Below are positions 1 through 64,000 of a DNA stretch of 64,000 nt, one piece after another. The stretch covers positions 248,001 to 312,000 of the forward strand of contig NZ_JASJOF010000001.1 of NCBI RefSeq assembly GCF_030163795.1, read 5' to 3'. The first letter of the stretch is position 1. The number at the start of each line of letters is the position of its first letter. The notes below the pieces were generated by a model. The model had not been told where the DNA came from. It did no database searches and worked only from the letters and a program-made list of their open reading frames with translations. Made by a program: the position numbers and the translations under genes. This DNA comes from Roseicyclus marinus (GTDB taxonomy: Bacteria > Pseudomonadota > Alphaproteobacteria > Rhodobacterales > Rhodobacteraceae).

Positions 1-2
1 AA

Positions 3-113
3 GGCTTCGGGGAACGCATCTGTGCCCGCTGCAAGGCCAGCACGGTTTGGCGCACGTCGCTGCCTGCCTACACGGGGCAGACGCGACGCCGCTCGGCCGT
101 CCGGTCGGGCTGA
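3..113 (+). CDS. Possible C-terminal end of an upstream gene (partial)
   Basis: This frame is open from the left edge of the window to a TGA at 111-113 and gives about 36 residues that include a Cys-x2-Cys pair (CARC). It ends just before the transglutaminase start. It could be the tail of a gene that begins outside the window, but it is too short to recognise and another frame is also open here. It could be chance. Confidence 0.2.
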
Positions 114-123
114 GGCGGCGGTC

Positions 124-990
124 ATGCCCCATGTCACGATCAGCCATGACACGACCTATCGCTACCGCGACCCGGTCATCCCCGGTGCGCACCGCCTGAT
201 GCTGCGCCCGAGGGAGACGCGCGACCTGCGCCTTGTCGGCTTCGATCTGGATGTGACGCCGGAGGCACGGATCGATTGGTCACATGACGTGGCAGGCAAC
301 GCGATTGCGACCGCGAATTTTCTGGCATCCTCCGACACCATCGTCATCCGGGCGCGCACCATCGTCGAGTTGAGTGCGCCGGCTTGGCCTGTCTTTGCCA
401 TCGCCGCCTCGGCGATCGATTACCCGTTTCTGTATTCCGCCGATGACCGTGCCGATCTGGGTGCGCTTGTTGCCCCGCAATACGTCGATCAGGATCGCCG
501 CCTTGCAGACTGGGTTTGCGGTTTCGTGCGGAGCACGCCGACCGATACGCTGTCGCTTCTGAAGGATCTGAGCAACGGCATCGCGGCGCGGATCGCCTAC
601 GAGGTGCGCGAGACCGAGGGCACGCAAGGCCCGCTCGACACGCTCGACCGGGGGTGGGGATCGTGCCGTGATCTGGCTGTGCTGATGGCGGAGGCCTGCC
701 GCACCCTTGGCCTCGGCGCGCGGCTGGTGTCGGGCTACCTCTATGATCCGCAGGGGAGCAGCCTCGGGTCGGCGGGGTCGGGGTCCACCCATGCGTGGGT
801 CGAGGTTTTCGTGCCGGGCGCGGGCTGGATCACCTATGACCCGACGAACCGCGCCGTGGGTGCGGCCAACCTGATCCCCGTTGCGGTCGGGCGGCGCATG
901 TCGCAGATCGCACCCGTCACGGGCAGTTTCCAAGGCGCACCATCCGACCTGCACACGATGGAGGTCGCGGTCAGCGTGACGGCGGCCTGA
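124..990 (+). CDS. Transglutaminase-like family protein
   Basis: A 288-residue protein of the bacterial transglutaminase-like family, whose members are cysteine-protease/amidase-fold enzymes often found beside alpha-E or circularly permuted ATP-grasp proteins; substrates are generally unknown. The N-terminal beta domain (about residues 1-90) has the usual opening motif YRY. The catalytic triad is visible: Cys181 in GSCRD, His223 in THAWVEV and Asp239 in YDPTN. I chose the ATG at 124 because family members start with a short MxxxI-H-x-TxYxY segment; an upstream GTG at 22 would add 34 Arg-rich residues with no family match. No signal peptide is seen, so it is probably cytoplasmic. The next gene converges on it. 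Confidence 0.85.
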
Positions 991-999
991 GGGGCGACC

Positions 1000-1191
1000 T
1001 CAGCCTCCGACGCGCATGCCGCGCATCCCGTCCAGCACGCCGAAGGCGGTGAGCAGCCACAGAACGACCGCGATCACGATCACGACGTTGAGGATGGATT
1101 TTATCTTTCCATCCATCGGGATGTAGGTGTTGACGAGCCAAAGCAGCACGCCGACGACGATCAGCGTCACGACAAGATTGATAAGCGGCAT
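1000..1191 (-). CDS. Thivi_2564-type small membrane protein
   Basis: A 63-residue protein with two hydrophobic helices joined by a short polar linker reading NTYIPMDGKIK. This linker and layout match the small Thivi_2564-type membrane proteins that are widespread in proteobacteria and of unknown function. An in-frame GTG three codons upstream is possible, but the ATG at 1191 has an AAAGG Shine-Dalgarno eight bases before it. A copy of the 5-4-5 palindrome (1282-1295) lies about 90 bases upstream, so the gene may share regulation with the other envelope genes here. Confidence 0.8.
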   Translation of the reverse strand: MPLINLVVTLIVVGVLLWLVNTYIPMDGKIKSILNVVIVIAVVLWLLTAFGVLDGMRGMRVGG

Positions 1192-1281
1192 GGGAGGCAC
1201 CTTTGTGTTTTGTCCGGTACCGGTTGCGCCAGATGACGACCGGATCGACCTGCACCCTAGGCGTGCGCTGTGCGGACGACA

Positions 1282-1295
1282 CTGATCGGGGTTAG
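1282..1295. promoter_or_regulatory. Candidate Crp/Fnr-type operator (full match)
   Basis: CTGAT-CGGG-GTTAG, a 5-4-5 arrangement fitting a CTRAY-N4-RTYAG palindrome. It lies in the spacer between the Thivi_2564-type gene (about 90 bases upstream of its start) and the gene at 1455. It has the architecture of Crp/Fnr-family sites but not the classical FNR half-site TTGAT. Assignment to the regulator at 5705 is inference. Confidence 0.4.
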
Positions 1296-1454
1296 CGACG
1301 CGTCATCGCCACGCCGCTGATCTGCATCAGCCATCTGCCGAGCTTCTTCCCCTAGTGTTTCGTGGTGCGTAATCGGGCGGCCCTGTGCCGCCGTGTGACC
1401 AACACGGATCGCTGCGCGCGCTGTGCGCCACCCATCCGGGAGAGGGATATCGCA

Positions 1455-1877
1455 ATGTCCAGAATGGATTACCTGCGGCAGGGCGGCACGCCCTTCGATG
1501 GCTTTCTCTATGCACAATTGGGCGAGGACAGCACCGGCCATGAAGTCAGCGTTCTGTCCGCCCTCGCACGTCTGGGGTTGGATCCATGGGATGAGGCTGC
1601 CGCCTTGTCCGCCTTGCCGCGCGACAGTGCGGCGGCCCGTCTTGCGGGGCATCTGGCCCGTGTCAGCAGCCTACCCGACCTCGGGGCCGAAAGGACGACG
1701 ATCCCGCCGAGGTTGATCGCGCTCCTGCCGCACCGCCGCGACACGCGGGACGGTGCGGATCTGCGCAACGTGGTGACCGCGCGGTTGGGGCGCATCGGTC
1801 CGATGATTGCCCTGATCCTTGCGATCCTGTTCCTGCTGCAAACCCTTGGTTTCGGGCTGTCGGGCGCGGGCGGATAG
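1455..1877 (+). CDS. Hypothetical protein with C-terminal membrane anchor
   Basis: 140 residues, not recognised. The first 115 or so are hydrophilic and Ala/Leu-rich. A single hydrophobic segment near the C-terminus (about 118-136, IGPMIALILAILFLL) should anchor the protein in the membrane with most of the chain on one side. The ATG at 1455 follows a GGAGAGGGA purine run; the reading frame is open further upstream, but that part is Arg/Cys-rich and unlikely to be coding. It converges on the DUF3185-type gene 23 bases away. Confidence 0.6.
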   Translation: MSRMDYLRQGGTPFDGFLYAQLGEDSTGHEVSVLSALARLGLDPWDEAAALSALPRDSAAARLAGHLARVSSLPDLGAERTTIPPRLIALLPHRRDTRDGADLRNVVTARLGRIGPMIALILAILFLLQTLGFGLSGAGG

Positions 1878-1900
1878 CTCGCGCCCGGCCCTGTTGCCTG

Positions 1901-2113
1901 TCAGCTGCGGATGTAGCCGAGCGCCAACAGGCCGATGCCGGCGGCCGCGGCACCCACGCCTCCGATCAGGTACCACATGGTGTTGCCGGTATAGCGGCCG
2001 GTCAGAGCCTCACTCATCTGGTCCATCGGCGTGGTCGAGGCGCGCCATGCGAAAAACAGCAAAAGGGCACCGATCGCGAGCGCGACGAGCCCGAGGATGT
2101 TCGACTGTGTCAT
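1901..2113 (-). CDS. DUF3185-type small membrane protein
   Basis: 70 residues with two transmembrane helices (about 6-23 and 47-66) separated by a polar stretch ending in NTMWYLIGG. This pattern is characteristic of the DUF3185 family of small inner-membrane proteins, function unknown. The ATG at 2113 has an AAGGATC ribosome site seven bases upstream; the frame continues 34 codons further but without family similarity. It diverges from the OmpA-family gene at 2377, with a motif copy (2232-2245) in the shared spacer. Confidence 0.75.
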   Translation of the reverse strand: MTQSNILGLVALAIGALLLFFAWRASTTPMDQMSEALTGRYTGNTMWYLIGGVGAAAAGIGLLALGYIRS

Positions 2114-2231
2114 GAGATGATCCTTGGATGGGGCGATGTCGCCCAAAGGGCAGGACAGGCGGCCGTGCCGGTTGGCGAGGGGCCGCCCAGCCTGTCGGAT
2201 CTTCATGTTGGCCATCGGCGGGCCCTTTGCA

Positions 2232-2245
2232 CTTACTTCGATCAG
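2232..2245. promoter_or_regulatory. Candidate Crp/Fnr-type operator (one mismatch)
   Basis: CTTAC-TTCG-ATCAG; on the minus strand this reads CTGAT-CGAA-GTAAG. It sits in the divergent spacer between the DUF3185-type gene and the OmpA-family gene, where one site could serve both. Confidence 0.35.
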
Positions 2246-2376
2246 TTCGGGCTGTGTGCGGTGACCCTATGGTCGAGCCCGAGACGGCTGGGCGGCGGGT
2301 GTGGTCGCGCCGTACACCCCGCAGGGCCATTCCGGCGCGGCGGCGATCCCGCGCGCATTGTCAGAAAGGCAGCAGC

Positions 2377-3951
2377 ATGACCCCTCATATCCTGCGCTCC
2401 ACCACGGCTGTCGTTCTGGCCATCGCCCTCCTGCAACCGGCCCAGATCCGCGCCCAGACCTGCGCGGAGGTGGAGCCAGCAGGGGAGAGCGATGTACAGG
2501 CGCCCACCGTGGAAACCGTGGACCCGACCCCAGAGGAAATCTGCGCCGAAGCCGGCATCACGGACCCGCTGGCCTGTTCTGACCACATCCGCCTGTGCGA
2601 GGCCGAGGCCTTGGCCGCCGAACAACTGGCGGTAGAGGCGGAACTGGCCGCGGAGGCGGCTGCTGCGATGGCCGTAGCGGAGGATGCAGCGGCACAGGCA
2701 GAGATCGCCGCCGAGGCGGCGGAAGCCGAAGCGACCCTTGCCGCGGAGGCTGAGGCTACTGCGGAGGCGGAACGAGAGGCCGCGACGGCGGAGGCGGAAG
2801 CAGCCGCAGCGCTGGCCGCGGATACCGGCGCCGGGCAAAGCTGCCTGGCCGAGACAATCGGCGCCGATGGGGCCGTGATCTGCGTGGACGCGATCACCCC
2901 CGACACCGTCTTGGCCCTTGGCGAGGATCCGGCGCGCGACGCCGAGGCAGGGGCAGGGGCCGACGTTACGCTGGAAGCCATCACTGAGGACAGCGTGCGT
3001 GCGAGCGCGCAGGATTTCGAAGATTGGCGCGGAACGACGGGCGCATCTGCCGAGGCTGACAGCGGACCAAGCGATCTGGAACGCGCGGGCCTTGTGTTGC
3101 TCGGGGCGGCTGTGGTCGGCGCGATCCTCGCCAATGGCCAGCGCGTCGCGGCCAATACAGGTGATCGTATCATCGTGGTGGATGAGGACGGCAGCTATGA
3201 CGTTCTGCGCGACGACGATGCGCTGCTGCGCCAACCGGGGTCCGAGGTTCGGACCGAACGCTTCGCCGATGGCTCGACCCGTACGGTCGTGACGCGCGCG
3301 GATGGCACGCGCATCACCACAATCCGCGATACCAGCGGTCGCGCGCTGCGCCGCCTGCGGATCGACCCGGACGGGCGGGAACATGTTCTGATCGACGATA
3401 CCCGTAGCTCCGCGCCGGTGGTGCTTGCTGACCTGCCGCAGCCGGTGACGGTCGGCCAGGACGCGTTCGCGGCCACCGACACCGAGACGCTGCGCACCGT
3501 CCTGCTGGCGGCCGACCGTGTCGATCTGGGGCGCAGTTTCAGCCTGCGTCAGGTTCGCGACATCCAACCCGTGCGGGCACTTGCCCCCGAGATCACCCTG
3601 AGCGGCATCACCTTCGAGACCGGATCGGCCGCCATCGCGCAGTCGCAGGCCGAAGTCTTTGGGCAGCTGGGCCAGGTGATGCGCGCCCTGATCGAAATCG
3701 ACCCGACCGAGGTCTTTTTGATCGAGGGCTATACCGATGCGGTCGGTGCGGCGGGCTACAACCTTTTGTTGTCGGATCGCCGCGCGGAATCCGTCGCCTT
3801 GGCCTTCAGCGAATATTTCGACGTGCCCGCCGAGAATATGGTGGTCCAAGGCTATGGCGAAAATCACCTGCGGATCGCGACGCAAGCGCCCGAGCGTGAG
3901 AACCGCCGCGTCGCGGTGCGGCGGATCACACCGCTTTTGCGCGGCTATTGA
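2377..3951 (+). CDS. OmpA-family protein with Ala/Glu-rich coiled-coil
   Basis: A 524-residue exported envelope protein. Residues 1-26 form a Sec signal peptide ending IRA. Residues about 71-148 are an extremely Ala/Glu-rich helical stretch, probably a periplasmic coiled coil. A hydrophobic segment at about 234-252 may be a second membrane element. The C-terminal OmpA-like peptidoglycan-binding domain (about 405-520) contains GYTDAVG and SDRRAESV, where the Asp and Arg that grip diaminopimelate are expected. The ATG at 2377 is taken because the signal peptide follows at once; the purine-rich run before it (GAAAGGCAGCAGC) supports it. Role inferred: linking membrane and cell wall. Confidence 0.85.
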   Translation: MTPHILRSTTAVVLAIALLQPAQIRAQTCAEVEPAGESDVQAPTVETVDPTPEEICAEAGITDPLACSDHIRLCEAEALAAEQLAVEAELAAEAAAAMAVAEDAAAQAEIAAEAAEAEATLAAEAEATAEAEREAATAEAEAAAALAADTGAGQSCLAETIGADGAVICVDAITPDTVLALGEDPARDAEAGAGADVTLEAITEDSVRASAQDFEDWRGTTGASAEADSGPSDLERAGLVLLGAAVVGAILANGQRVAANTGDRIIVVDEDGSYDVLRDDDALLRQPGSEVRTERFADGSTRTVVTRADGTRITTIRDTSGRALRRLRIDPDGREHVLIDDTRSSAPVVLADLPQPVTVGQDAFAATDTETLRTVLLAADRVDLGRSFSLRQVRDIQPVRALAPEITLSGITFETGSAAIAQSQAEVFGQLGQVMRALIEIDPTEVFLIEGYTDAVGAAGYNLLLSDRRAESVALAFSEYFDVPAENMVVQGYGENHLRIATQAPERENRRVAVRRITPLLRGY

Positions 3952-3979
3952 GCCCGCTGCCCCACAATCGCGCGACGCA

Positions 3980-3993
3980 CTGATCCATGTTGC
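3980..3993. promoter_or_regulatory. Candidate Crp/Fnr-type operator (weak)
   Basis: CTGAT-CCAT-GTTGC, with the first half-site exact and two mismatches in the second. It is about 80 bases upstream of the tiny membrane protein gene at 4072, which begins a likely three-gene operon. Confidence 0.2.
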
Positions 3994-4071
3994 GGACAGG
4001 CGCCCCCGGATCGGCAGGATGATCGCGACAGGGCGGATCTGCCCGACACGCTTCAACACAAAGGACGCGAC

Positions 4072-4146
4072 ATGAACCAGATTATCTACATCGTCGGCCT
4101 GATCGTGGTCGTGGTCGTCATCTTGGGGTTTTTCGGCCTGCGCTAG
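4072..4146 (+). CDS. 24-residue single-helix membrane protein
   Basis: A very small gene encoding one hydrophobic helix flanked by MNQ at the start and LR at the end (sequence opens MNQIIYIVGL). It has a good AAGGACG ribosome site just before the ATG. Proteins of this form (single helix of about 24 residues ending FFGLR) recur in Rhodobacteraceae, to my recollection. Function unknown. It lies 87 bases upstream of the DUF883-type gene, probably in the same transcript. Confidence 0.6.
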   Translation: MNQIIYIVGLIVVVVVILGFFGLR

Positions 4147-4233
4147 TGCCGTGGCTCTTGCGATGTCGTCCCGCCCGGTTGGATGTGAGCCCCGGCACGT
4201 TCCGGCGCATTTGAAGAAGACGAGGATTTTGCC

Positions 4234-4503
4234 GTGAACGCCTCCATCACAAAAGACAATAACCCCTCCGAGGACGACCTGAGCCACCAACTCGAGGTGT
4301 TACGGGCGGATGTTGCGAAACTTGTCTCGACCCTGTCGGACGACCTGTCTGACGGTATTGGCAAGGCGGGCCGCCAGATCGGGCAGACCGGCCGTGACGC
4401 GCGCACGACCGCCACCAGCACGGTGCTGGACCATCCGCTAGCAGCGGTCGGCATTGCCGTGGGTGTGGGTGTGCTGCTGGGCCTTGTCGCGCGCAAGGGC
4501 TGA
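4234..4503 (+). CDS. DUF883 (ElaB/YqjD-type) membrane-anchored protein
   Basis: 89 residues: an amphipathic helical N-terminal two-thirds followed by a C-terminal helix ending in GLVARKG. This is the layout of the DUF883 family (ElaB, YqjD, YgaM), inner-membrane proteins that in E. coli bind ribosomes in stationary phase. The ribosome-binding role is known only for the E. coli members. It is followed seven bases later by a holin-like membrane protein, the same pairing as yqjD-yqjE. Confidence 0.8.
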   Translation: MNASITKDNNPSEDDLSHQLEVLRADVAKLVSTLSDDLSDGIGKAGRQIGQTGRDARTTATSTVLDHPLAAVGIAVGVGVLLGLVARKG

Positions 4504-4509
4504 GCACCC

Positions 4510-4896
4510 ATGGGTCTGCCGCTGTTGGAGCCACTGCGCGAGGCCGCCCGCAAAGCCGTGAGCGGAGCGGGCGAGCGGGTCATGACCATGCTTGTCACGC
4601 TGGTGCTTGCGGGCTTGTCCGCGGGACTTGTGCTGTCGGCGGGGTTGGTGGTTTTGTCGCGCGCGATCGGCTTTCCGCTGGCGGCGGTTCTGATCGGTGC
4701 GGTCTTTGCCCTCATGGCACTGATTGTCCATTTTGCAGGCCGTGTGCGCGCCAAGCGCCGGGCCAAGCGGTTTGAGCGTGCGGCCGACAGAGCGGCGGCG
4801 GATCTTGCGCTGGCTGCCACATTGGTCCGCTCTGCCCGGCCGCTTCTGCCCTTTGCGGCCTTCCTTGGGGCCTTTTGGCTGACTTGGCGGAGCTGA
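4510..4896 (+). CDS. Holin-X/YqjE-like membrane protein
   Basis: 128 residues with a short amphipathic N-terminus, two strong transmembrane helices (about 27-48 and 56-75), a basic KRRAKRFERA segment and a final hydrophobic stretch. This resembles the phage-holin-family/YqjE proteins that commonly follow DUF883 proteins. There is no sign of a phage here, so lysis is not implied. Adjacent to and probably co-transcribed with the DUF883-type gene. Confidence 0.7.
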   Translation: MGLPLLEPLREAARKAVSGAGERVMTMLVTLVLAGLSAGLVLSAGLVVLSRAIGFPLAAVLIGAVFALMALIVHFAGRVRAKRRAKRFERAADRAAADLALAATLVRSARPLLPFAAFLGAFWLTWRS

Positions 4897-4923
4897 AGAC
4901 GCCGTCACCGTTTCGGCCCCGGA

Positions 4924-4937
4924 CTGATGCAGGTTAG
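4924..4937. promoter_or_regulatory. Candidate Crp/Fnr-type operator (full match)
   Basis: CTGAT-GCAG-GTTAG, an exact match to the proposed 5-4-5 motif, in the spacer after the holin-like gene and about 200 bases upstream of the three-hairpin RNA candidate. The 11-mer GACTGATGCAG that includes it recurs at 5621 and 6850. Confidence 0.4.
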
Positions 4938-5124
4938 CGTCAGGGCATGGTGGATCAGCGATCATGTTCACCGGGTTGTGCGGCGTCGAGCAGGCGAGCC
5001 AACCCGATTGGCAGTCGTTGACCCTCTGACCCTGCCGAAAGGATCACCCATCGTGCCAAGATCAGCCTCAAAGCGGGATCGGGGCGAGGCCACCAGGATA
5101 GACGGCTGACATGAGGCACCGGAG

Positions 5125-5252
5125 GCCGAAGCAAAAACCGCCGATGCCCTGTTTTGCAAGATGGTTCGGCTCTGCGAGAGATGGCCTGAGCAAGGGTAAC
5201 TCTCGCTGCCGCAACGGCCCCGCCGTCACGTACCTCGGGCGGCGGGGTTTTT
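5125..5252 (+). ncRNA. Candidate small RNA with three stem-loops
   Basis: In the gene-free stretch 4897-5292, three hairpins follow in order on the plus strand. GCAAAA (5131-5136) pairs with TTTTGC (5152-5157). GCGAGAG (5174-5180) pairs perfectly with CTCTCGC (5200-5206). CCCCGCCG (5218-5225) pairs with CGGCGGGG (5240-5247) and is followed by five T. No plausible protein is encoded. The last hairpin must end a plus-strand transcript, because the T run is only on that side and the flanking gene is on the opposite strand. The 5' end is a guess; the transcript could instead be a long 3' UTR of the holin-like operon. Confidence 0.45.
5218..5252 (+). terminator. Rho-independent terminator
   Basis: An eight-base-pair GC-only stem (5218-5225 with 5240-5247) around a 14-base loop, followed by TTTTT. 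It is directional: on the minus strand no T run follows. Confidence 0.8.
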
Positions 5253-5292
5253 CTGTCTTGTGGACAAGCCGTGACCTTTGCGGCGCGAGGGT

Positions 5293-5526
5293 TCAGGGCC
5301 GTCGCACGGAATTTCCGCCTGCAATAATCCCGTTGATCAGCTCTGCGACCGCCTTGTGCATCTCGGCCTGATCCGCACCGGGCGCAAATTCATGGGCGTT
5401 GGCGGCGTCGCGCAGGATGCCGACGATTTCCCGCTCAGGTAAAATCTTGCCATCGTTCAAAGCCAGAAGAAGCGATTCACAGATCGAGAGAGCGGCGGTT
5501 CCAGCGATATCGGGGGGCACGGGCAT
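5293..5526 (-). CDS. Hypothetical protein (Rhodobacteraceae-type)
   Basis: 77 residues, soluble and helical, with recognisable phrases SICESLLLALND and REIVGILRDAA that I associate with a conserved, uncharacterised Rhodobacteraceae protein. The ATG at 5526 is the most likely start; the frame is open upstream, but the added residues look non-coding. It diverges from the Crp/Fnr-type regulator gene with a motif copy (5623-5636) between them. Confidence 0.6.
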   Translation of the reverse strand: MPVPPDIAGTAALSICESLLLALNDGKILPEREIVGILRDAANAHEFAPGADQAEMHKAVAELINGIIAGGNSVRRP

Positions 5527-5622
5527 GATCGGTATCGCTTTCGGTTCAAGGAGGGTGAGAGCGGTCTGGTCCGCTCTGGATCGGAATGCCTCGCCACAAT
5601 GGGCGAAATCGCGTATCATCGA

Positions 5623-5636
5623 CTGATGCAGAGCAG
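5623..5636. promoter_or_regulatory. Candidate Crp/Fnr-type operator (autoregulatory position)
   Basis: CTGAT-GCAG-AGCAG, one mismatch from CTRAY-N4-RTYAG. It lies in the 178-base divergent spacer between the hypothetical gene at 5526 and the regulator gene at 5705, so the regulator could control itself. Confidence 0.3.
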
Positions 5637-5704
5637 CATGGTGCAGATTTCCCCCGCTAGAAGTGGGGTGATTGCATTCGCCCTGGCACATGAGGGACCC
5701 AGAG

Positions 5705-6436
5705 ATGTTGACCCTCCAAAGCCCGTTGACCAGCAAATTGTCGGCCTATGTCGCCTTGTCGGCCAGCGATCTCGACACGCTCGCCCGATTTCATCGAAGG
5801 CGACGGATCTTTCAGGCCGGCCATGAACTGATCCATGAGGGCCAGAAGAACCAATCGGCCTTTGTCCTCGCGGAGGGTTGGGCCTGTTCCTACAAGCTTT
5901 TGCCCGATGGCGAACGCCAGATCGTGGATTTCCAGATTCCCGGCGATTTCCTGGGGCTGCGCAGCATCTTGTTCCGCACCTCCGACCATAGTGTCGAGGC
6001 GGTGACGCAGATAGAAGCCTCCGAGGTGCTGGCCTCCGATATCCTCGACAGTTTCGCCCATGCGCCACGACTTGCGACGGCGGTTCTGTGGGCGGCCTCG
6101 CGCGACGAAGCGATGGTGGTGGAACATCTTGTCAACCTGGGTCGGCGTTCCGCCGATATCCGTATGGCGCATTTCCTTTTGGAATTGGGCGCGCGCCTGC
6201 GGTTGGTCGGGGTCGGAGATCCCGCGGGGTTCGACTGCCCGCTGACGCAGTATCATCTGGCCGATGTGTTGGGTCTGAGCGCGGTGCATGTAAACCGCGT
6301 GCTTCGGCATTTGCGCGAAGAGGGGCTGGTCACGTTCCAGAAGGGCCGCGTCGAATTCGACGACATGGCGCGTCTGACGCGCATGGCGGGCTTTGACCCC
6401 GAATATCTGGATCAGACGCGCCCGTTGCTGCCCTGA
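5705..6436 (+). CDS. Crp/Fnr-family transcriptional regulator
   Basis: 243 residues. A cyclic-nucleotide-binding-like beta-roll (about 25-115, with GHELIHEGQ and PGDFLGL) is followed by a dimerisation helix and a winged helix-turn-helix (about 180-215) whose recognition helix reads SAVHVNRVLRHL. The FNR cysteine cluster is absent, so it is not an oxygen-sensing [4Fe-4S] FNR. The conserved Arg of the recognition helix is kept (VNR), but the FNR/CRP specificity Glu is replaced, which predicts a non-standard half-site. Start at 5705 after GAGGGACCCAGAG; a start at 5690 is possible. Ligand unknown. Inference: it governs the envelope/stress genes around it. Confidence 0.85.
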   Translation: MLTLQSPLTSKLSAYVALSASDLDTLARFHRRRRIFQAGHELIHEGQKNQSAFVLAEGWACSYKLLPDGERQIVDFQIPGDFLGLRSILFRTSDHSVEAVTQIEASEVLASDILDSFAHAPRLATAVLWAASRDEAMVVEHLVNLGRRSADIRMAHFLLELGARLRLVGVGDPAGFDCPLTQYHLADVLGLSAVHVNRVLRHLREEGLVTFQKGRVEFDDMARLTRMAGFDPEYLDQTRPLLP

Positions 6437-6490
6437 TCACCCGCCCCGAGATGCGTATCCCGGGGAGAGTTCTTCAAAGGGCGGGGACCG

Positions 6491-6685
6491 TCAGACGAGC
6501 GCGTGACGCGCCGCATCGAGTTCGCGGTTGCAATCGGCATCCTTGTTTTCGTCTCGTGCCTTTTGCGCCGCCTTGTAGTGGGTCAGGGACGCGTCCTTTT
6601 TCGGACCTGCGGGGGCTGCATCCCAGGCCGCCTTGACGGTTTTCATTTTCTCGGCCGTGGTCGGGTTGGGTGTCTTGTTGTCCAT
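6491..6685 (-). CDS. Small hydrophilic hypothetical protein
   Basis: 64 residues, highly charged, no membrane segment (contains KDASLTHYKAAQKARDEN). Not recognised. A strong AAAGGAC ribosome site stands seven bases before the ATG, which supports translation. A weak copy of the 5-4-5 motif lies at 6852-6865, about 170 bases upstream. Confidence 0.6.
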   Translation of the reverse strand: MDNKTPNPTTAEKMKTVKAAWDAAPAGPKKDASLTHYKAAQKARDENKDADCNRELDAARHALV

Positions 6686-6851
6686 GAGAGTCGTCCTTTC
6701 CAGATCTGCCAGAGCGGGCGTAGCAGCCCCGCACGAGGGGCTGGTTTGTCCAGCCGCCCGACAAGGCCGCTGCGCGAGACTCGAACCGATCGATCAACGG
6801 CGAGGTAGTCTGCCGTCTTGTTGACCATGCACGAGACAGGCGGACGGGGGA

Positions 6852-6865
6852 CTGATGCAGATCGG
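6852..6865. promoter_or_regulatory. Candidate Crp/Fnr-type operator (one mismatch)
   Basis: CTGAT-GCAG-ATCGG, in the spacer upstream of the minus-strand gene at 6685 and just before the terminator of the OmpA lipoprotein gene. Confidence 0.3.
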
Positions 6866-6907
6866 TGGCGCGACGTGTTTTTGAAGAAACCGCTTGGCAC
6901 CGGACAG

Positions 6908-6934
6908 AAAAAGGGCCGGGAATTGCCCCGGCCC
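6908..6934 (-). terminator. Rho-independent terminator of the OmpA lipoprotein gene
   Basis: On the minus strand, GGGCCGGG and CCCGGCCC (6927-6934 and 6913-6920) form an eight-pair stem with a six-base loop, followed by TTTTT (6908-6912). It is 28 bases beyond the stop codon of the gene at 6962. Confidence 0.85.
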
Positions 6935-6961
6935 ATCTTGGCTCGCTTGTGAGATTGCGCG

Positions 6962-7603
6962 TCAATTCGGAGTGATGACGATCTCGACACGCCGGTTCTG
7001 CGCCCGCCCGGCCGCCGTGGCATTCGAGGCGATGGGTTCGTAAAAGCCGCGGCCAGACACCACGATGCGTCCGGCATCGGTTCCCGTCGCGATCAGCTCG
7101 CGTGCGACGGCAAGGGCGCGGTCCTGGCTGAGTTGGGCATTGTAGGCGGCGCCGCCCACATTGTCGGTATGGCCCAAGACACGGACGTGCGTGTTGGGAT
7201 GGCGCCGCAAGCTGTCGGAGACGGCCCGCAGCGAGGGACGGAAGCCGGGGTCGACGACCGACGATCCGGTGCGGAAGGTCACGCCCTCGGGAAGGATGAC
7301 CCGCAGGTCGCTGCCGGTATTGGTGATCATCGCCCCCGATCCGGCCAGCGATTGTTGCAACTCACGCTCCTGCGTTTGCAACTGCGTGCCGATCGCGCCG
7401 CCGATGGCTGCGCCGACTGCGGTGCCGATCACCGTCGCCCGGGTATCGCCGCCGATGATCTGCCCGGCAGCGGCACCGGTCAGACCGCCGATGACAGCGC
7501 CGGTGCCGGGTTGGTAATTGGTGCCGTCGGGGTTGGCACAACTCGCCAGCGCCAGTGTGCCCGCAACAAGCGCGATCGAGATCCTGGTTCCATGATGGCC
7601 CAT
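6962..7603 (-). CDS. OmpA-family lipoprotein with glycine zipper
   Basis: 213 residues. A lipoprotein signal peptide ends in the lipobox LALASC, so the mature protein should be lipid-anchored at Cys. A glycine-zipper segment follows (about 36-75, GAVIGGLTGAAAG and GAAIGGAIG). The C-terminal OmpA domain has FRTGSS, GHTDNVGG and LSQDRALAVA, with the Asp and Arg needed to bind peptidoglycan. This is the YiaD-like arrangement. The ATG at 7603 has AAGGAAAGGA upstream; the longer frame lacks a signal peptide. It probably tethers the outer membrane to the cell wall. Confidence 0.88.
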   Translation of the reverse strand: MGHHGTRISIALVAGTLALASCANPDGTNYQPGTGAVIGGLTGAAAGQIIGGDTRATVIGTAVGAAIGGAIGTQLQTQERELQQSLAGSGAMITNTGSDLRVILPEGVTFRTGSSVVDPGFRPSLRAVSDSLRRHPNTHVRVLGHTDNVGGAAYNAQLSQDRALAVARELIATGTDAGRIVVSGRGFYEPIASNATAAGRAQNRRVEIVITPN

Positions 7604-8083
7604 CTTGCGTCCTTTCCTTGGCGGGGCCTGCGCGGAACGCGGCAGGCGGTGACGCCAGACAGGTTTGGCATACCACGGCGGCCAACAGGGCTTGCTGATC
7701 TGGGTAATGACGGTGGTGAGCCCAAGGGCAGGCAATCGCCCGCCCGGATCGGCGCGACACGGACGGAGGCCACGAAGGAGCGGATCGTGCAGGCACGCTT
7801 CGGAGATCTCCTGCGTGAACCGGGCGGGCCGGAGGATGGTGAAATCGAGGCCGGATTACGCACCAATGCTTTGCCCAACAGGGCATGATGGTCGCAGCAG
7901 CCCGAGGTCGCGGCGGGTTTCCTTTGTCAGGATCCGGACCCTCGTCCCGTGCCCCGAGAGAGGCCTGTGGACGGTTCTCGCGCTGAGCGGGAGGCGACGG
8001 CGATGTCGGCCGTGGGCGTGGCGTTGCGGCGGCTGCCTGCTTGGTTCACGCGTCTGTCGGACAGGCCGCGCTTGACCCCGCTG
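7604..8083. other. Gene-poor stretch, no gene identified
   Basis: 480 bases. Several long open frames exist on both strands, but their products are Arg/Pro/Ser-rich and show no family features, so I treat them as high-GC chance frames. The only element I can point to is a weak motif copy (7695-7708). Confidence 0.5.
7695..7708. promoter_or_regulatory. Candidate Crp/Fnr-type operator (weak)
   Basis: CTGAT-CTGG-GTAAT, about 92 bases upstream of the OmpA lipoprotein start, the same distance as site 1282 from its gene. Two positions of the second half-site deviate. Confidence 0.2.
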
Positions 8084-8626
8084 TCATCGGTTTGGTCCCT
8101 TGCCGACACGCGCCCGGATCCGCGCGCCGTCAGAGAGGCCGACACAGACGACGATCTCGCTCGGGCAGGGCGCGTCGGGAACTGCGATGGTCATCGTGTC
8201 GATGTGGTCGAAGGACCAAGCCTCGTCCTTGTGACCGAGCGGCACGTCGATGAAACAGCCAAGGCCTCCGAGCTTGACGGTCGAGGGCATCAGCGCCTGA
8301 CCGCCGCCGATGGCCGCGCGCACCGGTTTTCCGAGCCGGGGGTGGAGCAGGGCCGCACCATGTTCGGCCGTCCCATTGGCGCCGACGATGGCGGCTTTGC
8401 CGTAGCTGACGGGCGGCGCATCGAGGGCGGCCATGGCATCCGCTGCCAGTTGCGCGCCAAGGGATGCGCCGTATTCGAACAGGTCTGTCAGGTCGTCTTG
8501 ATCCACCCCGGCGAAAGGATTGCGCAAGACGGCCAGCGCCACCACCCGGGTAAGGGGGGCGCAGGGGGTGCCCATCTCGTCCGTTTCGGTCCGGTCCCGG
8601 ATCAGCTTCTTCTTTCGGATCAGCAT
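8084..8626 (-). CDS. Amino acid synthesis family protein (PF06684-like)
   Basis: 180 residues resembling the so-called amino acid synthesis family, small proteins whose biochemical role is not established. Visible features are MLIRKKKLIRDRTETDE at the start, then VVALAVLRNPFAG, YGKAAIVGANG and EHGAALLHPRLGKPVR. It is the last gene of a four-gene operon; its ATG overlaps the MFS stop codon (TGATG), implying translational coupling. Substrate and reaction are unknown. Co-transcription with an MFS exporter/importer, a GNAT and an NTF2-like enzyme suggests small-molecule metabolism. Confidence 0.75.
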   Translation of the reverse strand: MLIRKKKLIRDRTETDEMGTPCAPLTRVVALAVLRNPFAGVDQDDLTDLFEYGASLGAQLAADAMAALDAPPVSYGKAAIVGANGTAEHGAALLHPRLGKPVRAAIGGGQALMPSTVKLGGLGCFIDVPLGHKDEAWSFDHIDTMTIAVPDAPCPSEIVVCVGLSDGARIRARVGKGPNR

Positions 8627-9804
8627 CAGGCAGTCTCTTGTGTCGGTGTGGGCACCGGACGCGACTTGATGACCCGGAAGAGCATCGCGGCCGGAAGCAC
8701 GACCCCGAAGAGCCCGATCGCCAGAAGGATTGCCCCCTGCGGCGCTCCGGTCTTGTCGAATATCCAGCCGGCGAGCGGCGGGGCTGCCGTGATGATTGCA
8801 TAGTAGATGGTGAGAAACACCCCCATGCCGAACGCCCGCCGTTCGATGGCGACCGCCTGACCCGCCAAGGCGATGATCACACCGGCAGGGGCCATGCCGA
8901 CAAGTCCGAAGAGCAGGCTCGCCCAAAGACCCGCGCCTGGTACCTGCAGCAACAAAAGGGCGACAATGGCCGCCGCCATGGTGACGGCGAGGATGCGGTT
9001 CGTGTGGCCCAGACGGTCCGCGATCTGGCCGCAGATCGTGCCGGACCCGATCATGAGCCAACTGCCGACACTGATGATCGAGGCCGCCGCCAGCACAGTA
9101 AGCCCCTGCGCCTTCAGCATTTCCGGCCCGAAGCTGAGGTAAATGATGTAGCCGGCGTTGAAAGCCCCCCAAGCCACACCGGCACAGGCAACAAGCATCC
9201 ATTCCTGCGGCAGGAGCCGCGCCGTGCCGGTGGACTTGAGCCGCGGCGCGGCTGTGGGCGCGCGGTAGAGGGCGAAGACCGCCAGCGCGGCGACGGCGCA
9301 ATAGACGGCGGCGACCAGAAAGGGCACGCGCCAACCGAAGGCTTCGGCCAGCCAGGTGTGGCCGACCTGGCCAATGGCGATGCCGAACGGCCAACTCATC
9401 ACAAGGATGCTCATGGCGGTCGCCATCTCGCGGCCCTCGAACCAATCGGCCGCCATCTTGGTGAAGTAGAGCATCGAGAAAAGGCCACCTGCGCCTGCCA
9501 CCAGCCGCCCGACCGCGATCTGGTCAGGCCCCGGTGCGGCAGCGGTCACCAGCGCGCCGATGGCCAATCCCGCAAGCCCTAGACCGCACAGCACCCTGTC
9601 CGTTGCGAACCGCCCGGCATAGCCCGCGGGCAGGGCCAGAAACAGCCCCGGTGCCGTGAAAAACCCGATCATCAGGCCGATCTGCGCATACCCAAGGCCG
9701 AAGGTGTCGGCCAGTTGATCGCCCGTGGACCCCATGGTCTGGAAATTGATGCCGAGGCCGATCCGCGCTGCGAAGAGCAAGGCAAGCATATGCCAGCGTG
9801 TCAT
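8626..9804 (-). CDS. MFS transporter
   Basis: 392 residues with 12 predicted membrane helices, in the size range of the major facilitator superfamily. The first helix begins right after MTRWHML, and loop 2-3 has the modified signature AGYAGRFATDR in place of GxxxDRxGRR. The substrate cannot be read from sequence; the overall pattern fits the CynX/NimT- and oxalate/formate-antiporter-like MFS groups. The start at 9804 overlaps the GNAT stop codon by four bases (ATGA). Confidence 0.85.
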   Translation of the reverse strand: MTRWHMLALLFAARIGLGINFQTMGSTGDQLADTFGLGYAQIGLMIGFFTAPGLFLALPAGYAGRFATDRVLCGLGLAGLAIGALVTAAAPGPDQIAVGRLVAGAGGLFSMLYFTKMAADWFEGREMATAMSILVMSWPFGIAIGQVGHTWLAEAFGWRVPFLVAAVYCAVAALAVFALYRAPTAAPRLKSTGTARLLPQEWMLVACAGVAWGAFNAGYIIYLSFGPEMLKAQGLTVLAAASIISVGSWLMIGSGTICGQIADRLGHTNRILAVTMAAAIVALLLLQVPGAGLWASLLFGLVGMAPAGVIIALAGQAVAIERRAFGMGVFLTIYYAIITAAPPLAGWIFDKTGAPQGAILLAIGLFGVVLPAAMLFRVIKSRPVPTPTQETA

Positions 9805-10376
9805 GTCAGATCGCTCTGCATGTAGACGAAATACGGGTCCAGTTCGATCGGGTCGAAACACTCCGGGTAGCGGTCGATATAGCGAAATCCGAGGGCTTCG
9901 AAGATGCGGATACTCTCTGTGTTCCCCTTGATGATGTTGATGAGAAGCGTCTGCCAGCCCATCGCCTTCGCCGCCTCCATCTGTGCGGTCACAAGCATCC
10001 GGCCAAGGCCGTTGCCGTTTGCTTGGGGGCGAATGTAGAGACGTTTCAATTCCCCTCTGTTCACGCCAGCAAGTTGCAGGGATGCGCATCCCACCAGCCG
10101 ACCCGCGGCGTCATGCACGAGCAGGAACCGCCCGTTCGGCGGCAGTATCTTGTGAAGGTTGGGCCAGAACGAGGCCTTGAGGTCGGAGGGTGTGTAGCCG
10201 CCGGGGACCCCGGCAGCGGCGAGTTTCTCGACCAGAACGCCGTAGTAGTCCAACATCAACGCGTCCAACGCATCGCGATCCGTCACCTCTGTTACCGAGG
10301 TGATGCGGTAGCCCGCCTGCGTGCCGATCAAGGTGCCAGTATCGGTTGCGGCTGTGGCGTGAAAATCGGTCATCAT
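9801..10376 (-). CDS. GNAT-family N-acetyltransferase
   Basis: About 191 residues. The acetyl-CoA-binding core is clear: LKRLYIRPQANGNGLGRMLVTA carries the beta-4 strand and the Q/RxxGxG/A-type loop, followed by LLINIIKGN and IFEALGFRYIDR. Acceptor unknown. The start is ambiguous between adjacent ATGs at 10376 and 10373; I use 10376, which overlaps the preceding stop as ATGA. Second gene of the operon. Confidence 0.85.
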   Translation of the reverse strand: MMTDFHATAATDTGTLIGTQAGYRITSVTEVTDRDALDALMLDYYGVLVEKLAAAGVPGGYTPSDLKASFWPNLHKILPPNGRFLLVHDAAGRLVGCASLQLAGVNRGELKRLYIRPQANGNGLGRMLVTAQMEAAKAMGWQTLLINIIKGNTESIRIFEALGFRYIDRYPECFDPIELDPYFVYMQSDLT

Positions 10377-10786
10377 GCCCACCCGAGTTGGCGCAGCGCC
10401 TGCGCGTCGTTCCAGATCTTGGTCATGTGCGCGATCCGCGCGTCCTCGAACCGCATGACATAGGCGTAGTCCGAGGCGACGGGATTGCCGGTGGGCGTGC
10501 CCGGGCCGCCCGCGCCGGTTTGGGTGCCGCGAAACACCGCCGTGGCCACGACCGTGCCGCGCGCGGCATCGGTGGCAAAGGCGGTCAGTTCATAGCGGCC
10601 GTCCGGTATCGGACCGAGCAGGCCCTTCATCCACTCGGCGTAGCCCTGCAGCGTGGTGGTCTCGGCCAGCGCATCCGCCTGGCAGGCGAAGCGCGCGCCG
10701 TCATGGCAATAACCCTTGCAGGCATCCCAGCCGCCGCCCGTCTCGCAGGCTTCAAAGAAATCGCGCGCCGTCTGTTCGATGCTCAT
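10373..10786 (-). CDS. SnoaL/NTF2-like protein
   Basis: 137 residues of the NTF2-like/SnoaL superfamily, a cone-shaped fold used both by enzymes and by binding proteins. Typical segments are ARDFFEACETGGGWDACKGY at the start and YVMRFEDARIAHMTKIWND near the end. First gene of the four-gene operon, with an AGAGGA ribosome site eight bases before the ATG at 10786. Reaction unknown. Confidence 0.8.
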   Translation of the reverse strand: MSIEQTARDFFEACETGGGWDACKGYCHDGARFACQADALAETTTLQGYAEWMKGLLGPIPDGRYELTAFATDAARGTVVATAVFRGTQTGAGGPGTPTGNPVASDYAYVMRFEDARIAHMTKIWNDAQALRQLGWA

Positions 10787-10932
10787 CTGTCCATCCTCTC
10801 GATGCCGGTGCGGACAGTTTGCGCGTCGGGCGGCCTGCGGAACATCCGGCAGTTGCAGTAAACTGGGGCGGCCGCGTGCAGTATTCGCCTACAGCATCTG
10901 CAGGATTGCCTGATTACCCGTGGTGCAACAGG

Positions 10933-11784
10933 ATGGCGGTGCCCGTCAGCCAAGGGATTGCCCGGCTCGCCATGTCACCCGAAGCTATCCTCAGCCCACG
11001 CGAGATCGAGATCGCGACCGCCTATGCGCAGGGCGATACCTATCAGGCCATCGCGGCCCGGCTGGGGATCGCCCCCTCGACGGTGCGCACGCATCTTGCC
11101 ACGATTTATCGAAAGCTCGAGGTCTCCTCTAAACTGGACCTGCATGCCCGGCTTGGCGGTGCGCCCCCGGACCTCGAGATACAGACCGACCATGCCGCGG
11201 TGATCTCGGAACTGGCGTTGAGCCTTGAGGACTCGCTCCGCCGCGAACAGGCGCTGGCAGAAGTTCTGCGCATCATCAGCCGTTCGCAGGGCAACATCGA
11301 CGCGGTGATGTCGGCGATCCTCGGGTTTGCACTCGACCTGTGCGAGGCCGAGTTCGGCATCTTGTTCGACCATCATGGCGGCGGGCGCTTCGCGGCCAGT
11401 CACACGAAGGGCATCCCGGAACCGTTCCAGGACTGGCTTGATACATATGGCGTGTTCACGGCAAGCCCGCGCACGGGGCTAGGGCGGTTGGCGGCCAACC
11501 CCGGGGTCGTGAACATCTTCGATGTCCGGGCAGAGGAGATTTTCCAAAGCGACGATCCGCTGCGCTACGCGACCGCGATCCTGGGCGGTGCCCGGTCCTT
11601 CGTGGCGATCCCGATGATCGCGGGCGACACCCTTGCGGGAGCTTTCACGATCTACCGCAAGACGGTCCGGCCATTCAACGCGCAGGCCATGGCCTTGGCC
11701 CAGACCTTTGCCGATCAGAGCGTGATCGCGCTGGACAATGCCCGGATGATCAGCGCGCTGCGCGCAAAGGCTACGTCTAAATGA
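10933..11784 (+). CDS. Regulator with N-terminal LuxR-type HTH and GAF domain
   Basis: 283 residues. A LuxR-type helix-turn-helix lies at the N-terminus (about 18-75: LSPREIEIATAYAQG, then APSTVRTHLATIYRKLEV), the reverse of the usual C-terminal place. A GAF domain follows (about 110-275, with LCEAEFGILFDH and FVAIPMIAGDTLAGAFTIYR). GAF domains bind small ligands or mediate dimerisation. I chose the ATG at 10933; 10972 is possible and upstream ribosome sites are weak. It overlaps the next gene by ATGA and shares a paralogous HTH with it. Confidence 0.75.
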   Translation: MAVPVSQGIARLAMSPEAILSPREIEIATAYAQGDTYQAIAARLGIAPSTVRTHLATIYRKLEVSSKLDLHARLGGAPPDLEIQTDHAAVISELALSLEDSLRREQALAEVLRIISRSQGNIDAVMSAILGFALDLCEAEFGILFDHHGGGRFAASHTKGIPEPFQDWLDTYGVFTASPRTGLGRLAANPGVVNIFDVRAEEIFQSDDPLRYATAILGGARSFVAIPMIAGDTLAGAFTIYRKTVRPFNAQAMALAQTFADQSVIALDNARMISALRAKATSK

Positions 11785-12449
11785 GCGGCACCGCCGCCTT
11801 GCTCAGCGCGCGTGAAAGCGAGATCGCCGCGGCCTTCGCCGAGGGTGAGACCTACAAGCAGATCGCTGACCGCCTGAACCTCGCCCCCTCGACCGTGCGC
11901 ACCCCTCTGGCCACCATCTACCGCAAGCCTGGCGTCTCCACCAAGGTGGAGCTGCGAAAACGGGTCGCGACGGAGGTGCCTGCAGAGCCCGCGATCGACC
12001 TTCCACTGCGTCCCGACAAGCCCGCGATCGCGGTTCTTGCTTTCGAGAACATGTCCGACGATCCCGGTCAGGAGTTCTTTTCGGACGCGATCACCGCCGA
12101 CATCATCACGGCCTTGTCCCGGTCGCCATGGCTGTTCATCATCGCGCGCAACACGACTTGCACCTACAAGGGCAGCAGCGTCGATGTGCGCCGTGTCGCG
12201 ACCGAACTGGGTGTGCGCTTTGTGCTTGAGGGCAGCGTGCGCCGGTCGGGCGACCGGGTCAGGGTCACCGCGCAGCTGATCGACGGGCTGACCGGCGGGC
12301 ATGTCTGGTCGGACCGCTACGATGGCCGCCTCGCGGATGTGTTCGACCTTCAAGACCAGATCACCCGGCAGATCCTATCCTCGATACATCCCGCGAGGGT
12401 CGCGGCTGCGGCAAGTCCCAGGACAAGGGTGAGTGCACGGTTCATGTGA
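11781..12449 (+). CDS. LuxR-HTH/TolB-like protein, truncated (TPR part missing)
   Basis: 222 residues. A LuxR-type HTH (about 5-62) is followed by a TolB-like domain (about 70-195: AIAVLAFENMSDDP, FSDAITADIITALS, VLEGSVRRSGDRVRVTAQL, VFDLQDQITRQIL). Full family members continue with several hundred residues of TPR repeats; here similarity stops at about 12385 and the frame runs only 20 codons more through unrelated DNA. The HTH also has RTPLAT and RKPGV where its upstream paralogue has RTHLAT and RKLEV; a Pro in each helix may weaken DNA binding. Probably a decayed regulator, though still translatable through coupling to the gene before it. Confidence 0.75.
   Translation: MSGTAALLSARESEIAAAFAEGETYKQIADRLNLAPSTVRTPLATIYRKPGVSTKVELRKRVATEVPAEPAIDLPLRPDKPAIAVLAFENMSDDPGQEFFSDAITADIITALSRSPWLFIIARNTTCTYKGSSVDVRRVATELGVRFVLEGSVRRSGDRVRVTAQLIDGLTGGHVWSDRYDGRLADVFDLQDQITRQILSSIHPARVAAAASPRTRVSARFM
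12350..12445 (-). pseudogene. 5' fragment of a small lipoprotein gene
   Basis: On the minus strand an ATG at 12445, with AGGAAAATCAC before it, begins a textbook lipoprotein signal peptide (MNRALTLVLG, then Ala-rich, ending LAGC, Cys codon at 12386-12388). The frame then runs into the 3' end of the TolB-like gene and stops after 11 more residues. I read it as the first 20 codons of a lost lipoprotein gene. An intact entericidin-like micro-lipoprotein of 31 residues is a less likely alternative. Confidence 0.5.
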
Positions 12450-12492
12450 TTTTCCTTTCGTGGTGGCGCATTCAAAAGGTGTGAACTGGGCA

Positions 12493-12600
12493 TCAGCCGA
12501 TGCCGAAAATGACGTTGAAGGACACCGTTTGGTTCGTGCAGTTTGCCACCTCAATGCGGTGGTCGCCGTCTTGCCAAAGCTGGCCCCGGTAGAGCGCAAT
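12493..12600 (-). pseudogene. 3' fragment of an unrecognised gene
   Basis: A minus-strand frame of 35 residues reading like a genuine protein C-terminus (contains LWQDGDHRIEVANC and ends VSFNVIFGIG, then TGA). A stop codon lies directly upstream in frame and there is no start codon. It ends 48 bases before the lipoprotein fragment, in the same orientation, so the two probably were neighbours in one operon before this piece was cut out. Confidence 0.45.
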
Positions 12601-12625
12601 TTACCTTTTTTGGGGGATCATCGAG

Positions 12626-13132
12626 ATGAACGAAGACAACTCCGACCCGATCCTCGCCCCAACCATGGGCGTGATGGAGAAGCTGGCGGCGCTCGGGCTT
12701 GAGCTGCCGCCGGATTGGACGCCGCGTGGGCGGTTCCTGCCCTACAGGCGCGATGGGGCCGTGGTTTACCTGTCGGGGCAAATCAACGAATGGGCTGGGC
12801 AGGTCACACTGACCGGGCCCGTGCAGGATACGCCCGAGGCGGTGGCGGCGGCGCGCGAGGCGGCGCAGGTCTGCGCGCTGAACCTGCTCTTCCGGTTGCG
12901 GGAGGCGGCGGAGGGCGATCTGGACCGGGTCGATTGCGTGCTGCGGCTGGGCGGTTTCGTGAATTGCGTGCCGGGCTTTTCGCAGTCGCCCGCCGTGATC
13001 GACGGGGCGACCGATCTGTTCATCGCGCTGTTCGGGGAGGCGGGATGGCATGCGCGCACCGCCGTTGGCGTCGCAGGCCTTCCCGGAAATGCGGCGGTCG
13101 AGGTGGATGCCGTGGTCAGGCTGCGGGTCTAG
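12626..13132 (+). CDS. RidA (YjgF/YER057c/UK114) family protein
   Basis: 168 residues of the longer RidA subgroup (about 150-160 residues, LxxLGLxLP start). RidA proteins hydrolyse reactive enamine/imine intermediates or act in related amidohydrolase steps. Features are YLSGQINEWAG, ALNLLFRLREAAEGDLDRV, LGGFVNCVPGF and VEVDAVVRLRV. The catalytic Arg of classical RidA is not obvious, as is common in this subgroup. The ATG at 12626 is preceded by GGGGGATCATCGAG; an internal ATG at 12665 is an alternative. Its 3' end overlaps the convergent racemase gene by 17 bases. Confidence 0.85.
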   Translation: MNEDNSDPILAPTMGVMEKLAALGLELPPDWTPRGRFLPYRRDGAVVYLSGQINEWAGQVTLTGPVQDTPEAVAAAREAAQVCALNLLFRLREAAEGDLDRVDCVLRLGGFVNCVPGFSQSPAVIDGATDLFIALFGEAGWHARTAVGVAGLPGNAAVEVDAVVRLRV

Positions 13133-13787
13133 GCAGGCGAAATCCCGAGGCCAAGGTTGCCGCCGCAAATGAGATGGCCGCCCTGACCGGGTCGATCAGC
13201 ACCGGCAGCCCCGATGCCGCAAGGGAAGGGGCAAGCCGGCCCATGCCGGCACAGCCCAGCACGATGGCCCCGGTCCCCGTATCCGCCGCAAGTTGCGCGA
13301 GTGCCTGCCGCAGGTCTGGCACCCGATGGGCGAGGTCGAGGACGGGAATGTGCGCGGCGCGCACCGCGTCGCAACGGGGCATCAGACCCATGGCCGTGAT
13401 GTTTGCGGTGATGGCGGGAACCGAGCCTTCGGTCGTTGTCAGAACGGCGAAGCGGGGGGCGGCGAGGGTGGCGGCAAGGGCGCCTGCCTCGCCCAGCCCC
13501 ACCACGGGACAGGGTAGTGCCGCCCGCAGATCCGCCAGCCCGGTATCGTCGAAGCAGCCGATCACGATGGCATCGGCCTGCGCGGCCTTTGCGTCGCGGG
13601 CGATATCGAACAGACCGGGCAGGCAGGCGGCCACATCCGCCTCACCCTGAATGGCGGGAGGGCCAGCGTGATTGGTCATCCCCGAGACCATCGTGCCGGT
13701 GGGCAGGGTGGCGCGCGCGATCTCGACCATGTCGTCGGTCATCGCGACAGTGGCATTCGGGTTCAGAAGGATGATCCGCAGGGTCAT
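13116..13787 (-). CDS. Aspartate/glutamate (hydantoin) racemase family protein
   Basis: 223 residues of the Asp/Glu/hydantoin racemase superfamily, PLP-independent racemases using two cysteines. Both are present in the expected contexts: IVIGCFDD (about residue 78) and IVLGCAGM (about residue 180). The LNPNATVAMTDDM opening is typical of hydantoin-racemase-like members. It is the last gene of the peptide ABC transporter operon, with its ATG overlapping the ATPase stop codon (ATGA), so its substrate is probably an imported amino acid, peptide or hydantoin-like compound. The exact substrate is not determinable. Confidence 0.85.
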   Translation of the reverse strand: MTLRIILLNPNATVAMTDDMVEIARATLPTGTMVSGMTNHAGPPAIQGEADVAACLPGLFDIARDAKAAQADAIVIGCFDDTGLADLRAALPCPVVGLGEAGALAATLAAPRFAVLTTTEGSVPAITANITAMGLMPRCDAVRAAHIPVLDLAHRVPDLRQALAQLAADTGTGAIVLGCAGMGRLAPSLAASGLPVLIDPVRAAISFAAATLASGFRLPRPAA

Positions 13788-14785
13788 GGCGAGGGATCTG
13801 CCGTGGCGTCGGCCGTGTCTGCCTCAGCGGCGGCGAGGCATCGTGCCCAACGGTCTTCGCGGCTTTGCCACAGGGCCACGGGATCGGCGGCGCAGGCCGG
13901 ACGCGCCAGCGCACAGCGGGGGGCAAAGGCGCAGCCTACGGGCGGGGCGTGAAGCGCGGGCGGGGCGCCGGGGATCGCCTGCAAGAGCGTGCCGGGCTCG
14001 GCCCCCACAAGATTGGCCGCAAGCAGGCCTTGGGAATAGGGATGGCGCGCATCGCGGATGATGTCGGCCACCGTGCCGGTTTCGACGAAACGGCCTGCAT
14101 ACATCACGGCAAGCTTGTCCGAGACCTCGACCGCGACGCCGATGTCATGGGTCACGAAGATCACGCCCATCCCCATCTCGCGTTGGAGATCGCGCAAGAG
14201 AAGCAGGATCTGGATCTGCACCGTGGCATCAAGCGCCGTGGTCGGCTCATCCGCCAGGAGGAGTTTCGGCTTGCACGCGAGCGCCAGCGCGATCATCGCG
14301 CGTTGGCGCATGCCCCCCGACATCTCGTGCGGATAGTTCGACAGGCGACGTTTGGCCGAGGGGATGCGCACAAGGTCGAGCATGTCGAGCGCTCGGGCCA
14401 TGGCGTCGCGGCGACCGAGACCTTCGTGGCGCATCACCGTTTCGGCGATCTGGTGGCCGATCGTGTAGACCGGATCGAGGGCGAGGCCGGGATCTTGAAA
14501 GATCATCGACACCACGCCGCCGCGATGATCGGCGAGCGCGCGCCCTTCGAGGGCGAGGACATCCTGCCCGCTTACGCGGACGCTGCCGCCGATCTGCGTC
14601 CGGCGCGCGGGCAGAAGACGCAGGAGGGTCTTGAGCGTGACGCTTTTGCCCGAGCCGCTTTCGCCGAGGATACCCAACACCTCGCCCTGGCCGAGCGTGA
14701 AGGAGACGCCGTTGACGGCATGGACGGGCGGGGTGCCCGCAAAGGTCACGGTCAGGTCGGAGACCTCGACAAGCGGGGCGGTCAT
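13784..14785 (-). CDS. Peptide ABC transporter ATP-binding protein (DppD-like)
   Basis: 333 residues. ABC ATPase of the Dpp/Opp/Gsi group: Walker A GESGSGKS, signature MSGGMRQR, Walker B LLLADEPTTALD, H-loop VTHD. The C-terminal oligopeptide-transporter extension carries Cys residues in GCAFAPRCALARPAC, the usual cluster for this subgroup. Start at 14785 overlaps the stop of the second ATPase gene (ATGA). Energises import through the two permeases encoded upstream. Confidence 0.93.
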   Translation of the reverse strand: MTAPLVEVSDLTVTFAGTPPVHAVNGVSFTLGQGEVLGILGESGSGKSVTLKTLLRLLPARRTQIGGSVRVSGQDVLALEGRALADHRGGVVSMIFQDPGLALDPVYTIGHQIAETVMRHEGLGRRDAMARALDMLDLVRIPSAKRRLSNYPHEMSGGMRQRAMIALALACKPKLLLADEPTTALDATVQIQILLLLRDLQREMGMGVIFVTHDIGVAVEVSDKLAVMYAGRFVETGTVADIIRDARHPYSQGLLAANLVGAEPGTLLQAIPGAPPALHAPPVGCAFAPRCALARPACAADPVALWQSREDRWARCLAAAEADTADATADPSP

Positions 14786-15756
14786 GTTGCGGCCTCCGGC
14801 ACGGCGTTGAGGTGGCAAGCGGCGATGTGTCGGTGACCCACGGCGATGGACCCTGGCGCGTGCAGTGGGCAGGGGCCGTGGGCCTGCGCGCAGCGGGTGT
14901 GGAAGCGGCAGCCCGAAGGCGGGTCGATGGGATTGGGCGGGTCGCCCTGCAAGGGTGCCTCGAGCGTGCGGCGGTCGGGGTCGAGCGAGGGCATCGCGGC
15001 CAGAAGTGCGCCGGTATAGGGGTGGCGGGGCCGGTCGTAGATCGTGCGGGTGGGGCCGATTTCCACCACCTCGCCCAGATACATCACCATCACCCGATCC
15101 GAGATGTGGCGCACCACGTTCAGGTCGTGGCTGATGAAGATATAGGTCAGGTTCCGTTCGCGCCGGAGTTCCGTCAGCAGGTTCAGCACCTGCGCCTCGA
15201 CCGATTTGTCGAGCGCCGAGACCGCTTCGTCGAGCACGATCACGTCGGGATCGAAGGCAAGCGCGCGGGCGATGTTCACGCGCTGGCGCTGGCCGCCGGA
15301 AATTTCGTGCGGGTAGCGCGGCCCGAACCGCGCCGGATCGAGGCCGACGCGTTCGAGAAGCGCGCCCGCGCGCCTGCGCGCTTCGGCCCTGTCGATGCCG
15401 TGGACGGTCGGGCCGAAGGCCACGGCATCGAGCATGGTCATGCGGGGATTGAGCGAGGCATAGCTGTCCTGGAACACCATCTGGACATGGCGGCGGAAGG
15501 TCTTGAGCGGCACCTCGGTTCCGGCGACGCGGCCGCGGTAGCGCACCTCGCCGCTGTTGGGGGCGAGGAGATGGGTGAGCAGGCGCGCGGTGGTGGACTT
15601 GCCGCAACCGCTTTCGCCCACGACGCCCAAGGTCTCGCCCTCGGCCACTTCGAAGCTGACATCGTCGACGGCGCGCACCACCTTGCGGGCAGCACCCCAG
15701 CCACCGGCGTGGAAATGTTTGACGAGGTTGTGGGCGGACAGGATCGCGTCGCTCAT
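14782..15756 (-). CDS. Peptide ABC transporter ATP-binding protein (DppF-like)
   Basis: 324 residues. Second ATPase of the Dpp-type importer: Walker A GESGCGKS, signature ISGGQRQR, Walker [13 protein letters not shown], and the C-terminal [14 protein letters not shown] cysteine cluster. The Walker B ends in EAVSALD, which is normal for DppF. The ATG at 15756 overlaps the DppC-like stop codon. Forms a heterodimer with the DppD-like ATPase. Confidence 0.93.
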
Positions 15757-16640
15757 TGCTTGATGTCCATTGCGGAGCGCAGGCCGTCGCTGAGCATGTT
15801 GAAGGAGATCGAGGTGAGAAAGATCATCACGCCGGGCAGCGCCGCGAGCCACGGCTGGACGTAGATCGCATTGCGCAGCGTGTTCAGCATCAGACCCCAT
15901 TCCGGGTTGGGTGGGCTGACGCCCAGCCCCAGAAAGGACAGGCCCGCGGCAAGGATCATCGAAACCGAGATCAGGCTGGTCGCATAAACGAAGATCGGCC
16001 CTAGTACGTTGCCCAGAACATGGACCCGGACGATGGTGAAGGCAGAGGCGCCGCTGGCCACGGCGGCCTCGATGTATTCGAGCTTGCGCACGGAGGTGGT
16101 GACGCTTTCTGCGACGCGGGCGATGGGCGGGATGAAGACGACGGTGAGCGACAGGAGCCCGTTCAGGATGCCCGCCCCGAGCGCGCCCGAGATGGCGATG
16201 GCCAGAAGCACCGAGGGGAAGGCGTAAAACACGTCAAGCACGCGCATGATGATGGAATTGACCCAGCCGCCCGCGTAGCCCGCCGCGATGCCGATGGCCG
16301 AGCCGATGAGGAAGGCGATCAGGACGGGCGTGACGCCCATGAACAGCGACAGGCGCGCGCCGTAGATCAGGCGGCTGAGCATGTCGCGGCCCAGTTCGTC
16401 GGCGCCCAGCGGATAGCCTTCGCTGCCGATGGGGGACAGGCGGCGGATCATGGTGCCCTGAAACGGGTCTTGCGGCGCGACCCACGGGGCGAAGACCGCC
16501 ATCAGGATCATGCCACCCGCGACACAGGCGGCGGCGACGGCGACCTTGTCCCTGAGGAACCGCCGCCCCACGCCGCGCCAGTAGCCCTGCGGTTTGTCGG
16601 CGGTGGCCAGCGTATCGAAATCGGTCTGTGCGACGGCCAT
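15753..16640 (-). CDS. Peptide ABC transporter permease (DppC-like)
   Basis: 295 residues. Inner-membrane permease with the N-terminal OppC-N helix (about 35-55) and five further helices. The cytoplasmic EAA-type loop is seen at [21 protein letters not shown]. It pairs with the DppB-like permease three bases upstream. Confidence 0.92.
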
Positions 16641-16643
16641 GGC

Positions 16644-17597
16644 TCAGCCCCTTTGCAGGCGCGGGTCGAGCGCCGATTGCACCACGTCGACGACGAGGTT
16701 CAGGATGACGAAGAACATCGCGAGCACGAGGATCGTGCCCTGCAACAGCGGCAGGTCGCGCTGGAAGATCGCCTGCCCCAGCAGAAAGCCGGTGCCGGGC
16801 CAGGAAAACACCGTCTCGATCAGGATGGAGCCGCCGAGCAGGTAGCCCAGTTGCAGGCCCATCACCGCCAGCGCGGTCGGTGCTGCATTCTTGATGACAT
16901 GGGCGAGCACTCCGCGGTCGAGCAGTCCCTTGGCGCGCAGGCCGGTGACGAATTCCTGTTGCAGGATATCGGCCACCAGTGCCCGAACCGTGCGCGCGAC
17001 GATGCCCATGGGGATCACCGACATGGTGACGGCGGGCAGGACGAGGTGGCGGAGGTGGTCCCAATCCCAGCTCCATTGGCTGGAGCCTCCGGGGCCCGCA
17101 CCGGTGGCGGGGAACCAGCCCAGTTCGACCGAGAAGACGATGACCAGCACCATCCCCAGCCAGTAATGCGGCACCGAGACGCCGACCACGGCCAGAGTCG
17201 AGGCGAGTTTGTCGATCCAGCTGTCGCGGAAGAAGCCCGCGACGAAGCCGAAGAGCCCTCCGAAGGTGAAGCCGATGATCGTGGCGGTCACGGCGAGGAT
17301 CAGCGTGTTGCCGACCGCGTTCATCACCTCGGAGGTGACGGGGCGACCGGTCGCGATGGAATTGCCCAGATCGCCCTGAAGCGCGCGGGAGAGCCAGCGG
17401 ATGAATTGTTCGGGATAGGACCGGTCGAAGCCGTAGATCGCCATCAGCTGCTGTTGCAGATCGACCGAAGCGTCGGGCGGCAGGATCGAGACGAGCGGAT
17501 CACCGGGCGAGATATGCACGAGCGCGAAGCACACCAGCGACACGCCCAGCATGATCGGGATAGTGTAGGCGATGCGGCGAAGCGTGAAGATCAGCAT
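16644..17597 (-). CDS. Peptide ABC transporter permease (DppB-like)
   Basis: 317 residues, six membrane helices. Typical DppB features: the start MLIFTLRRIAYTIPIMLGVS, the periplasmic loop with GDPL and GRPVTSEV, and the EAA-like loop FVTGLRAKGLLDRGVL. First permease gene after the binding-protein gene; a long hairpin lies between them. Confidence 0.92.
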   Translation of the reverse strand: MLIFTLRRIAYTIPIMLGVSLVCFALVHISPGDPLVSILPPDASVDLQQQLMAIYGFDRSYPEQFIRWLSRALQGDLGNSIATGRPVTSEVMNAVGNTLILAVTATIIGFTFGGLFGFVAGFFRDSWIDKLASTLAVVGVSVPHYWLGMVLVIVFSVELGWFPATGAGPGGSSQWSWDWDHLRHLVLPAVTMSVIPMGIVARTVRALVADILQQEFVTGLRAKGLLDRGVLAHVIKNAAPTALAVMGLQLGYLLGGSILIETVFSWPGTGFLLGQAIFQRDLPLLQGTILVLAMFFVILNLVVDVVQSALDPRLQRG

Positions 17598-17625
17598 GGG
17601 GCCCCCGGGGTCCAGAAACGGGAGA

Positions 17626-17659
17626 ACCGGCCGCCGCGGGAAGGGACGCGGCGGCCGGT
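17626..17659 (-). promoter_or_regulatory. Intercistronic mRNA hairpin after the binding-protein gene
   Basis: A perfect 13-base-pair inverted repeat (ACCGGCCGCCGCG with CGCGGCGGCCGGT, loop of eight) in the 76-base gap between the substrate-binding-protein gene and the first permease gene. No T run follows, so it is not a full terminator. Such hairpins protect upstream mRNA from 3' exonucleases and let the binding protein be made in excess of the permeases; that role is inferred. Confidence 0.6.
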
Positions 17660-17673
17660 CCGTATCGATGGCG

Positions 17674-19326
17674 TCAGTCGGCCATCGTCATGGGGGCGAT
17701 GTCGATGAACCAGCTCTTGGGCTGGACGACATTGCCGACAGCGGGAGACATGGCGCGCGGGCCCACGTCGTTTGCGACCCACAGGAAGGGCGCCTCTTCG
17801 ACCACGCGGGCGTGGAGGCGGGCAAGCGCCGCGTCACGCTCGGCCGCGTCGAAGGAGGTGCGGGCCTCGGCGATCAGGGCGTCGAATTCGTCATTGCCGA
17901 AATAGCCCCAGTTGTTCGACACCGGCGGGAAGGTCTGGGTCGAGACGAAGCGCACCATGGCGAAGAACGGGTCCATCGTGGCGAAGCTGACGTTGATCGC
18001 ATCCGCACCGCGCGATCCTTCGGACAGTGCGCCCTGCCGCCAATTGGTGAAGAGCGTGTTCCATTCGATCACGTCGAGCGTCACGTCGAAGAAGCAATCC
18101 GCAAGGCTTTGCTGGATGTATTCGTTCATGGTGACGGGCTGCATCTGACCCGAACCGGAGGCCGAGGTCTGGACCGTCACGGGGAGCGGGTTGCCGGGGC
18201 CGAAGCCCGCCTCTTCCATCAGGGCGCGGGCCGCGTCGGGATCGTAGGTGATCTCGAAGGACGGGTTGCCCCACCACGGATGCCCTTCGTTCACGGTGCC
18301 CTGCGGGATGCCCATGTAGCCGCCCAGAAGAACCTGCAATTCCTCGCGGTTCACGCAGAGGTTGGCGGCGTGACGCACACGACGGTCAAGCCAGGGCGAG
18401 TCTTCGGCGAAGGAGAATTGCCACGGCCAGACATGGGGCTGGGGGTTGGAATAGATCACGTTGCCCTCGGCCTCGATCCGGGGGATGGCATCGGGAGCGG
18501 GAGCCTCGATCCAGTCGACCTGACCGGACAGCAGCGCCGCGGTGCGGGCGTTGGCGTCGGGCAGCGGGATCAGGACCACGCGGTCGATCGTGGGCGTGCG
18601 CGCGGGATCCCAGTAATTGGGGTTGCGCACCATCTCGAAGCGTTCGCGCGGCACCAGAAGATCGCCCATGAAGGGGCCGGTGCCCGAGGGGTCGGCGGCA
18701 AAAGCCGTCCATGCAGCTGCGGCGCGTTCGGCCGGATCGGTGACGGAGGCGTCGACCGCATCGTAGAGCGCCTGCCAATGCGTGGGCGAGGCCATGAAGA
18801 GCATCGTCATGTTCAAGGGCAGGAAGGCGTCGGGCTGCGAGGTGACCAGTTCGACGGTGTAATCGTCGATCACGCTGGCCGAGCGCAGGGTCGGCATCCG
18901 CGAGGTCGTCGCGCCGACCTGATCGGGGGCGAAATGCGGGGCCTGATCGTTCAGGACCTTCTCCACGTTCCAGACCACGGCGGCGGCGTTGAAGGGCGAG
19001 CCATCGTGGAAGGTCACGCCCTCGCGGAGCGTGAAGGTCCAGCGGGTGGGATCGTCGGGGTTCACCGTCCATTCGGTGGCAAGGCCGGGGATGACGACGC
19101 TGGGGTCGGTTTCGGAGGACAGGTCCCAATGGGTGAGCGCGTCATACATCGGGATGCCGGTAAAGCGGTTGCCCTCGAAGCCTTGGTCGGGCTGACCCGA
19201 GGTGCGGGGGATATCGGCGGCGGTCATGCCGATGGTCAGGGTGGTTTGGGCCCAGGCGGGGGCTGCGACGGACAGTGTCGCGACGAGGGCGGCGGCGGCA
19301 GTCGTTCTCAATAGGGACGTGCGCAT
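17674..19326 (-). CDS. Peptide ABC transporter substrate-binding protein (family 5)
   Basis: 550 residues. A Sec signal peptide (1-26, ending APAWA) is followed by a family-5 solute-binding protein (DppA/OppA/GsiB type), with WTFTLREGVTFHDGSPFNA, the family's diagnostic segment, at about residues 93-113. Delivers peptides or peptide-like substrates to the permeases encoded downstream. First gene of the operon; it diverges from the GntR regulator gene at 19612, with GTATAC/GCATAC sites in the spacer. The substrate is not readable; the operon's racemase hints at non-standard or D-amino-acid-containing compounds. Confidence 0.92.
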   Translation of the reverse strand: MRTSLLRTTAAAALVATLSVAAPAWAQTTLTIGMTAADIPRTSGQPDQGFEGNRFTGIPMYDALTHWDLSSETDPSVVIPGLATEWTVNPDDPTRWTFTLREGVTFHDGSPFNAAAVVWNVEKVLNDQAPHFAPDQVGATTSRMPTLRSASVIDDYTVELVTSQPDAFLPLNMTMLFMASPTHWQALYDAVDASVTDPAERAAAAWTAFAADPSGTGPFMGDLLVPRERFEMVRNPNYWDPARTPTIDRVVLIPLPDANARTAALLSGQVDWIEAPAPDAIPRIEAEGNVIYSNPQPHVWPWQFSFAEDSPWLDRRVRHAANLCVNREELQVLLGGYMGIPQGTVNEGHPWWGNPSFEITYDPDAARALMEEAGFGPGNPLPVTVQTSASGSGQMQPVTMNEYIQQSLADCFFDVTLDVIEWNTLFTNWRQGALSEGSRGADAINVSFATMDPFFAMVRFVSTQTFPPVSNNWGYFGNDEFDALIAEARTSFDAAERDAALARLHARVVEEAPFLWVANDVGPRAMSPAVGNVVQPKSWFIDIAPMTMAD

Positions 19327-19428
19327 GGTCTACTCCTGTTGGTGTCGATCGGCCCACCGGAAGCAACCGGAGTGCTGATCGGATAAGAGGCGGCATCGAC
19401 AGATTGGGCGACACGTTTTCGATTTTTG

Positions 19429-19456
19429 GTATACAATTTAATTCAATCTTGCATAC
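19429..19456. promoter_or_regulatory. Candidate GntR operator pair
   Basis: GTATACAA (19429-19436) and TTGCATAC (19449-19456) in inverted orientation, 100-130 bases upstream of the binding-protein gene and in an AT-rich pocket. FCD-type GntR regulators commonly bind TTGTATAC-like sequences. The same octamer recurs at 19577 and before the second GntR gene (50473). Confidence 0.4.
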
Positions 19457-19576
19457 TTAGCCCTATTTTTGTGCAGAAAATTTGGGCATTAGCCTGAAAT
19501 AGCATCTCCCTTGGAACAGATTTGGGGTCTGAGGGCGCATCGGCCGGGAGCAAGTGGCGACAAAATGAGATTCGGA

Positions 19577-19586
19577 TTGCATACAA
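19577..19586. promoter_or_regulatory. Candidate GntR operator, proximal copy
   Basis: TTGCATACAA, 26 bases before the GntR start codon, matching both half-sites of the distal pair. Its position suits autorepression. Confidence 0.35.
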
Positions 19587-19611
19587 CCCTGCGCTGCAGC
19601 ATACGGGCCGC

Positions 19612-20325
19612 ATGAAACACGACATGGAGTTCGAGGACGAGCGCGACCGGAACGTCGGTCGGGCCAACCCCGTTTTCATCGGGGTGGAACGTGCGATCCA
19701 TGAACATCGGCTGCCGCCGGGCACGCGCCTGGCCGAGGCGGAATTGTGCGAAATCTACGGTGTGTCGCGCACGATCGTGCGGGCCGGGCTGCAGGCGCTG
19801 ACCCATAGCCAGCTTGTGACGATGGTGCCCAACCGGGGCGCAAGTGTCGCCAAGCCGACCCCCGCCGATGCGCAGGAAGTATTCGAAGCGCGCGAATTGA
19901 TCGAGCCACGTACCGCCCGCGAGGCTGCGCGTCATGCCACGCGGGATGACATCGCGCTGCTGCTCCAGCATAGCGCGGAGGAGCACAAGGCGCTGGACGC
20001 CCGTGAATACGGCCGGTCGCTGCGGCTCTCGGGCCTGTTCCATGTCGAGATCGCGCGGATTTCGGGGCAAAAGACCCTGCTGGGTTTCGTTGACCAGCTC
20101 GTGTCCCGCTCGGCATTGATCATTGCGCTCTATTGGCACCGCGAACGGGCGCGCTGCGACAGCCATCACCACGAGCGGTTGATCGACGCCATTGCCGCGG
20201 GCAAGCCCGATGAGGCCGAAACGCTGATGCGCTCGCATTTGATCGACATCCATACCGCGCTCGATTTCCGCGAGGACGGCGACACGCAGCAAAGCCTGCG
20301 AGACAGGTTGTTGGGCGGGGAGTGA
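19612..20325 (+). CDS. GntR-family regulator (FCD subfamily)
   Basis: 237 residues. The N-terminal winged helix (about 20-75: HRLPPGTRLAEAELCEIYGV, then SRTIVRAGLQAL) and C-terminal all-helical FCD ligand domain (about 90-225, with EARELIEPRTAREAA and the metal-binding His pattern FHVEIA...HHERLIDAI) are clear. FCD regulators usually sense an organic acid or amino-acid-type effector. Start at 19612; the ATG at 19624 is possible. Divergent from the peptide transporter operon, which it probably controls. Converges on the NnrU-like gene. Confidence 0.88.
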   Translation: MKHDMEFEDERDRNVGRANPVFIGVERAIHEHRLPPGTRLAEAELCEIYGVSRTIVRAGLQALTHSQLVTMVPNRGASVAKPTPADAQEVFEARELIEPRTAREAARHATRDDIALLLQHSAEEHKALDAREYGRSLRLSGLFHVEIARISGQKTLLGFVDQLVSRSALIIALYWHRERARCDSHHHERLIDAIAAGKPDEAETLMRSHLIDIHTALDFREDGDTQQSLRDRLLGGE

Positions 20326-20352
20326 TCCGCCCCTAAAGAGCTTCGGGAATGT

Positions 20353-21201
20353 CTAGGTGCCAGGCTTGGGGGTATCGCCTTGCCGGGCGGCTGAACGCCG
20401 TCTGCCGGGCGTCAGCCTTGGCAGGGCGTAGGGCACGCGAGCGCGGTAGCGGTGGAACCTGTCGCCATAGCGCGCGTCAAAGCGGCGTTCCTTCAGGCGC
20501 GGCGCGAACAGGCAATAGGCCGTGTAGCTGGTGGCAAGCGCCAATTGGTCGGGTGTCCAGACGGGCACTGTCCATAACGTCAGGGCAAAAGCCATGTAGA
20601 TCGGTTGCCGGATGACGCGGAAAAGGCCGAGTGTCGGCATGTCCGGAAAGACCGGGCGCCGCCGCGCCAAGAGCGACATCCACCCCAGCGCGCCCGATTG
20701 CACCTCGGCCCCGGCGTCGAAACTGGCCTTCATCAAGATGAGCCAACTGGCGGCATAGGCGGTGGAGATCGCCCAGAAGGCTGCGCCCTCGGCCCGCCAC
20801 CACACGATCCCCGACGGGGTCCAGAGCGTGAAAAGTGCCAGCAACTGCGCCGAGGCGATGATCGCGTAGGTGGTTGTGGACAGTGTACCGCCATGCGGGC
20901 CGGGCACCAGCCGCGCGAGCACGCGGCCGCCGCGCCGTGTCAGGAGGAACGAGTGAACCAGCGGGAATTGCGCGATCAGGGCGGCATTGGCGAGCGCGGC
21001 CCATGGCCAAGGCACGGTGCCAAAGCTCTGGCTGAGGCCGAAGAACATGGCCACGATCATGGCGAGGACGGCGGCGGCGAAGATCGCGTGGCACAAAAGC
21101 CCAAAGCCGAGCGCCAAGGCGATGCGGCCCGATCCGGGCGGAGGTTTCAGCGCCGCCGCGATCAGTGCGACAAGGCGCGCAATGCGCGGATCGTCCATCA
21201 T
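20353..21201 (-). CDS. NnrU/isoprenylcysteine methyltransferase-like membrane protein
   Basis: 282 residues with five or six membrane helices. The segment FRVIRQPIYMAFALTLWT and the ending KERRFDARYGDRFHRYRARV match the methyltransferase-type membrane proteins (PEMT/ICMT/NnrU group), where the RxPxY-like motif and the terminal E-R-Y region bind the methyl donor in true methyltransferases. Actual activity is uncertain. The ATG at 21201 overlaps the stop of the upstream FAD-protein gene. Confidence 0.65.
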   Translation of the reverse strand: MMDDPRIARLVALIAAALKPPPGSGRIALALGFGLLCHAIFAAAVLAMIVAMFFGLSQSFGTVPWPWAALANAALIAQFPLVHSFLLTRRGGRVLARLVPGPHGGTLSTTTYAIIASAQLLALFTLWTPSGIVWWRAEGAAFWAISTAYAASWLILMKASFDAGAEVQSGALGWMSLLARRRPVFPDMPTLGLFRVIRQPIYMAFALTLWTVPVWTPDQLALATSYTAYCLFAPRLKERRFDARYGDRFHRYRARVPYALPRLTPGRRRSAARQGDTPKPGT

Positions 21202-22133
21202 CCCATGGCGCCCAGCAAGGCATCGGCGGCGGCGCGCCCGCTGATCCATGCGTCTTCTACGCGGGGGCCGAGGCACCAGTCGCCTGCGAGATGCAGGGTG
21301 TTGCAGGCGCTCGCAAGGCTGGACCGTCCAAGGGGGACGGTGACGCGCGCGTAGCGCCAGCGGTGGCCCACGGCGTGGCGCACGCGGGCGGGGTCGGCCC
21401 CCAGCCGGTCGCAAAGAAGGGGCAGGAGCAGTGCGGCGATGCCCGCCGGATCAAGGTCCAGATGCGCCCGGCTGAGGCAAGGGGCGGCTTGGGCGACCCA
21501 TGCGGGGAGCATGTTGGCCGGGCGTCCGGGTTTTGCACTGTCTTGCGCGATCCAAGGCAGGACATCGTCCGAGTCTAGACGGCTGGTGAAAGGAGCAGGG
21601 GCGTCGGTCACGGCCATCAGGGTCAGGCAGGGATCATAACGCACCGGGGCCAGCAGCGGCACAAGCGGGTCATCCGCGCCGATCAGGGCCGCGACCTGCG
21701 GCGCAGGGATGGCCACGATCACATGGGCGGCGTGGTGATCGGATCCGGCCAGTTGCAGGTGCCAGCCGGTCGCGTCCCGGCGGAGCGCGCGAACCTCGGA
21801 CCCCTGCCGGATATCGAGGCCATCGCCCATTGCCTTGGCCAGCGCCGACATGCCGGGCTGGCCCACGATCCGGTCGTGGCGCGCGTCATCGGGCCAGCGG
21901 GCCGCAGACCCCCGGGCAAGGAAATCGTCGAGACAAGCGGCGAAGGCGGTGTCGCGCGCGGTGACATATTGCGCGCCATGGTCGAACTGGACCCCGTCGC
22001 CGCGCCGCGTGGCGACGCGCCCGCCGATGCCCCGGCCCTTGTCGAAGATGACAGGTGCATGGCCCGCCGCGGCCAACCTGCGCGCTGCGGCAAGGCCCGC
22101 GATGCCCGATCCGATGATGGCGATGTCGATCAT
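21198..22133 (-). CDS. Renalase-like FAD-dependent oxidoreductase
   Basis: 311 residues. The N-terminal dinucleotide fold has GSGIAGLAAARRL, then FDKGRGIGGRVATRR, and the C-terminal FAD contact is LAGDWCLGPRVEDAWISG. This pattern matches bacterial renalase-like/amine-oxidase-type flavoproteins. Substrate unknown; bacterial renalases oxidise misformed dihydronicotinamide isomers, which is a possibility here. Translationally coupled to the membrane protein that follows. Confidence 0.8.
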   Translation of the reverse strand: MIDIAIIGSGIAGLAAARRLAAAGHAPVIFDKGRGIGGRVATRRGDGVQFDHGAQYVTARDTAFAACLDDFLARGSAARWPDDARHDRIVGQPGMSALAKAMGDGLDIRQGSEVRALRRDATGWHLQLAGSDHHAAHVIVAIPAPQVAALIGADDPLVPLLAPVRYDPCLTLMAVTDAPAPFTSRLDSDDVLPWIAQDSAKPGRPANMLPAWVAQAAPCLSRAHLDLDPAGIAALLLPLLCDRLGADPARVRHAVGHRWRYARVTVPLGRSSLASACNTLHLAGDWCLGPRVEDAWISGRAAADALLGAMG

Positions 22134-22239
22134 GCCGCGCGCCCCGTCTGTGCAACGGCCTAGCTGTGGCGATAGTGGGCCGGATCAACGGGATGCGACG
22201 GCTTGTCCGCGCGGGGGCCGAACAGGTCGCGTGGGACGT

Positions 22240-24891
22240 TCAGGCGCCGGCCGTTCTGAGGGCGCGTGGCAGATAGGGCCCTCTTGTGACGGCATCCGAC
22301 CGGGTCCACGCGACGAATTCGTCGGTCGTCAGGGGATGGGCGTAGAAATACCCCTGCAGGAAGTCGGCACCGAGGCCGACCATCATGTCGACAGCCTGAG
22401 GTGTTTCGACGCCTTCGGCGATGATTGCGATCTTCAACCGGCTGCACAGTTCCGAGATGGTGATCAGGAAGGCTGAGGGGCCCTTGCCGTCGGCAGTGCC
22501 TTCGATCACGAGGCGTTTGTCGATCTTGACGTAATCGGGATTGAGCTCGAGCAGGGTCGTGAGCGAGGCATGGCCGGATCCGAAATCATCGACGGCGAAC
22601 TTGATGCCGAGATCGCGTAGCGCCTTGATGCGGTCGAGGATTTCCTTGTTTGTGCAGCTGAAATCGGTGACTTCGAGCAATTCGAAGATCAATTCCCCGC
22701 CATGTTTGGGAAGGGCTACGACATCGTCCATCAAGCCGGGACTGATGAGGCGGTCGATGCTGATGTTCAGGGACAGGCTCGGCAGAACGATCCCCTGCCG
22801 CGCGAGGGCATCAGCCGCTTCCATCGCCTTCCCGAGCACCACGGTGTCGAGGTCGTTCATCAGCCCGACATCGGTTGCGATGTGCAGGAATTCGGGCGGC
22901 GTCATTTCACCCCTCACCGGATGCCACCAGCGCATCAGAACCTCGGCTCCGGCCAGTTTTCCGGTCCGGGTGCAGATCTGCGGTTGCAGACGGATGCCGA
23001 TCTGTCCCTGTTCGATGGCGACATTGAGTTCGTCGGCCAACGTCTTCTTTTCCTGTGAGCGCAGGCGCATTTCGGCGGTGAAGACCTGGAACTGGTTCCG
23101 CCCGGCGTTCTTGGCGTCGTAAAGGGCGATATCGGCGTCCTCAAGCAGCCTGTGGGCCGACGACACCGGGCCGATGGCCAGCCCGATGCTGACCGAATAG
23201 CGTATCGTCTTGTCCTTGAAGGGCACCGGTTCACGGCAGAGTTCGAGAATGCGATCGCTCATTTCCAGGGCGTGGTCCGCGATCTCGGGGCCGCTCAGAA
23301 TCAAGGCGAATTCGTCGCCGCCGATGCGCGCGACATAGCCGTCGGGACCAACAAGCGCGGTCATCTTTGCGGCGAGGACCTGAAGCAGGTGATCGCCACC
23401 CGTGTGGCCCATCACATCGTTGATCAGTTTGTAGTGATCGATATCGAGCAACAGGATGGCGATCGGCATGTCGGGGTCGTTGCTTTTGCCCAAAGCGTCG
23501 ACATGGTTGTAGAAGCCGCGGCGGTTGCCGATGCCGGTCAGCGCATCATGCGAGGCGTCCTTTTCGATTTGCGCGAGGGCGGATTTCAGCGCGTTCTCGC
23601 GGCTGATTTCGCGGGTCACGTCGTAGTTGACGCCGATCATGTGTTCTGAGCGCCCGTTCGGACCCTTGCCGATGCTGGCATGGGAGCGCAGCGTCCGTTC
23701 CTCGCCGTTCGGGGTACGGATGCGGAATTCCTCGATGAAATCCTTGCCGGTCCTGACCGAGTCCTTGAACCTATCGAGCACGCGGTCGAGATCGTCGGGA
23801 TGCACCAGTTGCGCCCAGTTCTCGCTGCTGTCGCCGAAGGTCTCCGGGTCGGTGCCGTAATGCTGGTGCATCAAGGAATCCCAGACCAGTTTTCCGGTCG
23901 AAATCTCCAGATCCCAGACCCCGATGCCACCGGAACTCGTCGCAAGCCGCTGCCGTTCCTGAAGCACCCGCAACCTCGCCGCGTCCGCGCGCACCCATTG
24001 CAGGACGACGCGCCCGCGCAGGAAGATAATCATCAAAAAGGCCGCAATCGCCGCTGTGAGAGCGCCCACGACGCGGCCCTCGGTGACCGCCTCGTTGTGG
24101 ATGTCGTCAGTCCGGCGCGATGCGATGACCCCGAGCGAGGCGTAATTGGTGCCCGAGAGGAAAGCGGTCTGACCTGCAACGGGTATTCTGCCGAGCGTGT
24201 GATCGTTTTCGACCGAAATCCCGGCGAGCATGTCGCGGTCGATGGTTTCGTTCGGTTCGATCAGCAGATCCTCGGGCTGCAGGGCGAAGACCTCGCCCGT
24301 GTCCATCCCGATGAGATGGACATTTGTTTCGGCCCCAAGCGTCTGCCAGTCGACAGGGTTGAAATACTCGGCTTGGACGCTGGCGGTCACGACACCGCGG
24401 ACAATCTGATCGGCATCGCGGATCGGGGCGCTGACCGGCAGCACCCATTGCCCGTCGAAGGTGGACACGATCGGCGATCCGACGAAATAGAGCGGGGACC
24501 GGCCGGACATGACTTCGGAGAAATATCCGCGGAAAGCCACGTTTGTCCCGACCGCCGCGCCGTCGCGGCGCAGGTCCGCGACGATGACGCCGGTCGGATC
24601 GATGACGAGGACGGTTCGGAAATCCAGCCATTCGCCCTGAACCGTAGGCCAAAAGACTTCGGCGCTGCCGGAAATGTCGTCGGGGTCGATGTTGGAGGCC
24701 ACGGTGGTCACGGCCAGCCGAAGGTTGCGGATGAGCAGTTCGACCGTATCAGCGGCGAGCAGGGTATCGCGCTCGAGATCGGCGATGATCGCGGCCTCGG
24801 TGGTCCGGGAATGGTTGAAGCCGACCCCGGTGCCGACGATGCCGCCAAAGATCAGGCTGGCCAAAGCGGCTGTTGCGAGGTTGCGGATCAT
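22240..24891 (-). CDS. Cache-PAS-GGDEF-EAL cyclic-di-GMP protein
   Basis: 883 residues. A membrane helix (about 5-25), a periplasmic dCache-like sensor (about 40-270), a second helix (about 275-297), a PAS domain (about 320-440, SSGGIGVWDLEI), a GGDEF domain (about 445-605) with intact RIGGDEF, and an EAL domain (about 620-870). In the EAL domain the signature reads EVL, a tolerated variant, and DDFGSGH, VKID and EGVET are all kept, so phosphodiesterase activity is plausible. The periplasmic sensor probably sets the balance of c-di-GMP synthesis and breakdown. Start at 24891 preferred over 24915. Confidence 0.9.
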   Translation of the reverse strand: MIRNLATAALASLIFGGIVGTGVGFNHSRTTEAAIIADLERDTLLAADTVELLIRNLRLAVTTVASNIDPDDISGSAEVFWPTVQGEWLDFRTVLVIDPTGVIVADLRRDGAAVGTNVAFRGYFSEVMSGRSPLYFVGSPIVSTFDGQWVLPVSAPIRDADQIVRGVVTASVQAEYFNPVDWQTLGAETNVHLIGMDTGEVFALQPEDLLIEPNETIDRDMLAGISVENDHTLGRIPVAGQTAFLSGTNYASLGVIASRRTDDIHNEAVTEGRVVGALTAAIAAFLMIIFLRGRVVLQWVRADAARLRVLQERQRLATSSGGIGVWDLEISTGKLVWDSLMHQHYGTDPETFGDSSENWAQLVHPDDLDRVLDRFKDSVRTGKDFIEEFRIRTPNGEERTLRSHASIGKGPNGRSEHMIGVNYDVTREISRENALKSALAQIEKDASHDALTGIGNRRGFYNHVDALGKSNDPDMPIAILLLDIDHYKLINDVMGHTGGDHLLQVLAAKMTALVGPDGYVARIGGDEFALILSGPEIADHALEMSDRILELCREPVPFKDKTIRYSVSIGLAIGPVSSAHRLLEDADIALYDAKNAGRNQFQVFTAEMRLRSQEKKTLADELNVAIEQGQIGIRLQPQICTRTGKLAGAEVLMRWWHPVRGEMTPPEFLHIATDVGLMNDLDTVVLGKAMEAADALARQGIVLPSLSLNISIDRLISPGLMDDVVALPKHGGELIFELLEVTDFSCTNKEILDRIKALRDLGIKFAVDDFGSGHASLTTLLELNPDYVKIDKRLVIEGTADGKGPSAFLITISELCSRLKIAIIAEGVETPQAVDMMVGLGADFLQGYFYAHPLTTDEFVAWTRSDAVTRGPYLPRALRTAGA

Positions 24892-25532
24892 GGCTGGCTG
24901 CCCCGAGGCAAGCATCCGCCGTCGCGCCGGGCGCAGGGACGGTTAGGGGATGGCATGCACCTATCGGGTACCGTGCGACGCGCTGCCAAGATGGCGGAAA
25001 CCCTGTTCGCATCCGGGGCACGCATATCGTGGTCTTCCTTTCCTGCGGCCTGACCGCAGCGGGGAATTGATATGACCGAGCCGCGTCGAGCCCTTGTTGC
25101 GATACAGGCGTTACCACCTATGCAGAAAGCCAACGCTCGCTTTCCGCCGCTAAACATATTTCAAAATCACGGCGCAGTATCGGCGACTGTGTCAACGCAA
25201 GAAAACCAAAAGGCTTAACACCCTCCGTAACCGCAATTGTCTTTAGTTAGCAGGTTCAAGCCAGAAAGCGAAAGAGAAACGGTAGCAACAAATTCGGGAA
25301 TGCGTTGCACCAGACTTTGAAGGCCATTCTGTCAAAGGCTTTTCAAAAGAGGCCGTCCAAACGTTCTATTTCCAAACCGTGGTTTAATTCAAGAAAACTT
25401 AAAAATGGGATTTGAAACTTTGGATGGGCTTTCGCGAATGTACGCCTGAGTACCGACTTGGTCGGCGCAGCCCGAATGGCGGGCAGGTCGGGCGGCCACC
25501 ATCGAAGCCGGAGGCCCGCTGTCGGGACCTCG
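24892..25532. other. 641-base intergenic stretch, AT-rich in the middle
   Basis: The segment from about 25130 to 25430 is clearly poorer in GC than its surroundings. The best small open frame is 25072-25218 on the plus strand (48 residues, starts MTEPRRALVA, with GGGGA six bases before the ATG), not recognised and of low confidence. The rest presumably holds the promoter of the c-di-GMP gene and the 3' end of the B12 transporter operon; I see no clear terminator. Confidence 0.4.
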
Positions 25533-26621
25533 CTAAGTGCGGGCATTCCGTCGCAACAGCCAGACAAAGAAGATCCCCCCCACGAGGCCCGTTACGACGC
25601 CGATGGGCATGTCTTCGGGGCGGAGGATGGTGCGGGCAAGGATATCGGCCCAGATCAGGAAAACCGCGCCGGTCAGCATTGCGGCGGGGATGACGCGGGC
25701 GTTATCGCCACCGACGACCAAGCGCACGATATGGGGGATCATCAGGCCGACAAAGCCGATGACACCGGAAAACGCGACCATCATGCCCGTGACCAGTGCC
25801 GAGATCACGAAAACCATGAGCCGGAACCGCGCCACCGGGATGCCGAGTGTTGCAGCGGTCTCATCCCCGATGGTCATGGCGTTGAGCGACCCGGCCACCA
25901 GCCGGAACCAGATCGCCGCCCCGGTTAGCGCCAGTGCGGGCCAGATCAGATGCGCCCATTGCGCAAGGCCGAGCCCGCCAAGGAGCCAGAACACCGCCGT
26001 GTGGGAGGCGCGCGGGTCACCCAGAAAAATCAGCGCATTGGCCAGCGACATCACGATGAAGGACACCGCAACGCCGGTCAGTACCAGCCTGTCGGCGCTG
26101 GTGGCGCGCGCGAAACTGGCAAGCGCCAGCACCAGAAGTGTCGCGGCCAAGGCCCCGAGGAAGGCCATGATCGGGACCGTGGCGAGACCAAGGAACATGC
26201 CTGTGTGAAGCAATGCGAGGATCGCGCCGAAGGCCCCGCCCGATGAAATCCCCAGCAGGTGCGGATCGGCCAACGGGTTGCGCGTGACCGATTGCAGGAC
26301 CGCCCCGACCAGAGCGAGGCCCGCGCCCACAAGCGCTGCCAAAAGCACACGCGGCAGGCGGATTTCCCAAACGATCGCCTCGCGCCCGGTGGACCAGTTC
26401 GCTGTCACGAGATCGGGCGCGATCTTGTCGAGGATCACGCCCCAGACCGTCAGCATGGGGATCGGAACCGCACCGATGGACACGGCGACGGAAATCGACA
26501 GGATCAGCACACCGACCCCCACGCCCCACAGAGCCTGTCGCACGGGGCGCGCGATCAGCCGTGCAGGTGCGGCATCCGTCAGGGTCTGATGAGCGGTCTT
26601 GGAGACGGGGGCGTCGGTCAT
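25533..26621 (-). CDS. btuC: FecCD-type ABC permease, probably for cobalamin
   Basis: 362 residues with about ten membrane helices. FecCD/BtuC family: WEIRLPRVLLAALVGAGLAL, QSVTRNPLADPHLLGISSGG and IGFVGLMIPHIVR are all diagnostic. The family transports cobalamin, haem and siderophores; the B12 riboswitch upstream of the operon argues for cobalamin or a precursor. Last gene of the operon, six bases after the binding-protein gene. The gene symbol follows that context only. Confidence 0.85.
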   Translation of the reverse strand: MTDAPVSKTAHQTLTDAAPARLIARPVRQALWGVGVGVLILSISVAVSIGAVPIPMLTVWGVILDKIAPDLVTANWSTGREAIVWEIRLPRVLLAALVGAGLALVGAVLQSVTRNPLADPHLLGISSGGAFGAILALLHTGMFLGLATVPIMAFLGALAATLLVLALASFARATSADRLVLTGVAVSFIVMSLANALIFLGDPRASHTAVFWLLGGLGLAQWAHLIWPALALTGAAIWFRLVAGSLNAMTIGDETAATLGIPVARFRLMVFVISALVTGMMVAFSGVIGFVGLMIPHIVRLVVGGDNARVIPAAMLTGAVFLIWADILARTILRPEDMPIGVVTGLVGGIFFVWLLRRNART

Positions 26622-26627
26622 CGTCGC

Positions 26628-27563
26628 TTACTGCCCGTGAAAGCCTTCGGCCAACATCCCGATAGCGCGGATATTGCGCGGCCCCGGCGTCGCCTCGACA
26701 TATTCCAGAATGACGAAGCGGTCGTTTACCACGGCATCGATCTCGGCGAAGGCGGGGTTCGAGCGGATGAAGTCGATCTTTTCCTCCGCCGTCACCTCGC
26801 CGTAGTTCACGATTATGATGACCTCGGGATCGCGTTCCACGACCGCCTCCCAAGCTGCATGGGTCCAGCTGCTTTCGACATCGTTCAAGATGTTCACGCC
26901 GCCTGCGGCTTCGATCATCGCGGTCGGCATCGCGTAGCGGCCGGCGGTGAAAGGAGTGTCTTCGCCGCTGTCGTAGACGAAGACGCGCAAGGGATCGCCC
27001 TCGGGGATAAGGGTTTGGATCTCGGCCAATTCGGCCTGCCATCCGGCGATCAGCTGCTCGGCGCGGTCGGAGACGCCAAAGATCAGGCCGAGGTTGCGGA
27101 TGTCGTTATACATGTCATCCATGGCCACCCGGTCACGATCCATGATGTGGATGCAGCTTTCGGTCAGCTCATAGACGGCGATCCCGAACGGCTCGAGCGT
27201 TTCCGGCGTGACTTCGCCCCCAACGCGCATTCCATAGTTCCAGCCCGCGAACCAGAAATCGACATCAGCACCGATGAGGATTTCGCGCGAGGGGTAGCGT
27301 TCGGACAGTTCCGGCAATTCGGCGACGCCCATGCGCATTTCCTCGTCCAGCTTGTTCCAGCCGGAAATCCCGGTGTAGCCCACCATGCGGTCGGTCAGGC
27401 CAAGGACCAGCATCATCTCGGTCAGATTGACGTCGTTGGATGCGGCGCGTTCAGGGGGCGCGTCGAAGGTGATCTCACGGTCACAGCTTTGCACCGTGAC
27501 TGGAAAAGCAAGCGCCGGCACAGCCAGCGCCGTCAGAGCGAGGGCGATGGCGAGAACTTTCAT
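26628..27563 (-). CDS. btuF: Class III substrate-binding protein, probably for cobalamin
   Basis: 311 residues. Signal peptide 1-19 (ending PALA). Fe/B12 periplasmic binding fold: RAASNDVNLTEMMLVLGLTDRMVGYT in the N-lobe, a long backbone helix, and the C-lobe with PEVIIIVNYGE. The two surface Glu residues used to dock with the permease are plausible in both lobes. Two Cys (SCDR and ESCIH) may form a disulfide. Its start overlaps the ATPase stop (ATGA). Confidence 0.8.
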   Translation of the reverse strand: MKVLAIALALTALAVPALAFPVTVQSCDREITFDAPPERAASNDVNLTEMMLVLGLTDRMVGYTGISGWNKLDEEMRMGVAELPELSERYPSREILIGADVDFWFAGWNYGMRVGGEVTPETLEPFGIAVYELTESCIHIMDRDRVAMDDMYNDIRNLGLIFGVSDRAEQLIAGWQAELAEIQTLIPEGDPLRVFVYDSGEDTPFTAGRYAMPTAMIEAAGGVNILNDVESSWTHAAWEAVVERDPEVIIIVNYGEVTAEEKIDFIRSNPAFAEIDAVVNDRFVILEYVEATPGPRNIRAIGMLAEGFHGQ

Positions 27564-28360
27564 GACATGTACTCCATAGCTGTGTCATCGAGGTCGGTGG
27601 GTAGGGCGAAATCGAACCGGGCCTTTCCGACCGGGGTCGCGCAGACGCCGAATGCGAGACGGATCAACTCGGGCGTCAGCACTTCTGCGACGGGTCCGAA
27701 GGCTAGGGGATGACCGTTCCGCAGAACCAGCAGGTCGTCGGCAAACCCCCGCACCAGGTTCAGATCGTGTAACGAGGCCACCACGGTAGCTCCGAGGCCG
27801 CGCACCAATCGCAGCACTTGAAGCTGATGACGGATGTCGAGGTGGTTGGTCGGTTCGTCCAGCACGATCAGCCCGGGTTCTTGCGCAAGCGCACGGGCCA
27901 CCATGACGCGCTGGCGTTCGCCACCTGACAGCGTGCCCAACGAACGATGCGCATATTCGCGCAGGTTCATCCGGTCGAGCGCGTGGTCCACGACATGGGC
28001 GTCCCGGTCCGAGGCCACGGAAAACGCATGTCGGTGCGGAGCACGGCCAAGGGCCACCACCTCGGCTACGGTAAGGGCAAAATCGGTCGGCTGTTCTTGC
28101 AACACGGCCGCGACCCGCTGCGCCACGCGGCGCGCGCTCATGTCGTGGATCGAGGTGCCGTCGAGCAGGACGCGCCCGGCTTCGGGCCGGTGGAATCGGT
28201 AGATCAGGCGCAGAAGGGTGGATTTTCCCGCGCCGTTCGCGCCGAGCACACCAAGGATGCGGCCGGGTTTCAGGCTGAGCGTCACGGGATGCAGAATGCC
28301 ACCGCCCCAAGCGACAGCGTCCAGATCAAGGCGGGCGGGCGGAACCGGAGGACACGTCAT
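27560..28360 (-). CDS. btuD: ABC ATPase, probably for cobalamin
   Basis: 266 residues. FecE/BtuD-type ATPase: Walker A GANGAGKST, signature LSGGERQR, Walker B LIVLDEPTNHLD, H-loop SLHD. The ATG at 28360 has AAGGCGCAGACCCG upstream, and the start overlaps the stop of an uncertain leader frame by ATGA. First clear gene after the cobalamin riboswitch. Confidence 0.88.
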   Translation of the reverse strand: MTCPPVPPARLDLDAVAWGGGILHPVTLSLKPGRILGVLGANGAGKSTLLRLIYRFHRPEAGRVLLDGTSIHDMSARRVAQRVAAVLQEQPTDFALTVAEVVALGRAPHRHAFSVASDRDAHVVDHALDRMNLREYAHRSLGTLSGGERQRVMVARALAQEPGLIVLDEPTNHLDIRHQLQVLRLVRGLGATVVASLHDLNLVRGFADDLLVLRNGHPLAFGPVAEVLTPELIRLAFGVCATPVGKARFDFALPTDLDDTAMEYMS

Positions 28361-28692
28361 CGGGTCTGCGCCTTCTTTGTGTCCGTTAGCCGCGTAAATG
28401 GATGGATCCGGTTGCCGCCGTGATCCAGAGGCGGGATGCGTCCGAGGCTCATGTCCGGCACAACCATAGACCGTATGGCGCGGGGCAGGAACCCGTGCGC
28501 GGCCTTGAAACAGGCATCGACTGTCAAAGCAGCGCCGGGGACAGCGCGCGCCAACCGACGTGCCCCGCATTCATCGGGACGGCCGTCGCCCGTTTTGCGT
28601 TTGTCACGGCAGCGAAGGCGGGTTGGAGGGGAAAGCTCAGTCTCGACCACCTGTTCCGCCTTTCCAGAGGCGGCGGCAGGTCGTGTGCGCAA
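28357..28692 (-). CDS. Uncertain leader frame before the B12 ATPase gene
   Basis: A 111-codon frame from a TTG at 28692 to a TGA that overlaps the ATPase start as ATGA. The overlap and position favour a real gene; the composition (Arg/Pro-rich start, no recognisable domain) argues against. A separate short frame at 28637-28747 (36 residues, opens MLNAIRTRFSRR) has an excellent AGGAG site eight bases before its ATG, directly after the riboswitch. Either frame may be a leader peptide, or both may be remnants of one frameshifted gene. I cannot decide. Confidence 0.25.
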   Translation of the reverse strand: MRTRPAAASGKAEQVVETELSPPTRLRCRDKRKTGDGRPDECGARRLARAVPGAALTVDACFKAAHGFLPRAIRSMVVPDMSLGRIPPLDHGGNRIHPFTRLTDTKKAQTR

Positions 28693-28789
28693 GCAAAGGT
28701 GCTGCGCTGATGCGTCTCGAAAATCTTGTCCGAATGGCGTTCAGCATCGTTCCACTCCTACCAGGACACCCCGCCCGGTTGATCGCGTT

Positions 28790-28980
28790 GATCAGCAGGC
28801 AGGTCTCCTGACTCGCGGCTCATATGCTGGCGCCTACCTTCCCAACCGGTCACCCGGTCAGTGGCATCATCGGCGTCAACGCTCCGCTTACAGTTGCGGG
28901 GGCAGTCGAGGCATTGGGTTTTGCCCGCACCTCGTTCCCTTTTAGCGCCACCGGGAAGTGGCGACCATGCTGACACGCGC
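28790..28980 (-). promoter_or_regulatory. Cobalamin riboswitch
   Basis: On the minus strand the conserved elements appear in order: GCTAAAAGGGAA, GGTGCGG, GACTGCCCCCGCAACTGTAAGC, GATGCCACTG, GGGAAGG, and the B12 box GAGCCGCGAGTCAGGAGACCTGCC. Bound adenosyl- or other cobalamin shuts off the downstream genes in this RNA class. The downstream genes are the ABC importer, about 430 bases away, with an unexplained leader between. A strong ribosome site (AGGAG) follows about 40 bases after the B12 box, fitting control at translation initiation. Confidence 0.93.
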
Positions 28981-29135
28981 ACATGGTGTGAAACGTGGTC
29001 CTGTGTCAAATGATAGTTTCCCCATGGTTGTTTTGCGGCAGGCGGTCTCTCTCGTCAGGTTGCCTTGCCGTTCCCCCGACATCGGATCGGCTGAAGACAG
29101 CCTGTGCCGGGGCGGTGCGTTCTGCGTGTCCGAAG

Positions 29136-29168
29136 AAAAAGGCCGCGCCCCGGGGGGTGCGGCCTTTT
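29136..29168. terminator. Bidirectional rho-independent terminator
   Basis: AAAAGGCCGC and GCGGCCTTTT flank a GC-rich loop, so a T run follows the stem on either strand. It lies 50 bases beyond the stop of the GMC oxidoreductase gene, which it should terminate, and upstream of the riboswitch promoter. Confidence 0.85.
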
Positions 29169-29217
29169 CCGTCATGCTTGCAAAGGGGCGCTCATACGCC
29201 CCCGAGGTCGACTGGGA

Positions 29218-30789
29218 TCACAGATTGCCGGCCGACATCTCCCGGGCGATATGGTCCGCCTGACGGATCGCCAGAGCCACGATGGTCAGCGTCGGGTTTT
29301 CTGCTGCACCCGTCGTGAAGACCGACCCGTCCGAGACGAAAAGGTTGGCGATGTCGTGGGTCTGGCCCCAACGATTCACCACCCCGTCGCGCGCATGTTC
29401 GGACATCCGGTTGGTGCCGAGGTTGTGCGTCGACGGATAGGGCGGCGTCGGCAGGGTGCGGGTCGCCCCGACGGCATCATAGATCGCCTGACCGCGGGCA
29501 TAGGCGTGGTTACGCATCGCGATGTCGTTGGGGTGATCGCTGAAATGCACGTTCGCCACCGGCAGGCCGAAGCGGTCCGTGACATCGTGGTTCAACGTCA
29601 CACGGTTGGTTTCTTGCGGCATGTCCTCACCCACGATCCACATGCCCGCCATATTCTCGTAGCTGTCGAGGGCGGTGGTGAATTCGCGGCCCCAGCCGCC
29701 CGGATCGAGGAAGGCGGCCATGAAGGGCAGGCCAAGCGCCAGCGTCTCGAGTTCGTAACCCGCGACGAAGCCGCGCGACGGATCGTGGCGCGCCTCGTCT
29801 TGGATGATGCCGGCCATGGTCGTGCCGCGCCACATCTTCACGGGCTTGTCGAAGACGCCGTAGACCGATCCCGTGACGTGGCGCATGTAGTTGCGCCCCA
29901 CCTGACCCGAGGAATTGGCGAGGCCGTCGGGGAACATGGAGCTTGCCGAATTAAGCAACAGACGCGGGCTTTCGAAGGAATTGCCCGCAACCGCGACGAT
30001 GCGTGCGCGCTGGAACTGCAGGTTGCCGTCGCGGTCGAAATACTCGACGCCCGTCACCAGCCCGCGGTCGTCATGCAAGATGCGCGCGACATGGGCGTTT
30101 TCGCGCACCTCAAGATTGCCGGTCGCCTCGCCCCTCGGGATGTCGGTATAGGCCGCCGACCACTTGGCGCCCCATTTGCAGCCTTGGAAGCAGAACCCGG
30201 TCTGCTGGCAGGGCGGCCGCCCGTCGTAATCGGACGAGTTGATCGCCATGCGGCCGGTGTGCACCTCTTGGTAGCCGAGCGCGCGGGCGCCTGCCTCGAA
30301 GACCTTGAAGTTGTTGTTGCCGGGCAGCCCCTCGCGCCCGCCGGTGCGGGTCACGCCCAGCTTGGTTTCGGCCAGCTCGTACCACGGCGCCATCTCGGCG
30401 TCGTCGATGGGCCAGTCGAGGAGGTTTGCGCCCTGCACGCGGCCATAGGTCGTCGCGGCTTTCCATTCATGTGGCTGGAACCGGATCGAGGCGCCCGCCC
30501 AATGGGTCGTGGTGCCGCCCACGGCTTTGACGATCCATGCCGGAAGGCCCGAGAAATCCCTTGCGACGCGCCAGTCGCCGGAGGTGGTGCGCGGGTCGGT
30601 CCAAGCCAGTTGCCCGAAACTGTCCCACTCGTCGTTGATGTAATCTTCGGGCAGGTAGCGCCCGCCGGCTTCGAGAGCCACGACACTGACGCCACGCTGG
30701 GCCAGTTCGTTGGCCAGTACGCCGCCGCCAGCGCCGGTGCCGATGATGACGACCACGCCGTCGTCGTTGAGGTCGAATGGAGCTGCCAT
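29218..30789 (-). CDS. GMC-family oxidoreductase (gluconate dehydrogenase large-subunit type)
   Basis: 523 residues. FAD-binding fold with VVIIGTGAGGGVLANELA, then LEAGGRYL; a substrate domain; and a C-terminal part with STHNLGTNRMS and GAAENPTLTIVALA, where the catalytic His/Asn pair of GMC enzymes lies. A Cys-containing loop QTGFCFQGCKWGAK is typical of the membrane-associated sugar/polyol dehydrogenase branch. It is made without a signal and probably rides out with the Tat-signal small subunit encoded 20 bases upstream. Oxidises a sugar, gluconate or polyol; the acceptor is unknown, since no cytochrome c subunit gene is nearby. Confidence 0.88.
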   Translation of the reverse strand: MAAPFDLNDDGVVVIIGTGAGGGVLANELAQRGVSVVALEAGGRYLPEDYINDEWDSFGQLAWTDPRTTSGDWRVARDFSGLPAWIVKAVGGTTTHWAGASIRFQPHEWKAATTYGRVQGANLLDWPIDDAEMAPWYELAETKLGVTRTGGREGLPGNNNFKVFEAGARALGYQEVHTGRMAINSSDYDGRPPCQQTGFCFQGCKWGAKWSAAYTDIPRGEATGNLEVRENAHVARILHDDRGLVTGVEYFDRDGNLQFQRARIVAVAGNSFESPRLLLNSASSMFPDGLANSSGQVGRNYMRHVTGSVYGVFDKPVKMWRGTTMAGIIQDEARHDPSRGFVAGYELETLALGLPFMAAFLDPGGWGREFTTALDSYENMAGMWIVGEDMPQETNRVTLNHDVTDRFGLPVANVHFSDHPNDIAMRNHAYARGQAIYDAVGATRTLPTPPYPSTHNLGTNRMSEHARDGVVNRWGQTHDIANLFVSDGSVFTTGAAENPTLTIVALAIRQADHIAREMSAGNL

Positions 30790-30809
30790 GGTGTGTCCTC
30801 CCTTTCAGA

Positions 30810-31331
30810 TCACAGCCAGGTGATGTCGTCGAAGCCGCGGTAGAGGTATCCACCTTGGCTGTAGCTTTCGCCCTCGTAGCCGAAGAGCGGCCAGACCTCT
30901 TTTTGGTTGTAGAGGCCGGTCACCAGACCGCCGCGGATCTGCTGGAAGAAGGGGCTTTCTTCCATAGCCCGCAGGATGTCGACGCGGTCTCGCTCCCAGC
31001 CGGTCCCGAGGTAGCTCGGGAAACCCCGGCCACGGGCAGCGGCGTCGAGCGCCTGAATGCCTGCCGTGATCGCCTCGGCCTGTTCGGCGCTGTCGTAGCC
31101 ACGCACGGCGATGACGTAATATTCATCGGCAACATGGTCGTGCGGGTAGATGTCACGCGCCATCTGCACGAGCGTCGCGAAGGTTTCGGGGTCGAGATGG
31201 GTTGTTTCGATCGCCCATGCTGCATCAGGGGCGGCGACGAAGCCGGCCCCAAGGACAAAGGCGCCCGCGGCGCTGGCGCGTGCCAGAAGCTGGCGACGTG
31301 TCAGACCACGACTGGTCTGTGGCTTGCTCAT
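30810..31331 (-). CDS. Tat-exported gluconate 2-dehydrogenase subunit 3-like protein
   Basis: 173 residues. The N-terminus carries a twin-arginine signal (LTRRQLLARAS, hydrophobic core, AWA cleavage). The mature part has ETFATLVQMARDIYPHD and GRGFPSYLGTGWERDRVDILRAMEESPFFQ, the pattern of the gluconate 2-dehydrogenase subunit 3 family, small partners that escort GMC flavoproteins through the Tat system. Directly upstream of the GMC gene, as expected for a pair. Confidence 0.85.
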   Translation of the reverse strand: MSKPQTSRGLTRRQLLARASAAGAFVLGAGFVAAPDAAWAIETTHLDPETFATLVQMARDIYPHDHVADEYYVIAVRGYDSAEQAEAITAGIQALDAAARGRGFPSYLGTGWERDRVDILRAMEESPFFQQIRGGLVTGLYNQKEVWPLFGYEGESYSQGGYLYRGFDDITWL

Positions 31332-31384
31332 GGTAGTTCCTCCCTTGAAAATCGGCGATGCCTCCCCGCACCGCCTTTGGCCGG

Positions 31385-31780
31385 TTACTGGAACCGGCCG
31401 CCTCTTTGCAGAACCTCGATCTGGTAACCGTCCGGATCCGCGACGAAGAAGAAGCGCGCGATCACGTCGCCGGCGGGGGCGAAGTCGACCAGCTTGCGCG
31501 GGGCAAGCCCTGCTTCCTCAAAGCGCGCGTGTTCGGCGGCGGCATCGGGAACCGACACCGCGAAATGTCCGTAGCCGTCACCCAGCGCATAGGGCTCGGT
31601 CCGGTCCTTGTTGATGGTCAGTTCCAGTTCGAACGTGCTTTCCGCGTTCGACAGGTAGACCAGCGTGAAATTCGGAAAATCGAGCCGGTCCGCCACCTCC
31701 AGGCCAAAGGCCTCGCGATAGAAGGCGACCGAGCGCCCCTCGTCCAGCACTCGGATCATGCTGTGGATTGCCTTGGCCAA
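31385..31780 (-). CDS. Glyoxalase I-like VOC protein
   Basis: 131 residues in the vicinal-oxygen-chelate fold. The four metal-ligand positions of glyoxalase I are in place: HSMIRV (His), FELELT (Glu), YGHFAV (His), YQIEVL (Glu). It would convert the methylglyoxal-glutathione hemithioacetal to S-lactoylglutathione, but VOC proteins vary. Probably co-transcribed with the Tat and GMC genes (53-base gap). Start at 31780. Confidence 0.85.
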   Translation of the reverse strand: MAKAIHSMIRVLDEGRSVAFYREAFGLEVADRLDFPNFTLVYLSNAESTFELELTINKDRTEPYALGDGYGHFAVSVPDAAAEHARFEEAGLAPRKLVDFAPAGDVIARFFFVADPDGYQIEVLQRGGRFQ

Positions 31781-31885
31781 CGCTCTCTCTCCTGTCCGTG
31801 GTCTCGTATCGGAACAGGATAGAATCGCGGGTGTGGAGGGCGGGTAGTATCGGGATACTACCCTCGAGTTTACCGTGCGCGCACC

Positions 31886-32179
31886 CTATTCCGCCGCGAT
31901 CTGCGCCGCCTGAGGACGGGCGCCAGAGGCGAGAAAAACCAGACAGGCCGTGCGCAGCAGCGAGGTGAAATTCGGCGGCTCGCCGCGCAGGATGAGCACC
32001 TCGGAATGCAGTTGCGAGATGAAGGCGGGCGTGGATACGCCGTCATTGGTCGAAATCTGGTCCAGAATATCCCAAAAGGCGTTTTCGAGCCTGATGCTGG
32101 TGCTCTGGCCATTGATCCTGAGCCGCCGTGTGGTCAGGGCGTAGCGGTGCGGGTCCTGTCCGGCAAAGACTTCACACAT
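31886..32179 (-). CDS. Ribbon-helix-helix domain protein
   Basis: 97 residues. The central TRRLRINGQSTSIRLENAFWDIL has the beta strand and helices of the RHH_4 ribbon-helix-helix family (about 65-80 residues, common in alphaproteobacteria, usually unannotated). A very strong AAAGGAGG ribosome site precedes the ATG at 32179; the frame upstream is not coding. Targets unknown. Confidence 0.75.
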   Translation of the reverse strand: MCEVFAGQDPHRYALTTRRLRINGQSTSIRLENAFWDILDQISTNDGVSTPAFISQLHSEVLILRGEPPNFTSLLRTACLVFLASGARPQAAQIAAE

Positions 32180-32299
32180 GGCTTCCTCCTTTCCCTGTCG
32201 AAGATGAACAGCACCGGCCGGTCTGGGGCCGATGCTGTGCAAAGGTTTGGGGCAGCAGTGAATGCTGTCCAGAACAATTGTCGCTGCAGCTGCGAAGTA

Positions 32300-33112
32300 T
32301 CAGTCAAACATGTCTGGCTGATCGACCACGAGCTGGTTCCAGATCGTCTGGAAATGCAGCCAGCCGATGTATTCACTGCCCACATGTTCACGCGAATAGC
32401 GGGCGCGGTCGGGCGGGATGCGGATCGGCTCGATCCCCGAAGCGGCGATGGCAAGTTGTTGCTGGCAGCAGCGTTCCAGCGCGATGAACCAGAAGGCCGC
32501 GCTTTCGATGGAGTGGCGGCTGGCTGTCAGCAGGCCATGGTTCTGGTGCAATGCGGCCTTCACGCCCTTGAAGGCCTTGGAGACGTCGGAGCCTGCGTGG
32601 TTTTCCACCGCAACCGCGCCGCCATGTTCGCCGATCACCACGTGATCCTCGAAAAAGGCGCAGGCATCTTGGGTGATCGGGTCGATGGGCAGGCCCGTCG
32701 CGCACCATGCTGTGCCATAGGTCGTGTGGGCATGGCACATCGCGATGATGTCGGGATGTTCTTCATGCACATTGGCGTGAAGGATGAAGCCCGCGCGGTT
32801 CACGGCATGGGTACCCTCGATGACACGGCCCGCATGATCCACAAGGATCAGGTTCGACATCTTCACCTTGTCGAAATGCACGCACATCGGGTTGGTCCAG
32901 TAGAGCTCGGGGCGTTCGGGGTCGCGCACCGTCAGATGGCCGGCAAAGCCGTAGTCGAAGCCTTGCTGCGCAAAGGCGCGGCAGGCAGCGACCAGACGTT
33001 CCTTGCGGTGGCGCCGTTCCTCCTCGACGGTGGCGAATTCCGGCAGTTCCGGAAAGATCAGCCCGTCCTGTTCGGGCTGGTAGATGGATACGCGATTTCC
33101 GAGATCGAGCAT
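32300..33112 (-). CDS. Class II aldolase/adducin family protein
   Basis: 270 residues of the AraD/FucA-type family. Zn-binding His pair in MCHAHTTYG (about residues 125-127) and a third His in NHGLLT (about 190). FAGHLTVRDPERPELYWTNP contains the substrate-phosphate loop region, though the classical NxSxR motif is altered (AGHLTVRD), as in many non-sugar-phosphate members. Reaction therefore uncertain. Divergent from a LysR gene with a palindrome in the 154-base spacer. Confidence 0.8.
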   Translation of the reverse strand: MLDLGNRVSIYQPEQDGLIFPELPEFATVEEERRHRKERLVAACRAFAQQGFDYGFAGHLTVRDPERPELYWTNPMCVHFDKVKMSNLILVDHAGRVIEGTHAVNRAGFILHANVHEEHPDIIAMCHAHTTYGTAWCATGLPIDPITQDACAFFEDHVVIGEHGGAVAVENHAGSDVSKAFKGVKAALHQNHGLLTASRHSIESAAFWFIALERCCQQQLAIAASGIEPIRIPPDRARYSREHVGSEYIGWLHFQTIWNQLVVDQPDMFD

Positions 33113-33238
33113 GGGTCTGATCCTCCCCCAAGATGCGGTGCTGCGGGCGGGGGCGCTGCGGCCTCCTCCTTGCCGCGCGGCCACACCGCCACCGGTGCAG
33201 TATTGAAACGCGCGGCGGAACGGGCAATTCTGATTGTG

Positions 33239-33253
33239 CAATAACTGTTATTG
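33239..33253. promoter_or_regulatory. 15-base palindrome, likely LysR operator
   Basis: CAATAAC-T-GTTATTG is a perfect inverted repeat with one central base, 13 bases before the LysR start codon and in the spacer with the divergent aldolase gene. LysR regulators bind T-N11-A palindromes and often block their own promoter. Confidence 0.5.
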
Positions 33254-33266
33254 CCACGAGGGGCGG

Positions 33267-34187
33267 ATGCGGGACGATCGACTGGTGGAGATGCGGGTCT
33301 TCCGCGCCTTGGTGGAAAGCGGCAGCTTCAGCAGCGCCGCGCGTGTGCTGGGGGCAAGCCAACCCTTTGTCAGCCAGACGATCCAACGCCTAGAGGCACG
33401 GCTGGAGACCAAGCTTCTGCACCGCACCACGCGCGGACAGCGCATGACACCGGCGGGCGAACGCTTTTTCGAGGCGGCGCGCCACGCCCTCGACACGCTC
33501 GAACAGGCCGAGGCGACATGGCAGATCGAGGCCGCTCAAATCGCCGGACGGCTGCGCGTCTCGGCGCCGATCGCCTTCGGCTTGGATCGCGTCACGCCCT
33601 TGATGCGGGAGTTCCTGTCGCGTCATCCGGGGCTGTCGCTGGATCTGAGGCTGACAGATGATCACGAGGATCTGATAGCGGACGGCATCGATGTGGCGAT
33701 CCGCATGGGGCCGCTCACCGACTCCACGCTGCATCACCGGCGCCTGTGCCGCCTGCGTCGGTTGGTCGTGGCCGCGCCGTCTTTGGTGCAGAACGGTGAA
33801 CCCCCGGCCACGTTGGACGACCTTGCGCGGATGCCCATGCTAGCCTGGGACGTCACACGCGAGCATCTGAACCGCTGGCGATTCCTGAAGAACGGTGAGC
33901 GGCTCACATTCCATGCCCAGAGCCGGTTCCGCAGCAATCAGGGCATGTCGCTTTTTCAGATGTGCCTTGATGGTGTCGGGGTGATGCGTGTGGCCGAACA
34001 TCTGGCGCGCCCGGCGATCCGTGACGGCCGTTTGACAGAGCTTTTGCCCGATCACGCGCCAGCGGATGACACGGCGATCCAAGCTGTGTTCCTTCCCGAC
34101 CGGGATATGGTTCCGCGCCTGCGCAGCTTCGTCGACATGTTGGTCGAGGCCTTCCGCAAGCCTGACTGGGAATTGGACCGCCCCTGA
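33267..34187 (+). CDS. LysR-family transcriptional regulator
   Basis: 306 residues. N-terminal winged HTH (about 6-65: MRVFRALVESGSFSSAARVL, SQTIQRLEARL, LLHRTTRGQRMTPAG), then the type-2 periplasmic-binding-protein effector domain. The ATG at 33267 has GAGGGGCGG before it. It belongs to the branch with RLTDDHEDLIADGIDVAIR, typical of regulators of catabolic or redox genes. Probably controls the divergent aldolase gene. Confidence 0.9.
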   Translation: MRDDRLVEMRVFRALVESGSFSSAARVLGASQPFVSQTIQRLEARLETKLLHRTTRGQRMTPAGERFFEAARHALDTLEQAEATWQIEAAQIAGRLRVSAPIAFGLDRVTPLMREFLSRHPGLSLDLRLTDDHEDLIADGIDVAIRMGPLTDSTLHHRRLCRLRRLVVAAPSLVQNGEPPATLDDLARMPMLAWDVTREHLNRWRFLKNGERLTFHAQSRFRSNQGMSLFQMCLDGVGVMRVAEHLARPAIRDGRLTELLPDHAPADDTAIQAVFLPDRDMVPRLRSFVDMLVEAFRKPDWELDRP

Positions 34188-34556
34188 TCGAAGCCTGCGC
34201 GACGGAGCCGGCTGCACAGGACGACCAGTTGCGGCATCTCGCGGGGCGGGGGGGCAGGCTGCGGATCGCGGACAAGCTGGTCAGCAGGCACCGACAAGGT
34301 CCGGTCCGGAGTTGCCGGTGCCGATCTTAGCCGTGATGGATCAATTATATGAATTCCCAGCAATTGCTGTTGTTTTGGTGCGGTCTTGCCATTTTCGCGC
34401 AAAAGACACTTTGCTAACTTTTGGTCCAGCCTGTAGGCCGGTTTCAGATATGAGACGACTGCTCTGCCATGCTCGGCCAATTGTCGTCCATTCCTGATTT
34501 TTGAAATAGACGATCCACCGAAAAATCTTGTTTTTGCAAGAAAAAAGGGAGCCGGA
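34188..34556. other. 369-base spacer, AT-rich toward its right end
   Basis: No convincing gene. The right half (from about 34340) is AT-rich and should contain the promoter of the 85-residue protein/cyclase pair. A small hairpin, TCTTG with CAAGA, sits immediately before that gene's ribosome site and could affect its translation; this is weak. Confidence 0.4.
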
Positions 34557-34814
34557 ATGTCTGAAAATTTCGATGAATACGTGCAAGAGGCCGTCATCAA
34601 ATCGATGAGGAATGCGGGCATTTCCGACATACCTGAGCAGGTAATGGAAGCATCCAAGGCCCATGCCGTGAAATTGGCGACACTGGTCGCCAACCTGCGT
34701 GCCGCTGGCGTCGACGAACAGATGGTGCGTCACAGTATTTCCGAGGTCTTGAAGAGCTACGAAGAAGAATTGTTGGACGCTCTCTTGGCTCTCCCGAAAG
34801 GCGTTCAAAAATGA
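34557..34814 (+). CDS. Hypothetical protein coupled to a diguanylate cyclase
   Basis: 85 residues, helical and acidic, no signal or membrane segment (opens MSENFDEYVQEAVIKSMRNA; ends DALLALPKGVQK). Not recognised. GGGAGCC stands a few bases before the ATG. Its stop overlaps the cyclase start (ATGA), so both are made together and it may regulate or bind the cyclase; that is inference. Confidence 0.65.
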   Translation: MSENFDEYVQEAVIKSMRNAGISDIPEQVMEASKAHAVKLATLVANLRAAGVDEQMVRHSISEVLKSYEEELLDALLALPKGVQK

Positions 34815-35782
34815 ACGATACGCATATTGGCGCACCCAAAACGGATGACGAGTTCGGTCGTCAGCGTGCCTTGGATGCGATGAACGTGGTCGACACGCCC
34901 AAGGCGCCTGAATTCGAACGGATCACCAAACTCGTCCAATCGATCTTCGGTGCGCCTGTCGTGGCTGTTTCTCTCATTGACCGGCGGCGACAGTGGTTCA
35001 AGTCGATCCAGGGTCTCGATGTGAAAGAGACGACGCGGGACGTGGCTTTTTGCGACCACACCATTCGCCACTCCCAATGCTTCAAGGTCGAAGATGCGAC
35101 CAAGGATCCGCTTTTCGCCAATAACCCGCTTGTCACGGGCGAGCCCTTCATTCGTTCCTACCTCGGCGCTCCGCTAAAAACCGAGGATGGGTATATGCTT
35201 GGGGCCTTGTGCGTGATCGACTACGAACCGCGCAGCTTCACCAAGCAACAAGAGCAAATGCTCATGAGCTTTGCGGATGTCGTGATGGGCGAAATGGAGC
35301 TGCGACGGTCCGCGGCCATCGACGAATTGACCCGCCTGCCGAACCGTCGTGCCTTCAATGACTGCCTGCTCGATCTCGCCGCAAACCCGGACGCCAGCCT
35401 CGTGTTCATGGACATCGATCATTTCAAGAAAATCAATGACACCTATGGGCATCCGGCTGGCGATGTCGTTCTGAAACAGCTCGCTGGCGTGCTTGCATCG
35501 ATCTGCGGACCAGAAACGATCGCCTGCCGCATCGGGGGTGAGGAATTCGGGATCGTCCTTCGCGGCAAGGATGCTGAACAGCCCGTGGCCTTCGCCGAAA
35601 GACTGCGAAAAGCGATATCGGAGCAGGCGATTGACGAGATCGAAAAGACGAAAGTCACGGCAAGCTTTGGTGTCGCCAAAGCGAAGGCAGACGAGCCGAT
35701 GAACGAATGGCAGGAGCGTGCCGACAAAGCGCTTTACCGGTCGAAACATGACGGACGCGACAGGGTAACCGCAGCCAGTTAG
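34811..35782 (+). CDS. GAF-GGDEF diguanylate cyclase
   Basis: 323 residues, soluble. GAF domain (about 25-165: VVAVSLIDRRRQWFKS, FCDHTI, SYLGAPLKTEDGYMLGALCVID) and GGDEF domain (about 170-320: DELTRLPNRRAF, MDIDHFKKINDTYGH, active-site RIGGEEF). GGEEF is a fully active variant. The product-inhibition I-site (RxxD, five residues before GGEEF) is not present, so feedback control by c-di-GMP through that site is not expected. The GAF resembles that of cyclases sensing light, redox or small ligands; ligand unknown. Confidence 0.9.
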   Translation: MNDTHIGAPKTDDEFGRQRALDAMNVVDTPKAPEFERITKLVQSIFGAPVVAVSLIDRRRQWFKSIQGLDVKETTRDVAFCDHTIRHSQCFKVEDATKDPLFANNPLVTGEPFIRSYLGAPLKTEDGYMLGALCVIDYEPRSFTKQQEQMLMSFADVVMGEMELRRSAAIDELTRLPNRRAFNDCLLDLAANPDASLVFMDIDHFKKINDTYGHPAGDVVLKQLAGVLASICGPETIACRIGGEEFGIVLRGKDAEQPVAFAERLRKAISEQAIDEIEKTKVTASFGVAKAKADEPMNEWQERADKALYRSKHDGRDRVTAAS

Positions 35783-35906
35783 AGGCGGGGGCCTGATCTG
35801 GTCACCCTGAATGAGGCACCGGGTCAGGTTTCCGTTCGGGCGTTCGTCTGACCGGGGCGCATACCGCCGCCTCGGTCCGTTATTTGCGTGTTAGGATGGT
35901 TCCTTT

Positions 35907-35983
35907 TGGCGACCCCTGAAGGACTCGAACCCTCAACCTGCTGATTAGAAGTCAGCTGCTCTATCCTGTTGAGCTAAGGGGCC
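35907..35983 (-). tRNA. tRNA-Arg (anticodon UCU)
   Basis: On the minus strand the gene starts GGCCCCTTAGCTCAACAGG and ends with AGGGGTC-G-CCA. Acceptor stem GGCCCCT/AGGGGTC (one G-U pair). Anticodon stem GCTGA/TCAGC around the loop CTTCTAA, giving anticodon UCU (reads AGA). T-loop GTTCGAGTC present. The CCA end is encoded. Confidence 0.95.
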
Positions 35984-36025
35984 ACGCGATGGGTGCATAG
36001 CGCAGGTGTCCGGTTCGGTCCACGC

Positions 36026-36499
36026 TCAAAGCGCGCGGGTCATGAACACGCTCATCGGGTCGGGGCGGTAGCTGCCGAAGGGCGGGCAGGGGGTGAAACC
36101 CGCCTTTTCGTAGAGCCGTCGCGCGGGGGCGGAGGCGGGGAGGCTGCCGGTTTCCAGCCAGAGCCGTTCCACGCCGGACGCCCGCGCGTGATCGAGGATC
36201 ATCCCGAGGATGCGCGCACCCGCCCCCTGACCGCGCAGGGCCGCTTCGACATGCATCGACTTGATCTCGGCCTCGGTCGCCGACAGCGGGGCATAGCCGC
36301 CCATCGCGCAGGCGGGGCCATCGGGACCAAGGCGGGCGGCAAAGAGGATCGCCCCCTGCGCGGCCAGCGCCGCACCGTCAAGGTGGTGGTTGCTTTCCGC
36401 CGGGTAGTGGCGCGCGCTTTCCGCAGCGTGCCGGGCGATCAGCTCGGCCAGTGCGGGATCATCGGGGGCGATGGGCCCATAGTGGAGCGTCTGGGGCAT
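36026..36499 (-). CDS. GNAT-family N-acetyltransferase
   Basis: 157 residues. GNAT core with AEIKSMHVEAALRGQGAGARIL (acetyl-CoA loop RGQGAG), then LWLETGSLPASAPARRLYEKAGF. This is the PhnO/YsnE-like small type. Start at 36499 chosen, because the residues added by the upstream start (36532) lack family similarity. Located 95 bases downstream of dabA on the same strand; no functional link is evident. Confidence 0.82.
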   Translation of the reverse strand: MPQTLHYGPIAPDDPALAELIARHAAESARHYPAESNHHLDGAALAAQGAILFAARLGPDGPACAMGGYAPLSATEAEIKSMHVEAALRGQGAGARILGMILDHARASGVERLWLETGSLPASAPARRLYEKAGFTPCPPFGSYRPDPMSVFMTRAL

Positions 36500-36594
36500 G
36501 GCGCGGTCCGTGCGATGGAGCGCGGGCCCCAAGACGGGGCCTGCGCGGTGAGCCTACGGCCACGGATCAGGGGCGACAAGCCGCCCCCGGCGCC

Positions 36595-38961
36595 TCACGC
36601 GGTCACTATGGGTTCCCAGTTCAGGCCGGGGCGGTAGCGGTCTGCGATGCGCCCGTCCTGCATCCGCAACAGGTGCAGCCAGCCATTGTCGAACAGCGCC
36701 CGGACGCCCGGGTGACGCGAGAGGATGTCGGTTATGGCATCGGCTGGTGCCTCGATCAGCACCGATAGGCGCAGCGGATCATGCATCAGCCGCTCACCGT
36801 CATGGACTGCCTGCCGGGGCAGGCCGGCGCGCAGGCGGCCGCCATTGCCTTCGGTCACGCCGATCCCGCCGATGACATTGTGGATCAGCTTGTTGCCGCC
36901 GCCGAACACATCGGGAGCCACGGCGGAGCCATAATATTGCAGGCTGATCCAGCTTGCGACCACGACAGGTGCGGTCAGGATCAGTTCAAGCGTGGCGAAG
37001 CCCTCGTCGTCTTGCCAGAGGTAGCTGTGAAGGAACGCGCGCCCCTCGAGGCTTTTGCCGCCCGTGGCGCTGCGGGGTGCAGCGATGAAAGCGGCACAGC
37101 CCGCAAGCCCCCATTCGGGGCGGGTTTCGGCCCAGTTCAGCGCGCGGGCCGCGACGGTGTCGGGGGTTGCACCGGGCAGCGTGGCGGCGCGTTCGGCCCG
37201 CGCGATCTTGCCCGCCCGGTCCAGCCAAACGCGCAAGCCCGCGATTTCGGGATCATCGCCCTTCACGTCATAGAGCGTGATCTGGTCCGTCGTCGTGTCA
37301 TGCAGCCCGGCGAGGAAGCGCGTATCTTGGGGCAGCGTGATGCCCCTCTGGGCCAAGCCTTCGCGGGCCTCGGGGTCGTTCAGGAGCGTCGCCAGAAGCC
37401 GGGCCGAGACCTCGCCGGTCTGACCGCCGCAGGCGCCGCAGTGATAGGCGCTTTCATGCGGGTTGTTGGTGACATGTCCGCCGTGACCCAGCAGCAGGAC
37501 AAAGCGGCCATGGCCGTCGCGCAGGCTCATCGCCTTGAGCACGGCGGCGGCAGTGTCGGCTTTGGCCTCGGGTGTGAGGCCGTCGATGACCTTGGGGCAG
37601 GGTTGGGGGCTGGCGGAAGAATGCCCCTTCCCCAGTGCATCGCGCAGCAGCTTGCCGGCATAGACCGGGCCCGCCGCCTCGACAAACGCGAAGGAGGAGA
37701 CGGCCGCCTGCCGAAAGCGGCCCCAAGCGCGGCTGGTCCGGGCACGGATGCGGATGTCTTGCTCGGTCGCGGGATCGGCATGGCTGGTCGTGGTCAGTGA
37801 GGGCTTCAAAAGCACGGGCAGATGCGACGCCGCCACGTCAGAGCCCTGCGCCAGATGCGAGATCGGCAGGCCAAAGAACCCGGCGAAGCCGATGGTGGCG
37901 ATGCTCGGATCGACGCTTTCCAGCGCGCGGCGGAACACCTCGGACCTGACGTCGATACAAAATGCGGCTTGCAGATGGGGGCGGCTGTCTGCGCCCGGGC
38001 CTGGCCCGTCGAGCGTGGCGATAAGCTGGCGCTGATGGGCGCGCTCGGTTGCGTCTTGCAGGATCGCAAGCGCCACGGTTTCGGCATCGGGTTCGACGGG
38101 CGCGCGGTGGGCGTCGCGCGTCGCCTCCCACTCCGCTGCGAGGTCGGGGAAGCGCATCAAAAGCGCTTCGTCCCAGACCAGCCGGATGGCCAGAAGATCG
38201 GCGAGCGTCGTGTCGGATGAGCCGGACAGTTCCGCCTGCCACAGGAGCCACCGCGCATGTTGCGCCCAGCCGCCCATATCCATGTAAAGCCTATGAAAGA
38301 CGGTTTCGGCGGAACGGCCACAAAGCCCAAGCGTCTCGGCGGCGCGCAGGATGGCGCGTTCCGTCGTGTCGGGCGCAGCGGCGGCATGGGCGCAAAAGCC
38401 GCTCAGGCCTGCGATCTCGGGCGTGAGGTCATGGCTCGCCCAAGCGCGCCAAGCGGCAAAAGCGCTGCCCTTCGGATCCGGGGACCAGAGCGCCTGTCCC
38501 CGGTCGAAATGGCCTGCGGCCCAAAGGCCCAGCGATTTCTCGATGATCGAGGGCCAGTCGATGCCGGTGGCCATGGCGGCCAGATCGGCGATGCCGGGTA
38601 ACGGCAGTGTCGGGGCCGCGTCCGTCGCGGACTTGGCCATGGCGATCAGCACCTCCGGGGCTGCGGGCCGGGTCTCGGGCGAGGCGGCTTCCCACGCGGC
38701 CGTGATATCGGCCTCGGTCATGCGGCCTGCCGCGAATTCGGCTGCGTAGTCGGGCAGGCTGCGCGTGGCGCGCGCGCCCGCCACCCGGACCAGCCGGGTG
38801 GAGGCTGTCGCCAGATCCTCGCCCGTCTGGCCAAGGAAAGGATTGACCGCGACGGTTGCGTCTAGCGGAAAGGCTGGCGGAATGGCGCGGCCCGCCGTCT
38901 CGGCGGCTTCCAGGATTTCCGGGATCCGCGCGGGGGCGATCTTTTCGTGCTTCATGAACAT
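36595..38961 (-). CDS. dabA: DabA, inorganic-carbon (CO2/bicarbonate) pump subunit
   Basis: 788 residues, DUF2309 family. DabA is a beta-carbonic-anhydrase-like peripheral subunit thought to convert CO2 to bicarbonate in one direction, driven by the ion-conducting DabB. The zinc ligands are all found: Cys335 and Asp337 in CIDVRSE, His493 in LGHGGH, Cys508 in HCGACGG. The spacing from Cys to Asp (2) and His to Cys (15) is identical to that of the Halothiobacillus protein. Start at 38961 (AGGATCCCGCC before it). It follows dabB by 16 bases. Confidence 0.93.
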   Translation of the reverse strand: MFMKHEKIAPARIPEILEAAETAGRAIPPAFPLDATVAVNPFLGQTGEDLATASTRLVRVAGARATRSLPDYAAEFAAGRMTEADITAAWEAASPETRPAAPEVLIAMAKSATDAAPTLPLPGIADLAAMATGIDWPSIIEKSLGLWAAGHFDRGQALWSPDPKGSAFAAWRAWASHDLTPEIAGLSGFCAHAAAAPDTTERAILRAAETLGLCGRSAETVFHRLYMDMGGWAQHARWLLWQAELSGSSDTTLADLLAIRLVWDEALLMRFPDLAAEWEATRDAHRAPVEPDAETVALAILQDATERAHQRQLIATLDGPGPGADSRPHLQAAFCIDVRSEVFRRALESVDPSIATIGFAGFFGLPISHLAQGSDVAASHLPVLLKPSLTTTSHADPATEQDIRIRARTSRAWGRFRQAAVSSFAFVEAAGPVYAGKLLRDALGKGHSSASPQPCPKVIDGLTPEAKADTAAAVLKAMSLRDGHGRFVLLLGHGGHVTNNPHESAYHCGACGGQTGEVSARLLATLLNDPEAREGLAQRGITLPQDTRFLAGLHDTTTDQITLYDVKGDDPEIAGLRVWLDRAGKIARAERAATLPGATPDTVAARALNWAETRPEWGLAGCAAFIAAPRSATGGKSLEGRAFLHSYLWQDDEGFATLELILTAPVVVASWISLQYYGSAVAPDVFGGGNKLIHNVIGGIGVTEGNGGRLRAGLPRQAVHDGERLMHDPLRLSVLIEAPADAITDILSRHPGVRALFDNGWLHLLRMQDGRIADRYRPGLNWEPIVTA

Positions 38962-38977
38962 GGCGGGATCCTGTCGG

Positions 38978-40522
38978 TCAGCTGGAACGGGAGATGCGGA
39001 AGCCGCCGATGGCGCGGTCCAGCAGGGCGTTGAGATAGAGGCCGTTGGCAAGGTGCACGCGCAGCCCGGCAGTGGTCGGGTGATGCGCCCAGAGCGGGAA
39101 AAGCGCCTGTGCGATGGCGACTGTCCCGAAGGAGAGAACCGCCAGGACGATCAGCGCCCATTCCAGCGGACCGGGCAACGGGGCCGCCGGCAAAAGCGGG
39201 CCCCAAAGTGAACTAGCGATGGCCTGAAAGGCGAAATAGGCGAAGGCCGTGGCCAGCGAGGCCAGAACGGTGCGCCGCGTCAGTTGCACGGGGGCGGCAT
39301 CGGCAAGGCCCTGAGCCACGAGGTAGGCGACGCCGAAGATCAGGATCGCGCCCAGTGCCAGCGCCTGCGGGGTCTTGGGGCCGAGAACGGCGCTGAACCC
39401 CAGCGCGATCACGGCATAAAGCAGGAGCGCAAGGCCAAAGGCGCGCAGGACGGCGGCAAGGTTTGGCACGGCGACCGGGCCCGGTTTGCGGATCGCGGCC
39501 ACGGCGGCCACCGCGCCGCCCGAAGACAGGAAGGCATGCGCCTTGTAGAGCGAATGGGCGACGATGTGCAGAAGCGCCAGCGCCCAGAGACCGAGGCCGC
39601 ATTGCAGCAGCATGAACCCCATCTGGGATACGGTGGACCACGCCAGCGATGTCTTGACCGCGCTTTGGGTCAGCATGACCGCAGCTCCAAAAAGCGCGGT
39701 GAAACCGCCCAGCATCACCAGCACCGCAAGGCCACCGGGGCTAAGTTGCACCAACGGCGCGGCTGTGATCAGCAAGACGCCACCCGCATTGATGATGCCT
39801 GCATGCAGGAAGGCGGACACCGGGGTCGGCGCCTCCATCACCTCGGTCAGCCAGCCGTGCAGCGGGAAGGCAGCGGTCTTTAGGATCGCGGCGAGGATCA
39901 GGAGCGCGACAGCGACATGGCCGGCAAGGCCTAGGCCGGTTTCGGGCAGGCCTGCCGTGATGGTGGCGATGTTGCCCGTACCATGGGCCGCCACCAGCAG
40001 GACCGCCGCCAGCACAAGCGCGGCATCGCCGCCGTGCCAGACGAGGGCGAATTTCACCGCCGCGCGCCGAGCTTCGGGCCGGTCGGGATAGAAGAGCAGC
40101 AGGCGACGCAGGCCAAGGCCGATCGCGATGGCAGCAGCGGCGAGCAACAGAATATTGCCCGCCTGCACGAAGATCAGAACGGCGGCCAGCGTGGCGAGCA
40201 TCAGGCCGTGGAACAGGCCCTCACGCTCTTCGCCATCCAGATAGCTGCGGCTGTAGCGCATCACGACCCAGCCGATGAAGGACACCAAAAGAGCGAGGGT
40301 CAGGCTGATCGCATCAACGCGTAGCCCCAGCGGCCCCATACCACCGCCCTTCGCGAGATAGACCGCGAATGCCGCCGCTGTCAGCGCCAGTGCCCCCAGC
40401 GCGGCAAGCTCGGCCAGTCGCGGTACGGGGCCCGGACGTTTGCCCGGCTGGCGCAGGGCAAGGCCAGCCGTGATCAGCAACAGGATCGGGGCGAGAAAGC
40501 TGAGCGAGAGGATCGGGGTCAT
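38978..40522 (-). CDS. dabB: DabB, proton/cation-conducting membrane subunit
   Basis: 514 residues with about 13 membrane helices, related to the NuoL/MrpA antiporter-type subunits. FPLHGWLTEVMEAPTPVSAFLHAG is the family signature of the discontinuous helix, and Lys residues (LKTAAFPLH, KTSLAW) and Glu in VMEAP are in place for ion conduction. Together with DabA it should accumulate dissolved inorganic carbon. The 216-base AT-rich spacer upstream should hold the promoter. Confidence 0.92.
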   Translation of the reverse strand: MTPILSLSFLAPILLLITAGLALRQPGKRPGPVPRLAELAALGALALTAAAFAVYLAKGGGMGPLGLRVDAISLTLALLVSFIGWVVMRYSRSYLDGEEREGLFHGLMLATLAAVLIFVQAGNILLLAAAAIAIGLGLRRLLLFYPDRPEARRAAVKFALVWHGGDAALVLAAVLLVAAHGTGNIATITAGLPETGLGLAGHVAVALLILAAILKTAAFPLHGWLTEVMEAPTPVSAFLHAGIINAGGVLLITAAPLVQLSPGGLAVLVMLGGFTALFGAAVMLTQSAVKTSLAWSTVSQMGFMLLQCGLGLWALALLHIVAHSLYKAHAFLSSGGAVAAVAAIRKPGPVAVPNLAAVLRAFGLALLLYAVIALGFSAVLGPKTPQALALGAILIFGVAYLVAQGLADAAPVQLTRRTVLASLATAFAYFAFQAIASSLWGPLLPAAPLPGPLEWALIVLAVLSFGTVAIAQALFPLWAHHPTTAGLRVHLANGLYLNALLDRAIGGFRISRSS

Positions 40523-40737
40523 CTGGCATATCCGGTGCGGTGCAAGTGCGATGCCCTCACCTAGCCGGTACGTTTCATAAGTAAAAATTCAAAAATGATT
40601 AAATACGTTCCATAATATAGAACATCGTCACGTGATGGTCTCGGATAGCGGGTCAAGACGCGAGCCGGTGTTCATGGCTGCTAAATCGCCTGGATCGTTC
40701 GTCGTTACGCCAAAAGAACAGTGACGTAGGATTGCCG

Positions 40738-42174
40738 ATGTTCGATCAGTACGAAGCTCCGACCGAAATGCGCAGTCAGACTGCAGCGCTCGAGGAGAGT
40801 CAGGCCGCGATGGCCGAAATAGCCCGACGAATCGGCGGACTTGCCGTTTCGATCGCCGCGGCAACTGGCGATGTGCAGGATGTCGCGGAAAGCGCCCGTC
40901 ACCAACGTGACGGGTTTCGGCATATCCGCGCGCAGGTCGGAGCGATGGCCAAAAGTGGTGCGGAAGTCCATTCGGCTGCGTCCTCTGCGTTGGACCGGTC
41001 GCATGGGGCGGAAGATAAGATCGCCGTCACCAGTGCGCATCTGTCCGACATGGTGGCTCAGGTCACGGTGCTGACGGAGATCGTGGCGCAGATCAACGAC
41101 CGGCTGGAAACCGTGACCCAGACGTTGCGGGGCGTGTCGCGGGTTTCGCGGCATGTCGACAGCATCGCCCGGCAGACGAACCTGTTATCGCTGAACGCGG
41201 CGGTGGAGGCGGCGCGAGCCGGTGCTGCGGGCCGCGGCTTTGCCGTGGTCGCGGGCGAGGTAAAGAAACTGTCCGCCCAGACCAGCGAAGCGACGCAGGA
41301 GATCGAGACCACGGTGGGTCGCCTGTCGGGCGAGCTGACCTGGGTGATCGACCAGGTGACCCAGGCCGCAGGTGTCGCCGCCGAGATCAAGACCGTGACT
41401 GGCGCGGTCGAGGGCGACATCCACGATCTGCCGGAGATTTTCGGCTCGGTCCGGCGCGCACAGGAGAACATCGTCGCGGCCTCGACCCAGATCGGAAGCG
41501 CGTTGGAGCAGACGCATGAGCGGGTCGAAGCCTTGTCCGAGACGGTCGAGAAATCGACGGCAAGCCTGGGCTTCGCGTTCGAGAAATTGCTGGATATCAC
41601 GGATGCGTCGGAGACGATCACGGGGATTTCCGCGCGGCTCGCCATCGAAACGGTCGATACCCCTTTCGTGGAAGCCGTCCAGCGAGCAGCCGCGATGGTG
41701 TCGGGGTTTTTCGAGCAAGCGATCACGACCGGTCGAATCGGCATGGCCGATCTTTTCGACGAGACCTATGTCCCCGTGCCCGGATCGGAGCCGCAGCAGC
41801 ACCTGACCCGTTTCGCGCAGTTCACCGATCAGGTCTTGCCGCTGGTGCAAGAGCCGCTTCTGGGCTTTTCGGAGCGCGTGGTGTTTTGCGCGGCGACCGA
41901 CCGGAACGGCTATATCGCGACCCATAACCTCAAGTTCAGCCAGCCGCAAAAGCCGAGCGATCCGGGCTGGAACGCGAAATACGCGCGCAACCGCCGCATC
42001 TTCAACGATCGGGTGGGATTGCGCGCGGGGCAGAGCCAGCGGCCCTTCCTGTTGCAGGCCTATCGCCGGGACATGGGCGGTGGCGAGTTCAAGATGATGA
42101 AGGACGTTTCGGCCCCGATCCGGGTCCAAGGCCGTCATTGGGGCGGGCTGCGCTTCGCCTATATTGCGGAGTGA
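40738..42174 (+). CDS. Soluble methyl-accepting chemotaxis protein
   Basis: 478 residues with no membrane segment. The signalling domain has the highly conserved hairpin tip [20 protein letters not shown] (about residues 143-162) but sits in the N-terminal half; a heme/ligand-type C-terminal module follows ([43 protein letters not shown]) as in a known alphaproteobacterial cytoplasmic receptor type. No CheB/CheR tail pentapeptide. ATG at 40738 after TAGGATTGCCG. It converges on uxaC with an eight-base gap. Ligand unknown. Confidence 0.88.
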
Positions 42175-42182
42175 GATGCGGG

Positions 42183-43592
42183 TCAGAGGCGGTAGGCATA
42201 CCGCGCGAGGCGATGCGTCAGATCTTGCATAAGATCCAAGGCATCGGTTTCCGACAGCCTGCCAGTGCGCACCAGTGTTGCGAGATAGGCGGCATCGACG
42301 CGGCGGGCCACGTCGTGGCGGGCCGGGATCGAGAGATAGGCGCGGGTGTCGTCGTTGAAGCCCGTGGTGTTGTAGAAACCGGCCGTCTCGGTCGTCATCT
42401 GGCGGTAGCGCCACATGCCTTCGAAACTGTCGTGAAACCACCACGCGGGTCCAAGCCGCAGGCAGGGATAGACGCCCGCCAGGGGCGCAAGTTCGCGGGC
42501 ATAGGCGCTTTCGTCGAGGGTGAAGAGGATGATCCGCAGGTCGCGCTCATGGCCGACGGCCTCCAAGAGCGGGCGCAGGTCGCGCACGTAATCGGTGCGG
42601 GTGGGGATGTCGAACCCCTTGTCGCGGCCAAACCGGTCAAACATCATGGTGGAATGGTTGCGGAAGGAACCGGGGTGAATCTGCATCACCATCCCGTCCT
42701 CAAGGCTGAGTTTGGCCATCTCGGTCAGCATCTGGCCGCGAAATTCCTCACGCGCGGCAGGATCGGCGCGGCCTGAAAGGACCTTTTGATAAAGCGCTTC
42801 GGTTTCAGCGCGCGAAAGGTTGCGGGTGGTGGCCGTGGGGTGACCGTGATCGGTTGCGGTTGCCCCTCCGATCTCGCGGAAAAAGGCGCGGCGGGCGCGG
42901 TGGGCGTCGAGATAGCCGGCAAAGCTTCCCGGGTCGGTTCCGGCCATGGCGCAGAAGGCTTCGACGTTGCGGCGAAAACCGGGCGTGTCGGGATCGGTGA
43001 CGGCATCGGGGCGATAGGTGGTGATGACCCGCCCGTCCCATCCGCTTGCGCGGATCATCCTGTGCCAGCCCAGATCGTCGCGCGCGCCTTCGGTCGTGGC
43101 CAGCACCTCGATGTTGAACCGCTTGAACAGCGCGCGGGGGCGGAAGGCCGGGGTGGTCAGCGCCTCGGCGATGCGGTCGTAGACATCCATTGCCGTTTTG
43201 GGGCCGAACTCCTCTTCGATCTCGAAGACGGTGGCAAAGGCATGGTCGAGCCAGAGCCGCGAGGGCGTGCCACGAAACAGGTGATAGTGATTGGCGAAGG
43301 TCTGCCAAATCTTGCGCATGTCGGTTTCGACCGGCCCTCCGTCTTGCCGCGCAATCCCCAGCGTCTCGAGCGGAACGCCTTGACTGTGCAACATGCGAAA
43401 GACGTAGTGATCGGGGACCACGAAAAGCTGGGTCGGATCGGGAAAGGGCGCATCTTCGGCGAACCAGCGGGGGTCCGTGTGGCCATGGGGTGACAGGATC
43501 GGGGCATCGGCCGCGCTGTCAAAAATCGCGCGAGCGAGGCTGCTCAGGTGCGGTTCGGGCGGAAAGAGCCGGTCGGGATTCAATCTGGGCAT
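42183..43592 (-). CDS. uxaC: Glucuronate isomerase
   Basis: 469 residues, the normal length for UxaC. It interconverts D-glucuronate and D-fructuronate (and galacturonate/tagaturonate). Conserved parts: SPHGHTDPRWFAED (metal His pair), HYVFRMLHSQG, EVLATTEGARDDL, PAWWFHDSFEGMWRYR and TGFNDDTRAYLSIPARHD. Last gene of the operon; its ATG overlaps the kinase stop (TGATG). Confidence 0.95.
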   Translation of the reverse strand: MPRLNPDRLFPPEPHLSSLARAIFDSAADAPILSPHGHTDPRWFAEDAPFPDPTQLFVVPDHYVFRMLHSQGVPLETLGIARQDGGPVETDMRKIWQTFANHYHLFRGTPSRLWLDHAFATVFEIEEEFGPKTAMDVYDRIAEALTTPAFRPRALFKRFNIEVLATTEGARDDLGWHRMIRASGWDGRVITTYRPDAVTDPDTPGFRRNVEAFCAMAGTDPGSFAGYLDAHRARRAFFREIGGATATDHGHPTATTRNLSRAETEALYQKVLSGRADPAAREEFRGQMLTEMAKLSLEDGMVMQIHPGSFRNHSTMMFDRFGRDKGFDIPTRTDYVRDLRPLLEAVGHERDLRIILFTLDESAYARELAPLAGVYPCLRLGPAWWFHDSFEGMWRYRQMTTETAGFYNTTGFNDDTRAYLSIPARHDVARRVDAAYLATLVRTGRLSETDALDLMQDLTHRLARYAYRL

Positions 43593-44506
43593 CAAGGATC
43601 TCCCGCATCGGTCGGGATCAGGGCGCCGCGATGGGCGATGACACGGCGGGCCATGGCATGGCCTGCCGCAATGGATTGGGTGACGCCGTGCCCCAGAAGG
43701 CGGGCGGCAAGATAGGCGCCGTTGAAACTGTCGCCCGCGCCCGTAGTGTCGACGGGTTCGGCGGTCGGAAGGTTCGTTGCCAACCCTTTTGCGCTGCCAT
43801 CGGCCCAAGCGATGCTGCGCCCGGCGTTCTTGACCACGATTTCGGCCACACCTACGCTGCGGTAACGGCCGCGCGTGACCTCGGGGGTGGTGTCGCCAAA
43901 GGTGGTGGCCTCGTCATCGAAACTGGGCAAGGCGATGTCGGCGATGCTGGCGAACCGGGTGATCCAGTGCCGGGCGATGTCCATATCCTCCCACAATCTT
44001 GGGCGAATATTGGGATCGAAGGCGATACCGGTTCCCGCTTTGCGGGCCTTGGCCAGGTTATCGAACAGGGTTTCGCGCCCCGCCTCCGGCAGGATCGCCA
44101 CGGTGATACCGGAGGTGAAGGCGACGGTTGCGCCAGTCAGCGCCCGGGTCAGCGCGGCGGGATCATCTGCCAGACCCCGGGCCGCGGATTGATTTCGCCA
44201 ATAGGTGAAGCTGCGTTCACCCGCGTCACTGAGGCTGATGGCATAAAGGCCGGGCTGGCGGCTGGCGTCGCGTGTGATGTGGCCGTTGCCGATGCCGTTC
44301 GCCGTCAGAAAGCCGAGGATTTCGTCGGAAAACCGATCCTGGCCCAGTCGGGTGACGTAATCCACGTTCCAATCGGGCGGCAAGCTGGCGCGGGCATACC
44401 AAGCTGTGTTGAGCGTGTCGCCCGCGATGCCCTGCCGCCAGAGGCCCGCCGTTTCGGTCGGGGCCAGTTCGATCATGCATTCGCCGATGGCGACAAGGCG
44501 GGTCAT
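43592..44506 (-). CDS. kdgK: PfkB-family sugar kinase, probably 2-keto-3-deoxygluconate kinase
   Basis: 304 residues of the ribokinase/PfkB family. Start MTRLVAIGECMIELAP is typical of KdgK; GDTLNTAWY is the substrate-binding signature and DTTGAGDSFNGAY the catalytic signature 2. It would phosphorylate KDG made by mannonate dehydratase to KDPG, which fits its place between uxuB and uxaC. A KDPG aldolase gene is not in the window. The assignment to KDG rests on context and overall pattern. Overlaps uxuB by ATGA. Confidence 0.85.
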   Translation of the reverse strand: MTRLVAIGECMIELAPTETAGLWRQGIAGDTLNTAWYARASLPPDWNVDYVTRLGQDRFSDEILGFLTANGIGNGHITRDASRQPGLYAISLSDAGERSFTYWRNQSAARGLADDPAALTRALTGATVAFTSGITVAILPEAGRETLFDNLAKARKAGTGIAFDPNIRPRLWEDMDIARHWITRFASIADIALPSFDDEATTFGDTTPEVTRGRYRSVGVAEIVVKNAGRSIAWADGSAKGLATNLPTAEPVDTTGAGDSFNGAYLAARLLGHGVTQSIAAGHAMARRVIAHRGALIPTDAGDP

Positions 44507-45966
44507 GTCGCGGCCTCCTGCGCGATGGCCTTTGCCATGCCGTCGGTCAGCATGATGCGCAGTCGGCCGCTGATCATCGTCTGCCAGCCCGGCGCGTCGC
44601 GCAAGGCAGCGGGCATGAAGCCCGGCAGAGCGGAGAGGGTACGGACGATATCCTCCGCCGTTCCGACGTCTTTCAGGGTCTTCGCGATCTCGTCTGCCAT
44701 TGGGTCGCGCAAATCGTAGGGGGCGCAATCGCGATCCGTGACTGTGGCATGGCGCATCCATGCTGCGGTGGCGAAGGCAAAGGGGCGCAGATCGCCGCCG
44801 GCGGACAGGGTGTCCAGCGCGGGGGCAAAAATGCGCTGCGGCAGTTTCTGGGTACCGTCCATCGCGATCTGGAAGGTTTCATGCGCGATGGCGGGATTGG
44901 CAAAGCGGACGCGGAGCTGTTCGGCATAGGCCGACAGGTCGATACCGGGCAGGGCGGGCAGGGTGGCGGCGGCCGCCGCCATGTGGCGGCGCACGAGCGC
45001 TGCAAGACCCGCATGGGCCATCACGTCGCGCACCAGAGGCAGGCCTGCATGGAACCCGGCATAGGCCAGCATGGAATGGCTGCCGTTCAGCATGCGCAGT
45101 TTCATCGTCTCATAGGGGGCGACATCGCTGACGAACAGCGCGCCCGCGCGGTCCCAATCGGGGCGACCAAGGGGGAAATCATCTTCGATCACCCATTGAT
45201 GAAAGGCCTCTGTCTCGGTCGCGGCGTGGTCGTCGTAGCCGATCAGGCGGGCGGCTTCGGCGCGTGTCGCCTCGGTCGGGGCGGGCGTGATGCGGTCGAC
45301 CATGGTAGAGGGGAAGGCGGCGGTCGCTTCGATCCGGTCGGCCAGCGCCGGATAGGCGCGGCGCGCGAAATCAAGGACGGCGTCCCTCAGCAGCGCACCG
45401 TTGCGGGGAAGGTTGTCGCAGCAAAGCGTGGTGAAAGGTGGCAGGCCCGCATCAACGCGGAGCGCAAGAGCGCGCGTTAGAAGTCCCAGTACGCCTGTCG
45501 GGGCCTCGGGCCGAGCCAGATCGGGCCGTACGGCAGGATGATCGGGGTCAAGACCGCCGCCCGCGCGGTCGAGGCCGTAGGCCTTTTCGGTCACGGTCAG
45601 GGTGACGATGCGACAGGCGGGACCCGTCAGGGCGGCGAGGGCTGCGCCCGGATCATCCGCAGCACAGAGCGCGCGTGCGATGGACCCGATGACGCGCGCC
45701 CGACTGCCGCCCGCGTCGCGTTCGATCAGGGTGTAGCGCCCGTCCTGCGGCATGAGCTGGCGCGCGGGATCCGGGGAGCGGAGCGAGATGCCGATGATCC
45801 GCCAATCCCCGCCCGATGCGGCGAGCGCGTGGTCTGTATAGGCGGCCTGATGCGCCTTGTGAAAGGCCCCAAGGCCCAGGTGCACGATGCCGGTTCCATG
45901 ATCCTCGGGGTGGTACCCCGGCGCGATGGCAGGCGGCAGGGGGGCCTTTGCCGTCAGCCGGGACAT
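44503..45966 (-). CDS. uxuB: Fructuronate reductase (mannitol dehydrogenase family)
   Basis: 487 residues, full length for the polyol/uronate dehydrogenase family. Opens with GIVHLGLGAFHKAHQAAYTD, the NAD-binding start of the family. Other marks are FTTLCCDNLPRNG, FPSTMVDRITPA and KLRMLNGSHSMLAYAG (catalytic Lys-Asn-His region). In this operon the reaction is fructuronate to mannonate with NADH. Its ATG overlaps the uxuA stop (TGATG). Confidence 0.92.
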   Translation of the reverse strand: MSRLTAKAPLPPAIAPGYHPEDHGTGIVHLGLGAFHKAHQAAYTDHALAASGGDWRIIGISLRSPDPARQLMPQDGRYTLIERDAGGSRARVIGSIARALCAADDPGAALAALTGPACRIVTLTVTEKAYGLDRAGGGLDPDHPAVRPDLARPEAPTGVLGLLTRALALRVDAGLPPFTTLCCDNLPRNGALLRDAVLDFARRAYPALADRIEATAAFPSTMVDRITPAPTEATRAEAARLIGYDDHAATETEAFHQWVIEDDFPLGRPDWDRAGALFVSDVAPYETMKLRMLNGSHSMLAYAGFHAGLPLVRDVMAHAGLAALVRRHMAAAAATLPALPGIDLSAYAEQLRVRFANPAIAHETFQIAMDGTQKLPQRIFAPALDTLSAGGDLRPFAFATAAWMRHATVTDRDCAPYDLRDPMADEIAKTLKDVGTAEDIVRTLSALPGFMPAALRDAPGWQTMISGRLRIMLTDGMAKAIAQEAAT

Positions 45967-47180
45967 CAGCCCGCGACCACGGCGGGATGGTCGAGCGCGG
46001 TCATGATGCCCCGCAATTCCGCCAGCCCGCGCAGCCGCCCGATGGCGGGATAACCCGGCTGTCCCTTGCGCTTGAGATCGTCGAGGATGTCGAGCCCGTG
46101 ATCGGGGCGCATGGGGATGCTGGTGTCGGTGCGGCCTGCGGCCTTGCGGCGGCGTTCTTCTGCAAGAATGGCGGCGATCATGGCAACCATGTCGGTGCCA
46201 CCCTCAAGGTGCATGACCTCGTGGAAGGAGGTGGGGATCGTGGGCTGGTCCATCGCCACGTTGCGCAGGTGCAGGAAATGCACGCGGTCGCCCAGCCGCC
46301 GCATCATGCCGGGCAGGTCGTTGTCGGGCCGCGCGCCCAGGCTGCCGGTGCACAGCGTGATGCCATTTGCAGGCAGGTCCACCACTCGCAGGATCGTGGT
46401 GTAATCGGCCTCGGTCGACATGACGCGCGGCAGGCCCAGAAGCGCGAAGGGCGGATCGTCGGGGTGGCAGCACAGCCGCAGGCCTAGGTCCTGGGCAAGG
46501 GGGGCGACCTCGGACAGGAAATCGACCAGATGGGCGCGCAGGCGGTCGGGCGTGATGCCTTGGTAGCGGTCGAGATGGTCGCGCACATCCTGAAGGGTGA
46601 AATTCTCGGCGGCACCCGGCAGGCCGAAGACGACGTTGCGCGCCAGGTCCGCGCGGCGGGTGTCGGGCATGGCGACAAAGCAGGCCTCGGCCTCGGCCAC
46701 GAGGTCGGCTGGGTAATCCTCGGCTGCGCCCGCCCGGTTCAGGATATGGATGTCGAAGGCCGCGAAATCGGTCAGGTCGAAGCGCATGCAGGTCGCGCCC
46801 GTGGGAAGGCGGTGGGCCAGATCGGTCCGGGTCCAGTCGAGGACGGGCATGAAATTGTAGCAGATCACCTCGATTCCCGCGCGGGAGAGGTTGACCATGC
46901 TGTCCTTCCACGTGGCCAGATGCGCGCGCCAATCGCCGGTCTGGGTCTTGATCGCCTCGGATACGGGGAGGCTTTCGACCACGTCCCAGCCAAGGCCAGA
47001 TGCGGTGCCATCGGCCATGGTGGCAATCTGGCGCTGGCGGGTGGCAATGTCCTCGGGCGTCCAGAGCTGGCCGGTCGGCACGTGGTGGAGGGCGGAGACG
47101 ACACCCTGCACGCCGGCCTGAAGCATGTCATCGACCGTGACCGGGTCCTTTGGCCCGAACCAGCGCCAGGTTTGCTTCAT
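45966..47180 (-). CDS. uxuA: Mannonate dehydratase
   Basis: 404 residues, the usual UxuA length. Converts D-mannonate to 2-keto-3-deoxygluconate. Conserved segments: TWRWFGPKDPV at the start, VICYNFMPVLDWTRTDL, LCCHPDDPP with the metal His and Asp, CTGSLGARPDND, HFLHLRN and RPDHGLDIL. ATG at 47180 preceded by GGGGGGAGAGACGGGA. First gene of uxuA-uxuB-kinase-uxaC. No transporter or local regulator gene is attached. Confidence 0.94.
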   Translation of the reverse strand: MKQTWRWFGPKDPVTVDDMLQAGVQGVVSALHHVPTGQLWTPEDIATRQRQIATMADGTASGLGWDVVESLPVSEAIKTQTGDWRAHLATWKDSMVNLSRAGIEVICYNFMPVLDWTRTDLAHRLPTGATCMRFDLTDFAAFDIHILNRAGAAEDYPADLVAEAEACFVAMPDTRRADLARNVVFGLPGAAENFTLQDVRDHLDRYQGITPDRLRAHLVDFLSEVAPLAQDLGLRLCCHPDDPPFALLGLPRVMSTEADYTTILRVVDLPANGITLCTGSLGARPDNDLPGMMRRLGDRVHFLHLRNVAMDQPTIPTSFHEVMHLEGGTDMVAMIAAILAEERRRKAAGRTDTSIPMRPDHGLDILDDLKRKGQPGYPAIGRLRGLAELRGIMTALDHPAVVAG

Positions 47181-47285
47181 TCCCGTCTCTCCCCCCGGTT
47201 CAGGCGACCCGGATTCGGGGGTCGCCCGCGTCTTGCCTAGCATCCGGCGACAGGTCCCGGAAGCGCGGTTGCATGGGGTTTGCGC

Positions 47286-48374
47286 CTAGCCTGCCCGGCG
47301 CTTGAGTTGCGCATCGCGGGTCAGGGCGGCAAGGCGATAGGCGGCATGGGCCATCTTGGAATAGGGCAGGGTCAGGAAGAAGGCGAGAACCGTGCCCAGA
47401 TGCAGCGCCAGAAGCGGCGCGACAAGGCCCGTGCCCGTCGCGGCATAAAGCGCAAGGCCGGTCAGACCCGTCAGGCCCAGCAAGATGACGAAGGCCATTT
47501 CGCCGCCCCATGCGGCAACCGCCCCAAGCGCGGGATCGGCGCGCAGCTTGAGCATCGCAAGCCCCGCAGCCCCGAGTGTCAGCAAGATGCCCCCCGGCAC
47601 GCCCAGAAGCTTGGGCAGGCTGAAGAACGGATAGGGGGCGGGCATGTCGAGGACATAGTGCAGGATCGTGCCCGAAGAGGTGGCGGCAAAGCACAAAAGA
47701 AAGCCCCAGACCACGGCATTATGGGCATGTTTGCGGGCCACCGAATAGCGGTCGCCCTTTTCGTAATTGCAGCCGTCGGCCGCGCCGCCCGACAGGTTGC
47801 GCATCCGCCCCGCATCGACGAGGGCTGCGCGAAGATCGGCAAGGGTGACGGCCGCGCCGCCAACCTCGTGCCAGTAGCGGCGGGTGCCGATGGCCAGCGC
47901 CAGAAGCGGAAAGAGGAAGGCGGGGGCAAAGATCGCGACCATCGCCGAATGCGAGAGATAGGCATAGAACCCGTCGCCCGCCCCGGTGCCGAGCATGCGG
48001 ATCGCGGCGAAAATGAGCGCGGTACCAAGGACGAGGGCCGCGGCCAAGGCCACGCCATGGGTCTGGAAGAGCCGCGCGAAAGCGCCGGGCCAGGCGAAGC
48101 GCGCCCAGCTTTCCACCCGCACCTCCGCCAGGGCTGCGGGCAGGTTCAGGGCGAATTCATGGGGCTCGGTATATTGGCAGGCGTAATAGCAGCCCCGGCA
48201 ATTGTGGCAGAGGCTAGCAAGCTGGGTGATGTCGCCATCCGAAAAGCTGCGTTCGGCAAAGGCCGCAGGGAAGACTGCGCAATACCCCTCGCAATAGCGG
48301 CAGGCATTGCAGATCTCGACCTGACGGCGGGCTTCCTCGGTAGCGGTGAGGGTGGGGGTGATGTCAAGCGACAT
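47286..48374 (-). CDS. tcuB: Tricarballylate utilisation protein TcuB (4Fe-4S, membrane)
   Basis: 362 residues. Two ferredoxin-type clusters at the N-terminus (CNACRYCEGYC and CHNCRGCYYAC) are followed by six or so membrane helices with His residues suited to haem. TcuB reoxidises the flavin of TcuA and passes electrons to the quinone pool. It overlaps tcuA by 11 bases. Confidence 0.92.
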   Translation of the reverse strand: MSLDITPTLTATEEARRQVEICNACRYCEGYCAVFPAAFAERSFSDGDITQLASLCHNCRGCYYACQYTEPHEFALNLPAALAEVRVESWARFAWPGAFARLFQTHGVALAAALVLGTALIFAAIRMLGTGAGDGFYAYLSHSAMVAIFAPAFLFPLLALAIGTRRYWHEVGGAAVTLADLRAALVDAGRMRNLSGGAADGCNYEKGDRYSVARKHAHNAVVWGFLLCFAATSSGTILHYVLDMPAPYPFFSLPKLLGVPGGILLTLGAAGLAMLKLRADPALGAVAAWGGEMAFVILLGLTGLTGLALYAATGTGLVAPLLALHLGTVLAFFLTLPYSKMAHAAYRLAALTRDAQLKRRAG

Positions 48375-49758
48375 GGGCTGCGGCCTCCTGGCCTGCGATG
48401 CGTCCGAAAACAGTTCCGATGGTCATTCCGAAGCCGGCCAGATACCCCTCTCCGAGGATCGAACCGGCCATGATCTCGCCCGCGGCCCAGATGTTGTGAA
48501 GCCGCGCGCCATGGGCCGAGACCCGCGCCGTGCGATCCACCTTGAGACCCAGATAGGTGAAGGTCACGCCGGGGCGCAGCGAATAGCCGTAAAAGGGCGG
48601 CTCCGTGATGGGACGCGCCCAATTGGTCTTGGGCGGGGTAAGCCCCTCGGTCGCCAGCCCGTCAAGCTCGGTCGGGTGGAAATCGCCGCTGCGACAGGCG
48701 GCGTTGAAGGCGTCGATGGTCTCGCGCAGTTTGTTGCCGGGCAAGCCGAGTTTCTGGGCCAACCCCTCGATCGTATCGGCGCTTTCGGGCGGGAAGACCG
48801 AGGGCATGAAGAGATTGAGCGATTTGGCATCGATGACGGAATAGGCCACCTGTTCGGGCTGGGCCGCGACCAGACGGCCCCAGATCGCGTAGCGCTTGGG
48901 CCAGACATCTTCGCCCTCGTCATAGAAACGTTCGCCATCGCGGTTCACGACGACCGAGAAGGGGACGCAGTCAAGACGCGTGACGATGCCGCCGTCGAAT
49001 TTGGGCGAGCGCCCGTCGATGGCCACGGCATGGCATTGGGTGGGGTCGCCGACGCTGTCGGCGCCTTGATCGAGCATGTCGCGCAGGACCACGCCGCGGT
49101 TGTAGGGCGTGCCACGGATCAAGAAGTTGCGCGCCGCCGGGCCCCAGGCATCGGCAAGCCAGTCGATATCGGCCTGAAACCCGCCCGAGGCCAGCACCAG
49201 CGCGCGCCCTTCGATCCGCAGATCCTTGCCGCCGATGCGGGCGTCGAGACCTTGGAACCGGCCCTCGGTCACGGTGACATGGCGAACCTCGGCCTCGTAG
49301 AGGACGGTCACGCCCAGATCTTCGGCCGTGTTGTAATAGGCGTTCACGAGCGCCTTGCCGCCGCCAAGGAAAAAGGCGTTCGTGCGCGAGAGCGACAAGG
49401 TGCCCGAAAGCGAGGGCTGGAAGGCGACGCCGTGGCGTTCCATCCAGGGCAGGCAGGTTTCGCTGTCGCGGATCGTCATTCGGGCCAAATCTTCATCCGT
49501 CTTGCCCTTGGTCACGCGGATCAGGTCGTCGAAATATTCGTCCTCTCCGTAGGTGCCGGTCAGGACGGACAGGGGCCCTTCATGCATGCAGCGGAAATTT
49601 CGGGTGTGGCGAGAATTGCCGCCGCGATAGGGTTTTGGCGCGGCCTCAAGCATCACGACGCGCGCACCGGTTTCGGCGGCTTCGATCGCGGCGCAAAGCG
49701 CGGCGTTGCCGCCGCCGACCACGACAACGTCCCAGGTGATGGCGTCCACCTGTGTCAT
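48364..49758 (-). CDS. tcuA: FAD-dependent tricarballylate dehydrogenase TcuA
   Basis: 464 residues. Fumarate-reductase-like flavoprotein: VVVVGGGNAALCAAIEA, then PYRGGNSRHTRNFR and the C-terminal AGEIMAGSILGEGYLAGFGMTIG. TcuA oxidises tricarballylate to cis-aconitate in Salmonella; the same reaction is inferred here from the TcuB partner. Overlaps the GntR stop by ATGA. Confidence 0.9.
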   Translation of the reverse strand: MTQVDAITWDVVVVGGGNAALCAAIEAAETGARVVMLEAAPKPYRGGNSRHTRNFRCMHEGPLSVLTGTYGEDEYFDDLIRVTKGKTDEDLARMTIRDSETCLPWMERHGVAFQPSLSGTLSLSRTNAFFLGGGKALVNAYYNTAEDLGVTVLYEAEVRHVTVTEGRFQGLDARIGGKDLRIEGRALVLASGGFQADIDWLADAWGPAARNFLIRGTPYNRGVVLRDMLDQGADSVGDPTQCHAVAIDGRSPKFDGGIVTRLDCVPFSVVVNRDGERFYDEGEDVWPKRYAIWGRLVAAQPEQVAYSVIDAKSLNLFMPSVFPPESADTIEGLAQKLGLPGNKLRETIDAFNAACRSGDFHPTELDGLATEGLTPPKTNWARPITEPPFYGYSLRPGVTFTYLGLKVDRTARVSAHGARLHNIWAAGEIMAGSILGEGYLAGFGMTIGTVFGRIAGQEAAAHVA

Positions 49759-50450
49759 GGGTTCTCCCCTCCCTCGGTTGCGAGATCGCGCAATTGCTTC
49801 AATCGGGCGCGATGCGCCCCTTCGATATGGCGGCGCATCGCGGCCTCTGCCGCGTCGCCATCATGGGTTTGGAGCGCGTCGAGAATGGCGGCGTGTTCGG
49901 CCACCGCCGCCTGTGCGCGGTCGGCCTCTTCCATGGTGGAGCGGCCAAGGATAAGGAGCGTCTTTTGCACCGCCTCGACCGAGCGCCAGAGAAAGCGGTT
50001 GCGCGCCGCATTGAGCAAGATGCCGTGAAACTGCCTGTTGGCATGGTAGAGCCGCTCGGGATTGCCCGAGGCGGCCGCCATTTCGGCGTTGATCGCGCGC
50101 AATTCGGCCAGCTCGCTATCATAGGCGGCGCGGGCGGCAAAACGGGCCGCCGTCCCCTCGAGGACTGCGCGCATTTCATAGAGCTCGGTCACTTCGGCAA
50201 GGTCGAGCCGACGGATCCGCGCGCCCGCGCGCGGTTGGTGTTCGACCAAGCCATCGGTCTCGAGCAGGCGGATCGCCTCGCGCACGGGCGTACGTGAGAT
50301 GCCCAGACGCTCGGCCAATTCGGTCTCGGTCAGGCGGTCGCCGGGTCGCAGCGCCCCTGTCCGGATCTCGGCGATCAGGCGTTCATAAGCATCCCTCCCC
50401 TGTCCGGTTTCGGGGCGGCCTGCGGCTGAATTGTCGGCTTTTTCGACCAC
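49755..50450 (-). CDS. GntR-family regulator (FCD subfamily) of the tcu operon
   Basis: 231 residues. HTH about 20-80 (GALRPGDRLTETELAERLGISRTPVREAIRLL), FCD domain about 95-215 (with the pattern YHANRQFH for metal binding). I place the start at the GTG 50450, which has AAGGA seven bases upstream; an upstream TTG (50492) would run through the operator-like repeats. In Salmonella the tcu genes are controlled by a LysR protein (TcuR), so this is a different regulatory set-up. First gene of the tcu operon, so probably autoregulated. Confidence 0.85.
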   Translation of the reverse strand: MVEKADNSAAGRPETGQGRDAYERLIAEIRTGALRPGDRLTETELAERLGISRTPVREAIRLLETDGLVEHQPRAGARIRRLDLAEVTELYEMRAVLEGTAARFAARAAYDSELAELRAINAEMAAASGNPERLYHANRQFHGILLNAARNRFLWRSVEAVQKTLLILGRSTMEEADRAQAAVAEHAAILDALQTHDGDAAEAAMRRHIEGAHRARLKQLRDLATEGGENP

Positions 50451-50465
50451 GCGGGATCCTTTCGG

Positions 50466-50506
50466 TTGCAAGTTGCATACAGTTGGATACAAGAGGATGC
50501 AATACG
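50466..50506. promoter_or_regulatory. GntR operator cluster
   Basis: The 65-base divergent spacer holds TTGCATAC (50473-50480), GGATACAA (50485-50492) and ATGCAA (50497-50502), a set of direct and inverted half-sites. They share the octamer TTGCATAC with the other GntR locus (19449, 19577). One protein bound here could control both the tcu operon and the AbrB-type permease gene. Confidence 0.5.
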
Positions 50507-50515
50507 GAGAACACC

Positions 50516-51577
50516 ATGTCCTTTTCCCTGCCCCCTGCAGCCCGCGACCGGACCCTGACTTTGGGTCTGGCGACAGCGGGCGTAGGGGTTTTCTGGCTGC
50601 TCAACCTGCCGCTGCCGTTCCTCTTCGGGCCGATGACGGCCTGCCTGATCGCGGCGCTGGCGGGTGTTCGGTTGCGCGGCATGGGGCAGGTTTCGGTCGC
50701 GGCGCGAACCATTCTGGGGGTTGCGGTCGGGGCCTCGGTCACGCCCGCGCTGGTCGCGGAACTGCCGCAAATGGCCCTGTCGGTGGCGCTCATCCCCATC
50801 TACATCATCGCGATTGCCGCCATCGGCGTACCGTTCTTTCGCAAGGTCTATGGCTTCGACTGGCCGACATCGTGGTATGCCGCGATGCCGGGCGGTTTGC
50901 AGGACATGGTGATTTTCGGACAGGAGGCAGGGGCGGATGTGCGCGCGCTGAGCCTGATCCACGCGACGCGGGTTCTGGTTATCATCACGCTGGCCCCTTT
51001 GATCCTGACATTTGGTTTCGGCCAATCGCTGGACAATCCCATCGGCCAGCCCGTGGGGGACATCCCCCTCAAGGAACTGGGGATCATGGTCGTGGCCGCG
51101 CTGGTCGGCTGGAAGGGGGGTGAAAAGCTCGGCCTTTTCGGTGCCTCGATCCTCGGCCCGATGATCGTCACGGCGGCCTTGAGCCTGACCGACATCATCC
51201 ATTTCCGTCCGCCGGCAGAGGCGATCTTGGTGGCGCAATACCTGATCGGTATCGGCATCGGCGTGGGTTATGTCGGCGTGACCTTGCACGAACTGCGCCG
51301 CGACGTGGCTGCGGGCATCGTTTTCGTGCTGATCCTTGCCGGTCTGGCGGCGCTGTTCACGGAGATCGTCGTTTTCTTCGAACTGGCCCGTCCTGTCGAA
51401 GGGTTCCTTGCCTTTGCCCCGGGCGGGCAGGCCGAAATGACGGTTCTGGCCATCGTGGCGGGGGCTGATCTGGGATTTGTGATCGTGCATCACCTAACGC
51501 GGATCCTCATCGTGATCAGCGGCGCGCCGCTGGCAGCGCGCCTTTTCCGCGTGTCCGACCGGGGCAGGGACGGCTGA
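50516..51577 (+). CDS. AbrB-family membrane protein (PF05145), possible acid transporter
   Basis: 353 residues with about ten helices in two repeats; the AbrB-duplication signature is seen as WYAAMPGGLQDMVIFGQEAGADVRAL and again, more weakly, in LAFAPGGQAEMTVLAIVAGADLGFV. Function is poorly known; members are annotated as putative transporters. It is divergent from GntR-tcuA-tcuB and shares their operators, so it may import the tricarballylate-type substrate in place of TcuC. GGAG lies eight bases before the ATG at 50516. Confidence 0.8.
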   Translation: MSFSLPPAARDRTLTLGLATAGVGVFWLLNLPLPFLFGPMTACLIAALAGVRLRGMGQVSVAARTILGVAVGASVTPALVAELPQMALSVALIPIYIIAIAAIGVPFFRKVYGFDWPTSWYAAMPGGLQDMVIFGQEAGADVRALSLIHATRVLVIITLAPLILTFGFGQSLDNPIGQPVGDIPLKELGIMVVAALVGWKGGEKLGLFGASILGPMIVTAALSLTDIIHFRPPAEAILVAQYLIGIGIGVGYVGVTLHELRRDVAAGIVFVLILAGLAALFTEIVVFFELARPVEGFLAFAPGGQAEMTVLAIVAGADLGFVIVHHLTRILIVISGAPLAARLFRVSDRGRDG

Positions 51578-51588
51578 GGCAGGGTTCG

Positions 51589-52983
51589 CTACTCGGCCGC
51601 CTGCCGGGCGCTGGTGTGCAGGGTATCGGCGGGCAAGGTCAGCGTAACGCGTAGCCCGCCCTCGGCGGAGCGGTCCAGGTCGATGGACCCGCCGTGGTTC
51701 AGCGCCACGGCTTCGGCGATGGAAAGCCCAAGCCCGCTGCCCTGCGACGGCCCGGCCTGACCGAAACGCGACAGAACGGTGGCGACATCCTCGGGTGCGA
51801 CGCCGCGCCCGTCATCCGCCACGTCGATCCGGGCTTGGCCGTCGCTGGCCGCAAGCCCCAGCGCAATCCGCTTTAGATCCGGCCCGCCGTGCAGCAGAGC
51901 ATTGTCCAGAAGGTTCGCCAGCGCCTCGGACAACATTACCCGGTCGGCCAGCGTGATCACCTCCTCCTCGGGGAGGGTGAGGACAAGGGCGACGCCGCGC
52001 GCGCGGGCGGCGGCGCGGAACCGGTCGGCGACATCCTCGACCAGTTCGCCCAGTTCGAAGGTTTCGCTGTGGCCTGCGACGACGGTCGCGCGCTCCAGCG
52101 TCAGAAGCTTGTTGGCGAGGTCGCGGATATGGAGGGCCGATGCCATCAATTCGCCCGCCCGCGCCCGCGCATCCTGCGCCGAGGGGGCGGAGCGTACCGC
52201 CTCTGCCATGGCGAGGACACCTGCGATGGGATTGCGCAACTGGTGGGCGGCATTGGAAATGAATTCCGCCTGCCGAGCCATCGTGCCCTGCACCTGCCCG
52301 AAGAGGGTATTCAGCCGCAGCACAAGGCCACGGATCTCGGGCGGGACGGGACGCCGGATCGGGGACAGATCATCGGAGGAGCGGCGCGAGATCGCATCCT
52401 CGAGATCGGTGAGAGGGCGCAGGCCGATGCGGACGCCGAACCAGACCACGAAAGCCACCGTGCCGATGAGGATCGCCATAACGGTGAAGGCGCGGCGCGC
52501 CAGATCGTGCATCAGGGCATCGCGCACCTCTGTGTGCTGCCAGACAGTGACGGTGAAAACGCCGGTGATGCCGTCCACGGTGGTCACGTCGCGCAGGCGA
52601 AGCGCCCGGACGGCCTCACCGTGATAGGTCGAGTTGTAGTAGGAATAGGGGTCTTCGGATCGTCCTTCTGGTGTCTGGCGGGCGGGCGGCGTGGCGTATC
52701 CCGTGACGTAATAGCCGTTGGGTGCGAAGACGTGGTAGAACACCGGTCCTCCAGATGTATCCGACAGCAGATCGCGGGTTTCCATCGACACCGCATTGCC
52801 GTTCGAACGCGCCACGTCGGCGGTCACGGCCAGCGCCACGGTCAGCAGGCTGCGGTCGAAAATGTCGGCCGCCTTTTCGCGGGCGTCATGGACCTGCCAA
52901 AAACCCAGTGCCAAAGCGATGACCAGAAGCGGGCCGAGGATGATCGCCGTCAGCCGCAGGCGCAGCGAGGTCGAGGCGTTCAT
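51589..52983 (-). CDS. tctE: TctE-like sensor histidine kinase
   Basis: 464 residues. Two membrane helices (about 10-32 and 165-187) around a periplasmic domain of the type that senses tricarboxylates in TctE proteins; HAMP-like linker; HisKA with FISNAAHQLRNPIAGVLAM (phospho-His about residue 250); HATPase with N-box NLLDNALLHGG, DVADDGRGV and GSGLGLSIAEAV. Its ATG overlaps the response regulator stop (ATGA). Confidence 0.9.
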   Translation of the reverse strand: MNASTSLRLRLTAIILGPLLVIALALGFWQVHDAREKAADIFDRSLLTVALAVTADVARSNGNAVSMETRDLLSDTSGGPVFYHVFAPNGYYVTGYATPPARQTPEGRSEDPYSYYNSTYHGEAVRALRLRDVTTVDGITGVFTVTVWQHTEVRDALMHDLARRAFTVMAILIGTVAFVVWFGVRIGLRPLTDLEDAISRRSSDDLSPIRRPVPPEIRGLVLRLNTLFGQVQGTMARQAEFISNAAHQLRNPIAGVLAMAEAVRSAPSAQDARARAGELMASALHIRDLANKLLTLERATVVAGHSETFELGELVEDVADRFRAAARARGVALVLTLPEEEVITLADRVMLSEALANLLDNALLHGGPDLKRIALGLAASDGQARIDVADDGRGVAPEDVATVLSRFGQAGPSQGSGLGLSIAEAVALNHGGSIDLDRSAEGGLRVTLTLPADTLHTSARQAAE

Positions 52984-53660
52984 GCGGACCCCGCCGCCGT
53001 TTCGGCGAGGCTGTAGCCGATGCCGCGTTGCACCCGGATCGACAGGCCATGCGGGCGCAATCGCTTGCGCAGGCGCGAGATATGAACCTCGACCGCCGCC
53101 TCTTCGACATCTGCGCCTGTGCCGTAGATGTGGTCGAGCAGGTCCTGTTTCGACACGGCGCGGCCCTGCGCGGTCAAAAGGCGCTCGATCAGGCTGACCT
53201 CGCGGCGCGGCATGTCGATCGGCCGGCCGTCGACGGAGACCTGCCGCGCATCGCAATCGAGACTGACCGCACCAAGCGCGACGAGGCGGCGGAGCGGCCT
53301 CGGGCTGCGCCGGGTCAGGGCGCGGACACGGGCCACCAGTTCCTCCATCTCGAATGGTTTTACGAGGTAATCATCGGCCCCCGCATCCAGACCGCGAACC
53401 CGGTGTTCGGTTTCGGTTCGGGCCGTCAGCATCAGGACGGGCCGCTCATCACCCCGCGCACGCAGGTTGCGCAGGATGGTCAGGCCATCGGCCCCCGGCA
53501 GGTTGATGTCGAGGATCAGGAGATCCGAGGTCTCGCGCCGTAAGAAGGCATCTGCCGCGTCGCCGTCGGAGAGCACGTCGACACCATGCCCAAGATCCTG
53601 AAGCCGGTAGGAGATGCCCCTTGCCAGCCCGTCGTTGTCTTCGACCAGCACGATCCGCAC
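52980..53660 (-). CDS. tctD: TctD-like response regulator
   Basis: 226 residues. OmpR/PhoB type: receiver with phospho-acceptor Asp in LLILDINLP, conserved Thr/Lys in MLTARTE and DDYLVKPFE, and a C-terminal winged helix ending VHISRLRKRL and VQRGIGYSL. I choose the GTG at 53660 because GGGAGG stands seven bases upstream and the protein then begins MRIVLVEDN like its relatives; an ATG at 53675 is possible. Divergent from tctC, which it should activate when tricarboxylate is sensed. Confidence 0.9.
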   Translation of the reverse strand: MRIVLVEDNDGLARGISYRLQDLGHGVDVLSDGDAADAFLRRETSDLLILDINLPGADGLTILRNLRARGDERPVLMLTARTETEHRVRGLDAGADDYLVKPFEMEELVARVRALTRRSPRPLRRLVALGAVSLDCDARQVSVDGRPIDMPRREVSLIERLLTAQGRAVSKQDLLDHIYGTGADVEEAAVEVHISRLRKRLRPHGLSIRVQRGIGYSLAETAAGSA

Positions 53661-53797
53661 CCGGCCGCCTCCCATCTTTTCCCGCGACACGACAGCTTGA
53701 CGCAAGGTTCGCAGGTCACACAGACCCCGGCAAGGGCGAAACAAGCCCTGCCCGATCTGCCGCGGGGAGGAGCCTGCGGCGTCCAAGGGAGGATATC

Positions 53798-54898
53798 ATG
53801 AGACAATTTTTCACCGCGCGTCGCGTGGGCCTTTCGCTTTGCGCCGTTTCTGCGCTGGCGCTGACTGCCGGTCTTCCGACCCCCGCACAGGCGGACCTTT
53901 CCGGCGAGACCGTCGAATTCGTCATCCCCTTCTCGGAATCGGGCGGCTCCGCGCGCTGGGCCAACTTTTTCGCCCCGCTGCTGAACGAGGCGCTGGACGG
54001 CAATCCTACGGTTGTGGTGGGTTATCGCCCCGGCGCGGGATCGACCGCGGGGGCGAACTGGTTCCAGGAGCAGACCACTGATGACGGCACGCTGATCTTC
54101 GGCACCTCGGGCTCGACACAGTTCCCCTACCTGCTGCGCGATCCGCGCGTGCGCTATGAATACCGCGACTGGACCCCGGTTCTGGCCTCGGGCACGGGTG
54201 GTGTCGTCTACCTGCCCGCCGATTTGGGCGCGCGGTTCGATGGCGATCTCGACGATCTTCGGGACGAATTCTTCATCTTCGGCAGCCAGGGCGCGACGAC
54301 GCTCGACCTCGTGCCGCTTCTGGCGTTCCAGATGCTTGGCCTGCAGGTCGAACCCGTGTTCGGGATCGAAGGCCGCGGTGATGGCCGCCTGATGTTCGAG
54401 CGTGGCGAAGCCAACATCGATTACCAGACTTCCTCGGCCTATATCGCCAGCGTGCAGCCGCTGGTCGATCAGGGCCTGGCGGTTCCGGTGATGAGCTGGG
54501 GCGTGCTGGACGACGCGGGCAACATCGTGCGCGATCCGACCTTCCCCGACATCCCGACCTTCGCCGAGGTCTGCGAGGCGACGGATGGCTGCGAGACCGA
54601 GGGCGTTGCGTGGGACGCATGGCGCGCCTTCTTCGTGTCGGGGTTCGCGGCGCAAAAGCTCGTCTACCTGCCCGGCTCCGCGTCGCCTGAAGTCGTGGGG
54701 ATGTACGAGGAGGCTATGGCCGAGATTCTCGCCCGGCCCGACTTCGCCGAGATTTCGGCGGCTGAACTTGGTGTCTATCCGCAGATGATCGGCGAGGCCG
54801 CCTTGGTCGCGCATGAAGCGGCGATCACCGTTTCGGACGAAGCGCGCCAGTTCGTGCTCGACTGGCTGCGCGAAGACTACGGCGTCACGCTCGAGTGA
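53798..54898 (+). CDS. tctC: TctC-type tricarboxylate-binding protein
   Basis: 366 residues. Signal peptide (1-32, ending AQA). Bug/TctC family of the tripartite tricarboxylate transporters: VEFVIPFSESGGSARWANFF is the ligand loop, followed by GYRPGAGSTAGANWF. Slightly longer than the usual 320-330. It presents the substrate to TctA. ATG at 53798 after AAGGGAGGATATC. Confidence 0.88.
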   Translation: MRQFFTARRVGLSLCAVSALALTAGLPTPAQADLSGETVEFVIPFSESGGSARWANFFAPLLNEALDGNPTVVVGYRPGAGSTAGANWFQEQTTDDGTLIFGTSGSTQFPYLLRDPRVRYEYRDWTPVLASGTGGVVYLPADLGARFDGDLDDLRDEFFIFGSQGATTLDLVPLLAFQMLGLQVEPVFGIEGRGDGRLMFERGEANIDYQTSSAYIASVQPLVDQGLAVPVMSWGVLDDAGNIVRDPTFPDIPTFAEVCEATDGCETEGVAWDAWRAFFVSGFAAQKLVYLPGSASPEVVGMYEEAMAEILARPDFAEISAAELGVYPQMIGEAALVAHEAAITVSDEARQFVLDWLREDYGVTLE

Positions 54899-54905
54899 TC
54901 GCCTC

Positions 54906-54938
54906 CACCCCCTGCGCGGCCCGGCCGCGCGGGGGGTG
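54906..54938 (+). promoter_or_regulatory. Long intercistronic hairpin between tctC and tctA-tctB
   Basis: CACCCCCTGCGCGGC pairs with GCCGCGCGGGGGGTG over 15 positions (one T-G pair) around a three-base loop, in the 66-base gap. Only a short TTT follows. It should stabilise tctC mRNA and/or reduce read-through, giving more binding protein than permease. Confidence 0.6.
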
Positions 54939-54964
54939 TTTCCGAGTTCCCCGGAGGAAACCCC

Positions 54965-56980
54965 ATGGATATCCTAACGATCGCCTTGCCGGCGCTGGGC
55001 GAAGCCTTGGCCCTTGTCTTTCACCCGACGCAACTGATGTTCCTGTGCGCCGGGGTGCTGCTGGGTCTGTCCATCGGTGTCTTGCCGGGTCTTGGCGGCA
55101 TCGCGGGTCTGTCGCTGGTCCTACCCTTCATGTTCGGGATGGATCCGGTTTCGGGTCTGGCGCTGATGGTGGGTCTGATCGCGGTCATTCCGACCTCGGA
55201 TACATTTTCCTCGGTGCTCTTGGGCATTCCGGGATCGTCGGCCAGTCAGGCGACCGTGCTCGACGGCTTTCCCTTGGCCCGCAAGGGCGAGGCCGGTCGC
55301 GCGCTCGCGGCGGCCTTCGTCTCGTCGCTCTACGGCGGCCTTTTCGGCGCACTGATCCTGACCTGCATCATCTTCGTCGCGCGGCCCCTGATCCTCGCCT
55401 TTGGCTTGCCCGAGATGCTGATGATCACGATCCTCGGCATGTCGATGGTCGCGATCCTCGCCGGGCGCGTGCCGCTGAAAGGCATCGTGGCCTGCGGTCT
55501 GGGCCTTCTTTTGGGCACGATCGGTTCGGCGCCTGCGGGCGGATCGCTCAGGATGTCGACCTATGACATCCCCTACCTCGTCGACGGCTTTCAGCTCGTG
55601 ATCGTGGGTCTGGGCATCTACGCCATTCCCGAGGTCGTGTCGCTGCTGCGGCAGGACAAGCCGATCTCCAATTCCGGGACGCTGGGCCGGGGTTGGCTCG
55701 ACGGTTTGCGGGATTGGTGGCGGAACAGATGGCTGTCGACCAAATGCGCCGCGATCGGCGTGGTCGTAGGCGTGATCCCCGGCCTCGGCGGGTCGGTCGT
55801 CGACTGGATCGCCTATGGCTATGCCGTGCAATCCACCAAGGACCGCGACCGTTTCGGCCAAGGTGATATCCGCGGCGTCATCGCGCCCGAAAGCTCGAAC
55901 AACGCCAAGGAAGGTGGCGGCCTTGTGCCGACGCTGATCTTCGGCATTCCCGGGTCGGGATCGATGGCGGTGTTCCTTGGCGGTCTGGCGCTGCTTGGGC
56001 TGTCGCCGGGGCCCTCGATGATCCGGCAAGACCTCGACATCACCTATACGATCGTATGGTCGCTGGCGCTGGCCAATGTGATCGGCGCGGGGCTATGCGT
56101 GCTGTTGTCCGGGCAGATCGCCAAGCTGACCACGATCCGCTTCACGCTGCTGGCCCCGTTCCTGTTCATGATGATCGCCTTCGCGGCCTTCCAGTCGCGG
56201 CAATCGCTGGGGGATCTGGTGGCTCTTGTGGGCATCGGCCTGATCGGTATCCTTCTGCGTCGGTTCGATTTCTCGCGCCCGGCCTTTCTGATTGGTTTCG
56301 TTCTGTCGGCGCAGGCCGAGCAATTCGTGAACATGGCGACCCAGATCGCATCCGCGCGGTTCCGGCGCGGGATGGAGGCGGGACTGGATTACATCTTCAC
56401 GCCCATCACTGTGACGCTGCTGGTTCTGACGGTCCTGTCCATCGTGATCGGCATCCGCCAGTCCAAGAATATCCGTGAAAACATCGACACCCATACCGGG
56501 ACGAAGCGCGCGCCGATGATCTTCCTTCTGGCGGTGACGGCCTATGTCGTGATCTCGATCGGCGATGCGGCCACGATCACCCGCTTCGGCGACAAGGTGT
56601 TCCCGCTGACCGTCGGCCTCGTGACGCTGGCGGCCTGCCTTGCCCTCGTCGTTCGGATGATGCGGCGACCCGAAACAGACGATGTGTTCATCGATCTTGA
56701 ATCGGGCGGCGCGGATGCGGAGGCCCCGCAGGGCCTATGGAGGACATTGGCGTGGTTCCTGGGCCTATTGGTCCTGACCGGGCTTTTCGGGCTGGTGATC
56801 GCGCTGTCGCTTTTCTTTGTCGGCTTTTTCCGGCTGCGGGCGGGCCTGACCTGGGTCAAGGCGGCGCTTCTGGCGGCGGTGGGGGTCGGTTTCATCGTCT
56901 TCCTCGCCAGCACGCTGGGCCGCGATTTCCCGCCCGGGTTGCTGCAAGAATTCACCAACCTGCCCTGGCCCTTGCGGTGA
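54965..56980 (+). CDS. tctA: TctA-TctB fusion, tripartite tricarboxylate transporter permease
   Basis: 671 residues. The first 500 are TctA: 11-12 helices with GVLPGLGGIAGL, PGSSASQATVLDGFPLARKGEAGRAL, VVGVIPGLGGSVVDWIAYG and PESSNNAKEGGGLVPTLIFGIPGSGSMA. After a polar linker a TctB-like four-helix part follows (about 515-671, with GDKVFPLTVGLVTLAACLAL and a charged linker near 570-590). Normally TctB is a separate protein of about 150 residues; none is encoded nearby. Proton- or sodium-driven uptake of a tricarboxylate-like acid is inferred. Confidence 0.9.
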   Translation: MDILTIALPALGEALALVFHPTQLMFLCAGVLLGLSIGVLPGLGGIAGLSLVLPFMFGMDPVSGLALMVGLIAVIPTSDTFSSVLLGIPGSSASQATVLDGFPLARKGEAGRALAAAFVSSLYGGLFGALILTCIIFVARPLILAFGLPEMLMITILGMSMVAILAGRVPLKGIVACGLGLLLGTIGSAPAGGSLRMSTYDIPYLVDGFQLVIVGLGIYAIPEVVSLLRQDKPISNSGTLGRGWLDGLRDWWRNRWLSTKCAAIGVVVGVIPGLGGSVVDWIAYGYAVQSTKDRDRFGQGDIRGVIAPESSNNAKEGGGLVPTLIFGIPGSGSMAVFLGGLALLGLSPGPSMIRQDLDITYTIVWSLALANVIGAGLCVLLSGQIAKLTTIRFTLLAPFLFMMIAFAAFQSRQSLGDLVALVGIGLIGILLRRFDFSRPAFLIGFVLSAQAEQFVNMATQIASARFRRGMEAGLDYIFTPITVTLLVLTVLSIVIGIRQSKNIRENIDTHTGTKRAPMIFLLAVTAYVVISIGDAATITRFGDKVFPLTVGLVTLAACLALVVRMMRRPETDDVFIDLESGGADAEAPQGLWRTLAWFLGLLVLTGLFGLVIALSLFFVGFFRLRAGLTWVKAALLAAVGVGFIVFLASTLGRDFPPGLLQEFTNLPWPLR

Positions 56981-57059
56981 GCCACGGGTGGCGATCCCGG
57001 CGGGGGCGGTCGACCGCCTCCGCCTTTTCCATGTTCAGGGCGAAACAACAGGCTGACAA

Positions 57060-58151
57060 ATGACACAGGCGGCGATCCCCTATCTTTTCTTGCGCGGCGG
57101 CACCTCGCGCGGGCCCTATTTCCGGCGCAGCGACCTGCCCTCCGATCTTGACCGGCTGGCCGAGGTTCTGATGGCGGTCGTCGGCGCGGGTCATCCGCTG
57201 AACATCGACGGCATCGGCGGCGGCAATGCCGTGACGACCAAGGTCGTGATGCTCTCGCGGTCCGAGGAGGCCGATGTCGACATCGACTATTTCTTCGCGC
57301 AGGTCTCGGTGACCGAGCGGCTGGTCGATTTCGCGCCGACCTGCGGCAACATGCTGGTGGGGGTCGGTCCGGCGGCCATCGAGATGGGACTGGTTTCCGC
57401 TGAGGACGGTCAGACCCCGGTGCGCATCCGCGCCGTCAACACCGGCGCGCTGGTCGAGGCCGTGGTGCAGACGCCGGGCGGGCGTGTAACCTATGCGGGC
57501 GATGTGGAGATCGCGGGCGTTCCCGGCACGGCGGCCCCCGTGGCGCTCAACTTTCTTGACGTGGTGGGTTCGCGGACGGGCACGATGTTTCCGACCGGCC
57601 AGCGGACCGACATGATCGGCGGGATCGCGGTCTCCTGTGTCGATGTGGCCATGCCGATGATGATCGCGCGCGCGGAGGATTTCGGGCTGACGGGCTACGA
57701 GACGCAGGCCGAACTGGACGCCGACAAGGATCTGTTCGCCCGGATGGAAGCCGTGCGGCTGGAGGCCGGGCGGCTGATGGGTCTGGGCGATGTGACGAAA
57801 TCGGTCGTGCCCAAGATCGGCCTGATCGCGCCGCCTCGCGCCGCCGGTGCCCATCTGACCGCGCGCTATTTCATGCCATGGGAAACGCATCCATCGCTCG
57901 CGGTCACCGGGTCCCAATGCCTAGCCGCTTGCGCCATCGCGCCGGGTACGGTCGCCGAGGGTGTTGCCGCACCCGTCACGGGCTCGCCCGAGATGATCCG
58001 CATCGAGCATCCAATGGGCGAGATGGAGGTTCTCGTGACCTTTACCCGTGACGGCGACACCTTCGAATTCCACTCCGCAGGCGTGGTGCGGACGGCGCGG
58101 CTCATCGCGCGGGGTGAGGTGATGGTGCCCGCGCATTTGCTGGAGGGCTGA
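57060..58151 (+). CDS. PrpF-family isomerase/tautomerase (copy 1)
   Basis: 363 residues in the diaminopimelate-epimerase-like fold. Start region FLRGGTSRGPYF and GHPLNIDGIGGGNAVTTKV, Cys of the active site in [16 protein letters not shown], then GLGDVTKSVVPKI. PrpF isomerises trans- to cis-aconitate-type substrates; relatives (GalD) are 4-oxalomesaconate tautomerases. This one lies 80 bases after the transporter gene, so its substrate is probably what the transporter imports. Confidence 0.85.
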   Translation: MTQAAIPYLFLRGGTSRGPYFRRSDLPSDLDRLAEVLMAVVGAGHPLNIDGIGGGNAVTTKVVMLSRSEEADVDIDYFFAQVSVTERLVDFAPTCGNMLVGVGPAAIEMGLVSAEDGQTPVRIRAVNTGALVEAVVQTPGGRVTYAGDVEIAGVPGTAAPVALNFLDVVGSRTGTMFPTGQRTDMIGGIAVSCVDVAMPMMIARAEDFGLTGYETQAELDADKDLFARMEAVRLEAGRLMGLGDVTKSVVPKIGLIAPPRAAGAHLTARYFMPWETHPSLAVTGSQCLAACAIAPGTVAEGVAAPVTGSPEMIRIEHPMGEMEVLVTFTRDGDTFEFHSAGVVRTARLIARGEVMVPAHLLEG

Positions 58152-58155
58152 GCCG

Positions 58156-59826
58156 ATGGGCGCCTCTGGGCTGCACGTTTTCGACATGATGGCGCGGGCC
58201 GTGGCGCAGGAGGGAACGGGCACCTGTTTCGCGCTGCTGGGGGATGCGAACATGAATTTCGCGACCCGTCTGTCGGAGGCCGGGACACGGATGGTCTATG
58301 TCCGCCACGAGCATTGCGCGGTCGCCGCCGCCATGGCCTATGCCCGCAAATCCGGCGAGGTCGGGCTGGCGACCGTGACCTGTGGGCCAGGGGTGACGCA
58401 GCTGATGACGGCTCTGCCTGCCGCCGTGCGGGCGCGCATTCCGATGGTCGTTCTGGCCGGTGAGGCGCCGATCTCGAAAGGCTGGTACAATCAGGCGATC
58501 GATCAGGGCCCCTTCGTCACCGCGACAGGCGCAAGCTACCATGCGCTGCATTGGCCCGACCGGTTGCCAGTGGCGATCCGCGACGCTTTTCTTGAGGCGC
58601 GGATGACGCGCCGGCCCGTGGTTCTGGGTGTCCCCTTTGATCTGCAGCATGGGGCGTGGACCGGCTCCGCCGACCTGCCCGCGCCCTCGACCGCGATCCT
58701 GCCCAAGGTCGGACCTGTGCCGCCCAATCCTGCGGATGTGGCGCGCGCCGCCGATCTTGTCGCGGGGGCACGGCGGATCGTGGTGATGGCGGGCCTTGGC
58801 GCAGCCGAGGCCGGGGCGGCGGGTGCCTGCCGCGCGTTGGCCGAAAGGCTGGATGCGCCGCTGGCCACGACGCTACCTGCGCGCGGGCTGTTTGCTGGCG
58901 ATGATTTCAACCTTGGCGTGGCAGGGGGATTTTCCTCGGACGTGGCGCGCGCCGTCTTGTCGGAGGCCGATCTGGTGATCGCCGTGGGTTGTTCTCTGGC
59001 CTCGCACAATGCCGATGCGGGCAAGCTCTGGCCCAAGGCGCGCGTCCTACAAATCGACACCGATCCGCAGGCCGTGGCGCAAAGGCGGGTGGCGGCCCAT
59101 GCCCATCTCCGGGCCGATGCGCGTCTCGGGGTCGAGGCGCTGGTACAGGCCGTGCCTGCACGCGCGCCCGATTGGCGCAGCGCCGATCTGGCCCGCCGCA
59201 TCGCGACCGAACCCGCCGATGGGTCGGTCTTTGCGCCTGAGCCGGGCCTGCATGATCCGCGCGACGTTGTGGCGGCCCTTGAGGCGCATCTGCCGCGCGA
59301 TTGGCAGATGGTGAATTCATCGGGCCATTGTTCCTATTACGTCGCCCACATGCCCTCGCGGCCCCATGAGACCTTCCTGACGATCCGGGAATTCGGGGCG
59401 ATCGGCAACGGCACCTCCTTTGCCATGGGGGTTGCCGCCGCGCGCCCGGACGATACGGTCGTCCTGTTCGACGGGGACGGAAGCCTTTTGATGCATGTGC
59501 AGGAGCTGGAGACGATCCGGCGGCACGGCATGAATGTCTTGATCATCGTCCTGAACGACCGCGCCTATGGCTCCGAGATCCACAAGCTCAGGGCCGAGGG
59601 CTTGGCCGATGACGGCGCCGTCTTTGGACCCACGGATCTTGCCGCCATCGCGCGCGGCTTCGGCATCGGGGGCGAGACGATCACCGATCTGGCCGAGTTG
59701 CCCGAGTTGATCGCGCGCTTTGCCCATACCGGCGGCGCAGCCGTCTGGGACGTGCCGATTTCCGACCGCGTGTTTTCCCCCGTGATCCGCCGCGCCCATC
59801 CCGAGCTTGCGGCCCCCCAGCACTGA
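58156..59826 (+). CDS. Thiamin-diphosphate-dependent enzyme (acetolactate synthase-like)
   Basis: 556 residues. Three-domain ThDP enzyme: PYR domain with catalytic Glu in VRHEHCAVAAAMAYAR (about residue 54); central domain; PP domain with the GDG-N motif FDGDGSLLMH ... NVLIIVLNDRAYGSEI. The mixture of acetolactate-synthase- and decarboxylase-like features leaves the reaction open: carboligation or decarboxylation of a 2-oxo acid. Starts 5 bases after the PrpF stop. Confidence 0.85.
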   Translation: MGASGLHVFDMMARAVAQEGTGTCFALLGDANMNFATRLSEAGTRMVYVRHEHCAVAAAMAYARKSGEVGLATVTCGPGVTQLMTALPAAVRARIPMVVLAGEAPISKGWYNQAIDQGPFVTATGASYHALHWPDRLPVAIRDAFLEARMTRRPVVLGVPFDLQHGAWTGSADLPAPSTAILPKVGPVPPNPADVARAADLVAGARRIVVMAGLGAAEAGAAGACRALAERLDAPLATTLPARGLFAGDDFNLGVAGGFSSDVARAVLSEADLVIAVGCSLASHNADAGKLWPKARVLQIDTDPQAVAQRRVAAHAHLRADARLGVEALVQAVPARAPDWRSADLARRIATEPADGSVFAPEPGLHDPRDVVAALEAHLPRDWQMVNSSGHCSYYVAHMPSRPHETFLTIREFGAIGNGTSFAMGVAAARPDDTVVLFDGDGSLLMHVQELETIRRHGMNVLIIVLNDRAYGSEIHKLRAEGLADDGAVFGPTDLAAIARGFGIGGETITDLAELPELIARFAHTGGAAVWDVPISDRVFSPVIRRAHPELAAPQH

Positions 59827-59840
59827 CGAGGCAGACCGAG

Positions 59841-60812
59841 ATGAAGGTTCACATCCTTGACGATTGGTTCGACACGTTGCGGACCTTGCCAAGTTTCCGT
59901 CTGCTTGACGGGCACGAGGTGACGGTCTGGAACGATCACACCGATGACTTGGCCATTTTGGCGGATCGTCTGCAATCCGCAGAAGCGCTGGTTCTGTTCC
60001 GCGAACGGACCGCCATCACCGCGCCCCTGCTGGAGCGTTTGCCGAACCTGCGCCTGATCAGCCAGCGCAGCGTTTATCCGCATGTCGATGTTTCGGCCTG
60101 CACCGCGAATGGCGTCTTGCTCAGTTCCAACATGCATGCCGATGCGCCTTCGGTCGCGGCGGCGGAATTGACCTTTGCCCTGATCCTGTCGGCCGCCCGT
60201 CAGATCCCGAAGCAGATGGCGGCCTTGCAGGACGGGCGCTGGCAGCTTGCGCCGGGCCAATCGCTGCGCGGTCGCCGGTTGGGGCTTTATGGCTATGGGC
60301 GGATCGCGAAACAGGTCGCGGCCTATGCGCAGGCTTTCGGGATGGAGGTTGTGTGGTGGGCCTCCGAAGCGGGCCGCGCCCGCGCGCAGGCCGAGGGCGC
60401 AAAATTGGCCGAAAGCCGCGCGGCGTTTTTTGCAGAGAGCGATTTCGTCTCGGTCCATGTGCGCCTGAAACCCGAGACCAAGGGCATCATCACGCGCGAC
60501 GATCTTCTGGCGATGAAACCGACCGCCAGTTTCGTCAACACCTCGCGTTCGGGGTTGGTGGAAAAGGGCGCGCTGGAGGCGGCGCTCGAGGCGGGGCGGC
60601 CCGGATGCCTTGCGCTGGATGTCTTCGACCGGGAGCCGATGACGCCGCCGGTCGACCCGCTGGTGCTGCACCCGCGCGTGATCGCAACGCCCCATATCGG
60701 TTACGTGACCGAGGACGAGCTGGACCTGCAATTCGCCGACATCTACGCCCAGATCAATGCCTATGCGGCAGGCGCGCCGATCAACATGATCAACCCCGAG
60801 GTTCGGGGCTGA
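59841..60812 (+). CDS. D-isomer-specific 2-hydroxyacid dehydrogenase
   Basis: 323 residues. NAD-binding core LGLYGYGRIAKQVAAYAQAFG; catalytic Arg in NTSRSGLVE, Glu in VFDREP, His in ATPHIGYVTEDE. Reduces a 2-oxo acid to the D-2-hydroxy acid or the reverse. Last gene of the plus-strand operon; the partner oxo-acid may come from the ThDP enzyme. Confidence 0.9.
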   Translation: MKVHILDDWFDTLRTLPSFRLLDGHEVTVWNDHTDDLAILADRLQSAEALVLFRERTAITAPLLERLPNLRLISQRSVYPHVDVSACTANGVLLSSNMHADAPSVAAAELTFALILSAARQIPKQMAALQDGRWQLAPGQSLRGRRLGLYGYGRIAKQVAAYAQAFGMEVVWWASEAGRARAQAEGAKLAESRAAFFAESDFVSVHVRLKPETKGIITRDDLLAMKPTASFVNTSRSGLVEKGALEAALEAGRPGCLALDVFDREPMTPPVDPLVLHPRVIATPHIGYVTEDELDLQFADIYAQINAYAAGAPINMINPEVRG

Positions 60813-60825
60813 CGCGGCATCAGCC
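60807..60825. terminator. Convergent-gene hairpin without T run
   Basis: GGCTGA and TCAGCC form an inverted repeat that contains the stop codons of both convergent genes, separated by seven bases. Only a weak terminator at best. Confidence 0.3.
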
Positions 60826-61305
60826 GGGCAGGGGCAGGTCCTTTGGGATGACGAGTGCACCATCGGCATCGGCGACGATCATGTCGCCGGGTGCCACGCG
60901 CACCCCCTCGATCTCCAGCACCAGACCCACCTCACCCTCGCCCGATCGCAGGCATTTGCGCGGCGTACGGCCAAGCGCCATGATCCCCAGATCGGTCTGG
61001 GCCAGCATGTCGATATCGCGCACCGCGCCGATGATGATCGCCCCGGCCCAGCCGTTTTCGGATGCAGCGGCGGCGATCATGTCGCCCATCAGCGCGCGGC
61101 GCAAGGATCCGCCGCCGTCGATCACCATCACCCGCCCCTCGCCCGGGCTGTGGGCCAGTTCGCGGACGCGGCTGTTCACCTCGTGCGTCTTGACCGTGAC
61201 CGCAGGACCCATGAAGGCGCGCCGCCCGCCGAAATGCTGCAGCTCAGGCGGCAGGACGCCCGCCGTGTCGAGGAAATGGTCGTAAAGATCGCAGGTCGGG
61301 GTCAT
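60820..61305 (-). CDS. RraA-like protein (aldolase fold)
   Basis: 161 residues, the size of RraA proper. Core motif GGSLRRALMGDMIAAAASENGWAGAIIIGAVRD contains the G-D-x20-R-D pattern that binds the divalent metal and 2-oxo acid in the HMG/CHA aldolase family. It could be an oxaloacetate decarboxylase or a 4-hydroxy-4-methyl-2-oxoglutarate aldolase; RNase E inhibition is less likely in this operon. AAGGATCCG precedes the ATG at 61305. Last gene of the gal-like operon. Confidence 0.82.
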   Translation of the reverse strand: MTPTCDLYDHFLDTAGVLPPELQHFGGRRAFMGPAVTVKTHEVNSRVRELAHSPGEGRVMVIDGGGSLRRALMGDMIAAAASENGWAGAIIIGAVRDIDMLAQTDLGIMALGRTPRKCLRSGEGEVGLVLEIEGVRVAPGDMIVADADGALVIPKDLPLPG

Positions 61306-61351
61306 CGCGTCGGATCCTTCTGGTGAAGCGGCGAAGCCGCCCTGTACGAGA

Positions 61352-62428
61352 TCAAGCTTCTGCCGGTGGCGCGGGAAAGACCAGCCCATCCATCAGCTTG
61401 CGTGCGGTGCGCAGGCTGCCTGCCGCCGTGATCTGGCCATCGGCACCCCGTTCCAGAACGACCTCGGCCATACCGGTCGGATGTTCGATGCGGAACGGGC
61501 CATCGCTTGGCAAGACCGCCAGCCGCGCCGCCGGCCCCTCGGGCAGGAGGCAAGCCGCCGCCGTGCTGACCGCGGCGAAAACACCGATGGAGGCGTGACA
61601 GCGATGGGGAATGAAACTGCGGGTCGAAATCGTGCCGCCCGTGCGGGGGGGTGAGACCAGCGTCATCTTGGGGACGGATTTTTCCGTCACGTCGCCAAGC
61701 CCCATCAATGGCCCGGCCTTGAGGCGGATTGCCTCGATCTTTGCCTTCAACGCGATGTCGCCATCCAGCGCCTCGCGGCTTTCCTGACCGCTCACGCCCA
61801 GATCGGCCGCGTCGATCACCACGATGGGCATACCCATGTCGATCAGCGTGCACGCCAGATCTTCGATCCGGTCGACCGGGTTGCCGGTTGGCAGCATCCC
61901 GCCCCCGGTCATCGCCCCGGCCAGCCCTGTGAACATCAGCGGTACGCCCGCATGTCGACCGGGGACGCCGTCGATCTGCGCCTGTCCCTCGTAGCTGACG
62001 CGGCCGCCGGGTGTAGCAACGCGGGCCAGCGCGACCTCGCCGGTGTTCACCATGTGGATGCGGACAGGCGTTTGGCCGATCTGCGCCGGGACCAGCCCGC
62101 GTTCGATGGCTGCCGGACCGACGCCTGCCAAGATGTTGCCGCAGCCCTGCGCGCCCGAGACCAGCGCCTGATCGACGAAAACCTGAAGAAAGAGATAATC
62201 CACATCCGCATCGGGCCGCGACGGCGGCGACAGGATCGCCACCTTGGAGGTCAGAGGATCCGCCCCGCCGATGCCGTCGATCTGCCGTGCATCGGGGGAT
62301 CCCATGATCCGCAACAAGAGATCGTCGCGCAGCCCCGTATCGGCGGGCAGATCGCGCCACAGGAAATAGGCCCCTTTCGACGTGCCCCCCCGCATCCAGA
62401 GACAGGGGATGCCGTCCGCCTCAGACAT
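61352..62428 (-). CDS. galD: 4-oxalomesaconate tautomerase-type PrpF protein (copy 2)
   Basis: 358 residues. PrpF family: [36 protein letters not shown], active-site Cys in [29 protein letters not shown]. The close link to galB- and galC-like genes supports the tautomerase (keto/enol 4-oxalomesaconate) role. Distinct from copy 1: alignable throughout but clearly diverged. Overlaps the galC-like gene by eight bases. Confidence 0.85.
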
Positions 62429-63101
62429 AGCGCAGGCCCTTTTGCGCCAGCTTTCCGCGCATGTCGTAGATGTCGAGGCCCAGTTCGCCCGCGGCGAGGC
62501 GGGCGCGCTTCGCCTCTTCGGCGGCAAGGCGGGATTGGGCGCTGGCGAGAACCGTCGCCGCCTCGTCGCGGCGCACAACGACCACGCCGTCATCATCGGC
62601 CACGATCACGTCGCCCGCCTCGATCGCCTGTCCGCCACAGACGATGGGCACGTTAACCGACCCTACCGTTTCCTTGACCGTTCCCTGCGCACTGACCGCC
62701 TTGCTCCAGACCGGGAAACCCATCTCGCGCAGGTCGCGGATGTCGCGCACGCCCGCGTCGATCACGAGGCCCATGCATCCGCGCGCCATGGCGGAGGTTG
62801 CCAGAAGATCACCGAAATAGCCGTCGGTGCAGGGCGAGGTGGGGGCCAGAACAAGGATGTCACCCGCCTGTATCTGTTCGATGGCGACATGCAGCATCCA
62901 GTTATCCCCGGGTGGCGCGCTGATCGTCACGGCGGAACCCGCGATGGCCGCACCGGGCCATATCGGGCGCAGGTGGGGCGCAAGGCAACCGCGCCGCCCT
63001 TGCGCCTCGTGGACCGTGGCGACCCCGGCCTTGGCAAGGCCCGCGATGATTGTTGCATCGGCCCGCTCCACGTTCTGGATCACCACGCCACCCATCGCCA
63101 T
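62421..63101 (-). CDS. galC: 4-carboxy-4-hydroxy-2-oxoadipate aldolase/oxaloacetate decarboxylase
   Basis: About 226 residues, the usual size for LigK/GalC/ProA. Core: [23 protein letters not shown] and [22 protein letters not shown], giving the metal- and pyruvate-binding G-D...R-D motif; [13 protein letters not shown] is also family-typical. Splits the C7 acid to pyruvate and oxaloacetate. A start at 63095 (GGAG eight bases upstream) is equally possible. Confidence 0.88.
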
Positions 63102-63147
63102 TCTCCCATCCCTGTTCTGCGCGGGGTCTGGTGTCCGCGCGCGTGTC

Positions 63148-63879
63148 TCAAAGCTCGTCAACCGTGCGCGGGAAGATCGACTGGAACCCTTCGGCGTAGC
63201 GGCAGTCGCGCCCGCCCGATTGGCCGCCGGAATTGCGCTTGAAATGGTTCGCGCGCTGTTCCGCGACGCGCGTGTAATATTCCCACAGATGAACCTGCCC
63301 GTTCATCTTTTCCATCGCCGCGCGCTTCTGGTCCCAGACCGGCGTGATGTCGAGGAAGGTGTCCGGCTTCCACCCCATCTGTTCGGTCTGGTGCGGCTCG
63401 AACAGGTAGAGTTGCGGCGCGCTCAGCACCTTTTCGCCGGGATTGTGGCCCCAGGCCTGCGCGATCATCCGGCATTCGAGCGCCACCTGCGTCATGTACA
63501 TGTGGTCGGTGTTGTAGGGGTCATATTGCGAGTGGCTCATCATGAAGGCAGGTTGCACCGCGCGGATCAGGTCGACGAGCCGCATCTTGTCGTCTTGCGA
63601 CAGGTGCAGCGGGTAATCCCCCAGATCGAAACATTCCAAGCGATGGACCCCGAGGGCCTCGGCGGCGGCTTCGGCTTCGGCCCGGCGGATCGCCTTGACC
63701 TCGTCGAGCGTCCTGCCCTCTTTCCACAGTTTCGCGCTTTCGCCGCGTTCGCCAAAGGACATGCAGGCCACCGTCACATCATAACCCAGCTTGGCATGAA
63801 GCGCGATGGCCCCGCCGCAGCGCCAGACGAAATCGGCGGCATGTGCTGACAGGATGAGGGCAGTCTTGCGGGCGGTCAT
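63148..63879 (-). CDS. galB: PIG-L-type 4-oxalomesaconate hydratase
   Basis: 243 residues of the zinc-dependent PIG-L/LmbE family. Metal site HAAD (His/Asp, residues about 13-16) and a late His in [13 protein letters not shown]. Pseudomonas GalB is a PIG-L protein hydrating 4-oxalomesaconate to 4-carboxy-4-hydroxy-2-oxoadipate; this gene has the same partners (galC, galD). Start at 63879. First gene of the minus-strand operon. Confidence 0.85.
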
Positions 63880-63971
63880 GGCGGGGCCTTTTGACTTGGA
63901 AACACTGACCGACCGTTCCACGCTGCCCCGTTTCGGGGCAATTCGAAAGCCCGTTCATCAGCATAAGTTTT

Positions 63972-63980
63972 TGCTATAAT
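63972..63980 (+). promoter_or_regulatory. Possible extended -10 promoter reading out of the window
   Basis: TGCTATAAT matches an extended -10 element with a perfect TATAAT at 63975-63980 on the plus strand. It would drive a divergent gene (perhaps the regulator of the gal-like operon) beginning at or beyond the right edge; an ATG lies at 63992. Confidence 0.3.
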
Positions 63981-64000
63981 GGAATTGCGACATGCGCCGA

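Follow-up and report, generated by a model that had tools for sequence, protein, structure and literature searches.

Binding as a dimer to a two-fold symmetric operator is a trait of the CRP/FNR superfamily. FNR and FnrL recognize TTGAT-N4-ATCAA, a 5-4-5 site used from a class II position, and FNR reads the TTGAT half-site with the residue set Glu209-Ser212-Arg213. FixK and FixK2 are cysteine-poor Crp/Fnr activators of alphaproteobacteria. CrpK of R. sphaeroides, from the same bacterial order as the organism studied here, is a Crp/Fnr regulator without Fe-S cysteines; its motif resembles that of FnrL, and its targets are photosynthesis and iron genes. RedB of R. capsulatus (rcc01561) represents a formerly unassigned subgroup in a relative, and E. 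coli CRP provides the reference for the fold and for class II activation.

The window analysed here is a stretch of 64,000 nucleotides from Roseicyclus marinus, and its first 8 kb hold a cluster of small genes with a regulator of this superfamily in the middle:

5705 to 6436, plus strand: Crp/Fnr-family regulator of 243 aa (Pfam HTH_Crp_2 5e-17, cNMP_binding 1e-14)

Both superfamily domains (PF00027 and PF13545) score above cut-off, and the protein falls far under all NCBIfam equivalog cut-offs for named subfamilies: 70 bits against the 300-bit cut-off for FnrL, 67.7 against 300 for FixK, and 31.9 against 266 for CRP. The first-pass annotation held that it lacks the FNR cysteines and the glutamate that reads TTGA, and this is borne out. 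The only cysteines are C61 and C178, so there is no Fe-S cysteine cluster, and the recognition helix, SAVHVNRVLR, carries Val194 at the Glu209 position together with Asn197 and Arg198. The putative operators share the 5-4-5 geometry and TGAT core of the FNR/FnrL site, but the outer base is C rather than T (CTGAT), and the half-site likewise differs from that of FixK. The protein has no equivalents of CRP Arg180/Glu181. Its proposed targets are envelope and stress genes, in contrast to those of FNR/FnrL and to the photosynthesis and iron genes of CrpK, whose motif is FnrL-like. In a structure model the HTH is confident and the N-terminal sensor domain is poor; no ligand is proposed because of this low confidence. 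FNR and FixK2 are among the top fold matches; of the PDB entries, A. fischeri FNR matches best in both sequence and fold, and FixK2 gives the best HTH match. Orthologues are 61-90% identical. Numerous Rhodobacteraceae chromosomes and plasmids carry a member of this subgroup, as do some other alphaproteobacteria.

The regulator could be the orthologue of a protein already studied, either RedB or DnrB/DnrC of D. shibae, in which case only the motif and the local regulon would be new. R. capsulatus SP108 (L048) has an orthologue 81% identical with several matching operators nearby, RedB belongs to a widely spread and previously uncharacterised subgroup, and DnrB and DnrC, both of subgroup B, lie amid hypothetical genes and have no explained role. 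The published description of RedB is different: a non-palindromic, AT-rich 12-bp motif, peaks that also lie inside genes, weak effects and metabolic targets, where the motif here is a 5-4-5 near-palindrome. The text of that publication makes no mention of autoregulation or OmpA, and SP108 has more Crp/Fnr matches above the Pfam cut-off than the five such proteins that R. capsulatus is reported to have. We therefore regard this identity as unlikely. Within the limited literature surveyed, the regulon is undescribed, provided that RedB is a different protein.

Seven 14-mers had been listed in the first-pass annotation: CTGATCGGGGTTAG at 1282, CTGATCGAAGTAAG at 2232 (minus strand), CTGATCCATGTTGC at 3980, CTGATGCAGGTTAG at 4924, CTGATGCAGAGCAG at 5623, CTGATGCAGATCGG at 6852 and CTGATCTGGGTAAT at 7695. 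All are present at these positions and all are intergenic, and the 11-mer GACTGATGCAG does occur three times in 2 kb, at 4922, 5621 and 6850. The form of the site needed correction. CTGAT-N4-GTTAG had been called a palindrome, but CTGAT has ATCAG as its reverse complement, with which GTTAG agrees at 3/5 positions. A true palindrome reads CTGAT-N4-ATCAG, and one site of exactly this form, at 1317-1330, had been overlooked. The listed orientation was also mostly inverted, since it is CTAAC-N4-ATCAG that points at the gene. With these corrections the sites are as follows:

1282 to 1295, minus strand: operator CTAACCCCGATCAG, 22 nt before the -10 TAGGGT (1254-1259); matrix score 22.5; kept in 9/10 loci
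1317 to 1330, plus strand: perfect palindromic operator CTGATCTGCATCAG, 22 nt before the -10 TAGTGT (1353-1358); matrix score 25.9, the region's highest
2232 to 2245, plus strand: operator CTTACTTCGATCAG, 22 nt before the -10 TATGGT (2268-2273); matrix score 20.5
3980 to 3993, plus strand: variant operator CTGATCCATGTTGC, 92 bp before a 24-aa gene; under the matrix threshold
4924 to 4937, minus strand: apparent relict operator CTAACCTGCATCAG, -10 lost
5623 to 5636, no strand assigned: operator CTGATGCAGAGCAG between the regulator and a divergent 77-aa gene; kept in orthologous spacers
6852 to 6865, minus strand: operator CCGATCTGCATCAG, 22 nt before the -10 CATGGT (6824-6829); matrix score 21.1
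7695 to 7708, minus strand: operator ATTACCCAGATCAG, 22 nt before TATGCC (7667-7672); matrix score 14.6

Motif statistics from the window alone are weak, and a common half-site could recur by chance in a GC-rich genome. Matches at ≤1 mismatch number 3 against 1.0 expected, a count reached by 9/100 shuffles, and CTGAT by itself is only 1.4x denser in the first 8 kb. At the genome scale, the 3.62 Mb contain just 4 exact CTGAT-N4-GTTAG sites, of which 3 share a 5.8-kb stretch (chance ~3e-5); one exact site is found outside the window, 820 bp to its left (G000:C11:247180-247193). The reality of the motif is settled by its conservation in about 100 relatives. Across 80 orthologous loci (1.30 Mb), CTGAT-N4-GTTAG is found 68 times against 1.1 expected, mostly <3 kb from the regulator. 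A position weight matrix of the site plus its -10 gave 497 matches, compared with 8 for the reversed matrix. Strong sites are 90-98% intergenic although coding bases make up 79.5%, and their density, 84 per 100 kb close to the regulator, drops to 3.5 with growing distance. Orthologous spacers beside the regulator keep the operator, with no more than one departure from CTGAT-N4-ATCAG, in 28/30 and 67/80 cases. The site also accompanies the same families of targets across genera (64-aa protein 38/39, 95-aa protein 33/33, SH3 protein 9/9, glycine-zipper OmpA protein 17/19). The site at 3980, missed by the matrix, is kept as CTGATCCATGTTG at -86 to -95 in nearly all loci with the 24-aa gene. Two outcomes named in advance as refuting the regulon, a motif that is not conserved at orthologous spacers or is equally frequent within genes, did not occur. 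Given this conservation at orthologous spacers and all the other comparative results, the probability of chance recurrence is negligible.

The distal half of the site is mostly CTRAY and the proximal half mostly RTCAG. Val194 in place of FNR Glu209 would fit the tolerance for A at position three of the half-site. In CRP, substitutions at the corresponding Glu181 loosen specificity for that base pair. V194, H195, N197 and R198 are also shared by ten homologues with less than 50% identity, but only 1/10 has a matching upstream operator, so recognition helix and motif are not strictly tied.

A TANNNT element stands exactly 22 nt downstream of the correctly oriented site in 39/71 sites, which would centre the operator near -41.5 beside a sigma-70 -10, as expected of a class II activator. 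The fixed spacing could also be taken to mean that the conserved sequence is a promoter element for an alternative sigma factor and not an operator. Several features speak against this: the two-fold symmetry of the element, a gap to the -10 longer than a -35 would allow, a -10 that is itself sigma-70-like, and the position of the element on the opposite side of the -10 at the regulator gene. A sigma-factor element is thus very improbable.

The genes that would be controlled from these sites are mostly small:

1000 to 1191, minus strand: 63-aa membrane protein (Thivi_2564 family; NCBIfam NF041949 6e-23)
1455 to 1877, plus strand: 140-aa protein; site in 31/36 loci
2377 to 3951, plus strand: OmpA-domain protein of 524 aa (Pfam OmpA 9e-14); site in 9/12 loci
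4072 to 4896, plus strand: probable operon of a 24-aa membrane peptide (4072-4146), a DUF883-type protein (4234-4503) and a holin-like protein (4510-4896)
5293 to 5526, minus strand: 77-aa protein, divergent partner of the regulator
6491 to 6685, minus strand: 64-aa protein; site in 38/39 loci
6962 to 7603, minus strand: glycine-zipper OmpA-like lipoprotein (Pfam OmpA 1e-20, Gly-zipper_Omp); site in 17/19 loci

Few genomes of the family sample encode the 63-aa protein. The proposed targets also include a B12-binding-domain protein encoded left of the window.

The site at 4924 looks like a relict, because its counterpart in relatives serves an AI-2E transporter on the minus strand and csbD on the plus strand and both genes are missing here. 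A small RNA at 4924-5250 was considered and rejected: an Rfam search of this interval gave no match near the gathering score, and comparison with relatives showed that a small gene has decayed here and that its terminator is conserved:

5137 to 5250, plus strand: remains of a decayed small stress gene and its terminator, 80% identical to L038:9440-9564, frame broken

The operators follow the regulator. At the 95-aa target, the operator is present in 25/26 regulator-positive loci (the exception, L178, has a degraded site) and in 0/4 genomes without the regulator (Fisher p 2e-4). The 64-aa target occurs in 20 genomes, all 20 regulator-positive (p 7e-17). A test of the pattern over the whole family was only moderately significant (9/32 vs. 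11/117 genomes, p 0.015), and co-occurrence is partly linkage because regulator and targets are neighbours. These data bear on whether the operators, though real, are bound by FnrL or a second Crp/Fnr paralogue, with the clustered regulator only a neighbour or a further client. CTGAT is one outer base from the FNR/FnrL half-site, and such genomes encode several Crp/Fnr proteins, as seen in two relatives. Another binder is nevertheless improbable: the four genomes without the regulator keep the 95-aa target yet lack its operator, and sites are densest around the regulator. That FnrL occurs widely across the family, with or without this cluster, also counts against this reading.

Of the regulon first suggested, a site shared by the genes around a clustered regulator is supported; its scale is mostly local and not genome-wide. 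High-scoring matches elsewhere in the same genome lie mostly inside long open frames. Counts of CTGAT-N4-ATCAG in 149 genomes did not visibly track the regulator, the palindrome being too frequent by chance, and neither did counts of CTGAT-N4-GTTAG, for which only clustering near the regulator is informative. In an unbiased search for gapped pairs of 5-mers, the coding conservation of the regulator gene drowned out other signals.

The regulator's own spacer is arranged differently, with the following predicted promoter:

5591 to 5619, plus strand: regulator promoter TCGCCA-N17-TATCAT, whose start point would fall inside the operator at 5623-5636

TANNNT lies exactly 9 nt before the operator (TANNNT-N3-operator) in 40/61 distinct orthologous spacers. 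The overlap of operator and start site suggests autorepression. A divergent TANNNT at offset 21 occurs in 31/61 spacers, and activation of the 77-aa gene is predicted from the same operator with the -10 CATTGT (5596-5601). The site accompanies this gene in 55/69 loci carrying it, and 77-aa homologues are also divergent from distant regulators. A TA at offset 22 downstream of the operator, found in 26/61 spacers, leaves room for self-activation from a second promoter.

Taken together, we put at about 80% the probability that the regulator binds these operators as a class II activator of a local island and is likely an autorepressor; binding, dimerization and the sign of control are inferred from the sites. 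A dimer of the Crp/Fnr protein would bind CTGAT-N4-ATCAG and its variants. Centred at about -41.5, the operator would substitute for a -35 element, and the bound regulator would recruit RNA polymerase by direct contact. In this way it would turn on a tightly packed island of small genes with envelope and stress roles: those for the 63-aa membrane protein, the 140-aa protein, the two OmpA-type proteins, the 24-aa peptide with its DUF883/holin-like operon, the 77-aa and 64-aa proteins and the B12-binding-domain protein. At its own gene, bound protein covering the start site would most likely repress the regulator, and the same bound operator would activate the divergent 77-aa gene.

C178 is invariant in 81/81 orthologues and present in 1/10 distant homologues. 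It lies at the foot of the DNA-binding domain, three residues off the position aligning with FixK2 Cys183. A doubtful extension of the proposed mechanism is that C178 acts as a thiol switch, making this a redox- or envelope-stress-sensing class of Crp/Fnr proteins, and that the 77-aa protein is a dedicated, PipX-like co-regulator forming a feedback pair with the regulator.

For an unstudied Crp/Fnr subgroup, this supplies a candidate DNA motif together with a promoter architecture and a list of targets, all directly testable. With Val instead of Glu in its recognition helix, the regulator would be a naturally occurring example of changed half-site specificity within the FNR fold. The proposed envelope-stress island joins 77-, 64-, 95-, 140- and 63-aa proteins of unknown function, and would link them to CsbD, OmpA-type, SH3, DUF3185 and AI-2E proteins and, on some plasmids, to nearby GroEL genes.

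The seven CTGAT-N4 14-mers from which the first-pass annotation proposed a regulon (1282, 2232, 3980, 4924, 5623, 6852 and 7695) are all present at these positions, and each is intergenic. The motif count inside the window alone is unexceptional, with three matches (at most one mismatch) against 1.0 expected, equalled by 9 of 100 shuffles. CTGAT-N4-GTTAG has only four exact copies in the 3.62 Mb genome; three of them fall inside 5.8 kb (chance ~3e-5), one of these 820 bp left of the window. A perfect copy of the strict palindrome CTGAT-N4-ATCAG, overlooked in that annotation, lies at 1317-1330.

Close orthologues of the regulator (243 aa, 5705-6436, plus strand) occur in about one fifth of 149 family genomes and are also plasmid-borne in Paracoccus, Roseibium, Phaeobacter, Leisingera and others. 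The motif is conserved at orthologous spacers: CTGAT-N4-A[GT]CAG, within one mismatch of the palindrome, is retained ahead of the regulator in 28 of 30 loci of a first set (shuffles match in 6 of 1450) and in 67 of 80 loci of a second (flanks up to 10 kb, almost all Rhodobacteraceae), mostly at -63 to -125. The 80 loci contain 68 copies of CTGAT-N4-GTTAG, whereas 100 permuted patterns average 1.1 and reach at most 9; 55 of the 68 sit within 3 kb of the regulator. Strong sites thin out with distance, from 84 per 100 kb adjoining the regulator to 3.5 per 100 kb 8-10 kb away. At least three strong sites are present in 65 of 81 loci.

A -10-like TANNNT lies exactly 22 nt downstream of CTAAC-N4-ATCAG in 39 of 71 aligned sites, other spacings occurring once or not at all. 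With this spacing the operator is centred at -41.5, where class II activators sit, and the working orientation originally assigned to most sites is reversed. A matrix of operator plus -10 gave 497 matches of at least 13 bits across all loci, compared with 8 for the reversed matrix. Training used these loci with the window left out, so the window provides an independent check; the best scores in the surrounding 104 kb all lie between -848 and 7708. Coding sequence takes up 79.5% of bases by a simple gene caller, yet the intergenic share is 90% for sites scoring above 14 bits and 98% for those above 20 bits, so the motif is not as frequent within genes as between them.

Predicted operators and the genes they would drive
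1282: minus-strand gene
1317: 140-aa gene (1455-1877, plus strand)
2232: OmpA gene, plus strand
6852: minus-strand gene
7695: minus-strand gene
G000:C11:247152-247193 (CTAACCTGGATCAG), to the left of the window: lies before the gene of a B12-binding-domain protein
G000:C25:108615-108656 (L120:1216-1257), second strong operator with a -10: relic of the 64-aa target, L120:1397 onward

The B12-binding-domain protein may be a regulator that responds to light or redox state. Site 3980 has a low matrix score, yet nearly all loci with the 24-aa gene keep CTGATCCATGTTG between -86 and -95 before it. Site 4924 appears to be a relict operator: its counterpart in relatives is predicted to control an AI-2E transporter and faces csbD, whereas here both genes and the -10 are missing, and only a terminator and a broken frame of another small gene remain.

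Loci carrying the site, by target family
77-aa divergent protein (5293-5526, minus strand): 55 of 69
64-aa protein (6491-6685, minus strand): 38 of 39
95-aa protein: 33 of 33
140-aa type protein: 31 of 36
Glycine-zipper OmpA: 17 of 19
63-aa Thivi_2564 protein: 9 of 10
OmpA: 9 of 12
SH3: 9 of 9
AI-2E transporter: 7 of 9

DUF3185, a fatty-acid desaturase and others carry the site less often. Four genomes (G004, G024, G101, G137) hold two or three close regulator copies, at times a few kb apart, and these copies are accompanied by their own target-gene copies. Plasmid regulator copies in Paracoccus (pPZ03, L152) and Phaeobacter (pP97_c, L153) adjoin plasmid-borne groEL, and in Phaeobacter groES too.

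The proposed co-occurrence of motif and regulator is borne out. The 64-aa target is found in 20 of 149 genomes, every one among the 32 regulator-positive genomes (p 7e-17). Of the 25 genomes with the 95-aa target, four lack the regulator. A site scoring at least 17 precedes this target in 25 of 26 regulator-positive loci, and none in the four regulator-negative loci (best core score 1.3; Fisher p 2e-4). This pattern of presence and absence at a single target, the strongest evidence, points to a site used by this regulator and not by a general factor. Elsewhere in the genome, the sole strong match found with a plausible target precedes the frameshifted 64-aa relic, a decayed paralogue with its promoter intact. 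Other matrix or pattern matches (L121-L131) lie mostly within long open frames, indicating that the matrix alone overpredicts genome-wide. The regulon appears to be local.

TANNNT begins exactly 9 nt ahead of the operator in 40 of 61 distinct regulator spacers; in the window it supplies the -10 element of the promoter TCGCCA-N17-TATCAT. A start site predicted from this promoter would lie within the operator, suggesting autorepression. TANNNT at offset 21 on the opposite strand (31 of 61) points to activation of the divergent 77-aa gene. The regulator may also activate itself via a second promoter, given the TA found on its own side at offset 22 in 26 of 61 spacers.

The regulator has Crp/Fnr domains, its closest solved structures are A. 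fischeri FNR and B. japonicum FixK2, and it scores far below every NCBIfam equivalog cut-off (FnrL 70/300 bits, FixK 68/300, CRP 32/266). It has only two cysteines. One of them, C178, lies immediately ahead of the HTH and is shared by all 81 orthologues, but by just 1 of the 10 distant homologues. The Glu that reads TTGA is absent, as first noted: when aligned with GLTVETISRLL, the helix of FNR, Val194 corresponds to FNR Glu209 and CRP Glu181. CRP genetics has established that loss of this Glu relaxes the half-site G requirement, which fits the CTGAT/CTAAC variation. Ten homologues below 50% identity share V194, H195, N197 and R198, and the operator is absent in all but one.

Within the spellings tried, CTGAT-N4-ATCAG was not found in the literature searched, and a search combining target families gave no match. 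CrpK recognises an FnrL-like motif. Compared by motif, R. capsulatus RedB differs, its published motif being non-palindromic, and D. shibae DnrB and DnrC are unexplained proteins; we therefore claim novelty with reservation.

Members of the 77-aa family stand upstream of, and divergent to, distant Crp/Fnr regulators as well (L156, L158, L161, L163), on plasmids of Azospirillum, Polymorphobacter and Indioceanicola and, weakly, of Sphingomonas. The 77-aa protein is a conserved partner of the Crp/Fnr regulators in this wider family.
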